The translations under genes were made by a program, and so were the position numbers. From NCBI RefSeq assembly GCF_004136635.1, contig NZ_NOIU01000003.1, positions 124,001-188,000 of the forward strand: 64,000 nucleotides of DNA, in the 5' to 3' direction. Below, one piece after another: positions 1-64,000 of the stretch. Every line of letters begins with the position of its first letter. Positions within the stretch are counted from its first letter, which is position 1. The notes beneath the pieces were generated by a model. That model ran no database searches. It was not told where the DNA came from and was given only the letters and a program-made list of their open reading frames with translations. This DNA comes from Rothia halotolerans (GTDB lineage: Bacteria > Actinomycetota > Actinomycetes > Actinomycetales > Micrococcaceae).

Positions 1-1097
1 GCGTACCAGAGCGCGTGGAAGCCGTCGAGGTGCTGCACGCCGGGCTCGATGTACCCGTCGATGGGGTTCTTCTCGCCGGTGATCTCGTCGGTGCCGCCGC
101 CGATGGGGACCCGGCCGCCGACGTCGACCGTGATGCCGCCCAGCGCGTCGATCAGGTTGGAGAAGCCGTCCATGTCCACCACGATGTACGCCTGGATGTC
201 CAGGCCGGTGATGCCCGAGGCGGCGTCCTTCATGGCCTCCGCTCCCGGGTCCGGGGAGTCGGGGTAGAGGTCGGGGTGCTCCTGGGCGACCGTGGGGTAG
301 AGGGCGTTGAGGATGCACTCGTCGCCGCAGTTGAAGCCGTCGGGGTACGCCTCCCACAGCGGCGAGTCCTCGGAGAACTGGGCGTTCTGCATGTTGCGGG
401 GCAGGGAGATGGTCACGGCCTGGCCGGTCTTGGCGTCGACGCTGAACACCGTCATGGAGTCGGGGCGGCGCCCCACGCGGTCCTCGCCGGCGTCGCCGCC
501 CATCAGCAGGAAGTTGTAACGGCCGTCCGTGGGCTTGAAGGCCTGCCCGCCCGAGAAGATGCTGTTCAGCGCCGAGCGCCCCACCCCCACCAGGTAGGCG
601 GAGTAGCCCAGCGAGCCCGAGGTGACGACCATGAGCACGACGCAGCCGATCAGGACCGCGGGCCGCATGCCCTGCGCGAGGAGCCCGGGGCGGATCAGGC
701 GCAGCGTGTCCAGGAACAGCAGGGCCCAGCCGATCGCGAGGAGGATCATCGCCACCATCAGCACCAGCGAGGTGAACCTCCCCGTCACGAGGGAGAACAG
801 CCAGGTGCGGTGGAGCAGGAAGAGCAGCCCCGCGAGGATCAGCAGGGACCAGACGGAGAACGTCACCGTCAGGGCGCGCCGGCCCAGCGTGCGGTGGCCC
901 GCGATCAGCTGGGCGGATCCCGGCAGGAAGGTGGTGAGCAGCAGCAGGATCCAGGCCCGCTTGGTGCGCGTGACCGTCCCCGCGAGGTCGGGACTGCGCA
1001 GGGGGTCGGTGAGGTGCGGCTTGCCGACCGGGTCGTCCAGGCCCCGCTCGGCGGCCGGCTGGTCGGGATGCTGCGCGTGGTTCGAAGGAGGGGTCAT
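1..1097 (-). CDS. LytR-CpsA-Psr (LCP) family cell-wall polymer ligase, C-terminus cut by window edge
   Basis: LCP proteins act outside the membrane and transfer polyprenyl-pyrophosphate-linked glycopolymers onto peptidoglycan. About 365 residues are visible, from ATG at 1095-1097. The cytoplasmic N-terminus (about 45 residues) is followed by roughly four hydrophobic segments, more than the single anchor of classical LCP proteins. The LCP domain follows, with LLMGGDAGEDRVGRRPDSM, then SLPRNM and ALGGITVDV, and near the edge DGYIEPGVQHLDGFHALWYA. The Arg and Asp residues of RRPDSM match the pyrophosphate-binding site of the family. The frame is open at base 1, so the end of the domain lies outside the window. 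It is read in the same direction as purE and purK. The family assignment is secure; the polymer handled is not visible. Confidence 0.9.
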   Translation of the reverse strand, partial: MTPPSNHAQHPDQPAAERGLDDPVGKPHLTDPLRSPDLAGTVTRTKRAWILLLLTTFLPGSAQLIAGHRTLGRRALTVTFSVWSLLILAGLLFLLHRTWLFSLVTGRFTSLVLMVAMILLAIGWALLFLDTLRLIRPGLLAQGMRPAVLIGCVVLMVVTSGSLGYSAYLVGVGRSALNSIFSGGQAFKPTDGRYNFLLMGGDAGEDRVGRRPDSMTVFSVDAKTGQAVTISLPRNMQNAQFSEDSPLWEAYPDGFNCGDECILNALYPTVAQEHPDLYPDSPDPGAEAMKDAASGITGLDIQAYIVVDMDGFSNLIDALGGITVDVGGRVPIGGGTDEITGEKNPIDGYIEPGVQHLDGFHALWY

Positions 1098-1247
1098 ATC
1101 TCTGCCGAGGTCGGGGAAGCGGGCCGCCCGGGCTTCGCGGGCCGGTCCGTGGGAAGGGGCGGGCAGGAGGGTCGCTCCTGGCCCGGTCCGTTGCGGCCCC
1201 CGGCGCGGACCGGCCTCGGGGGAGGGGCCCGCGCGGGGGAGGGAGGA

Positions 1248-1841
1248 TCAGGGGGCGTAGGCCCCGCCCGACTCCTCGCCGTCCCGCGAGGAGTCCTCTC
1301 CGGGCTCCTCGGCCCGGCGGCCCCGGACCCTGCGCTGGAGGGCCTCGCCCTTGTCCCGGGCGCTCTGCCGCAGGTCCTGGGCGAAGTCTCGCAGGTCGGA
1401 GCGGACCTCCGCCGCGGCCGGGGTGCCGCCGGCGCCCAGGATGCGCGCGGCCAGCAGGCCGGCGTTGCGGGCACCGTCGATGGACACCGTGGCGACGGGG
1501 ACCCCGGCGGGCATCTGCACGATGGACAGCAGGGAGTCCATCCCGTCCAGGGACTTCAGCTTGACCGGCACGCCGATGACCGGCAGCACCGTCAGGGACG
1601 CGAGCATGCCGGGCAGGTGGGCGGCCCCGCCCGCGCCCGCGACGATGACCCGCAGGCCGCGCTCCTCGGCGCTGCGGCCGTACTCGACCATCTCCTCGGG
1701 CATGCGGTGCGCCGAGACCACGCGGGCCTCGTAGGGGATCTCCAGCTCCTCGAGGACCTCCGCGGCGGCCTCCAGGACCGGCCAGTCGGAGTCCGAGCCC
1801 ATGACGATCCCCACCACGGCGGGGCCTTCCGAATAGCTCAT
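1248..1841 (-). CDS. purE: N5-carboxyaminoimidazole ribonucleotide mutase PurE
   Basis: Converts N5-CAIR to CAIR in de novo purine synthesis, using the product of PurK. The 197-residue protein has the class I PurE signatures: [16 protein letters not shown] near the N-terminus, SAHRMPEE with the catalytic His, [14 protein letters not shown] and PVIGVPV. The last 40 or so residues are a charged tail beyond the normal fold. The ATG overlaps the purK stop as ATGA at 1838-1841, so the two genes are translationally coupled. Orientation and order (purK then purE) are as in most actinobacteria. Confidence 0.96.
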
Positions 1842-3067
1842 CGTTCGCTCCTGTTCCAGGGGTGCTCCGCCGCGTCCTGCGGGGCGCCGTCGCGGATGAT
1901 GCCCGCGGCGCCCGCGGCCTCCTCGCGCAGGCGAGCCACCTCGGCGGCGGGGCCGGTGACGTTGACGTGCCCGACCTTGCGGCCCGGCCGGACGCCCTTG
2001 CCGTAGGTGTGCACCTTGGCGTCGGGGTGGGCGGCCATCGCGGCGGGGTACGCCGAGAACAGGTCCGGGTTGGACCCGCCCAGGTAGTTCTTCATGACGG
2101 TGCTCTCGGCGGTGCGCCCCGTGCCGCCCAGCGGCAGGTCCAGCACGGCGCGCAGGTGCTGCTCGAACTGGCTGGTGACCGAGCCGTCCATGGTCCAGTG
2201 CCCGGAGTTGTGGGGGCGCATGGCCAGCTCGTTGACGACGAAGCCGGGGCCGCGCCCGGGCACCTCGAACAGCTCGGCGGCCATCACGCCGGTGACGCCC
2301 AGCTCCCGGGCGATGCTCAGCGCGGCCTCCCGCGCGGCCTCGGCGGTCTCGGGGGAGATCCCGGGGGCGGGGGCGATGATCTCGTCGCACACCGAGTCCA
2401 CCTGGATGGACTCGACGACGTCCCACGCCCGGGCCTCGCCGGAGGGGCGCCGGGCGACCAGGGCCGAGAGCTCGCGGGAGAAGGGGACCTTCTCCTCGGC
2501 GAGCAGGGCTCCCTCGTCCACGCCGCTCTCCCGCGCCGCGGCGAACCACTCGGCGACGGCCTCGCCGCGGGCGTCGTCGTGCTCCACGATCATGACGCCC
2601 TTGCCGTCGTACCCGCCGCGCGGGGTCTTCAGCACCACGGGCCAGCCGGCGCGCTCGCCGAAGTCGATCAGCTCCTCCGGGGAGGACACGGCGGCCCAGG
2701 CCGGGTTGGGGAGGCCGAGGCGCTCGACGGCGCGGCGCATCTCGATCTTGTCCTGGGCGTGGATCAGCGCCTCGGGGCCGGGCTGGACGTTCACGCCCTC
2801 GGCGAGGAGGGCGTGCAGGTGCTCGGAGGGGACGTGCTCGTGGTCGAAGGTGACGACGTCGACGCCCAGCGCGAAGCGGCGCAGCGCGTCGAGGTCGCGG
2901 TAGTCCCCGACGGGGGCCGTCGGCACCACGGCCGCCGCGCACACCTCGGGCGACTCCGCGAGGATGCGCAGCTCGACGCCGAGTTCTGAGGCCTCGGGGG
3001 CCATCATGCGGGCCAGCTGGCCGCCGCCGATCACTCCGACTACAGGTCCGGTTACAGGAAAGCTCAC
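1838..3067 (-). CDS. purK: 5-(carboxyamino)imidazole ribonucleotide synthase PurK (ATP-grasp)
   Basis: Makes N5-CAIR from AIR, bicarbonate and ATP, one step ahead of PurE. It has 409 residues, a normal family length. The N-terminal nucleotide fold begins [17 protein letters not shown]. The ATP-grasp core carries [13 protein letters not shown] (glycine-rich loop) and the metal-binding region [17 protein letters not shown]. The start codon at 3065-3067 faces the divergent GtrA gene across a 190 bp spacer, which should carry the promoters for both directions. No clear -35/-10 pair was assigned there. Confidence 0.96.
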
Positions 3068-3257
3068 CGTCCCAGGCTACCCGTTGACATACGTCACGGT
3101 CATGTCCCACGCGCTTTCACCGGATAATCCCAGCGGCTGTGAGTAGACTCTTCGGATGAACCGCCGCCCGTCCCGGCTCGTCAGCGCCGCGCGCCCGCGA
3201 GCCGTTTTCGCTGAAGGGCCCGAGCGGCGCATCTGAAGCCGATCCACTGGAGACTGA

Positions 3258-3851
3258 GTGTCCACCGTTGCCGAGAAAATCCGAGGGCTCTGGGAGCTCT
3301 TCATCAAGGAGGTCCTGAAGTTCGGGATCGTGGGCGGCATGGCCTTCATCGTGAACGCCTCCGTCACGTGGGTGCTGATGAGCACCTGGTTCCAGGACGA
3401 CGGCCACGGCAAGGCCAAGTTCATCGCCGGCGTGATAGCGACCGTCTTCTCCTGGATCGTCAACCGCCTGTGGACCTTCCGCGAGAAGCGGCAGGAGAAC
3501 AAGTGGCGCGAGGCGTTCCAGTTCGCGGTCGTCAACCTCATCGGCATCGGCGTGGAGTCCGGCTGCGTGCTGTTCACCTTCCACGTGCTGGGGATGACGT
3601 CGCGCGAGGCGTCCTTCATCTCCGGGACCATCGTCGGCACGGTCCTCGGCACGGTGGTGCGCTACTTCGCATACCGCTTCTGGGTCTACGGCAGCGCCAA
3701 GCAGTCCCAGCAGGCCGGCGAGTACACGCGCGAGGAGTACACGCGAGAGGAGCGGGTCGGCCAGTTCGTCGACGACGCGACGGGGATCGTGACCGGCAGG
3801 CTGCAGGTCGACGAGGTGCTCAAGGGCGTCCGGAAGCGTCCCGAGGGCTGA
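3258..3851 (+). CDS. GtrA-family small multispanning membrane protein
   Basis: GtrA-like proteins are thought to move polyprenyl-linked sugars across the membrane or assist a glycosyltransferase; the exact substrate is not visible. The protein has 197 residues from GTG at 3258. Four hydrophobic helices occupy roughly residues 15-145, with the family motifs KFGIVGGMAFIVN at the first helix, SWIVNRLWTFR after the second, and RYFAYRFWVYG at the end of the fourth. The last 50 residues are a hydrophilic tail containing a short duplication (EYTREEYTREE). It is divergent from purK and adjacent to the LCP gene region, fitting a cell-envelope glycopolymer role. Confidence 0.88.
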   Translation: MSTVAEKIRGLWELFIKEVLKFGIVGGMAFIVNASVTWVLMSTWFQDDGHGKAKFIAGVIATVFSWIVNRLWTFREKRQENKWREAFQFAVVNLIGIGVESGCVLFTFHVLGMTSREASFISGTIVGTVLGTVVRYFAYRFWVYGSAKQSQQAGEYTREEYTREERVGQFVDDATGIVTGRLQVDEVLKGVRKRPEG

Positions 3852-3859
3852 GCCGACCG

Positions 3860-3878
3860 GCGGGGCACGTGGCCCCGC
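3860..3878. terminator. Short G+C hairpin between convergent genes
   Basis: A 7 bp perfect stem (3860-3866 with 3872-3878, loop ACGTG) lies 9 bases after the GtrA stop and before the convergent TIGR03089 gene. It has no T-run, so it is a terminator-like hairpin only. Confidence 0.4.
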
Positions 3879-3940
3879 CCGCGGGGCCCGGATCGTCCGC
3901 AGAGTCCGGCCAGCCCGTGAGGGCCCCGCGCCCGCGGCCT

Positions 3941-4690
3941 CTACAGGCTCGCCCGCTCCTCCGCGAGGATCCGCTCGAGCGCCGGACGGTCCCCGGCCAC
4001 CTCCGGGTGGATCAGCACCACCGACCGCCCGGCGCGCATCACTCCCGCGCAGCGGGCGAGCTCCTCCGCCCCGAGCTCCTCGTCCCCCACGGCCAGCGCG
4101 AGCCCGCCCTCCCGGGACGCTGCCGCACCGGCGTGCTCGCCGACCCGCTCCAGCCACTCGCTCTGGGTCACGACGTCGTCCCCGTCCTGGGCCGCCGGGC
4201 TCTCCGGCGGCACCGGCTCGAAGGGGAGGAAGACGTCCCCCTGGCCCCTGACCTCACGGGCGAAGTCGAGCGTCCCCGCGGGCAGTTCCGCGGCGCCGTC
4301 GTAGGACATGGCGAGCGCGCCGCGGGCCATCAGCAGGGCGGTCCCTGCCTCCTCCATCCCGGGGCCGGGCTCGAAGCCCGCCCACAGGTCCGGGGCCTCC
4401 CCGCCGCCAGTCACCAGCCGGCATCCGGCGCGCAGCGCGCCGAGGGCCAGCACCACCGAGCGCCAGTGCGGGGCGGCGGCCAGGCGCAGGGCCGAGCCGG
4501 GCTCGGCGTCGAGCTCCTCGGCGAGGAGATTGGCCGACTTCGCGGTCCAGTTCTCCACCACCCGGCCCGTCAGCTCGACCCTCTCCCCGCCGGGCGCGTA
4601 CCAGATCAGGGCGGGTCCCGAGGAGGCCGCGAGCGCCGTGAAATAAGACTCCATATTGGCCGGTGCATTGGGAACTGTGTGGTCAACCAT
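3941..4690 (-). CDS. TIGR03089-type protein related to the N-terminus of acyl-CoA ligases
   Basis: An actinobacterial family of unknown function that resembles the first part of AMP-binding enzymes but is far shorter (249 residues here against about 500). The sequence shows WYAPGGERVELTGRVVENWTAKSANLL, typical of the N-terminal fold of adenylating enzymes, and a region around ALAMSYDG, but no complete P-loop (TSGTTGxPK) and no C-terminal lid domain. Catalysis by the usual adenylation route is therefore doubtful. It is divergent from whiB and convergent with the GtrA gene. The family name comes from recalled pattern, not from a search. Confidence 0.75.
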   Translation of the reverse strand: MVDHTVPNAPANMESYFTALAASSGPALIWYAPGGERVELTGRVVENWTAKSANLLAEELDAEPGSALRLAAAPHWRSVVLALGALRAGCRLVTGGGEAPDLWAGFEPGPGMEEAGTALLMARGALAMSYDGAAELPAGTLDFAREVRGQGDVFLPFEPVPPESPAAQDGDDVVTQSEWLERVGEHAGAAASREGGLALAVGDEELGAEELARCAGVMRAGRSVVLIHPEVAGDRPALERILAEERASL

Positions 4691-4749
4691 GCTTTTATCG
4701 TAAGGGTCGGTGGACGCCTCTCGCCGAGGTCTAAGAGTCGTGACGCGGC

Positions 4750-4778
4750 TTGACGGGGCGGTCTTACACCGTTGTAAT
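4750..4778 (+). promoter_or_regulatory. whiB promoter with an inverted repeat over the -10 box
   Basis: TTGACG at 4750-4755 and TGTAAT at 4773-4778 are separated by 17 bp, a good sigma-A-type promoter about 50 bases before the WhiB start. A perfect 5-4-5 inverted repeat TTACA-CCGT-TGTAA (4764-4777) overlaps the -10 and could be a repressor operator. The operator is an inference from symmetry and position. Confidence 0.6.
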
Positions 4779-4829
4779 TATGTGAGGCAAGTGGAATATC
4801 GTCGCGCTGGACCGGGGGCGTGAGGAAGG

Positions 4830-5375
4830 ATGGGCATGACCGACGCGATCAGCCGCCAACACGCAACGCTCGACTCCGGGGGAGTCGGTGAGGAGCGCGC
4901 CCCCGGGACCGAGGCCCCCGGGTGGGGGACGGGCAGCGGCCTTCCCCCCACCGGTCGGAGCCTGGAGGAGCAGGCCGACGTCCTGCTCGGAGGGCAGCCG
5001 GAAGCGGCCGAGCCCGCGGGCGTCGAGGCGCCCGCCCAGCGTGCCGCGGCCTGGGGCGAGGAGGCGTCCACCTCGGACCTGTTCTCCTCGGATCCGGCCG
5101 TGCTCAAGCTCTGGCAGGCCGCCGCCGGCCAGTACGGGATCGACGAGGAGGAGGGTGAGCTCGCCTGGCAGGCGGACGCCCTGTGCGCCCAGACCGATCC
5201 CGAGGCGTTCTTCCCCGAGAAGGGCGGCTCCACCCGGGATGCCAAGCGCGTGTGCTCCGAGTGCCCGGTCAGCGAGGCCTGCCTGGACTACGCGCTGGCC
5301 AAGGACGAGCGCTTCGGCATCTGGGGCGGCCTCTCGGAGCGCGAGCGGCGCCGGCTGCGCAAGCGCGCGAGCTGA
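4830..5375 (+). CDS. WhiB-family iron-sulfur transcription factor (WhiB2/WhmD type)
   Basis: WhiB proteins bind a 4Fe-4S cluster and act with the principal sigma factor; the WhiB2 branch controls septation and development in relatives. Four cysteines at 119, 142, 145 and 151 give the C-X22-C-X2-C-X5-C pattern. They are followed by [13 protein letters not shown], the family G[VI]WGG turn, and a basic C-terminus RRRLRKRAS that contacts DNA. The first 110 residues are an unusual acidic, low-complexity extension. The DUF3499 gene directly downstream is the usual neighbour of whiB2, which supports that subtype. Start at ATG 4830; a second ATG two codons on is equally possible. Confidence 0.92.
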
Positions 5376-5406
5376 TTCCCCAGCTCGCGGTAGTACCCTG
5401 AGTCCG

Positions 5407-5661
5407 ATGACGGAGAACATTCGAGCGTGCGCGCGCATGACCTGCCGGCGCGAAGCCACACTGACGCTGACCTACGCCTACGCTGACTCCACGGTGGTGA
5501 TCGGCCCCCTGGCCACCCGCGTGGAGCCCCACGCCTACGACCTTTGCGAGTTCCACGCGGCGCGCCTGACCGCTCCGCGCGGATGGCAGGTCGTCCGCCT
5601 CGAGGGCGACGCCGCCCCGCCGCCGGAGCTCGGCGCGCCCGTCCGGCCCCCGCGCGCATAG
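5407..5661 (+). CDS. DUF3499 family protein
   Basis: An 84-residue protein of unknown function from ATG 5407. It has conserved cysteines near the N-terminus (RACARMTCRREATLTLTYAY), a VVIGPLA turn, and YDLCEFHAARLTAPRGW, giving two Cys pairs plus a His that could bind zinc. It lies 31 bp after whiB on the same strand. This whiB2-DUF3499 pairing is widespread in actinobacteria and suggests co-expression. The role is unknown; a small zinc-ribbon-like protein is the most one can say. Confidence 0.82.
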   Translation: MTENIRACARMTCRREATLTLTYAYADSTVVIGPLATRVEPHAYDLCEFHAARLTAPRGWQVVRLEGDAAPPPELGAPVRPPRA

Positions 5662-6007
5662 ACCCCTCCTCTGAGCCTGGCCCCGCCCCCGGCTCCTGGC
5701 CCGCGCTCCCTCCGAGCCCGGGCTCCGCGCCTCCCGCCTCGGGCCCCGCGGCCCTCGCCCCGGGAGCTGCCGGCACCGCCCCTCTCCGCCGCGGCGCCGA
5801 AGCCGCCTCTTCGCCCTCCGGGTTCTCCCTCCCGCCTCGCTCCTTCCCGGGCGCCGCATCCACCGCCGCCCCGCGCCTCTCCGGCCCCCGACGCCGGGTC
5901 CGTGGACCCGCGCGACGTCGGCCCGCAACCCCGGCGTAACCTGTCCCGCCAGCCGGTACACTGCATCCAGGCGAGCACCGCGCGTCGTTTGAAAGGACGG
6001 TCAGTTC
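5662..6007. other. C-rich intergenic stretch, no gene seen
   Basis: A 346-base gap between the DUF3499 gene and the L,D-transpeptidase gene. The + strand is strikingly pyrimidine-rich (long runs of C with few A). No conserved frame was recognised; open frames here are G+C artefacts. A possible -10 (TACACT, 5957-5962) and a purine-rich ribosome-binding region (GAAAGGA) precede the next gene, but no convincing -35 was found. Confidence 0.5.
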
Positions 6008-7264
6008 GTGAACACCACCCCCTCGTTCGGTCCGGAGAGCGATCCCGCACGGGCCTTCCGGCGCTCCCATCCCGTGAGCCGCCGGAACCTGATGCGCGGC
6101 GGGGCCCTCGGCGTCTTCGGCGCGCTGTTCCTGAGCGCGTGCTCCGGCGAGGACGCCTCCTCGCAGGGCTCCTCCTCCTCGGAGCCCAGCGCCTCCTCGA
6201 CGCCGCCCGCCGTCACGGTCGAGCCCGAGGACGGCGCCCAGCAGGTCAACCCCACGGTTCCCGTGCGGGTCAGCACCGATCGGGGCGAGGTCCTCAGCGT
6301 CGAGCTCACCGGCCCGGCGGGATCGGTCGAGGGCCGGATCTCCGAGGACGGGAAGAGCTGGACCGCCGAGGGGCCGCTGGAGTTCGACGCGGAGTACACC
6401 TTGAACTACCTCGCGCAGGACGGCGAGGACCGGGCGGAGGGCAGCCGCACCTTCTCCACGGTCACGCCCGAGCTCCAGGCCGACGCGACGCTCAACGTCG
6501 TGGAGGGCGAGACCTACGGCGTCGGGCAGGTCATCCAGTTCGCGTTCTCGGAGCCCGTCCTGAACAAGGCCGAGGTGGAGAAGGCGATCACCGTGACCGG
6601 CGGCGGCGCGGAGCCGGGCCGCTTCCGCTGGTACAGCGACATCCTGATGCGCTACCGCCCGCCCGAGAAGTGGGCGCCGCAGTCGCGGGTCGAGCTGACC
6701 GCGAACCTGCTCGGCGTCGACTTCGGCAACGGCATGATCGGCAACGAGAACCTCCGGTTGGCCTTCAGTACGGGCGAGCGGCACTTCGCGATCGTGGACA
6801 ACGCCGATAAGATCCTGCGGGTCTACGTCAACGACGAGCTGACCCAGGAGTTCCCCGCGACCCTGGGCAACCCGGACTGGCCCTCCGTGACCGGCGAGCT
6901 GGTGATCATGGAGCAGCAGGCGAAGTACAGCTTCAACCCGAGCACGCTGGGGCTGTCCAAGGACGACCCGCACTGGTACGAGCCCTTCGACGCCTCGTGG
7001 ACCTCGCGGCTGACCCGCTCGGGGGTCTTCGTGCACCAGGCTCTGCCTTCGGCGATCCCGCTCCTCGGCGTCGCCAACGTCTCCCACGGCTGCATCGGGC
7101 TGCCCCCGGAGGGCGCGAAGTTCATCTACGAGAACTTCCGCGTGGGCGACGTGATCGAGGCGAAGAACACGGACTACCCGCAGGCCGACCCCGACGACGG
7201 CTACGGCGACTGGAACATCCCGTTCGAGCACTACGCCGACCCCGCCTGGCACGGCAACTGGTAG
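6008..7264 (+). CDS. L,D-transpeptidase lipoprotein with Ig-like domain (YkuD catalytic domain)
   Basis: Forms 3-3 cross-links in peptidoglycan on the outer face of the membrane. The 418-residue protein (GTG start) has a Tat-like SRRNLM motif at residues 24-29, a hydrophobic stretch, and lipobox LSAC with the acylated Cys at 45. A Ser-rich linker is followed by two bacterial Ig-like/Ldt-associated segments (about 70-265). The YkuD domain ends in SHGCIGLP, with His360 and catalytic Cys362, then FIYENFRVGDVIE. Canonical Ldts have HGCINLS or HGCVRLS, so the Gly in place of Asn/Arg is a minor variation. The layout matches mycobacterial LdtMt2-type enzymes. Confidence 0.93.
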   Translation: MNTTPSFGPESDPARAFRRSHPVSRRNLMRGGALGVFGALFLSACSGEDASSQGSSSSEPSASSTPPAVTVEPEDGAQQVNPTVPVRVSTDRGEVLSVELTGPAGSVEGRISEDGKSWTAEGPLEFDAEYTLNYLAQDGEDRAEGSRTFSTVTPELQADATLNVVEGETYGVGQVIQFAFSEPVLNKAEVEKAITVTGGGAEPGRFRWYSDILMRYRPPEKWAPQSRVELTANLLGVDFGNGMIGNENLRLAFSTGERHFAIVDNADKILRVYVNDELTQEFPATLGNPDWPSVTGELVIMEQQAKYSFNPSTLGLSKDDPHWYEPFDASWTSRLTRSGVFVHQALPSAIPLLGVANVSHGCIGLPPEGAKFIYENFRVGDVIEAKNTDYPQADPDDGYGDWNIPFEHYADPAWHGNW

Positions 7265-7326
7265 AGTTCAGCCGATGACGATCCCCGCCCGGCCGGGGCG
7301 GGTCCCGACCCACGCCGAGGAGCAGG

Positions 7327-8226
7327 ATGCCCCGCAGCACCGCGCGAGACGACGCTGAGTCCACGCCCTGGGCGGCCTCGCCGCAGCAGGAGTGGGACGA
7401 GCTGGCACCAGCCGTGGCCGAGCCCGCGACCTCGTCGGGGCAGGATGCTCCCGGCGTCGTGCGCGGCGGGTCCGCGGAGCCGGTGCCGGGGGCCGGCGAG
7501 GGTCCCGTGCCGGGGGAGAGCCGCGGCGGGAGCAGTGCCGCCGAGGCGCCCCGTCGCCCGCGCGCGCTGAGGCTGCGGCAGGCGCTCGTCGCGGTGGCCA
7601 CCCCGCTGGTGATCCTGGCCCTGGGCCTGCGCGCGGTCGCCAGCGGGGCCTTCCTCTGGATCGAGTACCACCGGCCCGGCTTCCCCGCCGACCCCTACGG
7701 CTTCAACCCCGACGAGCGCATGACCTACGGCTCGCACGGGCTGAACTACGTCCTGAACCTCGCCCCGGAGCGCTACCTGGGCGACGTCGTGCTGGGCAAC
7801 GGGGACCGGGCCTTCACCGCCCCGGAGATCGGGCACATGACCGACGTCAAGCACGTGCTGCTCTGGGCGCTGCTGGCGGTGGCGGTCTTCGCCGTGGTGG
7901 CCGCCGTCGGTACGCTCGGACTGCGCCGCCGGGCCCCCGGGGCGGTGCGCCGCGCCCTCTTCCTCGGCGGGTGGCTCACCCTGGCGCTGATGATCGCGCT
8001 GGGGATCCTCGCCGGGCTCGGCTGGGAGTCGTTCTTCGTGAGCTTCCACGAGCTGTTCTTCCCCCAGGGGAACTGGGCCTTCCGTCTCTCGGACACCCTG
8101 ATCCGACTCTACCCGCCGCAGTTCTGGGTCGACGCCGCGGCCACCCTCGCCGCCCTCGCCCTCGTCCTCTCCACCGCCCTGCTGGCCATCACCTGGCCCC
8201 GCCGGGCGCGGCGCCGACGGCGCTAG
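7327..8226 (+). CDS. TIGR01906-family (DUF1461) integral membrane protein
   Basis: Unknown function; 299 residues. After an 80-residue hydrophilic Pro/Glu-rich N-terminus come about five predicted membrane helices. Features of the family are visible: a first helix then an extracytoplasmic loop containing NPDERMTYGSHGLNYV, a conserved HMTDVKH motif before the second helix, and ESFFVSFHELFFPQGNW with SDTLIRLYPPQFW before the last helix. The two His-rich loops face the same side and could be functional. It lies 62 bp after the L,D-transpeptidase on the same strand, so an envelope role is plausible. Confidence 0.82.
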   Translation: MPRSTARDDAESTPWAASPQQEWDELAPAVAEPATSSGQDAPGVVRGGSAEPVPGAGEGPVPGESRGGSSAAEAPRRPRALRLRQALVAVATPLVILALGLRAVASGAFLWIEYHRPGFPADPYGFNPDERMTYGSHGLNYVLNLAPERYLGDVVLGNGDRAFTAPEIGHMTDVKHVLLWALLAVAVFAVVAAVGTLGLRRRAPGAVRRALFLGGWLTLALMIALGILAGLGWESFFVSFHELFFPQGNWAFRLSDTLIRLYPPQFWVDAAATLAALALVLSTALLAITWPRRARRRRR

Positions 8227-8266
8227 AGGGAACCGGCTGCGGGGCGCGCCGGGCCTCGCAGCGGCT

Positions 8267-9898
8267 TCAGATCCAGGAGTCGAACCACATCAGGGACCGC
8301 CACTGGTCGTAGGGGATCGCCGTCCCCGTCCACAGCGGCAGCAGGTGGTTGGTCACCAGCAGGGCCATCGCGAGGAACGCTCCCACCACCGCGAGCCCGG
8401 CGCGCCGCCGCCGGACGCTCTCCCCGCCCCGCCCGAGCCCCAGGCCCAGGATCGCGGTGAGCCCGAGGATCAGCCAGGGCAGGAAGGACAGCGCGTAGAA
8501 GTAGAACGTGGTCCGCTCGGGGTACAGGAACCAGGGGAGGTAGCCGGCCGCGAAGACGACGACGATCGCCCCCATCCGCCAGTCCCGCTTCAGGATCCAC
8601 CACAGCAGCACCAGGACCATGGCCGCCGCGGAGGCCCACCAGATGAGCGGGTTGCCCACGTTGAGGATGGCCTCCGAGCAGGGGCCGGGGGAGCAGGAGG
8701 CGGTGCCGGCGTCGTAGCTCTCGTAGTAGTACGACGTCGGCCGGCCGAGCAGCAGCCACTGCCAGGCGGGGGACTGGTAGGTGTGCGGGGTGTGCAGCCC
8801 CTGGTGGAAGGAGTACGCGGAGACGTGGTACTCCCACAGGCTGCGCAGGGCGGGCGGCAGCCAGGGGACCCCCTCGCCCGGATGCCGGGCGGCCCAGTCG
8901 CGGTCGTAGGCCCCGGAGGAGGCGAACCAGCCGGACCACGTGATCAGGTACGTCACGAGCCCGACGCCGACGATCGCGAGGAAGGCCGGCCAGGAGTCCT
9001 TCAGCAGGGCGCCGGTGAACCAACCGCGGATCCCCGCCACCCGCCGCGCGCCGGCGTCCCACAGCACCGTCATCAGCCCGAGGACCGCGACGAAGAACAG
9101 CGCGTTCCACTTCACCCCCACGGCGGCGCCACAGCAGATCCCCGCGGCGATCCGCCACCAGCGCACCCCCAGCCACGGGCCGTGGGCCAGGAAGGCGGCG
9201 CTGGGCGGGCCGCCCCCGGGCCCGGCGGCCGCGGCGATGAGGCGGGCCAGCCGGCGTCGTGCCTGGAGCCGGTCCGCGAGCAGGCAGGCGAAGGCGGCGA
9301 GCAGCCAGAACATCAGGAAGATGTCCAGCAGCGCCAGGCGGGACTGCACGATGTGCAGCCCGTCCAGGGACATCAGCAGCCCCGCGATCGAGGCGAGGGT
9401 CACCGAGCGGAACATCATCCACGCCGCCCACATCAGCAGTGCGATGGACAGCACGCCCACCAGAGCGGCGGAGAACCGCCAGCCGAAGGGATCGTCCCCG
9501 CCGAACAGCCACATCCCCGCCGCGATCATCCACTTGCCCAGCGGCGGGTGCACGACGTACGACGGCGCGTCCTCCGGCGTCCCCGGCTCGCCGGCGACGA
9601 AGGCGGCATCCGCCCCCTCGGGCCAGGACCGCTCGTAGCCGAAGTGCAGCAGGGAGTAGGAGTCCTTGACGTAGTACGTCTCGTCGAAGACGACCGCGTC
9701 CGGGTGGGCCAGCCCCACGAAGCGCAGGATCGCGGCGAGCAGCAGGACGCAGGCCGGGGCGACCCAGGCGAGGCGGGGCAGCGCGACGGGCGCGGCCCGG
9801 AGCCGGTCCAGCAGGGCCGGCAGCGCGAAGGCGCCCGGCGGGAACCCGGGCCCCCGGCGGCCGGGGGGTGCGATCTGGCTGGTGCTCATCCGGACCAT
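8267..9898 (-). CDS. Dolichyl/polyprenyl-phosphate-mannose protein mannosyltransferase (PMT family)
   Basis: Transfers mannose from polyprenyl-phosphate-mannose to Ser/Thr of exported proteins. The protein has 543 residues with about 11 membrane helices. The first periplasmic loop has HPDAVVFDETYYVKDS, with the acidic catalytic pair region (DE), and HPPLGKW, both PMT hallmarks. The MIR-less C-terminus ends with helices and LMWFDSWI. An internal ATG at 9889 (MSTSQ) may be the true start. In mycobacteria the pmt gene is divergent from rsmI; here an ABC exporter and a DUF368 gene lie between them. Confidence 0.93.
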   Translation of the reverse strand: MVRMSTSQIAPPGRRGPGFPPGAFALPALLDRLRAAPVALPRLAWVAPACVLLLAAILRFVGLAHPDAVVFDETYYVKDSYSLLHFGYERSWPEGADAAFVAGEPGTPEDAPSYVVHPPLGKWMIAAGMWLFGGDDPFGWRFSAALVGVLSIALLMWAAWMMFRSVTLASIAGLLMSLDGLHIVQSRLALLDIFLMFWLLAAFACLLADRLQARRRLARLIAAAAGPGGGPPSAAFLAHGPWLGVRWWRIAAGICCGAAVGVKWNALFFVAVLGLMTVLWDAGARRVAGIRGWFTGALLKDSWPAFLAIVGVGLVTYLITWSGWFASSGAYDRDWAARHPGEGVPWLPPALRSLWEYHVSAYSFHQGLHTPHTYQSPAWQWLLLGRPTSYYYESYDAGTASCSPGPCSEAILNVGNPLIWWASAAAMVLVLLWWILKRDWRMGAIVVVFAAGYLPWFLYPERTTFYFYALSFLPWLILGLTAILGLGLGRGGESVRRRRAGLAVVGAFLAMALLVTNHLLPLWTGTAIPYDQWRSLMWFDSWI

Positions 9899-9924
9899 GC
9901 TACGTCAGGGGCGGGGGAGCGGTC

Positions 9925-11883
9925 TCAGGTCGCGTGCCGGGGCTCCTCGGCGTCGGCCTCGACGCCCTCGGGCACCTCGACCTCCTGGGCCGCCGCGAAC
10001 TGGGACTCGTACAGCGCCCGGTACGGCCCGTGCGCCTCCATCAGCTCGGCGTGCCCGCCCTGCTCCACGATCCGCCCGGCCTCCATCACCAGGATGGTGT
10101 CCGCGTCGCGGATGGTGGAGAGCCGGTGGGCGATCACGAAGGATGTTCGCGAGGCCCGCAGCGCCGACATCGCCCGCTGCACCAGCACCTCGGTGCGGGT
10201 GTCCACCGAGGAGGTCGCCTCGTCGAGGATCAGCACCGCCGGGTCGGCGAGGAAGGCGCGGGCGATGGTGATCAGCTGCCGCTCGCCGGCCGAGATGGCG
10301 CCGCCCTCCTGGTCGATCACGGTGCCGTAGCCCTCGGGCAGGGCCCGGACGAAGCGGTCCACGTAGGTGGCCCGGGCGGCCTCGAGGACCTCCTCGTCGG
10401 TGGCGTCCAGCCGGCCGTAGCGGATGTTCTCCATGATGCTGCCCTCGAACAGGACGGCGTCCTGCAGGACCATACCCGTCGCGCGCCGCAGCCGCTGCCG
10501 GGACATCCGCCGGATGTCGACGCCGTCGAGCGAGATGCTCCCGGCGTCGATCTCGTAGAACCGCATGATCAGGTTGACCAGGGTGGTCTTGCCGGCGCCG
10601 GTGGGGCCCACGATGGCGACCGTCTGGCCGGGCTCGGCCGTGAGGCTCAGGTCGCGGATCAGGGGCCGGTCGGGGGTGTAGGAGAAGTCGACGTCGCGGA
10701 ACTCGATGCGGCCCCGCACGCGTCCTGCGTCGGCCTCGGCGTCCTCGGCGTCGGGGGACTGCTCCGGCTCGTCCAGCAGCTCGAAGACCCGCTCGGCGCT
10801 CGCCACGCCGGACTGGAGCATGTTCGCCATGCCGGCGATCTGCGCGATCGGCTCGTTGAACTGGCGCGTGTACTGGATGAAGGCGGTCGCCGCGCCCAGC
10901 GAGATCTGGCCGTTGGCGACCTTGAGCGCGCCGAGCACCGCGATGCCGACGTAGCCCAGGTAGTTCACGAACTGCATCAGCGGCATCATCATGCCGGAGA
11001 GGAACTGGGCCCTGAAGGCGGAGTCGTACACCGCGTCGTTGCGCTCGTCGAAGCGCTCCCGCATCTGCCGCTCGCGGCCGAACACGCGCACGACGTCGTG
11101 CCCGGTGAAGGACTCCTCGACGTGCCCGTTGAGCTCGCCGGTGCTCTTCCACTGCGCCCCGAACAGCCGCTGGCTGCGCTTGCCGATGATCCCGACGACG
11201 ACGCCGGAGACCGGCAGCGCGATCAGGGTCACCAGGGCCAGCTGCCAGGAGATCGTGAACATCATGATCGCGACGCCGAGGACCGTGAGCAGCGAGTAGA
11301 CCAGCTCCGAGAAGGCCTGCTGCATCGCCTGCTGGACGTTGTCCATGTCGTTGGTGGTCCGCGAGAGGATGTCGCCGCGCTGGCGGGTGTCGAAGTAGCT
11401 CAGCGGCAGGGAGTTGACCTTCCCCTCCACGCGCCGCCGCAGGTCGTAGACCAGGTGCATCACGAGGTCGTTGAGGATCCGCCCCTGGACCCACATGAAG
11501 AGGGCGGCCAGCCCGTACATCCCGACCACCGTGAGCAGCGCCTGGCCCAGGGCGGCGAAGTCGATGCCCGAGCCGGGCACGAAGCTCATGCCCGAGAGCA
11601 TCTCCGCCATCTGGTCCTGGCCCTGGGCCCGCAGCCCCTGGACCACCGCCTCGGAGCTGGTCCCGGCGGGCATCTGGGAGCCCACGACGCCGGCGAAGAT
11701 GATGTCCATCGCGTGCCCGAGCACGCGGGGGGCGGCCACCTGCAGGGCGACCGAGACGACCGTGGCCACGGCGACCACGACCAGCCGGAACTTGAACCGG
11801 CCGAGCTCGCCGACCAGGCGCCCGGCCGTGGGCCAGAACGCCCTGACCTGAGCGGGGGGCCTCTCGTCCATGAACTCGCTCAT
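9925..11883 (-). CDS. ABC exporter half-transporter, catalytically complete ATPase subunit
   Basis: An efflux-type fusion of a six-helix membrane domain (residues about 20-370) and an ATPase domain (about 400-640), 652 residues. The ATPase has Walker A GPTGAGKTT, Walker B VLILDEATSSVD with the catalytic Glu, and switch AHRLSTI with His. Its signature is ISAGERQ rather than LSGGQ. The start ATG overlaps the stop of the upstream partner as ATGA at 11880-11883, and the partner has complementary defects, so the two most likely form one heterodimer. The substrate cannot be told; drug or lipid export is usual in this family. Confidence 0.9.
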   Translation of the reverse strand: MSEFMDERPPAQVRAFWPTAGRLVGELGRFKFRLVVVAVATVVSVALQVAAPRVLGHAMDIIFAGVVGSQMPAGTSSEAVVQGLRAQGQDQMAEMLSGMSFVPGSGIDFAALGQALLTVVGMYGLAALFMWVQGRILNDLVMHLVYDLRRRVEGKVNSLPLSYFDTRQRGDILSRTTNDMDNVQQAMQQAFSELVYSLLTVLGVAIMMFTISWQLALVTLIALPVSGVVVGIIGKRSQRLFGAQWKSTGELNGHVEESFTGHDVVRVFGRERQMRERFDERNDAVYDSAFRAQFLSGMMMPLMQFVNYLGYVGIAVLGALKVANGQISLGAATAFIQYTRQFNEPIAQIAGMANMLQSGVASAERVFELLDEPEQSPDAEDAEADAGRVRGRIEFRDVDFSYTPDRPLIRDLSLTAEPGQTVAIVGPTGAGKTTLVNLIMRFYEIDAGSISLDGVDIRRMSRQRLRRATGMVLQDAVLFEGSIMENIRYGRLDATDEEVLEAARATYVDRFVRALPEGYGTVIDQEGGAISAGERQLITIARAFLADPAVLILDEATSSVDTRTEVLVQRAMSALRASRTSFVIAHRLSTIRDADTILVMEAGRIVEQGGHAELMEAHGPYRALYESQFAAAQEVEVPEGVEADAEEPRHAT

Positions 11884-13637
11884 GCCGCCTCCTCCGCGGA
11901 AAGCTGGGACTCGACGATCTCCCGGTACGTCTCGGAGGACTCCAGGAGTTCGGAGTGGGTCCCGCGGGCCACGATCCTGCCGGCCTCCAGCAGGAGGATC
12001 TGATCCGCTCGGGTGATGGTGGAGACGCGCTGGGCGACGATGACCACGGAGGCCTCGCGCGTGGCGGGCTCCAGGGCGGCCCGCAGCCGGGCGTCGGTGC
12101 TGACGTCGAGGGCCGAGAACGAGTCGTCGAAGACGTAGACCACGGGGTCGGCCACGATGGCCCGGGCGATGCACAGCCGCTGGCGCTGCCCGCCCGAGAC
12201 GTTGGTGCCGCCCTGCGAGATCCCCGACTCCAGCGCCCGGGCGGCCTCCCGGCCCTCGCCGGTCACCCGGTCCGTCACGAAGTCCTTCGCCTGGGCGGTC
12301 TCCAGGGCCTCCCAGAGCCGCTCGTCCGGCGCCTCCGAGTCGCCGAAGCGCAGGTTGCTGGCCACGGTCCCGGAGAACAGGTAGGGCTTCTGCGGCACCG
12401 AGCCCAACCTGCCGGTGATCTCCGCGGGGTCCATCCGGCGCACGTCCACGCCGTCGAGCAGGACGCTGCCCTCGGTCGCGTCGTAGAGGCGCGGGATGAG
12501 GTTGACCAGGGTGGACTTGCCGGCGCCGGTGGAGCCGATGATCGCCGTCGTGGTCCCGGGCTCGACCCGGAAGGAGATCCCGGAGAGCACCGGGTCCTCG
12601 GCACCGGGGTAGCGGAAGCCGACGTCCCTGAACTCCACGACGCCGCGGCGCTCGGCGGGCGCCTGCGGCTCGGCCGGCGGCACCACGGAGGGGCTGGTCT
12701 CCAGGACCTCGCCGATGCGCTGGGCGCAGACCATCGCCCGGGGGAACATCATGGCCATGAAGGTGCCCATGAGCACCGCCATGAGGATCTGCATCAGGTA
12801 CTGCATGAAGGCGGTCAGGGAGCCGACCTCCATCTGCCCGGCGTCCACGCGCTGGCCGCCGAACCACAGCACGGCCGCCTCGGCGGCGAAGAGCATGATG
12901 GTGATGATGGGGCCGATCAGCACGAAGAGACGGCCGATGTGCACGGAGACGTCCGTGATGGCCCGGTTGGCGTCGCCGAAGCGCTCCGTCTCGTAGGGCT
13001 CGCGGACGAAGGCGCGGATCACCCGGATCCCCATGATCTGCTCGCGCAGCACGGAGTTCACGCCGTCCACCCGGCTCTGCATGACCCGGAACAGCGGCAT
13101 CAGCCGGCGGATGAACAGGATCATGATCAGCACGACGGCCGGCGCCGAGACCCAGACGAGCCAGGACAGCCCCACGTCCTCCTGAACCGCCATGACGACG
13201 CCGCCCACCACCATGATCGGCATCATCACCATGAAGTTCATCATCATCAGCAGCAGCATCTGGATCTGCTGGACGTCGTTGGTGCCCCGGGTGATGAGCG
13301 AGGGCGCCCCGAAGCGGGAGAGCTCCTGGCTGCCGAAGGCGTCGACGCTGCCGTAGACCGCCGCGCGCAGGTCGCGGCCGACCGCCATCGAGGCCTTGGC
13401 CCCGAAGTAGACCGCCACGATGGCCGTGGAGACCTGAACGAGCGAGACCAGCAGCATGACGCCGCCGGTCCGCCAGATGAAGCCGGTGTCCCCGGTGGTC
13501 ACCCCGCGGTCGATGATCTGCGCGTTGAGGCTGGGGAGGTAGAGGGCGGCCAGGACGGAGACGAGCTGCAGCAGCAGCACGGCGGCGATCCGGCCCTTGT
13601 AGGGCGCGCTGTAGCGGCGCAGGAGAGTCAGGAGCAT
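11880..13637 (-). CDS. ABC exporter half-transporter, degenerate ATPase subunit
   Basis: Partner of the downstream half-transporter; 585 residues from ATG at 13637. Six membrane helices are followed by the ATPase with Walker A GSTGAGKST and a canonical signature VSGGQRQR. Walker B is VVYVFDDS, with Asp where the catalytic Glu should be, and the switch is AQRVSTI, with Gln in place of His. Such a non-catalytic site is known in heterodimeric exporters such as TM287/288 and LmrCD. The frame stays open upstream to 13703, and in-frame ATGs there are possible starts; 13637 is chosen because MLLTLLRRY is a typical family N-terminus. Confidence 0.88.
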   Translation of the reverse strand: MLLTLLRRYSAPYKGRIAAVLLLQLVSVLAALYLPSLNAQIIDRGVTTGDTGFIWRTGGVMLLVSLVQVSTAIVAVYFGAKASMAVGRDLRAAVYGSVDAFGSQELSRFGAPSLITRGTNDVQQIQMLLLMMMNFMVMMPIMVVGGVVMAVQEDVGLSWLVWVSAPAVVLIMILFIRRLMPLFRVMQSRVDGVNSVLREQIMGIRVIRAFVREPYETERFGDANRAITDVSVHIGRLFVLIGPIITIMLFAAEAAVLWFGGQRVDAGQMEVGSLTAFMQYLMQILMAVLMGTFMAMMFPRAMVCAQRIGEVLETSPSVVPPAEPQAPAERRGVVEFRDVGFRYPGAEDPVLSGISFRVEPGTTTAIIGSTGAGKSTLVNLIPRLYDATEGSVLLDGVDVRRMDPAEITGRLGSVPQKPYLFSGTVASNLRFGDSEAPDERLWEALETAQAKDFVTDRVTGEGREAARALESGISQGGTNVSGGQRQRLCIARAIVADPVVYVFDDSFSALDVSTDARLRAALEPATREASVVIVAQRVSTITRADQILLLEAGRIVARGTHSELLESSETYREIVESQLSAEEAA

Positions 13638-13789
13638 GCGTAGATCCCACCATGAGGCTGAATGAGGCCTCGTCATTCTACGCTGTGGCGCATTTGGCAA
13701 CAAGAGCGGCCCCGGGGGATCATCGGAGATGAAAGACCCGGGCCTGATGCCGTCCGGGCCGCCGAGTAGAAAGCCATGACGCCCCCGCC

Positions 13790-14770
13790 ATGACGCCCCC
13801 CGGAACCACCCGCACCGACGCCCATCCGCACCTGCGCCGCCCGAAGCCGCTGATGTTCCTCCTGGACATCGTGCGCGGCGCGCTGGTGGGCAGCGTCGAG
13901 ACCGTCCCGGGGGTGAGCGGCGGCACCGTCGCGCTCGTCGTCGGGCTCTACGACCGGCTGATCGCCTCGCTGGGGCACATGGTCTCCGGAGTCAAGGACT
14001 GGGTCGTGGGCCTGGTCCGCCGCGACCCCTCCCGCGCGGAGCGGGCGAGGGAGAACTTCCGCCAGGTGCACTGGTGGACGCTGCTGCCGGTGGGGATCGG
14101 CATGCTGATCGCGTTGGCGGTCATGGCGGGGGTGATGTCCAGCCTGGTCGAGGCGTACCCGGTGCACACCTCGGCGGCGTTCTTCGGCATGGTCCTCGCC
14201 TCGCTCTACGTCCCCTTCTCCATGGTCAGTCGGTGGCGGGCCAGGGATCTGATCTTCGCCCTCGTCGCCGCGGCCGCGACCTTCCTGCTGGTCTCTCTGC
14301 CGCCCAGCGGCGCGACCGAGCCCAATCCGCTCCAGATCGTCCTCGCCGCCGCCGTCGCCGTCTCCGCGCTGGTCCTTCCCGGTCTCTCGGGCTCGTTCCT
14401 GTTGCTGACCTTCGGGATGTACGAGGCGACCCTGGGCGCGGTGAGCGACCGGGACCTCGGGTACATCGGACTGTTCTTCCTGGGCGCCCTGCTCGGGGTG
14501 GTCACGGTCATCAAGGGGCTCCAGTGGCTGCTCGAGCACCGCTTCCACATCACCCTGGTGATCCTGACCGGGGTCATGGCCGGGGCGCTGCGGGCGCTGT
14601 GGCCCTGGACCTCCGAGGAGAACGCGCTCCAGCCGGTGGGGGAGCACGCGGGGGCGGCGCTGGCCTGGGCGATCGCCGGGTTCCTCGCCGTCGCACTGAC
14701 CATCCTGGTGGAGCGGCTCTCCGCGCGGGCCGCCGGGCGGCGCTCGGTGTCCCTCGACGCCGGGGAGTGA
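13790..14770 (+). CDS. DUF368 polyprenyl-phosphate transporter (PopT/UptA-like group)
   Basis: DUF368 proteins have recently been linked to recycling of undecaprenyl phosphate across the membrane in several bacteria. The protein has 326 residues and about eight helices, with family motifs GALVGSVETVPGVSGGTVALVVGLYDR near the N-terminus and the internally repeated LVLPGLSGSFLLL around residue 200, followed by FFLGALLGV. The two PG[VL]SG repeats sit in membrane helices as in the family. It is divergent from the ABC exporter. This would serve the same lipid carrier used by the wall enzymes elsewhere in the window. Confidence 0.88.
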   Translation: MTPPGTTRTDAHPHLRRPKPLMFLLDIVRGALVGSVETVPGVSGGTVALVVGLYDRLIASLGHMVSGVKDWVVGLVRRDPSRAERARENFRQVHWWTLLPVGIGMLIALAVMAGVMSSLVEAYPVHTSAAFFGMVLASLYVPFSMVSRWRARDLIFALVAAAATFLLVSLPPSGATEPNPLQIVLAAAVAVSALVLPGLSGSFLLLTFGMYEATLGAVSDRDLGYIGLFFLGALLGVVTVIKGLQWLLEHRFHITLVILTGVMAGALRALWPWTSEENALQPVGEHAGAALAWAIAGFLAVALTILVERLSARAAGRRSVSLDAGE

Positions 14771-14847
14771 AGGCGGGCGCCGCGGGCCCGGGAGCGAGGC
14801 CCGGGCCGCGGGCCGGGGGAGCGCCCTCGGGCGCCGGAGGCGGGCGG

Positions 14848-15870
14848 GTGACTACAGTGGTGAGCGTGACCGACCACCGAGACCCCACCGAGACCGCCGA
14901 CCCCCTCGAATCCGCTGAGCCCGGGGAGGCCTCCGACCTCGCCGATCCCGGCGAGACCGCTGAACCCGCCGGCCCCGACGAGTCTGCCGAGCCCGCCGGC
15001 CCCGCCGAGCCCGCCGTCGCCGGGGAGGGCGGCTCCCTCGTCCTCGCGGCGACCCCCATCGGCAACCTCCGGGACGCCTCCGAGCGGCTGCGCGAGTACC
15101 TGGCCCACGCCGACGTCGTCGCCGTCGAGGACACCCGCCGGCTCAGGACGCTGGCCGCGGGGCTGGGGGTGAGCGTGGGCGGCCGGATCGTGACGAACCA
15201 CGACCACAACGAGGCCCGGCGCGCCGAGGAGCTGGTCGATCAGGTGCGCGCGGGCCGCACCGTGCTGCTGATCTCCGACGCCGGCATGCCCACGGTCTCG
15301 GACCCCGGCTACCGCGTCGTCGAGCGGGCGGTCGCAGAGGGGCTGCGGGTGACCTGCGCCCCCGGCCCCTCCGCCGTGCTCTCCGCGCTCGCGGTCTCCG
15401 GCCTGCCCACCGACCGCTTCGCCTTCGAGGGGTTCATCCCCCGGAAGGCCTCCGAGCGGCGCGCCCGCCTGCGCGAGCTCGCGGGCGAGCAGCGGACCAT
15501 GGTCTTCTACGAGGCCCCGCACCGGCTCGCCGCGATGCTGGGCGCCCTGGTGGAGGGCTTCGGGGACGAGCGGCGCGCCGTCGTCGCCCGGGAGCTCACC
15601 AAGCTCCACGAGGAGGTCCTGCGGGGAAGCTTGGGGGAGCTCTACGTGTGGGCCGAGCAGCATCAGGTCCGGGGGGAGATCGCCGTGGTGGTCGCCGGGG
15701 CGGAGGCGCCCGAGGCGGCCGAGCCGGAGAGCCTCACCGGCGACGTCGAGGCCCTGGTCTCCGAGGGGATGCGCCTGAAGGAGGCGGCCGCGCAGGTCGC
15801 GGGCGAGAACGGGGTCGGCAAGCGCGACCTCTACGAGGCCGTGCTCGCCGAGCGCGCCTCGGGCGAGTAG
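14848..15870 (+). CDS. rsmI: 16S rRNA (cytidine1402-2'-O)-methyltransferase RsmI with acidic N-terminal extension
   Basis: Methylates C1402 of 16S rRNA in the decoding centre using SAM. The catalytic region starts at about residue 62 with [17 protein letters not shown], then [26 protein letters not shown] and FEGFIPRK, all RsmI hallmarks. The first 60 residues are an Asp/Glu/Pro/Ala-rich low-complexity tail not found in E. coli RsmI. The GTG at 14848 is chosen because GGAGG sits 7 bases upstream; GTGs at 14857, 14860 and 14866 are alternatives. The following tatD, rsmA and ispE genes run in the same direction. Confidence 0.92.
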
Positions 15871-15959
15871 CCGCCGCGGGCGCGCAGCCCGCCGCACCAA
15901 CATCGAACAGCGGCGCCGCGGGGACCCCGCCGGCGCCGGGGAAGCGAGAACCGCAGGAC

Positions 15960-17021
15960 ATGTGCACCTCACCGAGCGGATCCTGGCGCGAGCTCGCGCC
16001 CGACGCCGCGGAACTGCTGACGACCCTCTGGCCCGAGGCCGGGGCGCGCCCCGCCGCCGTCGCGGGCGAGGTGCCTCCCGCCTACGAGCCGGAGCGCTAC
16101 GAGGCCGCGACCGAGCCGAGCGGGCCGGGCACCCGCCGCCGCTCCTCCTCCGGGGAGGACGGCAGATCCCGCAACCTGGTCTTCCCGCCGGCCCCCGAGC
16201 CGCTGCCCGAGCCGGTCGCGGACAACCACACCCACATGGACCTGCTCGACGGCGACGTCGCCGTCTCCGCCCGCGACGCCCTGGACACCGGGGAGGAGCT
16301 CGGCATCGGCGCCATCGTGCAGGTGGGCTGCGACCTGCCCTCCTCCGCCTACGCCCTCGCCGCCGCGGAGGCCGACCCCCGGGTGCTGGCCGCCGTGGCG
16401 ATCCACCCCAACGAGGCGCCCGACCTCGCGGCCGCCGGGAAGCTCGACGCCGCCCTCGAGGCGCTGGCCGAGATGGCCCGGTCCCCTCGGGTCCGGGCCA
16501 TCGGGGAGACGGGCCTGGACTACTTCCGCACCGAGGAGGGCGGGCGCGCCGCCCAGCGGGAGAGCTTCCGGAAGCACATCCGGCTGGCCCACGAGACCGG
16601 GCTGGCGCTGCAGATCCACGATCGGGACGCGCACGAGGACGTCGTCGCCATCCTGGAGGAGGAGGGCGCCCCCGAGCGCACCGTCTTCCACTGCTACTCC
16701 GGCGGCCCCGAGCTCGCCCGGATCTGCAACGAGCGCGGCTGGCGGATGTCCTTCGCCGGGACGGTCACGTTCAAGAACTCCCGGGACATCCAGGCCTCCC
16801 TGGAGATCGCGCGCCCCGAGCTGATCCTCGCCGAGACCGACGCCCCGTTCCTGACCCCGCACCCCTTCCGGGGCCGACCCAACGCCTCCTACATGACCAA
16901 CTACACGGTGCGCTACATCGCCCAGCGCCGCGGCGAGGACCTCGCGGAGGTCTGCCGCCGGATCCGGGAGAACTCGGTGGCGGTCTACGGCTCCTGGGGC
17001 CTGCCGGGCTTCGGCGCGTGA
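15960..17021 (+). CDS. tatD: TatD-family metal-dependent deoxyribonuclease
   Basis: A 353-residue TIM-barrel hydrolase. The metal site begins at NHTHMDLL (about residue 83). Other family motifs are [17 protein letters not shown] with the metal-bound Glu, [19 protein letters not shown] and [17 protein letters not shown] with the catalytic Asp. About 80 residues precede the barrel, including an Arg/Ser-rich stretch [13 protein letters not shown]; most TatD proteins begin right at the metal motif. The gene starts 89 bases after rsmI and ends 23 bases before rsmA, the usual tatD-rsmA-ispE order. Confidence 0.92.
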
Positions 17022-17044
17022 GCGGCCATAGTAGGGTGCATGGG

Positions 17045-17914
17045 GTGAGAGACAACGCGCTGCTGGGACCCGCCGAGATCCGCGAGCTCGCCGAGCGGGC
17101 GGGCGTCCGCCCCACCAAGACCCTCGGGCAGAACTTCGTGATCGACCCCAACACCATCCGGCGGATCATCGCGACCGCCGGGGTGGAGCCGGGGGAGACC
17201 GTCCTCGAGGTCGGACCCGGGCTCGGCTCGCTCACGCTCGGGCTGCTGGACGCGGCCGAGCGCGTCGTCGCGGTGGAGATCGACCCGCCGCTGGCGGAGC
17301 AGCTGCCCGAGACGGCGGCCCGCTTCCGTCCGGGGTCCGCCGGGCGCCTCGACGTCGTGCTCTCGGACGCGCTGCGCGTCACCGAGCTGCCGGCCGCGCC
17401 GGACGCCCTGGTGGCCAACCTGCCCTACAACGTCGCCGTCCCGGTGCTCATCCACCTGCTGGAGACCTTCCCCACGCTCAAGCACGGGCTGGTGATGGTC
17501 CAGGACGAGGTCGCGGACCGGCTCGCGGCCGGGCCCGGGTCCAAGGTGTACGGGGTGCCCTCGGTCAAGGCCTCGTGGTTCGCCGAGGTCCGCAAGGCCG
17601 GGGTGATCGGGACCAACGTCTTCTGGCCGGCGCCCAAGATCCGCTCCGGGCTGGTCGCCTTCGTCCGGCGGGAGGAGCCATTGGCGCAGGTGGACCGGCG
17701 GACGCTGTTCGACGTCGTCGACGCCGCCTTCGCCCAGCGCCGCAAGACCCTGCGCTCGGCGCTGTCCGGGTGGGCGGGCTCCGGCGCGGAGGCCGAACGG
17801 ATCCTGCGGCGGGCGGGCGTCGACCCGGGCCTGCGCGGGGAGCGGCTCTCCGTCGAGGACTTCGCTCGGATCGCCGCGGCGGCGGACGCGCCCGCGGAGG
17901 GATCCAGGGGATGA
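17045..17914 (+). CDS. rsmA: 16S rRNA (adenine1518/1519-N6)-dimethyltransferase RsmA/KsgA
   Basis: Dimethylates two adjacent adenosines near the 3' end of 16S rRNA, a late step in 30S maturation. The 289-residue protein shows [12 protein letters not shown] at the start, SAM motif [26 protein letters not shown], and the catalytic motif [14 protein letters not shown]. The C-terminal small domain has [13 protein letters not shown] at 17045 is the chosen start; GTG 17036 is nine bases upstream in frame. The stop overlaps the ispE ATG as ATGA at 17911-17914. Confidence 0.96.
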
Positions 17915-18888
17915 TCCCGCCCCTGCGCCGCACCGCGACGGCTCCGGGCAAGGTCAACCTGTACTTCGCCGTCGGCCCGGCCCGGCCGGACGGCTACCAC
18001 GACGTCGCCAGCCTCTACGCGGCGGTCGACCTGCACGAGTCCGTGACCGCCGAGCTCGGGCCCCGGGGGTCGGGAACCTCGATCACGACGTCGCTGCGGC
18101 CGGGCTCCGCGCTCGCCGCGATGGCCGAGCGCGGTCGCTTCTCCCTCGACGCGGTGCCCTCCGACGGCCGGAACCTCGCGGTGCGCGCCGCGGGGCTCCT
18201 GCTCCGGCACCACGGCCTCCCGGAGGACCTCGGGCTGAGGCTCGAGGTCGTCAAGGAGATCCCGGTGGCGGGCGGGATGGCGGGAGGGTCCGCCGACGCC
18301 GCCGCCGCCCTGCGCGCGGTCGGGGAGCTGCTGGCCCGCGCCGGGCTCGCGCCCCGGCTCGGCGAGGCCGCGCTGCGGGACCTCGCCGCCGAGCTGGGGG
18401 CGGACGTCCCCTTCGCGCTGCTCGGCGGGGTCGCCGTGGGGCGCGGGACCGGGACCGAGCTGACCCCCGTGCCGCTCGCGGAGCCCCTGGCCGTGGAGCT
18501 GCTGCCGGCCGAGTACGGCCTTTCGACGCCGGAGGTCTTCCGCGAGCTGGACCGGCTGCGGGCGCAGGGGGACGCCCCGGCCCCCGGGCCCCTCGAGGTC
18601 CCGGACCGGCTGCTCCGGGCGCTGGCCGAGCCCGGGCCCGGCCTCGCCCGTCTCGCCCCGCTGCTGCGCAACGACCTCCAGGCCGCGGCCGCGAGCCTGC
18701 GCCCCGAGCTCGCGACGGCGCTGGGCCCCCGCGACGGATGGGCGACCATGCTCTCCGGCTCGGGCCCCACGGTGCTGCGCCTGGGCGGACCGGGCGGCGC
18801 CTCCTCCGGCCCGGGGGAGGGGCAGGCGCCGTCCGCCGAGGCGATCCGCACGGTCATCCCGGCGCGCCCCGGCCTCGGCGACCTCTGA
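17911..18888 (+). CDS. ispE: 4-diphosphocytidyl-2-C-methyl-D-erythritol kinase IspE
   Basis: GHMP kinase of the MEP isoprenoid pathway. It has 325 residues with [24 protein letters not shown] at the N-terminus, the GHMP ATP loop [17 protein letters not shown], and the C-terminal [12 protein letters not shown] glycine motif. It is translationally coupled to rsmA by a 4-base overlap. It feeds the polyprenyl carriers used by the lipid-linked wall enzymes in the window. Confidence 0.95.
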
Positions 18889-18901
18889 GCGTCTGAGCCC
18901 T

Positions 18902-18929
18902 CTCTCCGGTCTCTGACCCGGCCGGAGAG
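18902..18929. terminator. Hairpin between convergent ispE and lysR-type gene
   Basis: An 8 bp stem, CTCTCCGG (18902-18909) with CCGGAGAG (18922-18929), lies 13 bases after the ispE stop in a 90-base convergent gap. It has no T-run, so termination is inferred from structure and position. Confidence 0.45.
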
Positions 18930-18978
18930 CCATTCGGCCCGGCCGGAGGTCCGCGAGCGCCTGAGCGCCCCCTTTCCC

Positions 18979-19878
18979 TTACGGCAGAGCGACCCGCCGC
19001 ATGGCGTCCAGGAAGCCCGCCGTCAGGGGATTGGCGTCGTCGATCCTGGTCGCGGCCACGATCTGCCGCCGCGGCATCCGGTCGGCCACCGGCAGCGCGA
19101 CGACGTCCTCCTCGTCCGCGCGGTACCCGATGTCCGGGATCATGGCCACGGCCAGCCCGGCCGCGACGATGCCCTTGACCGTCCCGACGTTGTTGCTGCG
19201 GAACGCGATCTCCGGCCGGAAGCCGCTGCCGGCGCACAGCGCCTGGAGGCAATGGTGCGAGGGCGTCTCCTCGCGATGGGCCACCCAGGTCTCGCCGCGC
19301 AGCTCCTCGAGGCGCACCGTCTCCTTGCCGCTCAGCCGGTGCTTCCTCGGCGCGACGATGCGCAGGTCCTCCGTCATGACCTCCGTGAGCCGCAGGTTCG
19401 CCGGGAACTCCCGAGGGACCAGGTCGTACTGGAACCCGAGGGCCAGATCGAGGCTCCCGTCCGCGACGCGGGGGAAGAGCTCATAGGGCTCTCCCTCGTC
19501 CAAGGTGATCTCGACCTCCCGACGGCGGATGAGGAATCGGGCCATCGCCTGGCCCAGGATCGGCCCGCCGGCGGAGTCGAAGGTGCCCACGCGCAGTCGC
19601 CCGGTCTCGCCGGCACCCAGGCGCGCGAGGTCGATCTCCAGCTGGCCGAGCAGGTCGATGACCTGCTCGCTGCGCTGGCGGACGTAGTGCGCCGCCTCGG
19701 TGGGGAGCACGCTGCGGGGCTCCCGGTCGAACAGGCGGATCCCCACGCTGCGCTCCAGCGCCGCCATCTGCTGGGACACCGCCGACGGCGTGTACCCGAG
19801 CTCGCGTGCGGCCGCCGCGAAGGATCCGGTCCGCATCACGATGCTCATGGTCATGAGGCTGTTCACGTCCAGGGTCAT
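18979..19878 (-). CDS. LysR-type transcriptional regulator
   Basis: A 299-residue LTTR. The winged helix-turn-helix covers residues 1-65 (MTMSIVMRTGSFAAAARELGYTPSAVSQQ then RLFDREPRSVLPTEAA). A coiled linker leads to a substrate-binding domain of about 200 residues (RVGTFDSAGGPILGQ, LALGFQYDLV, GIVAAGLAVAMIPDIG). It is divergent from a sodium:solute symporter across a 204-base gap, the classic layout for an LTTR controlling the neighbouring transport and catabolic genes. The effector is probably the transported compound or its CoA derivative, which is inference. Confidence 0.92.
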   Translation of the reverse strand: MTLDVNSLMTMSIVMRTGSFAAAARELGYTPSAVSQQMAALERSVGIRLFDREPRSVLPTEAAHYVRQRSEQVIDLLGQLEIDLARLGAGETGRLRVGTFDSAGGPILGQAMARFLIRRREVEITLDEGEPYELFPRVADGSLDLALGFQYDLVPREFPANLRLTEVMTEDLRIVAPRKHRLSGKETVRLEELRGETWVAHREETPSHHCLQALCAGSGFRPEIAFRSNNVGTVKGIVAAGLAVAMIPDIGYRADEEDVVALPVADRMPRRQIVAATRIDDANPLTAGFLDAMRRVALP

Positions 19879-20082
19879 CCCGCGAGTGTATCCCGCATCA
19901 CCGGCCAGCTCGCCAGAGCCCGGGCCTCCCGTCTTCGCCTTCGACGAGCATCAGCACAGCTGTGCCTCAGGTCACTCAACTCTGGTTCTCGCCGCCTGCC
20001 GGAGGGTCTCCGCCCTGCCTAGAGTTGTGACCCAGATCCCCTCAGCAGGGCCCGACGGGCCGTCCAGCGGAAGCGTGACTCC

Positions 20083-21621
20083 ATGACCACCAGCACCGAT
20101 CCCTCCACGATCGTCATCTTCGTCCTCTACATCGTCCTCATCCTGGGGATCGGCGTCTGGGCCTACCGGAAGAACACCGGGATGAGCGACTTCGCCATCG
20201 GCGGCCGCCGGCTCGGCACCTTCGTGACCACCGTGAGCGCCAAGGCGACCGACTCCAGCCAGTGGGTGTTCTTCGGGCTGCCCGGCGCGTTCTACGTCAG
20301 TGGCGTCGTCAACGCCTGGATGGTCATCGGCCTCACCCTGGGCTTCTACCTCAGCTGGAAGATCCTCGCCGGGAGGCTGCGGGACTACTCGGAGCGCAGC
20401 ATGGACTGGCGCGACGATGCGGCCGGCGAGTCGGTGACCCTGCCCGGCTTCTTCGCCAACCGCTTCCACAGCGACACCCTCCGGAGCGCCTCGGCCGTCT
20501 TCATCATCATCTTCTACGTGGTCTACCTGGGCTCGGCCTTCATCGCCACCGGGGTCATCTTCTCCCAGGTCTTCGGGACCTCCGTGACCACCGGGACCAT
20601 CGTGGGCGCCGTCGCCGTCATGGCCTACTCCTCGATGGGCGGCTACCTGGCCAGCAGCTACACCGACCTGATCCAGGGGCTGCTGATGTTCGTCAGCCTC
20701 GCCATCGTCATGGTGGTGGCGCTGGTCAACGCCGGCGGCTTCGGCGGCATCAGCGATGCGCTCATCAGGCACGACGCCGATATGGGCAACCTCTTCGCGC
20801 AGGTCGCCCTGGTGGACGGCCAGTGGCACACCACCAGCACCTTCGCGATCGTCGCGATCGTCTCCTCGCTGGCGTGGGGCCTGGGCTACTTCGGCTCGCC
20901 GCACATCCTCGTCCGCTTCATGGGCATGCGCTCCAAGGACTCCGCCAAGAACGGGGCCCGCCTGGGCCTGATCCTGTCGATCACCCTGCTGGGGTCGGCC
21001 GGCGTCATCGGCATGGCGGCCGTGGCGAGCTTCGGCAACGCCATGGAGCCGGATCCCGAGGGGATCTACATGCACTACGTCTCCACGATGCTGCCCACCT
21101 GGATGGCGGGCATCTTCCTGGCCGGCGTCCTCTCGGCCATCATGAGCACCGCCTCCTCCCAGCTGGTCGTCGCCTCGACCACCCTGACCGAGGACTTCTA
21201 CCGGGCCTTCCTCAACCGCGAGGCCTCGCCGAAGCGGCTCGTCTGGCTCAGCCGCGTCACGGTGGTGCTGTGCACGATCGTCGGCGTCGTCGTCGCGCTG
21301 AACGGCGGCACGATCCTGGACCTGGTGGGCTACGCCTGGGCCGGCTTCGGCGCGACCTTCGGGCCCGTGCTGCTCGCCGCGCTCTACTCCCGCCGGGCGA
21401 CCTGGGTCGGGGCGCTGGCCAGCATCATCGCCGGCGGGGCCACCGTCATCGTCTACCGCCAGATCGATCAGATCGGGCTGTACGAGCTGGTGCCCGGCTT
21501 CATCGTCGGCCTGATCGCGCTGTGGATCGGCAACCGCTTCGGCCCGGCGCCGAGTGAGCGGGTCACCCGGCACTTCGACGGGCTGACCGGGCGCATCGAC
21601 GTCGTGCCCGCGGCCCGCTGA
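20083..21621 (+). CDS. Sodium:solute symporter family (PutP-like) transporter
   Basis: A 512-residue SSS-family permease with about 13 helices. FAIGGRRLGTFVTTVSAKATDSSQW in the first loop and helix is the substrate and sodium region of PutP-like proteins, and SAIMSTASSQLVVASTTLTEDFYRAF in helix 8 carries the conserved Ser/Thr sodium ligands. It resembles proline transporters, but the neighbouring enoyl-CoA hydratase and acyl-CoA ligase suggest a carboxylate or betaine substrate. It is the first gene of the cluster opposite the LysR regulator; a 183-base gap separates it from the hydratase, so the latter may have its own promoter. Confidence 0.88.
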   Translation: MTTSTDPSTIVIFVLYIVLILGIGVWAYRKNTGMSDFAIGGRRLGTFVTTVSAKATDSSQWVFFGLPGAFYVSGVVNAWMVIGLTLGFYLSWKILAGRLRDYSERSMDWRDDAAGESVTLPGFFANRFHSDTLRSASAVFIIIFYVVYLGSAFIATGVIFSQVFGTSVTTGTIVGAVAVMAYSSMGGYLASSYTDLIQGLLMFVSLAIVMVVALVNAGGFGGISDALIRHDADMGNLFAQVALVDGQWHTTSTFAIVAIVSSLAWGLGYFGSPHILVRFMGMRSKDSAKNGARLGLILSITLLGSAGVIGMAAVASFGNAMEPDPEGIYMHYVSTMLPTWMAGIFLAGVLSAIMSTASSQLVVASTTLTEDFYRAFLNREASPKRLVWLSRVTVVLCTIVGVVVALNGGTILDLVGYAWAGFGATFGPVLLAALYSRRATWVGALASIIAGGATVIVYRQIDQIGLYELVPGFIVGLIALWIGNRFGPAPSERVTRHFDGLTGRIDVVPAAR

Positions 21622-21804
21622 ACCCCCGCCTCGCCGCGGACGGGACGCTTCCGCTCCGCCGCGGAGGGACGGCCCGTTCCGCGGTGGACCGCTCGGGCGC
21701 CTCAGCGGCGGACCGCCCGGACGCCCCGGCATCTGAGCACCCCGAATTTTCCCTCCGAACCGACCGATACGTACAGAAGAAGAACACCGAAGGAGCAGCA
21801 CCCC

Positions 21805-22563
21805 ATGGCACAGCTGGACATCGACATCCGGGACGGCATCGGCGTCATCACCCTGAACAACCCCGAGGCCCTCAACGCCTGGACCCAGCAGATGCAGCGG
21901 GACATGGTCACCGCCCTGCAGGACCTCGACGCCGACGAGCAGGTGACGGGCATCGTCATCACCGGCGAGGGCGAGCGGGCCTTCTGCGCCGGCCAGGACC
22001 TCAAGGAGGTCGCGGCCTTCACCGAGGACCACGTCGAGGAGTGGCTCGAGACCTTCCGCCTCGTGTACGACGCCGTGCTCTCCACCTCCAAGCCCGTCAT
22101 CGCCGCCCTCAACGGCGTGACCGCGGGCTCCGGCTACCAGCTGGCGCTGCTGTGCGACCTCCGCATCGCCCACGACGGCGTGCGCATCGGCCAGCCCGAG
22201 GTGCGCTCCGGCATCCCGAGCATCACCGGCATGTACCTAACCTGGCAGTCCCTCGGCCACAGCAAGACCGCCGAGCTTATGCTCACGGGCCGCCTGATGC
22301 AGGCCGAGGAGGCGCACGCCCTGGGGCTCATCGCCGAGATCCGGCCGCAGGCCGAGGTGCTCTCCCGCTCCCTCGAGGTCGCCGCGGAGCTCGCGGCCCT
22401 GCCCAAGCACGCGTTCACGCTGACCAAGCAGCGCATCCGCCAGACCCTGATGCCCGGCCTCGAGGAGGCCTTCGAGGCGGCCTACGAAGCCGACCAGAAG
22501 GCCTACGGCGGCGGCGAGCCGCAGAAGACGGCCGGGGACTTCTTCGCGAAGAAGGGGGCCTGA
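21805..22563 (+). CDS. Enoyl-CoA hydratase/isomerase (crotonase) family protein
   Basis: A 252-residue crotonase-fold enzyme acting on acyl-CoA esters. It has IGVITLNNPEALNAW, the oxyanion-hole motif GEGERAFCAGQDLKEV, and AALNGVTAGSGYQLALLCDLRIA with the second oxyanion glycine. The region QPEVRSGIPSITGMYL holds a Glu at the position of one catalytic acid. A strong AAGGAG lies 8 bases before the ATG. It sits 4 bases ahead of an acyl-CoA ligase, giving a hydratase-ligase pair similar in kind to caiD-caiC of carnitine metabolism; the true substrate is unknown. Confidence 0.88.
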   Translation: MAQLDIDIRDGIGVITLNNPEALNAWTQQMQRDMVTALQDLDADEQVTGIVITGEGERAFCAGQDLKEVAAFTEDHVEEWLETFRLVYDAVLSTSKPVIAALNGVTAGSGYQLALLCDLRIAHDGVRIGQPEVRSGIPSITGMYLTWQSLGHSKTAELMLTGRLMQAEEAHALGLIAEIRPQAEVLSRSLEVAAELAALPKHAFTLTKQRIRQTLMPGLEEAFEAAYEADQKAYGGGEPQKTAGDFFAKKGA

Positions 22564-22567
22564 GACC

Positions 22568-24118
22568 GTGCGGACCGCCGATGAGAGGACCGACGGGGCC
22601 GCCGCGGAGGCGGAGGCGATCCTCGGCGGGCCCGGGCTCTCCGAGGCCCTCCGGCGGCTGGCCGCCGAGGAACCGGGGAGGCCCTACCTGAGGGACCGGG
22701 ACCGCGCCGTCGGCGCCGCCGAGCTGGACTCCCGGGTCGACGACGCCGTGGCCCGCCTCCGCGAGGCCGGCCTCACTGGCGAGGACCGGGTGGCGCTCGC
22801 CTTGCCGGTCAGCGTCGAGCACGTGGTGCTGATCTTCGCGGTGCTGCGCCTGGGCGCCCTGTGGCTGCCGCTGAACACCAAGCTGAAGGGCGAGCCGCTG
22901 CGGCACCAGCTGGCGGACTCGGGGACCGACGTCGTGATCGCCGAGGACGGAGCCGAGCTGCTCACCGGGCTGCCCGACGCCGGAGGATCCGAGAGGATCG
23001 AGCTGCCCGGCGCTTCCGGCGCTCCGCTGGAACTGGTCCGTCTGGAGCGGGTGGGACGCGATCGTGCCGCCCGCGAGGACGCCGTCCTGCTCATGTACAC
23101 CTCCGGGACCACGGGCCCACCCAAGGGAGTGCTCGTGAGCGAGACGATGCTGACCGGTGCAGCGGTCGGCGCCCTCCAGGTGACCCGGCCCGAGCCCGGC
23201 GACGTGTTCTACGTGTGGGAGCCCCTGTTCCACATCGGCGGGGCGCAGGTCGTCTTCCTCCCGCTCTTCCGGGAGATCGAGCTGGCCCTGGCCCCGCGCT
23301 TCAGCGCCTCCCGGTTCTGGGAGGACGTCCGGGACTTCGGCGTCACCCACGTCCACTACCTCGGCGGGGTGCTGCAGATCCTGCTGCAGCTGCCCGTCAG
23401 CGCCGCGGAGCGGGAGAGCGGCGTCAGGGTCGCCTGGGGCGCGGGGGCCACGCCGGCCATCCGCGAGGCCTGCGTCCGGAGGTTCGGATTCGAACTGAAC
23501 GAGTGCTACGGGATGACCGAGACCTCGAGCATCGTGACGGTCAACCGGAACGACGCCGAGGGCGGGATCGGCCGCCCCCTGCCCTGGTTCGAGGTCTCGG
23601 TGGACGAGTCCGCGCCGGGCACGGCCCCCGGGCAGGGCGAGATCCTCGTCGGCGAGCGGATCCCGGGCCTGCTCACCCGGGGGTACCTGGGCAACCCGGA
23701 GGCGAGCCGCAAGGCCCGCGACGGCGCCTGGTTCCGCACCGGCGACAACGGTCATCTCGACGACGCCGGCAACCTCCACTTCGACGGCCGGGGGAGCGAC
23801 AGCATCCGGGTCCGGGGGGAGAACGTCTCGGCCTGGCAGGTCGAGGACGTCTTCGGGCTCCACCCCGCCGTCGACCGGTGCGCCGTCGTCGGCGTGGACG
23901 CGCAGGTGGGGGAGCAGGAGATGCTGCTGCTGGTGACGCCGGCCGAGGGGGCCTCCCTCGACCCCTCCGCCCTGCTGGACTGGGGCAGGGAGCGGCTCGC
24001 CGACTTCCAGGTCCCCCGGTACGCCAAGGTGGTCGAGGAGATGCCGCTGACCCCGAGCCAGCGGATCGCCAAGCACCGGCTCTCCCGGAACCTGGAGGGG
24101 GCGACGACGGCGGGGTGA
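22568..24118 (+). CDS. Acyl-CoA ligase / AMP-binding synthetase (CaiC-like class)
   Basis: A 516-residue ANL-superfamily enzyme that activates a carboxylate through an acyl-adenylate to its CoA thioester. The P-loop MYTSGTTGPPKGVLVS lies near residue 176, the acyl pocket and A5 motif NECYGMTETSSIVTVNR near 315, A7 WFRTGDNGHLDDAGNLHFDGRG near 390, and the C-terminal catalytic lysine motif PSQRIAKHRL near 500. Start GTG 22568 lies 4 bases after the hydratase stop, so the pair is co-translated. Substrate is unassigned; medium acids, carnitine-like betaines and aromatic acids are all possible. Confidence 0.88.
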   Translation: MRTADERTDGAAAEAEAILGGPGLSEALRRLAAEEPGRPYLRDRDRAVGAAELDSRVDDAVARLREAGLTGEDRVALALPVSVEHVVLIFAVLRLGALWLPLNTKLKGEPLRHQLADSGTDVVIAEDGAELLTGLPDAGGSERIELPGASGAPLELVRLERVGRDRAAREDAVLLMYTSGTTGPPKGVLVSETMLTGAAVGALQVTRPEPGDVFYVWEPLFHIGGAQVVFLPLFREIELALAPRFSASRFWEDVRDFGVTHVHYLGGVLQILLQLPVSAAERESGVRVAWGAGATPAIREACVRRFGFELNECYGMTETSSIVTVNRNDAEGGIGRPLPWFEVSVDESAPGTAPGQGEILVGERIPGLLTRGYLGNPEASRKARDGAWFRTGDNGHLDDAGNLHFDGRGSDSIRVRGENVSAWQVEDVFGLHPAVDRCAVVGVDAQVGEQEMLLLVTPAEGASLDPSALLDWGRERLADFQVPRYAKVVEEMPLTPSQRIAKHRLSRNLEGATTAG

Positions 24119-24174
24119 GTCGGCCGGCGCGCGGTGGAAGAGACCGCCGCGCGCCGGATCGATAGGCTGGAGCC

Positions 24175-24522
24175 ATGCACCATCTCTCTCCGGATGAGTT
24201 CGACGCCCTGGTCTCGGACTGCCTCGACGCCGTCCCCGAGGAGGCGTTCGCGCACCTCGACAACGTGGTCTTCCTGGTCGAGGACCGTCCCGAGGACGGC
24301 AGCGACCTGCTGGGGATGTACGAGGGGATCTCGCTGACCGAGCGCGCCCAGTACGGCTACGGGAACATGCCCGACCGCATCGTGCTCTTCCGGGAGAACC
24401 TGCTGGCGGCCTGCGCCGACCGCGAGGAGCTGGAGCGGGAGGTCCGTATCACCCTGATGCACGAGATCGCGCACTGCTACGGGATCCCGGAGGAGCGCCT
24501 CCACGAGCTGGGGTGGGGCTGA
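24175..24522 (+). CDS. Small zincin-like metallopeptidase family protein (DUF1025 type)
   Basis: A 115-residue protein with the zinc-binding helix LMHEIAHCYGIPEERLHELGW, that is HExxH followed by a downstream His/Glu. It is preceded by VVFLVEDRP and LGMYEGISLTERAQYGYGNMPDRIVLFR, the family's beta-sheet core. The length is normal for these minimal zincins found across actinobacteria, whose proteolytic activity is largely unproven. It is the last high G+C gene before the AT-rich island. Confidence 0.88.
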   Translation: MHHLSPDEFDALVSDCLDAVPEEAFAHLDNVVFLVEDRPEDGSDLLGMYEGISLTERAQYGYGNMPDRIVLFRENLLAACADREELEREVRITLMHEIAHCYGIPEERLHELGWG

Positions 24523-24743
24523 GGGCGCTCAAGTACCCCAGCGGTCGGCCCTAGTCGCTATAGTGGGTTTTCATTGATGAGGTTGAGACTCAGCACCTGC
24601 CGGGGTTGTGGGTCCTTCCCTGTGCTAGCCAAGCTTCCCAGCCGAATCCAGCGAGTCTTTCACGAGGAGTAAATAAGTATTATATAGCTTAGTAGCGTGT
24701 ACCTTTACTGTGAATGTCTACTTAAATGAGGAGAATGGGAGCG
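24523..24743. other. Left flank of AT-rich island, non-coding
   Basis: The composition falls within this stretch from chromosomal G+C to AT-rich (TAAATAAGTATTATATAGC around 24670-24690). No tRNA, integrase or clear direct repeat was seen. A GAGGAG ribosome-binding site (24728-24733) lies 10 bases before the chosen DUF262 start. The island promoter must lie here, but no convincing -35/-10 pair was assigned. Confidence 0.5.
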
Positions 24744-26438
24744 ATGAGCGAAATCGTTACGCGTACCCGGGCTGGCGTCTATCGTATCGAGGATATTGTT
24801 AAACTTGTGATGGAGGGTAAGCTACGCGTGCCTGAGTTTCAGCGTAATTTTAGATGGTCGCGAAAAGACGTCCTTGAGCTTTTTGATAGTATTCTTAAGG
24901 GTTACCCAGTGGGTAGCCTCCTTCTATGGCGTCACGCAGCGCCGGCAGCTTCAGTCTCTTTAGGAGAATTGCACATATCTGCTCCAGGTATTGCAGAGGC
25001 AACATGGGTTGTAGACGGCCAACAACGAATAACAGCAATTGCCAATGCTGTGTCGCAAGAGGCGTATGATGCATCAGAAAAGTTTCGCATCGACTATGAT
25101 CTAACAAGACAATCTTTTGTTCTGGGCAGTGGAAATGATGAAGAGCTTCGGGTGCCATTGCCGGTTCTTTTCGATCTGAGGCGTTTATTAACGTGGGCTC
25201 AGAGTCGGCCCGCTGCGGTGGAGTACATACAGACAATAAACGATATTGCTGTAAAATTGAGGGACTTCTCGGTTCCGGCCTCCATCGTGGATGAGAGTAA
25301 TGAGGATACATTACGAGAGATTTTTGATCGCACGAATAACTCTGGAAAGAAACTGAGGCGAGCAGAAGTATTCCACGCTTTGTTTAGTGAAAAACATGAC
25401 GCAGGGCTAACCATTGAAGCGATAGCTGATGAATTAGAAAGCACTGGGTTCGGTAAAATTGATAGTGACACTGTACTGCATGCAATTCTAGCGAGGCGTC
25501 ATGCTGATTTCAGTCGGGATCTAAGGCAAGAGTTTTCCAAAGACCGTGAGCTTCGTTTAGACGTATCGGCCAACGAAACGCAGGAGAAGGCTTTTCAAGG
25601 TGGGCATGATGCTTTGCGAAGGGCAGTAACGTTCCTTCAAGAAGAGGCAAGAGTCCCCCATGTTACTTTTTTACCCTATAAGTACCTAATTACTACTTTG
25701 GCACGATTCTTTGCGCATCATCCTAATCCACACCCTCGTAATCAAGATCTTCTAGTACGATGGTTTTGGCGCACTGCATTAGCTCCGACCCTTTTTAGTG
25801 GAAGTGCAACAGCGATGGGTCGAGGTCTTACAAGTAGAATAAATCCAGGTGACGAAGCTCAATCCGTGCAAGATCTTTTATCATTAGTTCCGGATGATTT
25901 TTCCTTTCTCTGGCCGGATGTCAATAAATTTCGCACAAATACAGCTTCCACGAAAATTATTCTTTGCGCACTTTATAAAACGGGTCCTCGACGTTTCCAA
26001 GACGGAGAGATTATAGATGTTACCTCACTAGCTAAGAGTCTTGAAGACACTCAAACTGCTCATGATGTAGTAGCTGATATAGTGCCCCGGGGTCGTATTC
26101 GAAACTCATTTCTAGCCAGAGGCGCAGGGGGAAAATTCTTTCTTGGAGATGATGATGTTTCTCTTGAGGAATGCCGCGATATTTTAGCAAGGAATGCTCC
26201 AAACCTATTTACAGATATTGATGCGATTTCAAATTCTCATTTAGTTGATGAGAAATTATCTGCGGCACTTAGAGAGGGACGTACGGAAGATTTTCTTGAG
26301 GGCCGGCTTGAGGCAATAGGTGAAGTCGTGCAAGATTTTCTATCTGTTCGGATGGGGCTGGATTTTCCAAGCAATCCACCGCTTGAGTCTTATGATTTAG
26401 ATGACTCTGATGGATTCCGTGATGCTTATGACTCTTGA
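24744..26438 (+). CDS. DUF262 domain protein (GmrSD/SspE-type N-terminal DGQQR domain), no nuclease domain recognised
   Basis: A 564-residue protein. The DUF262 core spans residues about 10-240: VPEFQRNFRWSRKDVLELFD (FQR at 32-34), the GYPVGSLLLW strand, the nucleotide-site motif DGQQR at 91-95 (WVVDGQQRITA), and FDRTNNSGKKLRRAEVF (D195 to G201). These match the NTPase-like half of GmrSD, BrxU and SspE defence proteins. The remaining 320 residues show no DUF1524-type HNH motif. ATG 24744 is chosen because GAGGAG lies 10 bases upstream; ATG 24726 and 24735 are also in frame. Codon use is clearly foreign. The 3' end overlaps the HipA gene by 11 bases, suggesting translational coupling and a joint function. 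Confidence 0.85.
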   Translation: MSEIVTRTRAGVYRIEDIVKLVMEGKLRVPEFQRNFRWSRKDVLELFDSILKGYPVGSLLLWRHAAPAASVSLGELHISAPGIAEATWVVDGQQRITAIANAVSQEAYDASEKFRIDYDLTRQSFVLGSGNDEELRVPLPVLFDLRRLLTWAQSRPAAVEYIQTINDIAVKLRDFSVPASIVDESNEDTLREIFDRTNNSGKKLRRAEVFHALFSEKHDAGLTIEAIADELESTGFGKIDSDTVLHAILARRHADFSRDLRQEFSKDRELRLDVSANETQEKAFQGGHDALRRAVTFLQEEARVPHVTFLPYKYLITTLARFFAHHPNPHPRNQDLLVRWFWRTALAPTLFSGSATAMGRGLTSRINPGDEAQSVQDLLSLVPDDFSFLWPDVNKFRTNTASTKIILCALYKTGPRRFQDGEIIDVTSLAKSLEDTQTAHDVVADIVPRGRIRNSFLARGAGGKFFLGDDDVSLEECRDILARNAPNLFTDIDAISNSHLVDEKLSAALREGRTEDFLEGRLEAIGEVVQDFLSVRMGLDFPSNPPLESYDLDDSDGFRDAYDS

Positions 26439-27645
26439 AGCTAGGCATGCTGTTCTTCTGTCGGGACAGGAAATTGGTGTTTTGCATCAAAGAGGTGATC
26501 ATGTTCGCTTTAGTTTCCTGCCGAGTTATTGGGAAAATCCTGAACGTCAGGTTTTGGGTTTGTGGTTCGAAGATAGGCGAAATGCTCGCATTGCCTCTTC
26601 ACTTAGGCTTCCACCCTGGTTTGCGAATCTTTTACCGGAGGGCCATCTAAGAAACCTTATCGCAGTTGATAGAAAAGTATCCGGCGATAGGGAGATGGAG
26701 CTCTTAGCGCAGGTTGGGCATGATCTTCCAGGTGCGGTGCAAATTTTGGATGGAAAGGGTGAAGACGTTCCATGGCTCCATAATGATATATTGAATGACA
26801 AGAGCAGTGGTATTACGCTTCCAGTCGGCCCAATTAAGTTCTCACTAGCTGGCGTGGGCTTAAAATTTTCTATGATGAAAGAAGGGGAACGTTTTACTAT
26901 ACCGGGGAGCTCGGATACCGGGTCGCACTGGATCGTAAAACTCCCCGATGCTAGGCATAGGGCTGTTCCTCAGAATGAGTTTGCGGTCATGCAGCTTGCC
27001 AAATCCGTCGGAATTGAGGTGCCAGAGATACATTCCTTGCACCGAGAGGAAGCGTTCGGTATCCCGGATCACCTATGGCCTACAGGCGAAGAATTTGCAT
27101 TTGCGATAAAGAGATTTGATCGTGGGAATGATGGAAGTCGAATTCATATAGAAGATTTTGCGCAGATTCGTGGGTTTTATTCGGAAGAAAAATACCGTGG
27201 TGCGTTTGAAACGATTGCTGCGCTTTGTTATAGGGGAGAGGATGAAGATTCGTTATGTGAGTTTGTGAGAAGATTTGTTTTTAACGTAATCGTTGGAAAT
27301 GGTGACGCGCATTTAAAGAATTGGTCAATGATTTATCCAGACGGCCGATCCCCACGGCTATCTCCAGCTTATGATATCGTTTCTACGATCGTGTATAATT
27401 TAAATGATGATATAGGGCTAAAATTCGGTGGCAGCAAGCGCTTTGATGATGTTTTGAGGTGGAAGTTTAAAAAACTTGAACAGACTCTTGGGGTACCGAG
27501 TGGCTTGCTGGTAGATATAGTTGATAAGACCTGCTCTAGGATTTCAGAAGTATGGGATCCTCAGTTATTTCCAGATAGCTTGGAGCCGGCTCGTAAGTGG
27601 ATTGAGAAATCTATTAGCCGATATGAGTCTAATTTTTTTATTTAA
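26428..27645 (+). CDS. HipA-type Ser/Thr kinase, apparently intact, without a HipB antitoxin gene
   Basis: A 405-residue HipA-family kinase. The N-terminal HipA_N part includes LLPEGHLRN. The glycine-rich loop is FSLAGVGLKFS with Ser139 at the position of the autophosphorylated Ser150 of E. coli HipA. Lys171 (HWIVKLP) is the ATP lysine, FAIKRFDR is the hinge region, NGDAHLKN carries the catalytic Asp293, and PAYDIVS the metal-binding Asp316. In E. coli, HipA phosphorylates GltX and halts growth. No HipB-like helix-turn-helix gene is in the island. In-frame ATGs at 26401, 26410 and 26422 are alternative starts; all overlap the DUF262 gene. Confidence 0.88.
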   Translation: MTLEARHAVLLSGQEIGVLHQRGDHVRFSFLPSYWENPERQVLGLWFEDRRNARIASSLRLPPWFANLLPEGHLRNLIAVDRKVSGDREMELLAQVGHDLPGAVQILDGKGEDVPWLHNDILNDKSSGITLPVGPIKFSLAGVGLKFSMMKEGERFTIPGSSDTGSHWIVKLPDARHRAVPQNEFAVMQLAKSVGIEVPEIHSLHREEAFGIPDHLWPTGEEFAFAIKRFDRGNDGSRIHIEDFAQIRGFYSEEKYRGAFETIAALCYRGEDEDSLCEFVRRFVFNVIVGNGDAHLKNWSMIYPDGRSPRLSPAYDIVSTIVYNLNDDIGLKFGGSKRFDDVLRWKFKKLEQTLGVPSGLLVDIVDKTCSRISEVWDPQLFPDSLEPARKWIEKSISRYESNFFI

Positions 27646-27748
27646 TTTCTCACGGGGCGAGCAATTCCGTATAATTCTAATTGGAGCATTGAAAGGTGCC
27701 ATGCTGGCCCCATTATCAAAGTGAACGATGACGTTCAGCCAACTCGAA

Positions 27749-29560
27749 TCACCCCGCGATCTCCGACAGCTCCAGCCAGCGCATCTCCAGCTCGTCGATC
27801 TCGTCCTGCACGGCCTGGGTCTTCTTCCCGAACTCCGCCAGCCCGGAGTAGTCGGACTGGTCGTGCGCGGCCATCTGCTCGTGCAGCTCCTCCTTCGTCG
27901 AGGCGAGCTTCGCCAGTTTCCGGTCGATCGCCTTGATCTCCTTCTGGGCCTCGCGGATCTCCGCGCCGCTGTGGGAGGAGGCGTCGGCGGAGCCCGAGGC
28001 GCCCAGCGGGCTGGAGGAGGGCTGCGACGAGCGCTCGGCGTCGGCCCGCTCCTGACGCCGCAGGTACTCGTCGATCCCGCCGGGCATGTGCCGCAGGCCG
28101 CCGTCCATCACCGCGTACTGCTGGTCGGTCACCCGCTCCATGAGGTAGCGGTCGTGGGTGACCACCAGCAGGGTGCCCGGCCAGGTGTCCAGCAGGTCCT
28201 CCATGGCCGCGAGCATGTCGGTGTCCAGGTCGTTGGAGGGCTCGTCCAGGATGAGGACGTTGGGCTCGTCCAGCAGGATCAGCAGCAGCTGCAGACGGCG
28301 CTTCTGCCCGCCGGAGAGGTCGCGGACCGGCGTCGCCAGCTGGGCGTTGGTGAAGCCCATCCGCTCCAGCAGCTGCCCCGGCGTCATCTCCTTGCCGCCG
28401 GCCACGTAGGTGGTGCGCTTGCGTCCGATCACGTCCGAGACGCGCTCGTCCCGCACCTCGGTCAGCTCGTCCAGCTGCTGCGTCAGGGTGGCCACCCGGA
28501 TCGTCTTGCCGCGCTTGACCCGGCCGCGGTCAGGCTCCACCGCCCCGGTGACCAGGCCCAGCAGCGTCGACTTCCCGGCACCGTTGATGCCGAGGATGCC
28601 GGTACGCTCGCCGGGGGCGATCCGCCAGGTGACGTCCCTGAGCACCTCGCGCTCGCCGCCGCCGGGCAGGGGATAGGAGACCGAGGCGTCCTCGATGTCC
28701 ACCACGTCCTTGCCCAGCCGGGAGACCGCCAGCTGGGAGAGCTCGACGCGGTCGCGCACCGGGGGGACGTCCGCGATCAGCTCGTTGGCGGCGTCGATCC
28801 TGAACTTGGGCTTCGAGGTCCGCGCCGGGGCGCCGCGGCGCAGCCAGGCGAGCTCCTTGCGCATGAGGTTCTGGCGCTTGGCCTCGGCGGCCGCGGCCTG
28901 GCGGTCGCGCTCCACGCGCTGGAGCACGTACGCGGCGTACCCGCCCTCGAAGGAGTCCACGACGCCGTCGTGCACCTCCCACGTGTCGGTGCAGATCTCG
29001 TCGAGGAACCAGCGGTCGTGGGTCACGGTGAGCAGGCCGCCGGAGCTCTTGGGCCAGCGCTGGTTCAGGTGCCGGGCGAGCCAGGTGATGCCCTCGACGT
29101 CGAGGTGGTTGGTGGGCTCGTCCAGCATCAGAACGTCCCAGTCCCCGGCCAGCAGCGCGGCCAGGGCCACCCGGCGGCGCTGGCCGCCGGAGAGGGAGGG
29201 GACGGGGGCGTTCCAGTCGAGGTCGCCGAGCAGGCCGGAGACGACGTCGCGGATCTTCGGCTCGGAGGCCCACTCGTGCTCGGGGATGTCCCCGACCACG
29301 GCCTCGCCCACGGTGAGCTCCTCGTCCAGCACGTCCGACTGGTCCAGGTAGCCGATCCGCACGCCGGAGCGGACCGTGACGCGGCCGGAATCGGGCTTCA
29401 GCCGCTGGGTCAGCAGCGCCATGAGGGTCGACTTCCCGTCGCCGTTGCGGCCGACGATGCCGATCCGGTCGCCCTCGTCGACCCCCACGGTCACGCCCTC
29501 GAAGACGGTCCGGGTGGGGAACTGGATGTGCAGCGATTCGCCGCCGAGTAGATGTGCCAC
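27749..29560 (-). CDS. ABC-F family ATPase (ribosome-associated type)
   Basis: Two ATPase domains in one soluble chain with no membrane segment, 603 residues. Domain 1 has GRNGDGKSTL, signature SLSGGQRRR and LMLDEPTNHLD; domain 2 has GINGAGKSTLLGL, DLSGGQKRR and LILDEPSNDLD. A charged linker lies between them, and a C-terminal coiled coil (KEIKAIDRKLAKLASTKEEL) ends the protein, as in Uup-like ABC-F members. These act on ribosomes or nucleic acid rather than transport. Its 3' end borders the AT-rich island and its start faces tRNA-Gln and glmU. Confidence 0.92.
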   Translation of the reverse strand: MAHLLGGESLHIQFPTRTVFEGVTVGVDEGDRIGIVGRNGDGKSTLMALLTQRLKPDSGRVTVRSGVRIGYLDQSDVLDEELTVGEAVVGDIPEHEWASEPKIRDVVSGLLGDLDWNAPVPSLSGGQRRRVALAALLAGDWDVLMLDEPTNHLDVEGITWLARHLNQRWPKSSGGLLTVTHDRWFLDEICTDTWEVHDGVVDSFEGGYAAYVLQRVERDRQAAAAEAKRQNLMRKELAWLRRGAPARTSKPKFRIDAANELIADVPPVRDRVELSQLAVSRLGKDVVDIEDASVSYPLPGGGEREVLRDVTWRIAPGERTGILGINGAGKSTLLGLVTGAVEPDRGRVKRGKTIRVATLTQQLDELTEVRDERVSDVIGRKRTTYVAGGKEMTPGQLLERMGFTNAQLATPVRDLSGGQKRRLQLLLILLDEPNVLILDEPSNDLDTDMLAAMEDLLDTWPGTLLVVTHDRYLMERVTDQQYAVMDGGLRHMPGGIDEYLRRQERADAERSSQPSSSPLGASGSADASSHSGAEIREAQKEIKAIDRKLAKLASTKEELHEQMAAHDQSDYSGLAEFGKKTQAVQDEIDELEMRWLELSEIAG

Positions 29561-29691
29561 GGACCCAGCCTACGTGCTCGGGGCCTGGTGGTCCCAGGCG
29601 CCCCAGGGGCCGCGACATGGCGAGGGCGGATGCTTTGGTAGCATGAGTAACCGTCCGCGCGGGCGGTCCATTCGCGCCGGGATGCGGACGA

Positions 29692-29762
29692 TCCGCCTTG
29701 GTGTAATGGCAGCACAGCGGCCTTTGGAGCCGTTTGTCTAGGTTCGAGTCCTAGAGGCGGAA
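29692..29762 (+). tRNA. tRNA-Gln (anticodon TTG)
   Basis: A full cloverleaf can be drawn. The acceptor stem is TCCGCCT paired with AGGCGGA (29755-29761), with discriminator A at 29762. The anticodon stem GCGGC/GCCGT encloses loop CTTTGGA, giving anticodon TTG. The T arm is CTAGG-TTCGAGT-CCTAG. CCA is not encoded. It lies about 50 bases before glmU, read in the same direction. Confidence 0.95.
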
Positions 29763-29814
29763 CGAGTCGGCGCAGCCAGCGCGGGCTGTCGCAGCACGAG
29801 GAGTCCCCAGCACC

Positions 29815-31293
29815 TTGAACGTCGAAATCCAGGGAAAGCCGTCCGCGGTCATCGTTCTCGCCGCCGGCGCGGGAACCCGCATGAAGTCATCGTTGCCCAA
29901 GGTCATGCACCCCATCGGGGGACGCTCCATGGTGGAGCACGCCGTGGCCACCGCCCGGGAGCTCGATCCGGAGCACCTCGCCGTCGTCGTCCGCCACCAG
30001 CGCGAGCGCGTCGCCTCCCACGTCACCGACTTCGACGCCGAGGCGCTGATCGTGGACCAGGACGAGGTGCCGGGCACGGGCCGGGCGGTCGAGGTCGGCG
30101 TCGAGGCCCTCGACGCCCGGATCCCCGAGAGCCTGACCGGGACGGTCGTGGTCACCTACGGCGACGTCCCGCTGCTGACCGCGGAGACCATCCGCGAGCT
30201 CATCCGCCACCACGAGGAGGAGGGGAGCTCGGTCACCGTGCTGACCACGCACCTGGAGGTCCCCGGCGGCTACGGCCGGATCATCCGGGACGCGGACGGC
30301 GAGGTCGCCGCGATCGTCGAGGCCAAGGACGCGACGCCGGAGCAGCTGGCCATCGACGAGGTGAACTCGGGCATCTACGCCTTCGACGCCGCCGTCCTGC
30401 GCGAGTCCCTGCGCTCGGTCACCGACGACAACGCCCAGGGCGAGAAGTACCTGACCGACGTCCTGCGCATCGCGCGGGAGAACGGCCGGACCACCTCCGC
30501 GCTGAGCGTGGAGGACCGCTGGGAGGTCGAGGGCGCCAACGACCGCGTCCAGCTCTCCGCCCTCGGCCGCGTGCTCAACCGCCGGATCGCCGAGGCCTGC
30601 ATGCGCGGCGGCGCGACGATCGTGGACCCGGAGACCACCTGGATCGACACGACCGTGAGCATCGGCAACGACGTCACCATCCTGCCCGGCACGCAGCTCT
30701 ACGGCACCACCGTGATCGAGACCGGCGCGACCATCGGCCCGGACACCACGCTGACCGACGTCATCGTGCGCGAGGGCGCCAGCGTGGTGCGCACCCACGG
30801 CTCGGACTCCGAGATCGGGGAGGACGCCAGCGTCGGGCCCTTCACCTACCTGCGCCCCGGGACCTACCTGGGCGAGGCCGGCAAGGTCGGGGCCTTCTGC
30901 GAGACCAAGAACGCCGAGATCGGGGCCGGGTCCAAGCTCCCGCACCTGAGCTACGCGGGCGACGTCACGATCGGCGAGAACTCCAACATCGGGGCGGCGT
31001 CGATCTTCGTCAACTACGACGGCGTGAGCAAGCACCGCTCGGTCATCGGCTCCAACGTCCGGATGGGATCGGACAACATGTACGTGGCTCCGGTGACCGT
31101 GGGCGACGGCGCCTACTCGGGCGCCGGCACCGTGATTCGCAAGGACGTGCCCGCGGGCGCGCTGGCGATCAACCAGGCACCCCAGCGCAACATCGAGGGC
31201 TGGGTCGAGGAGAAGCGGGCCGGCACCGCGGCGGCGGAGTCCGCCCGGCGCGCCCGCGAAGCGCACCCCACGGACAGCGGCAAGGAAGGCTGA
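29815..31293 (+). CDS. glmU: Bifunctional UDP-N-acetylglucosamine pyrophosphorylase / glucosamine-1-phosphate acetyltransferase GlmU
   Basis: Makes UDP-GlcNAc for peptidoglycan in two steps. The N-terminal uridylyltransferase (residues about 8-240) has VLAAGAGTRMKSSLPKVMHPIGG, VTYGDVPLL and EVNSGIYAFD. The C-terminal left-handed beta-helix (about 265-470) has hexapeptide repeats and the acetyltransferase residues in YLRPGTYLGE, KLPHLSYAGD and SNIGAASIFVNYDG. It starts with TTG at 29815, 11 bases after GAGGAG. A 492-residue length is normal. It is followed 4 bases later by prs. Confidence 0.96.
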   Translation: MNVEIQGKPSAVIVLAAGAGTRMKSSLPKVMHPIGGRSMVEHAVATARELDPEHLAVVVRHQRERVASHVTDFDAEALIVDQDEVPGTGRAVEVGVEALDARIPESLTGTVVVTYGDVPLLTAETIRELIRHHEEEGSSVTVLTTHLEVPGGYGRIIRDADGEVAAIVEAKDATPEQLAIDEVNSGIYAFDAAVLRESLRSVTDDNAQGEKYLTDVLRIARENGRTTSALSVEDRWEVEGANDRVQLSALGRVLNRRIAEACMRGGATIVDPETTWIDTTVSIGNDVTILPGTQLYGTTVIETGATIGPDTTLTDVIVREGASVVRTHGSDSEIGEDASVGPFTYLRPGTYLGEAGKVGAFCETKNAEIGAGSKLPHLSYAGDVTIGENSNIGAASIFVNYDGVSKHRSVIGSNVRMGSDNMYVAPVTVGDGAYSGAGTVIRKDVPAGALAINQAPQRNIEGWVEEKRAGTAAAESARRAREAHPTDSGKEG

Positions 31294-31297
31294 ATCA

Positions 31298-32281
31298 ATG
31301 ACCGGGACCATGACCAAACCGGGCGAGAAGAAGATGGTGCTCGTCTCCGGGCGAGCGCATCCCGAGCTGGCGGAACAGGTCGCCGACTCGCTCGGCTGCG
31401 ACCTGCTGCCCACCTCGGCCTACGACTTCGCCAACGGCGAGACCTACGTGCGCTTCGAGGACTCGGTGCGCGGCGCCGAGTGCTTCGTGATGCAGGCCCA
31501 CCCCGCTCCGATCAACAACTGGCTGATGGAGCAGATCATCATGATCGACGCCCTGAAGCGCGCCTCCGCCCGGCGGATCACGGTGATCTCGCCGTTCTAC
31601 CCCTACGCGCGGCAGGACAAGAAGCACAAGGGCCGCGAGCCCATCTCCGCCCGCCTGATCGCCGACCTGTACAAGACCGCCGGCGCCGACCGCATCATGA
31701 GCGTGGACCTGCACACCTCGCAGATCCAGGGCTTCTTCGACGGCCCCGTGGACCACCTGATGGCCATCCCGCTGCTGGCCAACTACGTCCGCGGCCGCGT
31801 GGACCTCGACAACGTCACCGTGGTCTCCCCGGACACCGGGCGCGTGCGGGTCGCCGAGCAGTGGGCCGAGCTGCTGGGCGGCTGCCCGCTGGCCTTCGTG
31901 CACAAGACCCGCGACATCAACGTCCCCAACCAGGCCGTGTCCAAGACCGTGGTGGGCGACATCGAGGGCCGCTCCTGCGTGCTGATCGACGACATGATCG
32001 ACACCGCCGGGACCATCTCCGGCGCGGTCAAGGTCCTCCAGGACGCCGGGGCCAAGAACGTCATCATCGCCGCGACCCATCCGGTGTTCTCCGGCCCCGC
32101 CTGCGAGCGGCTGGCCGGCTCGGGCGCCAACGAGGTGGTCGTGACCAACACGCTGCCCGTGCCGGAGGAGCGTCACTTCGAGAACCTCACGGTGCTCTCG
32201 ATCGCCCCGCTCATCGCCCGCGCGATCAAGGAGGTCTTCGAGGACGGCTCCGTGACGAGCCTCTTCGACGGCGTCAGCTGA
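31298..32281 (+). CDS. prs: Ribose-phosphate pyrophosphokinase (PRPP synthetase)
   Basis: Makes PRPP from ribose 5-phosphate and ATP for purines, pyrimidines, His, Trp and NAD. The 327-residue protein has SGRAHPELAEQVADSLG, FANGETYVRFEDSVRG, ISPFYPYARQDKKHKGREPISARL, the divalent-cation site VDLHTSQIQGFFD, and the PRPP loop [24 protein letters not shown] lies upstream of ATG 31298. Coupling with glmU is a common actinobacterial operon. Confidence 0.96.
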   Translation: MTGTMTKPGEKKMVLVSGRAHPELAEQVADSLGCDLLPTSAYDFANGETYVRFEDSVRGAECFVMQAHPAPINNWLMEQIIMIDALKRASARRITVISPFYPYARQDKKHKGREPISARLIADLYKTAGADRIMSVDLHTSQIQGFFDGPVDHLMAIPLLANYVRGRVDLDNVTVVSPDTGRVRVAEQWAELLGGCPLAFVHKTRDINVPNQAVSKTVVGDIEGRSCVLIDDMIDTAGTISGAVKVLQDAGAKNVIIAATHPVFSGPACERLAGSGANEVVVTNTLPVPEERHFENLTVLSIAPLIARAIKEVFEDGSVTSLFDGVS

Positions 32282-32289
32282 TGATCCCC

Positions 32290-32315
32290 GCCGCCCGCGC
32301 TTGCGCGCGGGCGGC
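32290..32315 (+). terminator. G+C-rich hairpin after prs
   Basis: An 11 bp perfect stem (32290-32300 with 32305-32315, loop TTGC) begins 9 bases after the prs stop. There is no T-run. It probably attenuates read-through from glmU-prs into rplY. Confidence 0.5.
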
Positions 32316-32484
32316 ACCCGGCCTCATAATGGGTCGGTATGCCAAGGCGAGGGAGGCCCTTCTCGGGTCCTCCGTGATCGACGGTGGCTGGTCGGCGGGA
32401 CCCGGTGCGCACACCGGGCGGATCGAGCCAGTTGGAACCAGCTTGGCTCTCCGATGAAGAAACCGACACGAAAGGTGGCCCACC

Positions 32485-33105
32485 ATGGCTGACCGCATCA
32501 AGATCTCCGCGGAGTCCCGCGAGGAATTCGGCAAGGGCGCAGCGCGCCGCATCCGCCGCGACGCCAAGATCCCGGCCGTCATCTACGGCCACGGCGAGGA
32601 GCCCGTCCACGTCGTGCTGCCCGGCCACGAGACGATGCTCGCCGCCCGCCACTCCAACGCGATCCTCTCGCTCGACGTCGAGGGCAAGAACTACCTGACC
32701 ATGATCAAGGACGTGCAGCGTCACGCGATCCGTCCGGAGATCTACCACATGGACCTGCTGACCGTCCGCCGCGGCGAGCGCGTCGAGGTCGAGGTGGCCG
32801 TCCAGGTCGAGGGCGAGATCGCCCCGGGCAACATCCTGACCCAGCCCGAGACCGTGATCGTGGTCGACGTCGACGCCCTCGACGTCCCCGAGCACATCAC
32901 CGTCTCGGTCGAGGGCCGCACCGACGGCGAGCACATCACCGCCGCCGACATCGAGCTGCCCGAGGACGTCAACCTGGTCTCCGAGCCGGAGATGGCAGTC
33001 GTCAACATCCACGCCGAGATCGAGCAGGACCTGGGCGAGACCCCCGAGGGCGAAGAGGGCGAGGAGTCCTCGGAGGACTCGGCCTCGGAGTCGGCCGAGG
33101 CCTAG
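32485..33105 (+). CDS. rplY: 50S ribosomal protein L25 (general stress protein CTC type)
   Basis: Binds 5S rRNA in the large subunit. The protein has 206 residues: an L25 domain (ESREEFGKGAARRIRRDAKIPAVIYGHGEEP, then KNYLTMIKDVQRHAIRPEIYHMDLLTV) and a C-terminal beta domain (about 95-185), as in TL5/CTC proteins. It ends in an acidic Glu/Ser tail (EEGEESSEDSASESAEA). AAAGGTGG lies just before ATG 32485. A 203-base leader separates it from prs, so it likely has its own promoter. Confidence 0.95.
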   Translation: MADRIKISAESREEFGKGAARRIRRDAKIPAVIYGHGEEPVHVVLPGHETMLAARHSNAILSLDVEGKNYLTMIKDVQRHAIRPEIYHMDLLTVRRGERVEVEVAVQVEGEIAPGNILTQPETVIVVDVDALDVPEHITVSVEGRTDGEHITAADIELPEDVNLVSEPEMAVVNIHAEIEQDLGETPEGEEGEESSEDSASESAEA

Positions 33106-33123
33106 TCCCCGGTCCGACGCCGT

Positions 33124-33154
33124 ACGGCCCGCCGATGCAGCATCGGCGGGCCGT
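33124..33154 (+). terminator. Terminator hairpin after rplY
   Basis: A 14 bp perfect stem (33124-33137 with 33141-33154, loop CAG) starts 18 bases after the rplY stop and is followed by TCCC, with no real T-run. Strong structure for its position before pth. Confidence 0.6.
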
Positions 33155-33232
33155 TCCCGTATCCGCCCGCTGGCCGCCGGGCGGCTCCGGGGCCACCGAC
33201 CCGCGGCGAGAACTGTGTGAGGAGATCCGACC

Positions 33233-35156
<1,924 letters not shown>

Positions 35157-35179
35157 CGGGCGGGGAAGGGACCCCCACG

Positions 35180-35647
35180 ATGAGCGACCTCGCTCAGCTG
35201 TACCAGCAGATCATCCTCGACCACTCCCGGCAGCGCACGGGGGAGGGCCTCGCGGACGCCGCGGGGCTCCCGAGCGCGGAGAACCACCAGTACAACCCCA
35301 CCTGCGGGGACGAGATCAACCTGCGCGTGACGCTCGACGCCGCGGGGGAGCGCGTCGAGGCCGTCACCTGGGAGGGCGACGGCTGCTCGATCTCCATGGC
35401 CGCGGCCTCGGTGCTCGCGGAGTCGGCGCCGGGCCTGGGCCGGGCGGAGTTCCAGGAGCTCGTGGACCGGTTCCGCGAGATGCTGCACTCGCGGGGCAAG
35501 GTCGAGCCCGACGCCGAGCTCCTCGGCGACGCCGCCGCCTTCGCGGGGGTCTCGAAGTTCGTCGCGCGGATCAAGTGCGCGATGCTCGCCTGGGTCGCGG
35601 CCGAGGAGGCCGCGCGCGAGGCGGGAGCCCGGGCGGGGAGCGCCTGA
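35180..35647 (+). CDS. sufU: SufU-type zinc-dependent sulfur acceptor / Fe-S assembly protein
   Basis: Receives persulfide sulfur from SufS and passes it to the Suf scaffold. The 155-residue protein has LYQQIILDHSRQR at the start and three conserved cysteines in NPTCGDEI, GDGCSISMA and RIKCAMLAW, with Asp in GDE completing the zinc site. The insertion between the second and third Cys typical of SufU (compared with IscU) is present. The rest of the suf operon (sufBCD) is not in the window. Confidence 0.94.
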   Translation: MSDLAQLYQQIILDHSRQRTGEGLADAAGLPSAENHQYNPTCGDEINLRVTLDAAGERVEAVTWEGDGCSISMAAASVLAESAPGLGRAEFQELVDRFREMLHSRGKVEPDAELLGDAAAFAGVSKFVARIKCAMLAWVAAEEAAREAGARAGSA

Positions 35648-35675
35648 GCCGCAGCTCGCGCCGAGCCCCCGGCCT

Positions 35676-36971
35676 CTACGCCGCGCCCGGCGCCTCGGCG
35701 TCGTCGGGCTCCTCGGCCCGCAGCCGCTTGTAGTGGGCGTTGCGGAAGCTCAGCAGGATCCCGCCGAGGACGGCCGAGATCAGGGAGCCGCTCAGCACGC
35801 CGACCTTCGCGTGGTCGTCGAACTCGGTGCCCAGGCCGAAGCTCAGCTCCGCCACGAGCAGGGCCACGGTGAACCCGATGCCGCCCATCATCGCCAGCCC
35901 GAGCACGTCCACCCACTTCATGCTCCGGTCGATCTCGGCCGGGCTGAGCTTGGTCAGCAGCCAGGTGGAGCAGAAGATGCCGATGGTCTTGCCGAAGACC
36001 AGGCCGAAGACGACGCCCAGCGCGACGGGATCCGTGAAGGCGGAGACGACGCCGTCCCACCCGCCGATCGCCACGCCGGCGGCGAAGAACGCGAAGAGCG
36101 GCACGGCCAGGCCGTTGGACAGCGGGGAGAACCGGTGGGCCAGCCGCGGCGCGAGCCCCGCGTGGGACTCTCCTGGCCCCGGCTTCGTGTGCCGCAGCAC
36201 CGGCACCATGAAGCCCAGGACGACGCCGGCGATGGTGGCGTGCACCCCGGCCGAGTACACCAGGAGCCAGGTGATCAGTCCGATCGGGAGCAGGATCACC
36301 CAGGCGGCCCACGAGCTGGCGCTGAAGAAGCCGGGGAAGCAGTGCGTCAGCGCCCAGAACGCGACGGCGGGGACCACGGTCAGGGCCAGGTAGAGGAAGT
36401 TGACGCCCTCCGAGTAGACGACGGCGATGATCACGATCGCGATGAGGTCGTCCACCACGGCGAGGGTCAGCAGGAAGGTCCGCATCGCCCCGGGCAGCGC
36501 CGAGCCGACGACGGCGAGCACCGAGACCGCGAAGGCGATGTCGGTGGCGGTGGGGATGGCCCAGCCGCGCAGCGTCTCCCCGGACCCCCAGGCGAGGTTG
36601 ATGCCGGCGAAGATGAGCGCCGGCACCGCCACGCCGCCGAAGGCCGCGACGATGGGGACCACGGCCTTGCGGGGGTTGCGCAGCTCCCCGTCGACGAACT
36701 CGGCCTTCAGCTCCAGGCCGACCATGAAGAAGAAGACCGCGAGCAGCCCCTCAGAGGCCCACTCGCCCACGGTGTGGAAGGTGGCCTCCCAGCCCGGGAT
36801 GCCGACGTGGGTGTCGCGGACCCCGAAGTACAGGCCCGAGAGCGGGGTGTTGGCGAAGATCAGGGCCGCGAGCATCGCCGCGATCAGGAGCAGGCCGCCG
36901 GTGTTGCCCGCCCGGAGCTTGTCGGCGAGCGGGTGGCGGTGGTAACCCTCTTCTTCCAGGGTGATCGACAT
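35676..36971 (-). CDS. nhaA: Na+/H+ antiporter NhaA
   Basis: Exchanges sodium for protons for pH and salt homeostasis. The 431-residue protein has about 11-12 helices. Motifs seen are FFFMVGLELKAEFVDGELRNPRKA, IPTATDIAFAVSVLAVVG with the conserved Asp of the NhaA ion site, and FLLTLAVVDDLIAIVIIAV with the paired aspartates of the transport site. A C-terminal charged tail ends the protein. It converges on sufU with a 28-base gap. Confidence 0.95.
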   Translation of the reverse strand: MSITLEEEGYHRHPLADKLRAGNTGGLLLIAAMLAALIFANTPLSGLYFGVRDTHVGIPGWEATFHTVGEWASEGLLAVFFFMVGLELKAEFVDGELRNPRKAVVPIVAAFGGVAVPALIFAGINLAWGSGETLRGWAIPTATDIAFAVSVLAVVGSALPGAMRTFLLTLAVVDDLIAIVIIAVVYSEGVNFLYLALTVVPAVAFWALTHCFPGFFSASSWAAWVILLPIGLITWLLVYSAGVHATIAGVVLGFMVPVLRHTKPGPGESHAGLAPRLAHRFSPLSNGLAVPLFAFFAAGVAIGGWDGVVSAFTDPVALGVVFGLVFGKTIGIFCSTWLLTKLSPAEIDRSMKWVDVLGLAMMGGIGFTVALLVAELSFGLGTEFDDHAKVGVLSGSLISAVLGGILLSFRNAHYKRLRAEEPDDAEAPGAA

Positions 36972-37093
36972 GGGGTCCTCTCGATCGATGGTGCGGTGAC
37001 ATGCCCGGGATGCGGCGAGGGCGCCGCACGGCCGCGGTCCGCCGGCGGGCGGGGCACGGGTGCGGCGCCCTTCCGGGGCCGGGCGGCGGGGCC

Positions 37094-37594
37094 TTAGCTG
37101 TGGTCCTTGATCCAGGCCTCGGCGGTGCTGCTCTGCAGTCCGATGGCGCGGCCGATGTAGGGTTCCGCGGCGGCGGCGATCTTCTTGCCGACCAGCGGGA
37201 TGTTGGCGGTGACCTCGCCCCGGACCTCCACCGTGGTCTTCTCCCCGGCGGCCTGCAGGCGCTGGGAGGCGGCGGCGGAGATCGGCACGCCGGCGACGTC
37301 GATCTCGGTCTCCACGGTGCGGGAGCCGTCCGTCTCGGGGGCGCTGTAGGCGTCCTTCTGCGTCAGCGTCATCCCCTTGCCGAGGAACTTCTTCGCGACG
37401 CCGGGGATCTTGTCGGCGCCGACCGATCGGACGGTGGTGACGGAGAACGCGCCGTCGGTGGCGCCGTCGACCTGGAGGCTCTGGAACTCGACGCCGGCGC
37501 GATCGCTCACGCGGCGGGCGAAGTCCTCGGAGGTGAAGGCCTCGAGGACGCGGTCGACGGGGGCGTCGATGGATGATGATTCGTTCATGGCCAT
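37094..37594 (-). CDS. DUF2505 family protein (START/SRPBCC-like fold)
   Basis: A 166-residue actinobacterial protein of unknown function. It has SIDAPVDRVLEAFTSEDFARRVSDRAGV at the N-terminus, TVRSVGADKIPGVAKKFLG in the middle, and the C-terminal amphipathic region VTANIPLVGKKIAAAAEPYIGRAI. These fit the polyketide cyclase/lipid-binding helix-grip shape. GAGGA sits 4 bases before ATG 37594; an ATG at 37588 is close behind. No ligand can be inferred. Confidence 0.82.
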   Translation of the reverse strand: MAMNESSSIDAPVDRVLEAFTSEDFARRVSDRAGVEFQSLQVDGATDGAFSVTTVRSVGADKIPGVAKKFLGKGMTLTQKDAYSAPETDGSRTVETEIDVAGVPISAAASQRLQAAGEKTTVEVRGEVTANIPLVGKKIAAAAEPYIGRAIGLQSSTAEAWIKDHS

Positions 37595-37836
37595 GGGTTC
37601 CTCGATTCTCGCTGCGGCGTCTGGTCCGCCCATCAGTCTAGCGGCTGGCGGTGCGAGCGGGGGCCTCGGCGCCCCGGGGCCCGCGCGGGCGCTCCCGGGG
37701 CGGGGAGGCGTAGGCTAGGGTCTGCCGGCCGTGGCGCCGGCACGCGCCCCCGCACGCGGGCGCCGGGCTCCTCGGGTGCCCTCCCGCGGCGCGGCGGCGT
37801 CCCTCAACCCTGCCCTCGTCGTCGAAGGATCCGTCC

Positions 37837-40800
37837 ATGAGCCTCACGGGATTGCGCACCGCGCTGTCCAAAGAGCCCACGTTCGCCAACGTGTACGCGC
37901 AGGCCTCGAGGCCCGCCGCCGAGCGGTCCGCCGAGACCGTCATCGGCGCCGCGGACGGCCTGCGGGCGCCGCTGGTCGCCCAGGTCTCGGACGGGCTGGC
38001 CGCGGCGGCCGCCTCCGGGGCGTCGGGGGCCGAGGGCGGGCACGTGCCCGTCGTCCTGGCGGTGACGGCGACCGACCGGGAGGCCGAGGACCTGGAGACC
38101 GTCCTGGGCTCCTACCTCGATCCCGCCGCGATCGCCCGGTTCCCCGCCTGGGAGACGCTGCCCCACGAGCGGCTCTCGCCGCGCTCGGACACCGTGGGCC
38201 GGCGCCTGGCCGTGCTGCGCCGCCTCGCCGAGGCTGGGGACGGGACCAGGATCGTGATCGCCCCGGTCCGCTCCGTGCTGCAGCCCATCGCCGCGAGCCT
38301 GGAGAGCATGCGGCCGGTGCGCCTGGCGGTGGGGGAGGAGCAGGACTTCGAGGAGGTCGTCGAGGCCCTCTCCGCCGCCGCGTACTCGCGGGTGGACCTG
38401 GTGACCAAGCGTGGCGAGTTCGCGGTGCGCGGCGGGATCCTGGACGTCTTCTCCCCGGTCGAGGACCATCCCGTGCGCATCGAGTTCTTCGGCGACGAGG
38501 TCGAGCGGATGCGCTGGTTCGCGGTCGCCGACCAGCGCACGCTCAGCGGCGAGGGCGTCGTCGAGCCCGTGGAGATGATCGCCCCGCCCTGCCGCGAGGT
38601 GCTCATCACCCCCGGCGTCCGGGCGCGCGCCGCGGAGCTCAAGGACCGCCTGCCGGGGGCGGAATCGATGCTCGAGCGGATCGCGGACGGCATCTACGTG
38701 GAGGGGATGGAGTCCCTCGCCCCGCTGCTGGTGGACCGGATGACGACGCTGACCGCCTCCCTCCCGCCGGACTCCCTCGCCCTGGTCTGCGAGCCGGAGA
38801 AGGTCAGGTCCCGCGCCGCGGACCTGGTCGCGACCAACGAGGAGTTCCTCGTGGCCGCCTGGGAGCAGGCCTCGGACGGGCAGGCCGCGCCCATCGACCT
38901 GGCCGAGACCGGCCTGGCGGAGGGCGGCTTCCGCTCGGTCTCCGACGCGAGGACCGAGGCGCTCGACGCCGGCCTGGGCTGGTGGTCCATCACCTCCCTC
39001 GGCGTGGACGAGGCGATCGAGCAGGACGCCGACACCCTCACGATCGCGGTGCGCGCCCCGCTGGTCTTCGCCGGCGACGTCGAGGCCCTGCTGAAGGTCG
39101 TGGCCGACCACGTCCGCGAGGAGTGGCAGGTCGTCGCCGTGACCGAGGGCCCCGGCCCGCTGAAGCGGCTCACGGAGCTCTTCCAGGAGGCCGGCCTGCC
39201 CGCCGCGCGCCGGGAGGACCTCGTGGAGGAGCCCCAGCCGGGCATCATCGAGCTCACCACGGCTGCCCACGGCACCGGATTCGTCCTCGAGGAGGCGAAG
39301 ATCGCGCTGCTGACCGAGGCGGACATCCTCGGCAAGGCGAGCCCCTACACCACGCGCGACATGCGCAAGCTGCCCGCCCGGCGGCGCCGCAACGCGGTGG
39401 ACCCGCTCGCGCTGAAGGCCGGCGACCACGTGGTGCACGAGCAGCACGGCATCGGGCAGTTCGTCGAGCTGATCCAGCGCCCCGTCGCGGGGGCCATGGT
39501 CAAGCCGGGGCAGCCCAAGCCGGTCAAGGAGTACCTGGTGCTGGAGTACGCGCCGTCCAAGCGCGGCGCCCCGCGGGACCGGCTCTTCGTGCCCACCGAC
39601 CAGCTGGACCAGGTCAGCAACTACGTCGGCGGCGACGCCCCGACGCTGTCCAAGATGGGCGGCTCCGACTGGTCCAAGACCAAGTCCAAGGCGCGCAAGG
39701 CCGTCAAGGAGATCGCGGCCGACCTGATCCGCCTCTACTCGGCGCGGATGGCCTCCAAGGGCCACGCCTTCGGCCCGGACACCCCGTGGCAGCGCGAGCT
39801 GGAGGAGGCCTTCCCCTACGTGGAGACCCCCGACCAGCTCACCACGATCAACGAGGTCAAGGCGGACATGGAGAAGGAGATCCCGATGGACCGGCTGATC
39901 TCCGGCGACGTCGGCTACGGCAAGACCGAGATCGCGGTGCGCGCCGCCTTCAAGGCCGTGCAGGACGGCAAGCAGGTGGCGCTGCTGGTGCCCACGACGC
40001 TGCTGGCCCAGCAGCACACCGAGACCTTCGCGGAGCGGTTCTCCGGCTTCCCGGTGCGGGTCGCGACGCTCTCGCGCTTCCAGACCGCCAAGGAGGCCAA
40101 GGCGGTGGAGGCCGGGATCGCGGACGGCTCGGTCGACGTCGTCATCGGGACCCACCGGCTGCTGTCCACGAGCATCTCGTTCAAGGACCTCGGCCTGGTC
40201 ATCATCGACGAGGAGCAGCGCTTCGGCGTCGAGCACAAGGAGAAGCTCAAGACGCTGCGGACCAACGTGGACGTCCTGGCGATGTCCGCCACGCCGATCC
40301 CGCGCACCCTGGAGATGTCCCTGACCGGCATCCGGGAGACCTCGACGCTGGCGACGCCGCCCGAGGAGCGGCACCCGGTGCTGACCTACGTCGGGCCCAA
40401 CACGGAGAAGCAGATCACCGCCGCGGTGCGACGCGAGCTGATGCGCGAGGGGCAGGTCTTCTACGTGCACAACCGGGTCTCCTCGATCGAGCGGGTCGCC
40501 GCGGACCTGCAGAAGATGGTCCCGGAGGCGAGGATCGCCGTCGCGCACGGGCAGATGAGCGAGTCCCGGCTCGAGCAGATCATCGTCGACTTCTGGGAGA
40601 AGCGCTTCGACGTCCTGGTCTGCACCACGATCGTGGAGACGGGCCTGGACATCTCCAACGCCAACACCCTGATTGTGGACCGGGCCAACAACTACGGCCT
40701 CTCGCAGCTGCACCAGCTGCGCGGGCGCGTGGGCCGCGGCCGGGACCGCGCCTACGCCTACTTCGTCTACCCGGTGGAGAAGCCGCTGGGGGAGGTCGCC

Positions 40801-41472
40801 CTGGAGCGGCTCAAGGCGGTGGCGGCGCACAACGAGCTGGGCTCGGGCATGCAGCTGGCGATGAAGGACCTGGAGATCCGCGGCGCGGGCAACCTGCTGG
40901 GCGGGGAGCAGTCGGGGCACATCCAGGGCGTCGGCTTCGACCTGTACCTGCGGCTGGTCGGCGAGGCAGTGGCGGACTACCGCGGCGACCAGGAGGAGGC
41001 CGCCCCGGCCGAGATGAAGATCGAGCTGCCGGTGGACGCGCACCTGCCGCACGACTACGTGCCGGGGGAGCGGCTCCGGCTCGAGGCCTACCGCAACCTC
41101 GCGGCGGTGACCTCCGAGGAGGGCGTCGCCGAGGTCGCGGAGGAGCTGGAGGACCGCTACGGCGCCCTCCCGGCCCCGGCGCAGAACCTCCTGAAGATCG
41201 CCCGTCTCCGCCTCAAGGCGCGCACCGTCGGGCTCACCGAGCTCATGGTGATGGGGCCGAAGGTCCGCTTCTACCCGGTGGACCTGCCGGACTCCAAGCA
41301 GATGCGCCTCGAGCGCATGTACCCGGGGTCGCTGGTCAAGGTGGTGCCGGGCACCGAGCGCCGCCAGGTCCTGGTGCCCAAGCCGAAGTCGGCCCCGGTC
41401 GGGGGCAAGGACCTGGTGGACGACGAGATCCTCGAGTGGGCAGGGGCCTTCATCGACGCGATCCTCGCTTGA
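37837..41472 (+). CDS. mfd: Transcription-repair coupling factor Mfd
   Basis: Removes RNA polymerase stalled at lesions and recruits UvrA. The protein has 1211 residues, standard length. The N-terminal UvrB-like region has WETLPHERLSPRSDTVGRRL. The RNA polymerase-interacting domain (HGIGQFVEL) lies near residue 540. The helicase motor follows with Walker A SGDVGYGKTEIA, DEEQ box VIIDEEQRFGVEHKE, SATPIPRTL and QLRGRVGRGR. The TRCF C-terminal domain closes the protein. The stop codon lies inside the first copy of a GCTTGAG tandem repeat. Confidence 0.96.
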   Translation: MSLTGLRTALSKEPTFANVYAQASRPAAERSAETVIGAADGLRAPLVAQVSDGLAAAAASGASGAEGGHVPVVLAVTATDREAEDLETVLGSYLDPAAIARFPAWETLPHERLSPRSDTVGRRLAVLRRLAEAGDGTRIVIAPVRSVLQPIAASLESMRPVRLAVGEEQDFEEVVEALSAAAYSRVDLVTKRGEFAVRGGILDVFSPVEDHPVRIEFFGDEVERMRWFAVADQRTLSGEGVVEPVEMIAPPCREVLITPGVRARAAELKDRLPGAESMLERIADGIYVEGMESLAPLLVDRMTTLTASLPPDSLALVCEPEKVRSRAADLVATNEEFLVAAWEQASDGQAAPIDLAETGLAEGGFRSVSDARTEALDAGLGWWSITSLGVDEAIEQDADTLTIAVRAPLVFAGDVEALLKVVADHVREEWQVVAVTEGPGPLKRLTELFQEAGLPAARREDLVEEPQPGIIELTTAAHGTGFVLEEAKIALLTEADILGKASPYTTRDMRKLPARRRRNAVDPLALKAGDHVVHEQHGIGQFVELIQRPVAGAMVKPGQPKPVKEYLVLEYAPSKRGAPRDRLFVPTDQLDQVSNYVGGDAPTLSKMGGSDWSKTKSKARKAVKEIAADLIRLYSARMASKGHAFGPDTPWQRELEEAFPYVETPDQLTTINEVKADMEKEIPMDRLISGDVGYGKTEIAVRAAFKAVQDGKQVALLVPTTLLAQQHTETFAERFSGFPVRVATLSRFQTAKEAKAVEAGIADGSVDVVIGTHRLLSTSISFKDLGLVIIDEEQRFGVEHKEKLKTLRTNVDVLAMSATPIPRTLEMSLTGIRETSTLATPPEERHPVLTYVGPNTEKQITAAVRRELMREGQVFYVHNRVSSIERVAADLQKMVPEARIAVAHGQMSESRLEQIIVDFWEKRFDVLVCTTIVETGLDISNANTLIVDRANNYGLSQLHQLRGRVGRGRDRAYAYFVYPVEKPLGEVALERLKAVAAHNELGSGMQLAMKDLEIRGAGNLLGGEQSGHIQGVGFDLYLRLVGEAVADYRGDQEEAAPAEMKIELPVDAHLPHDYVPGERLRLEAYRNLAAVTSEEGVAEVAEELEDRYGALPAPAQNLLKIARLRLKARTVGLTELMVMGPKVRFYPVDLPDSKQMRLERMYPGSLVKVVPGTERRQVLVPKPKSAPVGGKDLVDDEILEWAGAFIDAILA

Positions 41473-41501
41473 GGCTTGAGGCTTGAGGCTTGAGGCTTGA
41501 G
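41467..41501. repeat. 5-copy heptamer tandem repeat GCTTGAG
   Basis: Five perfect copies of GCTTGAG run from 41467 to 41501. The mfd stop TGA (41470-41472) is in the first copy. Because the unit is 7 bases, its TGA falls in all three frames across the array. A terminator hairpin follows. Confidence 0.9.
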
Positions 41502-41529
41502 TCCTGCGGGCCAGGTCCCGGACACGGAG

Positions 41530-41561
41530 AAGGGCCGGCATCCTCACGGATGCCGGCCCTT
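41530..41561. terminator. Strong terminator hairpin after mfd
   Basis: A 14 bp perfect stem (41530-41543 with 41548-41561, loop TCAC) lies between mfd and the convergent small membrane protein gene. It can work in both directions; no long T-run. Confidence 0.65.
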
Positions 41562-41606
41562 CCTCGTCCTCGACGCCGGCCTCGGGGCCGGCGGGGGAGC
41601 GGGTCC

Positions 41607-41906
41607 CTAGGAGTCCAGGGTCAGCTCCTTGCCGTGCTGGGCGCGTCGCGCGGTCTTCGAGCGCAGGAACCACAGCGGCAGCATGAACGAGATCGTCGAG
41701 AGCGCCAGGCCCAGGGAGAACATCCACGGCTCCAGCGCGAGGTCCCACATCCCCCAGGTGCCGAAGAAGAAGAACCCGGCGCACAGGGCCGCCATGCAGA
41801 TGATGAACACGATGACGTTCTCGGCCGTGTGACCCTGGCCGGAGTGGTAGCGGTTCCTCACGCCGGGGGTGCGCGCGCGGGACTCGGAGCGGGGGATGTC
41901 AGCCAT
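41607..41906 (-). CDS. Small two-helix membrane protein, unknown function
   Basis: 99 residues from ATG 41906, chosen because GAGGA lies about 7 bases upstream (an upstream ATG at 41918 has no spacing for a ribosome site). The N-terminus is hydrophilic (ADIPRSESRARTPGVRNRYHSGQGH). Two hydrophobic helices follow (ENVIVFIICMAALCAGFFFF and PWMFSLGLALSTISFMLPLW), with a basic tail ending in KELTLDS. No family is recognised with certainty. It is bracketed by two different 7 bp tandem repeats (41467-41501 and 42036-42084). Confidence 0.7.
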   Translation of the reverse strand: MADIPRSESRARTPGVRNRYHSGQGHTAENVIVFIICMAALCAGFFFFGTWGMWDLALEPWMFSLGLALSTISFMLPLWFLRSKTARRAQHGKELTLDS

Positions 41907-42035
41907 GGCCGTCCTCATTCCTTGAAAGTGATGTTCGGCCCGCGCGGCGTGGACCGCGGCGGACGCTGGGAAGACTCCTCCCAGTATATGCGCTGGGCGG
42001 CGGACTCGCGGACACCGCCGCCCCGTGGGACCCTC

Positions 42036-42084
42036 GCTCCCGGCTCCCGGCTCCCGGCTCCCGGCTCCCGGCTCCCGGCTCCCG
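42036..42084. repeat. 7-copy heptamer tandem repeat GCTCCCG
   Basis: Seven perfect copies of GCTCCCG from 42036 to 42084 in the gap between the small membrane protein gene and the phosphohexomutase gene, ending 21 bases before the latter's stop codon. Confidence 0.9.
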
Positions 42085-42105
42085 GCGCACGCGGAGCCGT
42101 GGGCC

Positions 42106-43854
42106 CTAGGAGTCGGCGCCGAGAGCGGCGGCGATGTCCGTCCGCAGACCCCGCAGGCGCGTCGCGGCGGCCTCCCGGGCGCGGGCGAGCCCCTGGGCCG
42201 GGTCCTCCTCCTCGGCCACTTCGACCACCGCCTCGAGGTAGCACTTCAGCTTGGGCTCGGTGCCGGAGGGACGGACGACCACGCGGCTGCCGTCCGCGGT
42301 CAGATAGCGCATCCCGTCGGTGGGCGGCAGCTCCGCGGTCCCCTCGGAGAGGTCCTCCGCGGAGACCACCGCGGAGCCGGCCAGGCTCGTCGGGGCCGTC
42401 TCGCGCAGCCGCCGCATCATGGCCTCGATGCGAGGGGGCTCCGCGACGCGCAGGGAGAGCTGGTCGGTCGCGAAGACCCCGTGCTGCAGGGCGAGCTGGT
42501 CGAGCACGTCCTGCAGCGTCCTGCCCTCCTCCTTGAGCCGGTCGGCGTAGTCGGCGAGCAGCAGCGCCGCGGAGATGCCGTCCTTGTCCCGGACCAGCTC
42601 GGGGGCGACGCAGTAGCCGAGGGCCTCCTCGTAGCCGTAGGCCAGGCCGGGCACCCGGGCGATCCACTTGAAGCCCGTGAGGGTCTCGCGGTACCCGAGG
42701 CCGTGCGCCTCAGCCATCCGCTCCAGCATCCGGGAGGAGACGATCGACGCCGCGAAGACCGCCTCGGAGGCCCGGTCCGGGCGCATGCGGCTCAGCGCGA
42801 CCTGGCCCAGCAGCACGCCGACCTCGTCGCCGCGCAGCATCCGCCAGCCGCCCTCGGCCGCGGCGTCGGGGACGGCGAAGCCCGCCCGGTCGGCGTCGGG
42901 GTCGTTGGCGATCACCAGGTCCGCGCCGCAGTCCCGGGCCAGCCCCATCGCGAGGTCCAGGGCACCCGGCTCCTCCGGGTTCGGGTACTCCACCGTGGGG
43001 AACTTGGGGTCGGGGATGGCCTGCTCGGGCACCACCCGGAGCTTGTCGAAGCCGCTGCGGGCCAGGACCATGCTCATGACCTCGCCGCCGACGCCGTGCA
43101 TCGGCGTGAGCACCAGCGAGAGGGCGCGGCTGGCCGGCGGGAAGCCCGGCAGCAGGGCGCAGACCTCGTGCTCGTAGTCGTGGGCGATGCGCTCGGGCAG
43201 CACCGTCCAGCCGGACTCCGCCCGGGGGATGGCGCCGACGTCGGGGGCCTGCGCGATCTTCTCCGCGATCTCGCGGTCCGCCGGCGGCACCAGCTGGGCC
43301 CCGCGCCCGTGCTCCTCGGCGGCGTGGCCTCCGAGGTAGACCTTGTACCCGTTGTCCCGGGCCGGGTTGTGGGAGGCGGTGACCATGATCCCGGCGTCGG
43401 CCTTGAGGAGGCGGACCGCCCAGGCCAGGAGCGGGGTGGGCAGCGGCAGCGGCATGAGGAAGGCGTCGACGCCGGCGGCGGTGAGGATCGCGGCCGTGTC
43501 GCGGGCGAACACGCTGGACTTGGCGCGGGCGTCGTAGCCCACCACCGCCCGCGGCGTACCCCAGTGCTCGGAGGCCGCGCGCTCGCCCAGGTAGGCGGCG
43601 ATGCCGTGGGCGGCCTTGGCCACGACCACCCGGTTCATGCGCATCGGGCCGGCGCCCAGCTCGGCACGGAGACCGGCCGTGCCGAAGCTCAGGAAGCCGG
43701 AGAACCGATCCTCCAGGCTCCGGGCGGCCTCCTCGTGCTCCTCGGCCCGGCTGATGACGTCCAGGAGCTCTCGCTGGGTGTCGGGATCGGGGTCGGCCTC
43801 GACCCAGCGCATGGCCTCGTCGATGAGGGTGGGAAGGTCTGCCACGGGATGCAC
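42106..43854 (-). CDS. Phospho-sugar mutase (phosphoglucomutase/phosphomannomutase, alpha-D-phosphohexomutase family)
   Basis: Moves phosphate between C1 and C6 of hexoses. The 582-residue protein has the four family domains: FGTAGLRAELGAGPMRMN at the start, the phosphoserine loop GIMVTASHNPARDNGYKVY with the catalytic Ser, the metal loop ANDPDADRAGFA, the sugar-binding region GYEEALGYCV, and the C-terminal phosphate-binding RPSGTEPKLKCYLE. The length and FGTAGLR start match the PgmB/PMM45A-like group. Purine nucleoside phosphorylase lies upstream on the same strand, so it may act on pentose phosphates (phosphopentomutase), which this subgroup sometimes does. Confidence 0.93.
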   Translation of the reverse strand: MHPVADLPTLIDEAMRWVEADPDPDTQRELLDVISRAEEHEEAARSLEDRFSGFLSFGTAGLRAELGAGPMRMNRVVVAKAAHGIAAYLGERAASEHWGTPRAVVGYDARAKSSVFARDTAAILTAAGVDAFLMPLPLPTPLLAWAVRLLKADAGIMVTASHNPARDNGYKVYLGGHAAEEHGRGAQLVPPADREIAEKIAQAPDVGAIPRAESGWTVLPERIAHDYEHEVCALLPGFPPASRALSLVLTPMHGVGGEVMSMVLARSGFDKLRVVPEQAIPDPKFPTVEYPNPEEPGALDLAMGLARDCGADLVIANDPDADRAGFAVPDAAAEGGWRMLRGDEVGVLLGQVALSRMRPDRASEAVFAASIVSSRMLERMAEAHGLGYRETLTGFKWIARVPGLAYGYEEALGYCVAPELVRDKDGISAALLLADYADRLKEEGRTLQDVLDQLALQHGVFATDQLSLRVAEPPRIEAMMRRLRETAPTSLAGSAVVSAEDLSEGTAELPPTDGMRYLTADGSRVVVRPSGTEPKLKCYLEAVVEVAEEEDPAQGLARAREAAATRLRGLRTDIAAALGADS

Positions 43855-43918
43855 CTCGTTCTGTATCCGGGAAGCGGGCGGGAGAAGGGAGCGGAAGGGA
43901 TGCGGGGAAGGGGGAGGG

Positions 43919-44764
43919 TCAGTCGTCCAGGCGCTCGAGGATCCCGGCGAGCAGCCTGGAGATCCGGGGGCCGGCGCTGCGGCCCTCCTCGAGCACCTCG
44001 GCGTGGCTCAGCGGCCGGTCGGAGATGCCGGCGGCCATGTTGGTGACCAGGGAGATGCCGAAGACCTCGAGCCCGGCCGCCCGGGCGGCGATGGCCTCCA
44101 AGGCCGTGGACATCCCCACCAGGTCGGCCCCGAGGGAGCGCACCATCGCGACCTCCGCCGGCGTCTCGTAGTGCGGGCCGGCCAGCTGCAGGTACACGCC
44201 CTCCTCCAGCGTCGGGTCCACCTCGCGGGCGATACCGCGGATGCGCGGCGAGTAGAGGTCGGTGAGGTCCACGAAGTGGGCGCCCCTCAGCGGGGACGCC
44301 GAGGTCATGTTGATGTGGTCCGAGATGAGGACGGGGACCCCGGGGCGGAAGGAGGGGCGCAGCCCGCCGCAGCCGTTGGTCAGGATCATCGTCCGGGCGC
44401 CGGCGGCCGCGGCGGTGCGCACGCCGTGCACGACGGCGTCGATGCCCCGGCCCTCGTAGAAGTGGGTCCGGGAGCCGATCACCAGGGCGCGGCGGCCCGC
44501 CGGGGTGAGGATCGAGGAGACGGTGCCCGGGTGGCCCGCGACGCCCGAGAGGTGGAATCCGGGGATCTCCTCCGCCGGGAGCACGTGGGTGGTCTCGCCG
44601 ATCATCTCGGCGGCCCCGCCCCAGCCCGAGCCGAGGGTCAGCGCGTAGTCGTGCTCGGGCACGCCCGTGGCCGCGGCGATGTGCTCGGCGGCGCGGCGGG
44701 CGAACTGCGAGGTCTCCGCAGCCGGGTCGGCGGTGGTGATGTTTCCCATATTCTCGGTAGTCAC
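43919..44764 (-). CDS. Purine-nucleoside phosphorylase (trimeric type)
   Basis: Cleaves purine nucleosides with phosphate to base and ribose 1-phosphate. The 281-residue protein has LTLGSGWGGAAEMI with the phosphate-binding Ser, GHPGTVSS, SRTHFYEG, LTNGCGGLRPSFRPG, and the base-binding region AGPHYETPAEVAMVRSLGADLVGMST, plus VTNMAAGI. It precedes the phospho-sugar mutase on the same strand by 64 bases, which would convert ribose 1-phosphate to ribose 5-phosphate. ATG 44764 or the internal ATG five codons on may be the start. Confidence 0.93.
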   Translation of the reverse strand: MTTENMGNITTADPAAETSQFARRAAEHIAAATGVPEHDYALTLGSGWGGAAEMIGETTHVLPAEEIPGFHLSGVAGHPGTVSSILTPAGRRALVIGSRTHFYEGRGIDAVVHGVRTAAAAGARTMILTNGCGGLRPSFRPGVPVLISDHINMTSASPLRGAHFVDLTDLYSPRIRGIAREVDPTLEEGVYLQLAGPHYETPAEVAMVRSLGADLVGMSTALEAIAARAAGLEVFGISLVTNMAAGISDRPLSHAEVLEEGRSAGPRISRLLAGILERLDD

Positions 44765-44884
44765 GTCTCCAAGGTATCAGCAGGGCCCGGCGCGGCGGCC
44801 GATCCTCAGGATCCTCCGCGCGGACGGGGGAGTCCGCGTCCGGTCGCGTTGGTCATTGCGGGGCGGGTGGACCACAATGAGACC

Positions 44885-46300
44885 GTGAGTTCTCAAGATT
44901 CTTTCGCAGCGCACCGTCTCCTCGTCATCGGCGGCGGTCCCGGCGGGTACGAGGCGGCCCTGGTGGCCGCCAACCTCGGGGCCGACGTCACCCTGATCGA
45001 ACGGCAGGGGGTGGGGGGCTCCGCGGTGATCACCGACGTCGTCCCCTCCAAGACGCTCATCGCCTCCGCGGACACGATGAACCGCTTCACCGAGGCGGCC
45101 GCCCTGGGCATCAAGACCACCCAGGGCGACGAGCTGGTGGAGCTCGAGGCCAGCCTCAAGAAGGTCAACGAGCGCCTGGTGAGCCTCGCCGAGCAGCAGT
45201 CCAAGGACATCCGCCGCTCCCTCGAGCGGGCGGGCGTGAAGGTCATCGACGGCACCGGCCGGCTCCTGTCCGCCAGCACGGTGGAGGTGACGGACCGGGA
45301 GGGCCTGACCTACGAGCTCGAGAACCGGGCGGTCCTGCTGGCCGTGGGCGCGCACCCGCGCGAGCTGGAGACCGCCAAGCCGGACGGCGAGCGGATCCTG
45401 AACTGGACGCAGCTCTACCACCTCCAGAGCGTCCCCGAGCACCTGATCGTGGTCGGCTCCGGCGTCACCGGCGCCGAGTTCGCCTCGGCCTATCGCGGCC
45501 TCGGCTCGCGGGTCACCCTGGTCTCCTCCCGGGACAGGGTCCTGCCGGGCGAGGACGAGGACGCCTCCCAGGTGCTGGAGGACGTCTTCGAGCGCCGCGG
45601 CCTGACCGTGATGCCGCGCTCGCGGGCGCAGGCGGTGGAGCGCTCCGACGAAGGCGTCATCGTGACCCTCAACGACGGGCGCAAGGTCTCCGGCTCGCAC
45701 TGCCTCATGGCGGTCGGCTCGATCCCCAACACCGCCGAGCTGGGCCTGGAGAACGCCGGCGTCGAGGTCTCCGAGTCGGGGCACATCATGGTCGACGGCG
45801 TCTCGCGCACCAGCGCCCCCAACATCTACGCGGCGGGGGACTGCACGGGCGTGCTGCCGCTGGCCTCGGTTGCGGCGATGCAGGGCCGGATCGCGATCGC
45901 CCACCTGATGGGCGACTCCGTGAGCCCGCTGAAGACCCACCGGGTGGCCTCCAACATCTTCACCTCGCCGGAGATCGCGACCGTGGGCGTGGCCGAGGCG
46001 GACATCCAGTCGGGGAAGTACCAGGCGGACACGGTCATGCTCTCGCTGACCACCAACGCCCGGGCCAAGATGATGGCCGTGACCGAGGGCTTCGTGAAGA
46101 TCTTCGCCCGGAAGGGCTCGGGCACGGTGATCGGCGGCGTCGTCGTCGGCCCGCGGGCCTCCGAGCTGATCTTCCCGGTCTCGCTGGCGGTCAACAACAA
46201 GATGAGCGTGGACGACTTCGCCGACACCTTCACGGTCTACCCCTCGCTGACGGGCTCGCTCTCGGAGGCGGCCCGGAGGCTGCACGTCATGCCCTCCTGA
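44885..46300 (+). CDS. NAD(P)H-quinone dehydrogenase LpdA (flavoprotein disulfide reductase-like, cysteines lost)
   Basis: A 471-residue FAD-binding oxidoreductase with GGGPGGYEAALVAANLGADVT, an NAD site VVGSGVTGAEFASAYRGLG, and the C-terminal dimerisation domain (ASNIFTSPEIATVG). Where active lipoamide dehydrogenases have the CxxxxC redox pair, this one reads GGSAVITDVVPSKT, with no cysteines. That is the hallmark of mycobacterial LpdA (Rv3303c), a quinone reductase tied to oxidative stress. GTG 44885 is the likely start. It is divergent from the nucleoside phosphorylase gene. Confidence 0.9.
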   Translation: MSSQDSFAAHRLLVIGGGPGGYEAALVAANLGADVTLIERQGVGGSAVITDVVPSKTLIASADTMNRFTEAAALGIKTTQGDELVELEASLKKVNERLVSLAEQQSKDIRRSLERAGVKVIDGTGRLLSASTVEVTDREGLTYELENRAVLLAVGAHPRELETAKPDGERILNWTQLYHLQSVPEHLIVVGSGVTGAEFASAYRGLGSRVTLVSSRDRVLPGEDEDASQVLEDVFERRGLTVMPRSRAQAVERSDEGVIVTLNDGRKVSGSHCLMAVGSIPNTAELGLENAGVEVSESGHIMVDGVSRTSAPNIYAAGDCTGVLPLASVAAMQGRIAIAHLMGDSVSPLKTHRVASNIFTSPEIATVGVAEADIQSGKYQADTVMLSLTTNARAKMMAVTEGFVKIFARKGSGTVIGGVVVGPRASELIFPVSLAVNNKMSVDDFADTFTVYPSLTGSLSEAARRLHVMPS

Positions 46301-46375
46301 CCCCACCGGGGCCCCGGGCCGGCGCACGGCCGATCCGGAGCTGGGAGGGGGGCGGGGCCAGCGGACCCGCCGACA

Positions 46376-46422
46376 CGACGAAGGGGCGCCCACCGCATCA
46401 TGCGGTGGGCGCCCCTTCGTCG
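46376..46422. terminator. 22 bp bidirectional terminator hairpin
   Basis: A perfect 22 bp stem (46376-46397 with 46401-46422, loop TCA) lies between the convergent lpdA and MHS transporter genes. The A and T residues near the stem base (GAAGGGG/CCCCTTC) leave short T tracts on both strands. Confidence 0.75.
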
Positions 46423-46467
46423 TCCCCGAGGGGTGCGGCTCCAGCCTCCCGAGGGGAGCGGAGCCGG

Positions 46468-47871
46468 TCAGCCCTTCCGGGCGACGTCGTCCAGGTCCAG
46501 GTCGCGCGTCTCGTGCGAGACGAACAGCGCGATCATGGTGACGACCGCCGCGCCGGCGAGGTACCAGCCGACCGCCGCCACGCCGCCGGAGGCGTTGAGC
46601 CAGACCGCGACGTACGGGGTGATCGCCGCGCCCAGGATCGAGGCGACGTTGTAGGAGATCCCCGATCCGGTGTAGCGGACGTTGGTGGGGAACAGCTCGG
46701 GCAGGTAGGCCGACATCGAGCCGAAGGACAGGCCCATGACGGCCATGCCGATCGAGACGAAGAGGATGATCCCGAAGAGGTTGGCGTCCTCGCCGGTGCC
46801 GATCCGCTCAGGCGCCATGAACACGCCGAAGCTCAGGCCGAAGAGCAGGATCAGCACGTTGGTGAACAGCTGCTGGCGACGCCGGCCGAACCGGTCCGCC
46901 AGCCACCCCGAGACGGGCACGAAGGCGGCGAAGAACAGGATCGCGACCAGCTGGATCTCGAGGAACGTGTGGTAGGAGATGCCCAGCCCGCCGGACTCGA
47001 CCGCTCCGATGCCGAAGGACAGGATCCATGCAGTCATGAGGTAGAACAGCACGTAGCAGGAGAGCATGATCAGGGTGCCGAGGATCATCGGGCGCCAGGC
47101 CTTCTTGAAGGCCTCGGCCAGCGGGGCCTTGACCTTCTCGCCGCGCTCGACCGACTGCCGGAAGACCGGGGTCTCCTCGAGCCTGACCCGCACGTAGAGG
47201 CCCACCAGGACCATCAGGGCGGAGGCCAGGAAGGGCACGCGCCAGCCCCACACCATGAACGGGTGGTCGGTGGTCCCGGCGTCGGCCGTGGAGTCGAAGC
47301 TCATCCAGGTGGTCAGCAGCAGGACGAAGCCGTTGGCGAGGATGAAGCCGAATGGCGCGCCCAGCTGGGGCCACATCGCGGCCCGGGCCCGCTTGCCGGG
47401 CTCGGCGTACTCCGAGGCCAGCAGCGCCGCGCCGGACCACTCGCCGCCCAGCCCCATGCCCTGCGCGAAGCGCAGGATGGTGAGGATGGCCGGCGCCCAG
47501 AGGGCGATCTGGTGGTAGGTGGGTAGCAGGCCGATGAGGAACGTCGCGATGCCCATGGTCAGCAGGGCGCCCACCAGCGTCGCCTTGCGGCCGATCCGGT
47601 CGCCGAAGTGCCCGAAGACGATCGAGCCCAGCGGGCGGCCGAAGAAGGCGGCGGCGAAGGTCGCCATCGAGGCCAGCAGCCGGGTGGTGTCGTCGTTGCC
47701 CGTGAAGAACAGGGCGGGGAAGACCGCGACGGCGGCCGTCGCGTAGACGTAGAAGTCGTAGAACTCGATGGTGGTGCCCACCACCGAGGCCGTGATGATC
47801 CGATGCTTGGGGACCCGCTGGCGCGGGGCGGGGGTTCCGGGGCTTCCCCCGGCTTCCTGTGTGGCGGTCAC
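46468..47871 (-). CDS. MFS transporter, metabolite:H+ symporter (MHS/ProP-shikimate) type
   Basis: A 467-residue, 12-helix permease. SVVGTTIEFYDFYVYATAA in helix 1 and FGHFGDRIGRKATLVGALL between helices 2 and 3 are the family signatures, with RFAQGMGLGGEWSGAALLASEYA in helix 4. A large central loop and a second ADRFGRRRQQL motif complete the pattern. The MHS family moves organic acids and betaines with protons; the substrate here is open. It ends just after the bidirectional terminator, and its start lies in a 242-base gap with two more hairpins and a repeat. Confidence 0.9.
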   Translation of the reverse strand: MTATQEAGGSPGTPAPRQRVPKHRIITASVVGTTIEFYDFYVYATAAVAVFPALFFTGNDDTTRLLASMATFAAAFFGRPLGSIVFGHFGDRIGRKATLVGALLTMGIATFLIGLLPTYHQIALWAPAILTILRFAQGMGLGGEWSGAALLASEYAEPGKRARAAMWPQLGAPFGFILANGFVLLLTTWMSFDSTADAGTTDHPFMVWGWRVPFLASALMVLVGLYVRVRLEETPVFRQSVERGEKVKAPLAEAFKKAWRPMILGTLIMLSCYVLFYLMTAWILSFGIGAVESGGLGISYHTFLEIQLVAILFFAAFVPVSGWLADRFGRRRQQLFTNVLILLFGLSFGVFMAPERIGTGEDANLFGIILFVSIGMAVMGLSFGSMSAYLPELFPTNVRYTGSGISYNVASILGAAITPYVAVWLNASGGVAAVGWYLAGAAVVTMIALFVSHETRDLDLDDVARKG

Positions 47872-47894
47872 CTGTGCTCCTTAGCGCGATACCG

Positions 47895-47922
47895 AAAAAA
47901 GACCCGCTGCGCGCAGCGGGTC
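47895..47922 (-). terminator. Intrinsic terminator with T-run, minus strand
   Basis: GACCCGCTGCG/CGCAGCGGGTC (47901-47922) is a perfect palindrome; reading the minus strand it is followed directly by six T (47895-47900). It would stop transcripts running on from accA3 before the MHS transporter gene. Confidence 0.75.
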
Positions 47923-47990
47923 GATGAAAACGCCTTCAAGACTATGCTCACCTGTCACATAATGGACAAGCGGTCTCAGAATATGGTCAC

Positions 47991-48030
47991 GGCATCACGG
48001 CATCACGGCATCACGGCATCACGGCATCAC
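47991..48030. repeat. 5-copy octamer tandem repeat GGCATCAC
   Basis: Five perfect copies from 47991 to 48030, with decayed half-copies on each side. It lies in the gap between accA3 and the MHS transporter, flanked by two hairpins. Confidence 0.9.
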
Positions 48031-48059
48031 AGCATCGACGACACCGGAGGCCGGACACA

Positions 48060-48103
48060 CCGCGGGCGGTGCGGAAGCCTCCCGGCATCCGCACCGCCCG
48101 CGG
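48060..48103 (-). terminator. Terminator hairpin immediately after accA3
   Basis: A 16 bp perfect stem (48060-48075 with 48088-48103, 12-base loop) starts about 10 bases past the accA3 stop on the minus strand. It has no T-run. Confidence 0.6.
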
Positions 48104-48113
48104 GGAGATGGAG

Positions 48114-49928
48114 CTACTTGATGGTGGCGACGACGGCGCCCGCCGAGACCGTGTCCCCGGCCTTGGACTTCAGCCCGGTGACCTTGCCGGACTTGTGCGC
48201 GGTCAGGGGCTGCTCCATCTTCATGGCCTCCAGGACCACGATCAGGTCGCCCTCCTGGACCTTGGACCCGTCCTTGACCGCGATCTTCACGATCGTGCCC
48301 TGCATGGGCGAGGTCAGGTCGTCACCGCTGGCCTTGGCGGCCGAGGCCGAGCGGTTCTTGCGCGAGCTGCGGGACTTGGCCTGCTTGGCCGAGCCCTGGG
48401 CGGCCTCGCCCATCGGGGGCAGCACCACCTCGAGGCGCTTGCCGGCGACCTCGACCGTGACCCGGTGGCGCTCGTCGTCGGCCTCGTCGACCGAGCCGGG
48501 GACGCCGTCGTAGGGCTGGATGGCGTTCTCGAACTCCGTCTCGATCCAGCGGGTGTGGACCGAGAAGGGCTCGCCGTCCTCCGGGGCGAAGGCGGGGTCG
48601 GAGACGACCACCTCGTGGAAGCTCGCGGCCGTGGGCATGCCGGTGATGGTGAGCTCGGCCAGCGCACGCCGGGAGCGCTCGAGCGCCTGCTCGCGCGAGT
48701 TGCCGGAGACGATCAGCTTGGCCAGCATCGAGTCGAAGTTGCCGCCGATGACGTCGCCCTGGACGATGCCGGAGTCCCACCGGACGCCGGGCCCCGAGGG
48801 CACCGAGAGCGTCTCGACGGTGCCGGGGGAGGGCATGAAGTTCCGGCCCGGGTCCTCGCCGTTGATGCGGAACTCGAAGGAGTGCCCGCGCAGCTCGGGG
48901 TCGCCGTAGCCGAGCTCCTCGCCGCGCGCGACGCGGAACTGCTCGCGCACCAGGTCCAGCCCCGAGACCTCCTCGGAGACCGGGTGCTCGACCTGCAGGC
49001 GCGTGTTGACCTCCAGGAAGCTGATGGTGCCGTCCTGGCCCACCAGGAACTCGCAGGTGCCCGCGCCCTGGTACTGGGCCTCGGCGAGGATCGCCTTGGA
49101 GGAGTCGTAGAGGCTGCGCAGCTGCTCCTCGGACAGGAACGGCGCCGGCGCCTCCTCGACGAGCTTCTGGTTGCGCCGCTGCAGCGAGCAGTCGCGGGTG
49201 GAGACCACGACGACGTTGCCGTGCGCGTCCGCGATGCACTGCGTCTCGACGTGCCGGGGGGCGTCGAGGAAGCGCTCGATGAAGCACTCGCCGCGGCCGA
49301 AGGCGGCGGTGGCCTCGCGGACGGCGGAGTCGTAGAGCTCGGGGATCTCCTCACGGGTGCGGGCGACCTTGATGCCGCGCCCGCCGCCGCCGAAGGCGGC
49401 CTTGATCGCGACCGGCAGGCCGTGCTCGTCCGCGAAGTCCAGGACCTCCTGGGCATCGGAGACCGGGTCCTTGCTGCCGGGGACCAGGGGCGCGCCGACC
49501 TTCTCCGCGATGTGCCGGGCGGCGACCTTGTCGCCCAGCTCGGTGATGGCCTCGGGCGAGGGCCCGACCCAGGTGAGGCCGGCCTCGCTCACGGCGCGGG
49601 CGAACTCGGCGTTCTCGGAGAGGAAGCCGTAGCCGGGGTGCACGGCGTCGGCGCCGGAGCGGCGGGCGGCGTCGAGGATCTTCTCGATCACCAGGTAGGA
49701 CTCGGCGGCGGTCGAGCCTCCGAGGGCGAAGGCCTCGTCGGCGAGCTTGACGTGCAGAGCCTCGCGGTCGGGCTCGGCGTAGACGGCCACGGTGGCCAGC
49801 CCCTCGTCGCGGGCCGCGCGGATCACCCGCACCGCGATCTCGCCGCGGTTGGCGATCAGCACCTTGCTGACGGGGCCGCTGCGGTATCGCGACGCCTCGT
49901 TACTCTGCTCTGGCTCGGTATGGGTCAC
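48114..49928 (-). CDS. accA3: Acyl-CoA carboxylase alpha subunit (biotin carboxylase plus biotin carrier)
   Basis: Carboxylates biotin with ATP and bicarbonate for acetyl- or propionyl-CoA carboxylation. The 604-residue protein has a biotin carboxylase domain (residues about 20-465): [33 protein letters not shown], MNxxxQVEHPV-type region [20 protein letters not shown], and INGEDP. A lysine-rich linker leads to the biotin carrier at the C-terminus with the biotinyl lysine in [10 protein letters not shown]. The beta and epsilon subunits lie 4-6 kb upstream on the same strand and birA is nearby, so a complete enzyme is encoded locally. Confidence 0.95.
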
Positions 49929-49983
49929 TTAGAAAACTCCTTATTATCCTCACGTGAGCTTAGTATCTCCGCCGCCGATTTGC

Positions 49984-50658
49984 CTAAGCCCGGGCGGTCC
50001 ACAGATCGGTGATCGCCAGACCCGCCCGGCCCAGCAGCTCGCGCAGCGCGTTCACGCTCAGGCCGAGCACCGTGTGGGACTCGCCGCGGATCCCCTCGAT
50101 GAACGCGGATCCGTAGCCCTCGATGGTGAAGGAGCCGGCCACCCACAGGGGCTCGCCGGTGGCCACGTAGACCTCGATCTCCTCCGGCGCCATGCGCGAG
50201 AAGGAGACCTCCGCGCTGCGGGAGGCACCGACGCCGTGCCCCGCCGCGGCCCCGGGGCGGCGGTCGACGAGCCAGTGCCCGGTGTGCAGGACGCCGGTGC
50301 GCCCGCTCATCGCGGTGATGCGCTCCACCGCGACCTCGGGCGTGAGCGGCTTGCCGTAGGCGAGGCCGTCGAGCTCGAAGACGGAGTCGCAGCCCAGGAC
50401 GAGGTGGCCCTCGGCCTGCGGCAGCGCGGCGACGGCCTCGGCCTTGGCGCGGGCCAGCTCGAGGGCGGTGGCGGAGGGGTCGAGGGGGCCACCCTCCCGC
50501 TCCTCGGCGGCGGCCAGCGCGGCGTCCTCGTCCACCCCGGAGACCAGCTGCCGGAAGGCGATGCCGGAGGAGCTCAGGATCGAGACCCGCGAGGGGGACT
50601 GGGAGGCGAGGATCAGCAGGGGCGAGGCCGGGGCCGGTGCGTCGGTGGGGGTGCTCAC
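49984..50658 (-). CDS. maf: Maf-family nucleotide pyrophosphatase
   Basis: Hydrolyses non-canonical NTPs and is linked to septum control. The 224-residue protein has LILASQSPSRVSIL at the start, HLVLGCDSVFELDGLAYGKP with the catalytic acid, MSGRTGVLHTGHWLV, and EGYGSAFIEGIRGESHTVLGL. It lies just upstream of accA3 on the same strand, a common actinobacterial neighbour pair; 55 bases separate them. Confidence 0.94.
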   Translation of the reverse strand: MSTPTDAPAPASPLLILASQSPSRVSILSSSGIAFRQLVSGVDEDAALAAAEEREGGPLDPSATALELARAKAEAVAALPQAEGHLVLGCDSVFELDGLAYGKPLTPEVAVERITAMSGRTGVLHTGHWLVDRRPGAAAGHGVGASRSAEVSFSRMAPEEIEVYVATGEPLWVAGSFTIEGYGSAFIEGIRGESHTVLGLSVNALRELLGRAGLAITDLWTARA

Positions 50659-50770
50659 GGGGACAGTCTAGGGGAGGGGCGGCCCGGCGGCGGCAGCGCG
50701 GGGCGGGATGTCCGCTCGGCGGACGACGTCGTGCCCGTGGGAAGAGGGCGGAGGGTCGTCGGCGGGAGAC

Positions 50771-50823
50771 GGGAACGGCCGCGGGCGGGGAGGCGCTCGT
50801 CCTCCCCGCCCGCGGCCGTTCCC
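50771..50823 (-). terminator. 23 bp terminator hairpin after dicarboxylate symporter gene
   Basis: A perfect 23 bp stem (50771-50793 with 50801-50823, 7-base loop) begins 17 bases past the symporter stop on the minus strand. It should insulate the maf-accA3 unit from the upstream gene. Confidence 0.65.
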
Positions 50824-50839
50824 ACGCGATGTCCCTCGG

Positions 50840-52381
50840 TCAGTCGCCGGTCCGGGACGCCGGGGCGCCCCGCTCGGCGGAGGTTGGGGCGCCGGCCGCG
50901 GCGCTCACCGCGTCCGTCCGCTCCCGGCCCTCGCCGCCGCCGTCGGCCGTGGTCCGCTCGGCGTCGCCGGGCTGCGCCGCGGCATACTCCTCGGCGGTCT
51001 GGTCCGACTCGAACCAGTCGGAGGAGCGCTTGCCGTTGTACAGGCCCTCGTCCAGGATCCCCTCCTGCTTGGAGATGATCGCGGGGATCAGCGCCTGCCC
51101 GGAGACGTTGAGCGCGGTGCGGCCCATGTCGATGATCGGGTCGATCGCCAGCAGCAGGCCGACGCCGTCCAGCGGCAGCCCCAGCGTCGAGAGCGTCAGG
51201 GTCAGCATCACGGTCGCGCCGGTGGTGCCGGCGGTGGCGGCCGAGCCCAGCACCGAGACCAGGACGATCAGCAGGTAGTGCGTGATCCCGAGGTCGACGC
51301 CGTAGAACTGGGCGACGAAGATCGCGGCCAGCGCCGGGTAGACCGCGGCGCAGCCGTCCATCTTGGTCGTGGCGCCGAAGGGCACGGCGAAGGAGGCGTA
51401 GGTCGGCGGGACGCCGAAGTTGCGCTCGGCGACCCGCTGGGTCACCGGCATCGTGCCCATCGAGGAGCGGGAGACGAAGCCGAGCTGGGCCGCGGGCCAC
51501 ACACCGGAGAAGAACTGCTTGACGGACAGGCCGTTGAGGCGGGCCAGGATCGGATAGACGACGAAGCCGACGATCGCCAGGCCCACGTAGAGCAGGATCA
51601 CGAACTTCGCGAGCGAGCCCATGGTGGTCCAGCCGTAGGTGTAGATCGCGCTGCCGATCAGGCCGAGGGTGCCCAGCGGAGCGAGGCGGATGATCCACCA
51701 CAGCACCTTCTGGATCACGGCCAGCGCGGAGCGGATGAAGCGCAGGAAGGGCTCGGCGGCCTCCCCGACCTTCAGGGCGGCGATGCCGATCGCACCGGAG
51801 ACCACCAGCACCTGGAGCACGTTGAAGCTGACGCTCGAGGTGAGGTCGCCGGACTCGGCGGCCTGGGTGGAGACCGAGAGGCCCAGGAAGTTCGCCGGGA
51901 CGATGCTGGTGATGAAGCCGAGCCAGGAGCCCTGCGAGCCCTCGTAGGCCTCCGGGGTGGTGAGGTCGGTGTTGGCGCCGGGCTGGAAGATGACCCCCAG
52001 GCCGATGCCGATGACCACGGCGATCAGCGCCGTGATGCCGAACCACAGCAGCGTCTTGCCGGCCAGGCGCGCCGCGTTGGTGACCTGGTTGAGGTTGGCG
52101 ATCGAGGCGATCACCGCGGTCACGATGAGGGGGACCACGGCGGCCTTGAGCAGCGAGACGTAGCTGTCGCCGATCGTGTCCAGGGTGACCATGAGCCAGT
52201 TGGGGCTCTCCTCGGCGTCCCCGCCCATGGCGGCGGCGATGAATCCGAGGACGACGCCGGCCACGAGGCCGACGATGATCTGGACGCCGAAGTTGGTCAT
52301 CCATGAGGGGAGGCGGTCGGAGAGCCTGGTCCGGGACTGCCCCGATGAGGGCGCGGAGGAGGTGCTCGAGTGAGAAGACAT
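50840..52381 (-). CDS. Dicarboxylate/amino acid:cation symporter (DAACS/GltP-DctA family)
   Basis: A 513-residue secondary transporter for C4-dicarboxylates or glutamate/aspartate. Eight helices and the two re-entrant hairpins are visible, with SRSSMGTMPVTQRVAERNFGVP (serine-rich HP1-like loop), the FGATTKMDGCAAVYPALAAIF motif of helix 7, and a TAGTTGATVMLTLTLSTLGLP stretch as HP2. The N-terminus is a Ser-rich cytoplasmic region, and the last 70 residues are a hydrophilic tail. Start ATG 52381 is chosen over in-frame upstream codons because it begins MSSHSSTS just before the hydrophilic tail. Confidence 0.9.
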   Translation of the reverse strand: MSSHSSTSSAPSSGQSRTRLSDRLPSWMTNFGVQIIVGLVAGVVLGFIAAAMGGDAEESPNWLMVTLDTIGDSYVSLLKAAVVPLIVTAVIASIANLNQVTNAARLAGKTLLWFGITALIAVVIGIGLGVIFQPGANTDLTTPEAYEGSQGSWLGFITSIVPANFLGLSVSTQAAESGDLTSSVSFNVLQVLVVSGAIGIAALKVGEAAEPFLRFIRSALAVIQKVLWWIIRLAPLGTLGLIGSAIYTYGWTTMGSLAKFVILLYVGLAIVGFVVYPILARLNGLSVKQFFSGVWPAAQLGFVSRSSMGTMPVTQRVAERNFGVPPTYASFAVPFGATTKMDGCAAVYPALAAIFVAQFYGVDLGITHYLLIVLVSVLGSAATAGTTGATVMLTLTLSTLGLPLDGVGLLLAIDPIIDMGRTALNVSGQALIPAIISKQEGILDEGLYNGKRSSDWFESDQTAEEYAAAQPGDAERTTADGGGEGRERTDAVSAAAGAPTSAERGAPASRTGD

Positions 52382-52476
52382 GTGCCCCAGCCTAGACCTT
52401 CTCCACATAACACATCTATTCTTCAAGTAGAAATGTTACGCGCCGGTGGGGGAATAAATCCTCGCTGTGAGGTGCA

Positions 52477-53550
52477 TCATCCGGGAGTCGCTCCCGAGTC
52501 TTCCGGTCCCTCGTCCGCGAAACGGATCCCGGCCCCGTGCCGCAGGCGGGTGGCCAGCCGGTTCACCTCGTGCGAGAGCTCGGTGACCCGCTCGTACTCG
52601 GCCCGCTGGGCGGCGTCGAGCCCTGCGTCGCGGCGGGCCTCCAACAGTCGCGCGAAGGAGCGGGCCTCGAAGGCCATCCAGCCGGCCAGACCCTCCTCGG
52701 CGGGCGCGAGCGCGGCGAACAGCTTGCCCCGCGCGGTGTCCTCCGCGCGGGTGATGGCCTGGACGCCGTCGCAGGAGACCTCGCCGTGCGCGTAGTGGAT
52801 GCGGGCGCCGGAGGGCTCGGCGTGGTCCTTCCCGGTCAGCACGGTGACGGTCCCCCACGGGTAGGTCAGCACCGCCGTCCCGTGGGCGTCGACGCCGGTG
52901 GGGGCCAGGTGCGGGACGTAGACGGCGTCCTCCGGCGTGCCCAGCCAGGCGAGCGCGGCGTAGAGGGCGTAGACGCCGAGGTCCACCAGCGCCCCGCCGC
53001 CGAAGGCGGGGGAGAAGATGTTCGGCTCCTCGCCCTCCAGGACCCGGTCCCAGCGGGAGGAGTACTGGGCGTAGGAGAGCGTCGCGGCCACGGGCCGCTC
53101 GCCTCGCGCGGCGCGGGCCGCGACGGCCTCGGCCACCGCAGCGAAGCCGGGCTCGTAGAGGTTCCGGGCCGCCTCCAGGACCAGCGCGCCCCGGCGGCGG
53201 GCGGCGTCGTGCACCGCCTCCCACTGGGCGGGGTCCAGGAAGGCGGGCTTCTCCACGATCACGTCCGCGCCCCGCTCGATCGCCTCGAGCGCGTCGCGGG
53301 CGTGCAGGCTGTTGGGGGAGGCGAGGTAGAGGACCTCGGCCCCCTCCTCGCACAGCTCCGCCGCGGAGCGGTGCACGCGCGCCTCGGAGGCGCCCAGTCC
53401 CCGGACCTCCTCCAGCGCGGCGAGGAAGCGCCGGCCGGAGTCCTCACTGCGGCTGGCGACCCCCGCCAGGCGGTACGCACCGCTCGCGGCGGCAGCCCGG
53501 GCGAAGGCCGAGCTGATCGCGCCGGTGCCGATGATCCCGAGCCGGAGCAT
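52477..53550 (-). CDS. Gfo/Idh/MocA-family NAD(P)-dependent oxidoreductase
   Basis: A 357-residue sugar or polyol dehydrogenase-like enzyme. The Rossmann fold LGIIGTGAISSAFARAAA is at the N-terminus. VLYLASPNSLHARDALEAIERGADVIVEKPAFLDPAQW is the strong family motif with the EKP lysine. The C-terminal domain has FGGGALVDLGVYALYAALAWLG (GxxxDxGxY), typical of the family. It follows accE on the same strand, 8 bases away, but nothing links it to carboxylase chemistry. The substrate is unknown. Confidence 0.9.
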   Translation of the reverse strand: MLRLGIIGTGAISSAFARAAAASGAYRLAGVASRSEDSGRRFLAALEEVRGLGASEARVHRSAAELCEEGAEVLYLASPNSLHARDALEAIERGADVIVEKPAFLDPAQWEAVHDAARRRGALVLEAARNLYEPGFAAVAEAVAARAARGERPVAATLSYAQYSSRWDRVLEGEEPNIFSPAFGGGALVDLGVYALYAALAWLGTPEDAVYVPHLAPTGVDAHGTAVLTYPWGTVTVLTGKDHAEPSGARIHYAHGEVSCDGVQAITRAEDTARGKLFAALAPAEEGLAGWMAFEARSFARLLEARRDAGLDAAQRAEYERVTELSHEVNRLATRLRHGAGIRFADEGPEDSGATPG

Positions 53551-53558
53551 CCGCGCGC

Positions 53559-53798
53559 CTACCGGGGCCGGGCCCGGCGCCAGGAGCCGGGACCGGGGCG
53601 CAGGCCAGCGCCGATCCGCTGGCGGCGGGCCAGCAGCCGGCCGGCCTCGCCGATCGGCCGGCCCTGCTGGTCGGATCCTCCGCGGCGGGAGAGCAGGGCG
53701 AGCGTCAGCGCCGCGAGGTCCTCCTCGCTCGGCTGCCCCCGCACCACGGAGAAGAGCGGCGCGTGCTCTTCCTTCGGCTGGTCGTCCTTCGATTCCAT
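53559..53798 (-). CDS. accE: Acyl-CoA carboxylase epsilon subunit AccE
   Basis: A 79-residue protein from ATG 53798 with GAGAC upstream. The middle has LFSVVRGQPSEEDLAALTLALLSRR, the conserved core of the actinobacterial epsilon subunit that stabilises the alpha-beta complex. The C-terminus is Arg-rich. It lies 20 bases downstream of accD5 on the same strand. The gene is short and easily missed; position and motif together make the call fairly secure. Confidence 0.85.
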   Translation of the reverse strand: MESKDDQPKEEHAPLFSVVRGQPSEEDLAALTLALLSRRGGSDQQGRPIGEAGRLLARRQRIGAGLRPGPGSWRRARPR

Positions 53799-53818
53799 GG
53801 CTGTCTCCTTCACCGGCC

Positions 53819-55450
53819 TCAGAGCGGGATGTTCCCGTGCTTCTTGGCGGGCATCGCGGCGCGCTTGTCGTGCAGCGCGCGCAGCGACTTGATGATGTTC
53901 ACGCGGGTCTCGGAGGGGGCGATGACCGAGTCGATGTACCCCAGCTCGGCCGCCTGGTACGGGTTGAGCAGCTCCTCCTCGTACTTCTGGATCAGCTCCG
54001 CGCGCTTGGCCTCCACGTCCTCGCCCGCCTCGGCGGCCGCCGCGAGCTCGCGGCGGTAGAGGATGTTGACCGCGCCCTGCGCGCCCATGACGCCGATCTG
54101 GGCCGTGGGCCAGGCGAGGTTGACGTCGGCGCCCAGCTTCTTGGACCCCATCACGATGTACGCCCCGCCGTAGGCCTTGCGCGTGATCACGGTGACCAGC
54201 GGGACGGTCGCCTCGGCGTAGGCGTAGATGAGCTTGGCCCCGCGCCGGATGATGCCGTTGAACTCCTGCTCGGTGCCGGGCAGGAAACCGGGCACGTCCA
54301 CGAAGGTCAGGATCGGGATGTTGAAGGCGTCGCAGTGCCGGACGAAGCGTGCCGCCTTCTCCGAGGCCGCGATGTCCAGGGTCCCGGCGAACTGCATCGG
54401 CTGGTTGGCGACCACGCCCACGGTGCGCCCCTCGACCCGGCCGTAGCCGACCATCACGTTGGGCGCGTAGAGCGGCTGCATCTCGAGGAAGTGCCCGTCG
54501 TCCACCACGGTCTCGATGACGGCGCGCATGTCGTAGGGCTGGTTCGCCGAGTCCGGGATCAGCGTGTCCAGGTCCAGGTCGTCCACGGACATCTGCGGGT
54601 CCTGGTCGTGGTCCAGGGTCAGCCCGTCCTGGAGGTTGTTGGAGGGCAGGAACTCCAGCAGCTCGCGCAGGAAGTCGAAGGCGTCCTCCTCGTCCTCCGC
54701 GAGGTAGTGGGAGGTGCCGGTGACCGAGTTGTGCGAGGCCGCCCCGCCGAGGGTCTCCATGTCCACGTCCTCGCCGGTGACGGTCTTGATGACGTCGGGC
54801 CCGGTGATGAACATGTGCGAGCTCTTGTCGACCATGATCACGTAGTCGGTCAGGGCCGGGGAGTAGGCGGCGCCGCCCGCGCACGGCCCCATGATCACGG
54901 AGATCTGGGGCACGACGCCGGAGGAGCGCACGTTCATCCGGAAGATGTCCGCGAACATCGCCAGCGATGCCACGCCCTCCTGGATGCGCGCCCCGCCGCC
55001 GTCGTTGATGCCGATGACCGGGCAGCCGTTGCGCAGCGCGAACTTCTGGACCTTGACGATCTTCTCGCCGTTGGCCTTGGACAGGGAGCCGCCGAAGACG
55101 GTGAAGTCCTGGGAGTAGATGCCCACCAGCCGCCCGTCCACGGTCCCGTAGCCGGAGACCAGGCCGTCGCCCAGCGGCTTCTTCTTCTCCATGCCGAAGG
55201 CCGTGGACTGGTGGACGGCCAACGCGTCGAACTCCACGAAGGAGCCCTCGTCGAGGAACATCTCGATCCGCTCACGGGCCGTGTTCTTCCCCCGCGAGTG
55301 TTGCCGGTCGACCGGCGCCTGCCCGGTGGGGAGCCAGGTGGACTCGCGGCGGGCGTAGAAGTCGGCGATCTTGCCGGCGGTGGTGGTCAGGTCCGGGCCC
55401 GACGCCTCCTGAGCGTCACCGGATGCTGTGCGGGAGAGTTCTTCGGTCAT
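53819..55450 (-). CDS. accD5: Acyl-CoA carboxylase beta subunit (propionyl/acetyl-CoA carboxyltransferase)
   Basis: Transfers carboxyl from biotin to acyl-CoA. The protein has 543 residues from ATG 55450, with GAGGAA just upstream. Two crotonase-like halves are seen: [38 protein letters not shown] and [21 protein letters not shown] in the first; [42 protein letters not shown] and [14 protein letters not shown] in the second. The glycines of the two oxyanion holes are present. The gene order accD5-accE matches mycobacteria and Streptomyces. Confidence 0.95.
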
Positions 55451-55518
55451 GACTTCCTCAGTGCGGGATGGCTCGGGATGCTGCGGCTCGGAGACGACGG
55501 TGTATCCGGGAACAGCGG

Positions 55519-55803
55519 CTAACCTACTGTACCCAGCACGGGATTCCAACTGCGGATCTCGACGCCGGTCACGGCCCCGCCGAGGACCATGGGGTCATCG
55601 TCGAGCAGGGCCCGGACCTCCTCGGGGGAGTCCGCCTCGAAGACCAGCAGCGCGCCCGGGGACCCCTCATCGGAGTAGGGTCCGGAGACCTTGAGGGCGC
55701 CGCGCTCCAGCAGCGCCCCCAGATAGGCTCGGTGCTCGGGCCGGTGCTTGGCCTGTTCCTCGGCGGGGCCGTAGGAATAGGTCACGGCGAAATGCTGGGG
55801 CAT
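55519..55803 (-). CDS. YciI-like protein
   Basis: A 94-residue ferredoxin-like fold protein with the family's [26 protein letters not shown], where the His/Asp pair of the putative active site lies, then [27 protein letters not shown]. Start ATG 55803. It sits upstream of accD5 and divergent from birA. The reaction is unknown; one family member, TftG, is a dehydrochlorinase. Confidence 0.87.
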
Positions 55804-55935
55804 GGTGGGGCCTCTTCTCCATCGTCGACGGTGCACCTCTAAACTAGCCCACGTGGGGCCCGCCGCGGCCGACGCCGCCGGCGACCCCGCCGCGCAGAGC
55901 GAGCCGCAGGGCCCCGGGACGACGGAAGGACGGGA

Positions 55936-56895
55936 ATGCCAGAACCTCTCGAGACGGACCGGCTGGTCCCCGGACCCGGCCAGGACCCCCGCCTGACCGG
56001 AGCCGAGGTGGAGGTGCTGGACCGGGTGGCCTCCACCAACGAGGAGCTCGTCCGCCGGCTCCGGGCGGGCGGCCCTGGGGCTCCCGGGCACCTCCACGCG
56101 CTGGTGACCGAGCATCAGACCGAGGGGCGCGGCCGGCGGGATCGCAGCTGGACGGCGCCCCGCTCCAGCTCGGCCATCGTCTCCTTCGCGGTGCTGCCCT
56201 CCCGCGACGACGCCGAGGCCCCCACCCTGCCCCCCGCCTCGCTGCACTGGGTCACCCTGCTGCTCGCGCTCGCGGTCCGCGCCGCGGTGCGGGAGCAGAC
56301 CGGCCTGCCCGCCGAGCTGAAGTGGCCCAACGACCTGCTCATCGGGGGGAAGAAGGCCGCGGGCATCCTGGCCCGGGCCGTGCAGGACGCCGAGGGACGC
56401 CTCGGCGTCGTCGTAGGGGTGGGCGTCAACGCCGGGCTCCGGCCCGAGGAGCTGCCCTCCGGGACCGCCACCTCACTGCTGGCCGAGACCGGCGAGGAGC
56501 CGGACCGCACGGAGCTGCTGATCCGCGTCATCGAGGGGTTCCGCGGGCTGGTCGGGGACTTCGAGGCGGCCGGCGGCTCCGTCGAGCGGGCCGCGCCGGG
56601 GCGGCCCGCCCTGCTGGAGACCGTACGGGGCGCGCTGGACACCCTGGGCCGGCGGGTCCGGGTCCAGCGGGCCGAGGGCGTCGGGGACCTCCTCGGGCTG
56701 GCGCTGGACGTCGACGCGGACGGCTCGCTCGTGGTACGGGCGGAGGACGGGAGCACCGAGGCGGTCTCGGTGGGCGACGTCGTGCACCTGCGTCCCGAGG
56801 AGGGCACGTGGGCCCCCCGCCCGGAGCGTGCCCCTGGTATCGGGGCCGGAGTCGGAACCGGAGGCGCCGACGCCGCGGGGGAGGAGCGTCCGTGA
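55936..56895 (+). CDS. birA: Biotin--[acetyl-CoA-carboxylase] ligase BirA
   Basis: Attaches biotin to the carrier lysine of AccA3, whose gene is 6 kb away. The 319-residue protein has no N-terminal DNA-binding domain (class I, non-regulatory). The catalytic core has TNEELVRRL, EHQTEGRGRRDRSWTAP (biotinyl-AMP loop), the ATP and biotin segment KWPNDLLIGGKKAAGILARA, and GVGVNAGL. The C-terminal SH3-like cap has LGLALDVDADGSLVVR. The stop overlaps the next gene's start as GTGA (56892-56895). Confidence 0.94.
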   Translation: MPEPLETDRLVPGPGQDPRLTGAEVEVLDRVASTNEELVRRLRAGGPGAPGHLHALVTEHQTEGRGRRDRSWTAPRSSSAIVSFAVLPSRDDAEAPTLPPASLHWVTLLLALAVRAAVREQTGLPAELKWPNDLLIGGKKAAGILARAVQDAEGRLGVVVGVGVNAGLRPEELPSGTATSLLAETGEEPDRTELLIRVIEGFRGLVGDFEAAGGSVERAAPGRPALLETVRGALDTLGRRVRVQRAEGVGDLLGLALDVDADGSLVVRAEDGSTEAVSVGDVVHLRPEEGTWAPRPERAPGIGAGVGTGGADAAGEERP

Positions 56896-57389
56896 GGTAC
56901 CGCGCCCCCCTGATGCCCGGAGAGCAGGTGGTCACCTGCAACCGCGCCCATCCGATGAAGCTGCTGCGCCCGCTCCTGGTCCTGCTGCTCGGCATCTTCC
57001 TGGCCAGCATGTTGCAGGTGCTGGGCTCGCTCTCCGCGGGATGGTCCGCGGCGGCTCCCATCGTCCTGATCGCAGCCCTCGTCTACGCCGCGGTGCGCGG
57101 CTACCGCTGGGCCGTGACGGGCTACGCGCTCACCAGCCGCCGCCTGGTGATCTTCCGCGGGCTGGGCAAGCGGCTCCCGCTGGCCATCCCGTGGGAGATC
57201 GTGGACGAGGTCAGGGGCCCGCGCGGCCCCTACGCCCGGTGGGCGGGCTTCGGCACCGTGCGGGTGCGGGCCCGGGGTCAGGGCTTCGACCTCACCTATC
57301 AGAAGGAGCCTGGGCGTTTCGTCGAAATGTGCGATGAATACCGCGGGCACTGCCTCGGCGCCCTCCATGACCCCGGAGCCCCCGTGTAA
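56892..57389 (+). CDS. PH-domain (bPH2-type) membrane protein
   Basis: A 165-residue protein from GTG 56892, overlapping the birA stop by four bases. Two adjacent hydrophobic helices (LLRPLLVLLLGIFLAS and AAPIVLIAALVYAAV) precede a bacterial PH-like domain with WAVTGYALTSRRLVIFRG, IPWEIVDEVRGP and FGTVRVR. The paired location with birA is common in Micrococcales, but no function is established. Confidence 0.85.
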   Translation: MRYRAPLMPGEQVVTCNRAHPMKLLRPLLVLLLGIFLASMLQVLGSLSAGWSAAAPIVLIAALVYAAVRGYRWAVTGYALTSRRLVIFRGLGKRLPLAIPWEIVDEVRGPRGPYARWAGFGTVRVRARGQGFDLTYQKEPGRFVEMCDEYRGHCLGALHDPGAPV

Positions 57390-57487
57390 GCTTCCCAGTG
57401 CGAGACGTGTGAGCTGAGGCATGGCGGCGCCGCCGGGCCGAAGGCCGTCCGCGGCCCGGCCGCGCCGAGGGCCATTGCGGTGGACGA

Positions 57488-61991
<4,504 letters not shown>

Positions 61992-62045
61992 GTCGTTCGA
62001 CTTGACAACGTTACCCCTCCGTGATCTTAAGCATAGGGCGAGGGG

Positions 62046-62075
62046 TTGACCCCCGCCGCGCGGGCCTCATAGTCT
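62046..62075 (+). promoter_or_regulatory. rpf promoter candidate
   Basis: TTGACC (62046-62051) and TAGTCT (62070-62075) are spaced 18 bp. Transcription from here would give a leader of about 300 nt before the Rpf start, with several hairpins. A second weaker candidate, TTGCCA (62156-62161) with TATCGT (62180-62185), lies inside the leader. Confidence 0.5.
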
Positions 62076-62081
62076 GGCACG

Positions 62082-62379
62082 CGTGCCTCATGAGCAGATC
62101 GGATGCAGTTCCGTGATGCGGGCCGAAAAATGTTGAGCTTCCATCAAAATTTTGGTTGCCAACTCCAAAATCGTTATTGTATCGTTATAAACGTTCGAGG
62201 CCGTGAGGCTCGAACCTCACCGCGCGGAAGTGCGCGGATCTACATGCTGGGTGCTGCCGTAACACCGGACGTCGTCTACAGGGCAGACACCTGAAACAGA
62301 ACCCCAAAGACATCTAGGGGTAGACGACGGCGCGCAGAAGTCCAGGGATGGATGGAGCGTAGGTGGCCCGAGGAGCATC
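62082..62379 (+). ncRNA. Structured 5' leader of the rpf gene
   Basis: Likely leader of about 300 nt, AT-richer than its surroundings in its first half. Visible pairings: ATTTTGG with CCAAAAT (62149-62171), GTTCGAG (62193-62199) with CTCGAAC (62209-62215), CGCGCG with a GCGCG motif near 62221-62235, and a 10 bp outer stem CGTCGTCTAC (62270-62279) with GTAGACGACG (62320-62329) around a C-rich/G-rich pair. It does not show the c-di-AMP riboswitch core motifs. Either a new riboswitch or a regulatory leader is possible. Confidence 0.45.
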
Positions 62380-63132
62380 GTGAACACTACTTCCAACATT
62401 CGCCGTAACGCCCGCCGCGGTGCCGCCGCTCTGGTGATCGGCGGCGCAGCCGCTGCAACCCTGTCGATGCCGGCCAACGCCGCCTCGACCGACACCTGGG
62501 ACCAGCTGGCCGAGTGCGAGTCCGGCGGTAGCTGGGACACCAACACTGGCAACGGCTTCTCCGGCGGCCTCCAGTTCACCCCGAGCACCTGGTCCGCCTT
62601 CGGCGGCCAGGGCGACCCCCAGAGCGCCTCCAAGGCAGAGCAGATCAGCGTTGCCGAGAAGGTCCTCGACGGTCAGGGCTGGGGCGCATGGCCCGCCTGC
62701 TCCGCTTCGCTGGGCCTGGGCGACGCCGACAAGGCCGGCACCGCCTCCGTGGCCGACTCGGCCCCGCAGCAGCAGGAGCAGACCGAGGCCGTCGCGCCGC
62801 AGTCCTCCAACGTCGAGGCCTACGAGGCCCCGGCTCAGGCTGAGGCCCCGGCCCAGCAGGCCGAGGCTCCGGCTCAGGCCGAGGCCCCCGCCCAGACCGA
62901 GGCCGCCGCCCCGGTCCAGGAGGCCTACGAGGCCCCGGCCCAGGTCGAGGCCCCCGCCGCTCCGGCTCAGGCCTCCGCCGGTGAGCACACCGTCGCCGCC
63001 GGTGAGACCATCTCCTCCATCGCCGCTCAGCACGGCGTCTCCTGGGAGGAGCTGGCCTCCGCCAACGGCACCGTGGTCTCCGACCCCAACCTGATCTTCC
63101 CGGGCCAGGTCCTGGAGATCCCCGCCGCGTAA
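62380..63132 (+). CDS. Resuscitation-promoting factor (Rpf) transglycosylase with LysM domain
   Basis: Secreted muralytic enzyme that wakes dormant cells. The 250-residue protein starts with GTG 62380, with GAGGAG 5 bases upstream. A signal peptide (RRNARRGAAALVIGGAAAATLSMPANA) ends near residue 34. The Rpf domain has WDQLAECESGGSWDTNTGNGFSGG with catalytic Glu47, QFTPSTWSAFGG, and the second disulfide Cys in WPACSASLG. A Glu/Ala/Pro repeat linker (about 128-200) precedes the C-terminal LysM (HTVAAGETISSIAAQHGVSWEELASANG). Its long leader and own promoter suggest growth-state control. Confidence 0.93.
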   Translation: MNTTSNIRRNARRGAAALVIGGAAAATLSMPANAASTDTWDQLAECESGGSWDTNTGNGFSGGLQFTPSTWSAFGGQGDPQSASKAEQISVAEKVLDGQGWGAWPACSASLGLGDADKAGTASVADSAPQQQEQTEAVAPQSSNVEAYEAPAQAEAPAQQAEAPAQAEAPAQTEAAAPVQEAYEAPAQVEAPAAPAQASAGEHTVAAGETISSIAAQHGVSWEELASANGTVVSDPNLIFPGQVLEIPAA

Positions 63133-63175
63133 GTGGCTGATCCCCGGGCCTCGCCCAGCGAGTCCGAGTGATCTC

Positions 63176-63218
63176 CGTCGCACCCCGTCCTGTTCGCAGG
63201 GCGGGGTGCGACGCTTTT
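63176..63218 (+). terminator. Rho-independent terminator after rpf
   Basis: A 17 bp stem (63176-63192 with 63197-63213, tetraloop TTCG) is followed by CTTTTAA, a short T-run. It lies 43 bases past the Rpf stop. UUCG-type loops are very stable, making this the clearest intrinsic terminator on the plus strand. Confidence 0.85.
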
Positions 63219-63389
63219 AACGGTCGGCACGGCGTCCTCGACGGCCCGGACGGCGTCGTCCACAGGCTCCTGGCGGATGCGGGCCCCGTGCGGGCCCGTG
63301 ACTAGACTGGGCGGAGGGTCCCGGGCGCCGTCGGATGGACGGCAGCGCGCCGCCGGGCCAACCGAGCCATCAACCGAGCAGGAGAATGC

Positions 63390-63686
63390 ATGTCTGCCAT
63401 CAGCCGTGATCAGGTCGCGCACCTCGCGAACCTGGCGCGCATCGAGATGGGCGACCAGGAGCTGGACCTCATGGCCGCCGAACTCGACGTGATCGTCGAC
63501 GCCGTCGCCTCGGTCGCCGAGGCGCCGATCCAGGACGTCCCGCCCACCTCACACCCGATCGCCATGTCCAACGTGCTGCGCGAGGATGTCGTGGAGGAGG
63601 GACTCACCAGCGAGGAGGCCCTGATGAACGCGCCCGACGCCGAGGACGGGCAGTTCAAGGTCCCGGCCATCCTGAACGAAGACTAA
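63390..63686 (+). CDS. gatC: Asp-tRNA(Asn)/Glu-tRNA(Gln) amidotransferase subunit GatC
   Basis: Small subunit of the enzyme that converts Glu-tRNA(Gln) to Gln-tRNA(Gln) and Asp-tRNA(Asn) to Asn-tRNA(Asn). The 98-residue protein has ISRDQVAHLANLARIEMGDQELDLMAAELDVIVDAV and the extended C-terminal NVLREDVVEEGLTSEEALMNAPDAEDGQFKVPAIL that wraps around GatA. AGCAGGAG lies just upstream of ATG 63390. GatA follows after 9 bases. Confidence 0.95.
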   Translation: MSAISRDQVAHLANLARIEMGDQELDLMAAELDVIVDAVASVAEAPIQDVPPTSHPIAMSNVLREDVVEEGLTSEEALMNAPDAEDGQFKVPAILNED

Positions 63687-63695
63687 GAGGAGCAG

Positions 63696-64000
63696 ATGAC
63701 CGTGAGTCGCAACGAACTCGTCCAGCTGTCCGCCGCCGCGGCGGCCGCGAAGCTCGCCGCCGGCGAGGTCTCCTCCGAGGAGCTGACCCGGGCGCACCTG
63801 GAGCACATCGCCTCGACCGAGGGCGAGGCCCTCGACGCCGCTGACCGCTCCCGCGGCACGAGCGGCCTCAACTCCTTCCTGCACGTCGCGCAGGAGGAGG
63901 CCCTGGCCACCGCCCGTGGCGTCGACGCCTCCCGGGCCGCCGGGGACGATCTGCACCCCCTGGCCGGCGTGCCGGTCGCGGTGAAGGACAACATCGTCAC
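63696..64000 (+). CDS. gatA: Amidotransferase subunit GatA, C-terminus cut by window edge
   Basis: Amidase-family subunit that releases ammonia from glutamine for GatB. About 101 residues are visible, from ATG 63696 after AAGAGGAGCAG. The N-terminus shows [29 protein letters not shown], then LNSFLHVA and, at the edge, [13 protein letters not shown], the amidase signature just before the catalytic triad. The frame is open at base 64000. Its order after gatC supports the call. Confidence 0.93.

Follow-up and report, generated by a model that had tools for sequence, protein, structure and literature searches.

A HipA kinase gene joined to the gene for a BrxU/GmrSD homologue lacking the HNH nuclease motif in a low-G+C insert of Rothia halotolerans

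The window, the whole 64,000-nt stretch of Rothia halotolerans DNA analysed here, carried two closely joined genes, DUF262 and hipA, which have the appearance of a toxin-like or virus-defence module not described before. Defence or toxin systems are already known for HipA kinases and for DUF262 proteins separately; what is new here is that the HipA-paired DUF262 protein is a full-length homologue of BrxU and GmrSD without the HNH nuclease motif. The pair lay in a low-G+C segment of about 3.2 kb (nt 24523–27748), delimited by blastn comparison of the flanks with the genome of a sister species (G319) and inserted between two host genes, one of the Zincin_1 type (nt 24175–24522, forward strand) and one of the ABC-F type (nt 27749–29560, reverse strand). 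In contig C32 of G319, where zincin and the ABC-F region shared 86% and 89% DNA identity with the window, respectively, only 23 bp separated the two and the cassette was absent from the same site. The G+C content of the gene pair was 45% versus 72% for the flanks (0.41 to 0.48 in windows within the pair and about 0.67 to 0.75 outside), and that of third codon positions was 0.35 and 0.40 versus 0.96 and 0.98 in the genes on either side. Among 35 genomes of the genus searched at E 1e-40, the DUF262 gene was found only in the window's own genome. A search of the insert with seeds of 8, which a shorter duplication would escape, showed neither terminal repeats of at least 10 bases nor a long target duplication. 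Neither the interval from zincin to DUF262 nor that from hipA to the ABC-F gene contained a free-standing orf of at least 60 aa. The DUF262-HipA cassette is a recent acquisition, and the low-G+C two-gene insert recognized in an earlier sequence-only reading was confirmed, with the foreign segment now refined to the limits given above.

The first gene (nt 24744–26438, forward strand) encoded a DUF262/GmrSD_N protein of 564 aa, its frame being open from the ATG at 24726, from which the Pfam scan was run (PF03235, E 6.7e-28; GmrSD_N only). This protein aligned over its full length with the BrxU/GmrSD profile, and the fold also matched. The QR, DGQQR and FxxxN motifs were retained and nearly invariant among 42 paired DUF262 proteins, the DGQQR NTPase motif being located at nt 25014–25028 (forward strand), as noted previously. 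At the site of the nuclease residues D474-H475 of BrxU (nt 26073–26078, forward strand), Ala-Asp was found instead. The HHIFP/DHIYP nuclease motif was present in none of 24 HipA-paired DUF262 proteins versus 70 of 79 others, and in none of the 42 proteins of the larger pair set. Pfam GmrSD_C was listed for none of the 30 A1 members, an insensitive measure by which even the motif-bearing relative L005 reached only E 0.07. Judged from its sequence, the protein is a full-length GmrSD/BrxU homologue with predicted NTP-binding and hydrolysis motifs kept and the nuclease motif gone, that is, a protein with a dead nuclease domain and not the NTPase-like half envisaged earlier.

The second gene (nt 26428–27645, forward strand; alternative starts at 26401, 26410 and 26422) encoded a HipA family Ser/Thr kinase of 405 aa with matches to HipA_C (E 3.8e-48) and Couple_hipA (E 2.4e-20) and with the HipA fold. 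It overlapped the DUF262 gene by 11 bases (nt 26428–26438, forward strand), as reported before, when counted from the ATG at 26428 and by 38 when counted from that at 26401. Alignment to E. coli HipA showed that the Ser of the Gly-rich loop, the Lys, the catalytic Asp and the Mg-binding Asp were all present. The Ser, at the place of S150, was located at nt 26842–26844, the catalytic Asp, at the place of D309, at nt 27304–27306 and the Mg-binding Asp, at the place of D332, at nt 27373–27375, all on the forward strand. Of the E. coli residue numbers, S150 and D309 are given in titles of PDB entries; the other two residues are K181 and D332. These catalytic residues were identical in 38 to 40 of 40 paired HipA proteins (two gaps; L081 and L091, with HipA in pieces, excluded), and thus wherever they could be aligned, with the Ser invariant in all 40. 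Judged from alignment and modelled fold, the second gene encodes a HipA kinase in which no active-site residue is missing, and no gene for a HipB helix-turn-helix antitoxin was found beside it.

Where genome sets were searched with both the DUF262 and the HipA profile, HipA adjoined 32 of the 33 DUF262 genes of the clade, the remaining one being located at contig ends, and DUF262 adjoined 33 of the 36 clade HipA genes. The 42 pair loci came from Actinomycetota, Pseudomonadota and Myxococcota; in all of them DUF262 was the upstream partner of HipA and the junction fell between -14 and +5 nt, an arrangement of overlap or abutment by which the two genes may be translationally coupled. Distances among the DUF262 proteins were correlated with those among the HipA proteins (Mantel test on 40 of the 42 loci: r 0.859, with no value above 0.202 in 2000 permutations), and 37 HipA-paired DUF262 proteins formed one branch with an SH-aLRT of 100. 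The distribution was patchy, with any DUF262 match at E 1e-40 in 18 of 296 genomes of the class. Exceptions were a solitary intact HipA (G434), three loci with DUF262 intact and HipA broken or truncated, and G162, whose DUF262 was frameshifted and situated close to a contig end, its intact HipA being situated close to the start of a different contig. The reading of G162 as one pair divided between two contigs was rejected, and the genome was excluded from the pair count, as no DUF262 remnant was found beside its HipA to indicate adjacency. The constant pairing, the junctions, the correlated distances (r 0.86) and the single DUF262 branch strongly support the view, already taken in the sequence-only reading, that DUF262 and HipA form one system. 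Neither of the patterns named there as evidence against it, separation as frequent as linkage or a DUF262 gene with unrelated neighbours, was seen.

Placement among defence genes, which the sequence-only reading had proposed to check, was seldom observed. A set of 111 of the 130 proteins neighbouring the pair (13 of 15 pair loci; 49,491 residues) gave matches to 58 PADLOC families at E 1e-10, versus 39 families for a control set of 111 proteins drawn at random from 225 (44,143 residues). Among the 25 families listed for each set, the difference consisted mostly of ABC-type ATPases, matched by the mad3 and mad8 models, and of RecD helicases, as scans of ten single neighbours showed. These ten included one true defence gene, PglX in locus L154 (genome G171, 4.6 kb from the pair), which was not visible among the listed families. 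On the contig of the pair and no more than 20 kb away, N6_Mtase was found in one of 32 pair genomes (G132, about 16 kb away) and PglZ in none; these distances were calculated manually from the listed positions, and broken contigs can hide neighbours. Clear enrichment in defence islands was not seen, and with PglX once and the N6 methylase once within 20 kb such placement is occasional at most. As to mobile elements, one scan of viral_contigs with the HipA alignment and exact peptide patterns gave no relative, and one weak DUF262 match (24.6% identity) was found among 50,697 phage records. Nineteen plasmid records had some DUF262 match; six were opened, of which two Azospirillum plasmids carried the pair and the other four did not. 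The pair occurs on a conjugative Azospirillum plasmid as well as at scattered chromosomal sites. No fused DUF262-HipA protein was found among 28 matches at E 1e-40 (7,992 candidates scored). The same search also gave 11 HipA proteins of 625 to 798 aa, 39% to 44% identical, which may represent a HipA group without DUF262.

We consider the chances about even that the two genes form a toxin-like module, with HipA as an effector that is both restrained and triggered by a nuclease-dead type IV restriction scaffold, in an abortive manner like that of toxin-antitoxin systems; DUF262 would sense or control and HipA would act, as first proposed. The dead restriction protein would bind HipA and keep the kinase inactive until its NTPase domain met a trigger, which is probably DNA, either modified or foreign, as with GmrSD, BrxU and SspE. 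A nucleotide-driven rearrangement would then release or activate HipA in place of a nuclease, and HipA would phosphorylate a translation component, so that growth of the infected or invaded cell would stop. For SspE, a “recognize-hydrolyze-activate” scheme is given in the part of the report available (PMC13251355). The more specific proposal, that a type IV restriction sensor swapped its effector, modified-DNA-triggered NTP hydrolysis of the nuclease-less GmrSD/BrxU scaffold switching on HipA and turning restriction into kinase-mediated abortive infection, is tentative and rated at somewhat below even chances. Both the trigger and the antiviral role are putative. In favour of the toxin-like module are the constant pairing and junctions, the correlated distances, the single DUF262 branch, the lost nuclease motif, the retained NTPase motifs and HipA catalytic residues, and the precedents of HipA-DUF3037, DS-6/HipAD and SspE. 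The scarcity of defence-gene neighbours, the lack of a fused form among the 28 matches and the near-absence from phage data count against the proposed module, as do the intact HipAs of G434 and G162, in which the kinase has persisted without a whole partner.

A plain type II-like toxin-antitoxin pair serving its own maintenance, with DUF262 only as antitoxin and autorepressor and without sensing of modified or foreign DNA, would fit the gene order (partner first, kinase second) and overlap, which resemble hipBA, as well as the plasmid copy, the scattered chromosomal sites, the few defence neighbours and the three loci in which intact DUF262 stands beside a damaged HipA. However, NTPase motifs nearly invariant in 42 proteins would be superfluous in an antitoxin that does no more than bind, the partner of about 560 aa is far larger than HipB, and intact HipA occurs both alone and with a frameshifted DUF262; we regard this explanation as rather unlikely. 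Reversed roles, with DUF262 as the effector (e.g., through NTPase activity or DNA binding directed at phage) and HipA regulating it by phosphorylation, appear more unlikely still. The NTPase motifs are intact and KKP, on a partial account, is a kinase-based module with antiphage activity, but the HNH nuclease, the known effector part of the DUF262 family, is lost, HipA retains the catalytic residues of the known toxin kinase, and in the HipA-DUF3037 system HipA is the required toxic part according to the portion of the report available (PMC12548924). The recent low-G+C insertion and the patchy distribution could also be those of two unrelated accessory genes co-travelling by chance linkage with no role in defence or addiction; since pairing, order and junction are kept across three phyla and across the DUF262 protein tree, and the catalytic residues with them, this is highly improbable.

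For the proposed toxin-like module, the conserved pair makes the control or triggering of a HipB-less HipA kinase directly testable, and candidate triggers can be tried because the DUF262 sensor domain has characterized relatives with known ligands (modified cytosines and phosphorothioate). The pair suggests that a restriction sensor can be converted from DNA cleavage to arrest of the cell. If so, nuclease-dead GmrSD proteins would, together with PDC-M55 (see below), form a general class of plug-in sensors with interchangeable effectors.

No description of a DUF262-HipA pairing was found in the literature searched, in agreement with the sequence-only reading, whose view of one undescribed system stood; its half-protein DUF262 did not. 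The window HipA shares its fold and active-site residues with hipBA, hipBST and other Hip kinase operons, but has none of their HipB, HipS, HipN or HipR partners; a survey of Hip kinases names 10 organizations, and “DUF” is absent from its main text, the part available (PMC8262856). Menshen, Dazbog, PD-T4-2 and ptuXYZ likewise contain a DUF262 protein without a DUF1524 domain in a defence system, but in the portions available (PMC10952713, PMC11980606) the partners named are other proteins, e.g., a predicted OLD nuclease in Menshen, and “kinase” is absent from the main text of the former. The HipA-DUF3037 system (PDC-M66, DS-6, HipAD) is also a two-gene module of a HipA-like kinase and a non-HipB partner, for which the available part of the DS-6/HipAD report provides a precedent (PMC13092281); it is a tested antiphage system in which toxicity follows when the partner is lost and defence depends on HipA, as far as the accessible text relates (PMC12548924). 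Its partner is a DUF3037/DUF1829 protein, whereas that in the window is a dead GmrSD protein. The BrxU/GmrSD type IV restriction enzymes (DUF262 + DUF1524) share the full-length profile alignment, fold and three motifs with the window protein, but possess the nuclease motif, which all the paired proteins tested lacked, and have no added HipA gene; in BrxU, D474A and H475A abolish cleavage and phage resistance, according to the part of the report available (PMC8565348). The PADLOC family nearest to the window DUF262 was PDC-M55C (E 3.6e-57), of the candidate system PDC-M55, in the members of which examined here the nuclease motif was likewise absent. PDC-M55 differs in forming a separate branch with DGHQR instead of DGQQR and in having as partners an AAA_15 ATPase and a protein without a Pfam family instead of HipA; the window HipA matched no PDC-M55 model at E 0.001, PDC-M55A and PDC-M55B adjoined L172, and PDC-M55B adjoined L100. 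PDC-M55 is a sister type whose partners differ.

Two overlapping genes of low G+C content, a DUF262/GmrSD_N gene (24744-26438, plus strand) and a HipA gene (26428-27645, plus strand), were located between a zincin gene and an ABC-F type gene in the window. In the genome of a sister species, the flanking genes are only 23 bp apart, indicating an insertion of about 3.2 kb in the window, and among the 35 genomes searched in the genus, only that of the window itself carried the DUF262 gene. The G+C content of the pair was lower than that of the flanks in all 16 loci measured, the gap being widest in the window (0.45 versus 0.72). A tRNA-Gln (TTG) gene was observed at 29692-29763, about 2 kb past the insert, and two neighbouring minus-strand frames of 588 and 297 aa (14206-16862) had no Pfam matches at E 1e-5.

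A class-wide set of 296 genomes yielded 17 DUF262 matches of at least 290 bits and 17 HipA matches of at least 278 bits, 16 of each directly adjoining each other with DUF262 first. The seventeenth case, genome G162, carried the two genes on separate contigs; its DUF262 gene was frameshifted and near the end of its own contig, its HipA gene was intact, and no DUF262 remnant was found beside the latter. Below these thresholds, the best HipA match dropped to 127 bits, and DUF262 matches, which scored 223 bits or less, were without HipA. In the family of genome G055 (200 genomes), all 18 DUF262 matches of at least 290 bits were paired, as were one lower-scoring match (G427 contig 1) and 19 of 21 HipA matches of at least 278 bits, the rest being an intact solitary gene (G434) and a fragment (G375); in addition, G370 had a broken, lower-scoring HipA gene and G350 a decayed pair. 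The family of genome G139 (251 genomes) had four DUF262 and four HipA genes, all paired, and that of G172 (35 genomes), searched with the DUF262 profile only, gave 11 matches, including 2 new ones, both paired. Without double counting, and on the basis of the best few scored candidates per genome, 32 of 33 DUF262 genes (at least 290 bits; the other is the split-contig case of G162) and 33 of 36 HipA genes (at least 278 bits; the others are that of G162, one solitary gene and one fragment) were paired.

Among 42 pair loci, in which L017 and the G268 contig, being one and the same, were entered once, the likely HipA start lay -14 to +5 nt from the DUF262 stop in every case, taking the start codon closest to the first position of the profile, so that individual values may be off. 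DUF262 distances correlated with HipA distances over 40 loci (Mantel r 0.859; maximum of 2000 permutations, 0.202), L081 and L091 being omitted for having HipA in pieces. The pair is conserved with its close junction kept; the nuclease motif is lost, and the NTPase motifs and kinase residues are retained. The two genes almost certainly constitute one functional unit. An intact DUF262 gene with a broken or truncated HipA gene was found in 3 of the 42 loci (L081, L090 and L091) and the reverse in none of this set, which was mostly picked via DUF262; G162, outside the set, shows the reverse. Because of this bias and of G162, the decay pattern is no reliable pointer to the toxin gene.

When 63 DUF262 proteins were placed in a quick tree, 37 HipA-paired proteins (all but those of L189, L202, L209, L230 and L231 among the 42) formed one group set off by a branch of its own (SH-aLRT 100), 18 nuclease-motif proteins selected from 70 formed another (SH-aLRT 99), and 8 proteins a third (SH-aLRT 97); two paired proteins (L004 and L194) had long end branches. 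In the third, a nuclease-dead sister group, DGHQR replaces DGQQR. Its loci include L172:3654-7653 (Paracoccus yeei pYEE5), L170:5929-7659 and L100:1078-4189; in L172 the DUF262 gene shares an operon with genes for an AAA_15 ATPase and for a protein that no Pfam family covers, and in L100 it adjoins the latter. PADLOC assigned the DUF262 proteins of L172 and L170 to PDC-M55C, with PDC-M55A and PDC-M55B adjoining that of L172 and PDC-M55B that of L100; five other members were grouped by score, DGHQR and absence of HipA. If the root lies among the nuclease-motif proteins, a single nuclease loss would account for both dead groups. These arrangements suggest several kinds of partner for dead GmrSD proteins.

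Outside Actinomycetota, the pair was found in a Chromatiaceae MAG (L001), in Corallococcus and two other Myxococcota (L002-L004), and on two plasmids of Azospirillum, of which one was classed as conjugative. The HipA open frame has 674 codons in two Myxococcota loci (L002:1875-3896 and L003:1820-3841), and in L002 the portion after the kinase resembles a SAM methyltransferase as judged by eye. Eleven HipA proteins of 625-798 aa (P0247-P0257; 39-44% identity to the window HipA) have an additional C-terminal part, with no Pfam matches in the four scanned. A search for fused DUF262-HipA proteins found none among 28 hits. One scan of viral contigs with HipA gave no relatives, and DUF262 gave a single weak match in phage records.

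Neighbours of the pair were mostly housekeeping genes (25 of 121 Pfam families listed), and PADLOC families numbered 58 among 111 neighbours versus 39 among 111 controls (25 of each listed by name). Single scans of ten neighbours gave ABC ATPases, RecD helicases, one protein without match and one PglX. The last is full-length (L154:16235-19948; PADLOC 1699 bits) and lies at a distance of 4.6 kb from its pair; the sole PglZ match of that genome, G171, is far off. Within 20 kb of the pair on the same contig, N6_Mtase was found in 1 of 32 pair genomes (G132, about 16 kb) and PglZ in none; matches anywhere occurred in 28 and 13, respectively. In this non-exhaustive survey, the pair thus does not appear to belong regularly to defence islands. 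Several pair or solitary-HipA loci, among them L249, L251 and those behind matches equivalent to three proteins in the Pfam tally, may adjoin genes of fatty-acid oxidation (thiolase, 3-hydroxyacyl-CoA dehydrogenase) and one resembling ribonuclease D; a single chromosomal site may be used repeatedly, as judged by Pfam tallies and gene sizes only.

In the proposed mechanism, the DUF262 protein would bind HipA and keep it restrained, a DNA trigger would induce NTP turnover and release HipA, and the released kinase would phosphorylate a host protein, stopping growth. Control of HipA by the DUF262 protein is probable, while invading or modified DNA as the trigger is a tentative proposal at somewhat less than even chances. 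The G162 recount and the G171 PglX pull opposite ways, and these estimates were left unchanged.

No description of DUF262-HipA pairing and no mention of PDC-M55 were found in the open-licence PMC literature searched; PMC11980606 was the only paper there to combine HipA with DUF262 or with GmrSD, and it names HipA just within its reference list. Several published systems offer precedents. In HipA-DUF3037, HipA deletion abolishes defence and DUF3037 deletion is toxic (PMC12548924); DS-6/HipAD is a further HipA precedent (PMC13092281), and ten organisations of Hip kinases have been named (PMC8262856). GrwAB is a GmrSD system of two genes whose DUF262 domains are both important (PMC12137116), Menshen, Dazbog and PD-T4-2 are described as having DUF262 without DUF1524 (PMC10952713), ptuXYZ is a further DUF262 precedent (PMC11980606), and SspE works by recognition, hydrolysis and activation (PMC13251355). 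Unlike the HipA pair, for which this was not the usual context here, GmrSD genes are reported from defence-island-like neighbourhoods (PMC4619093).
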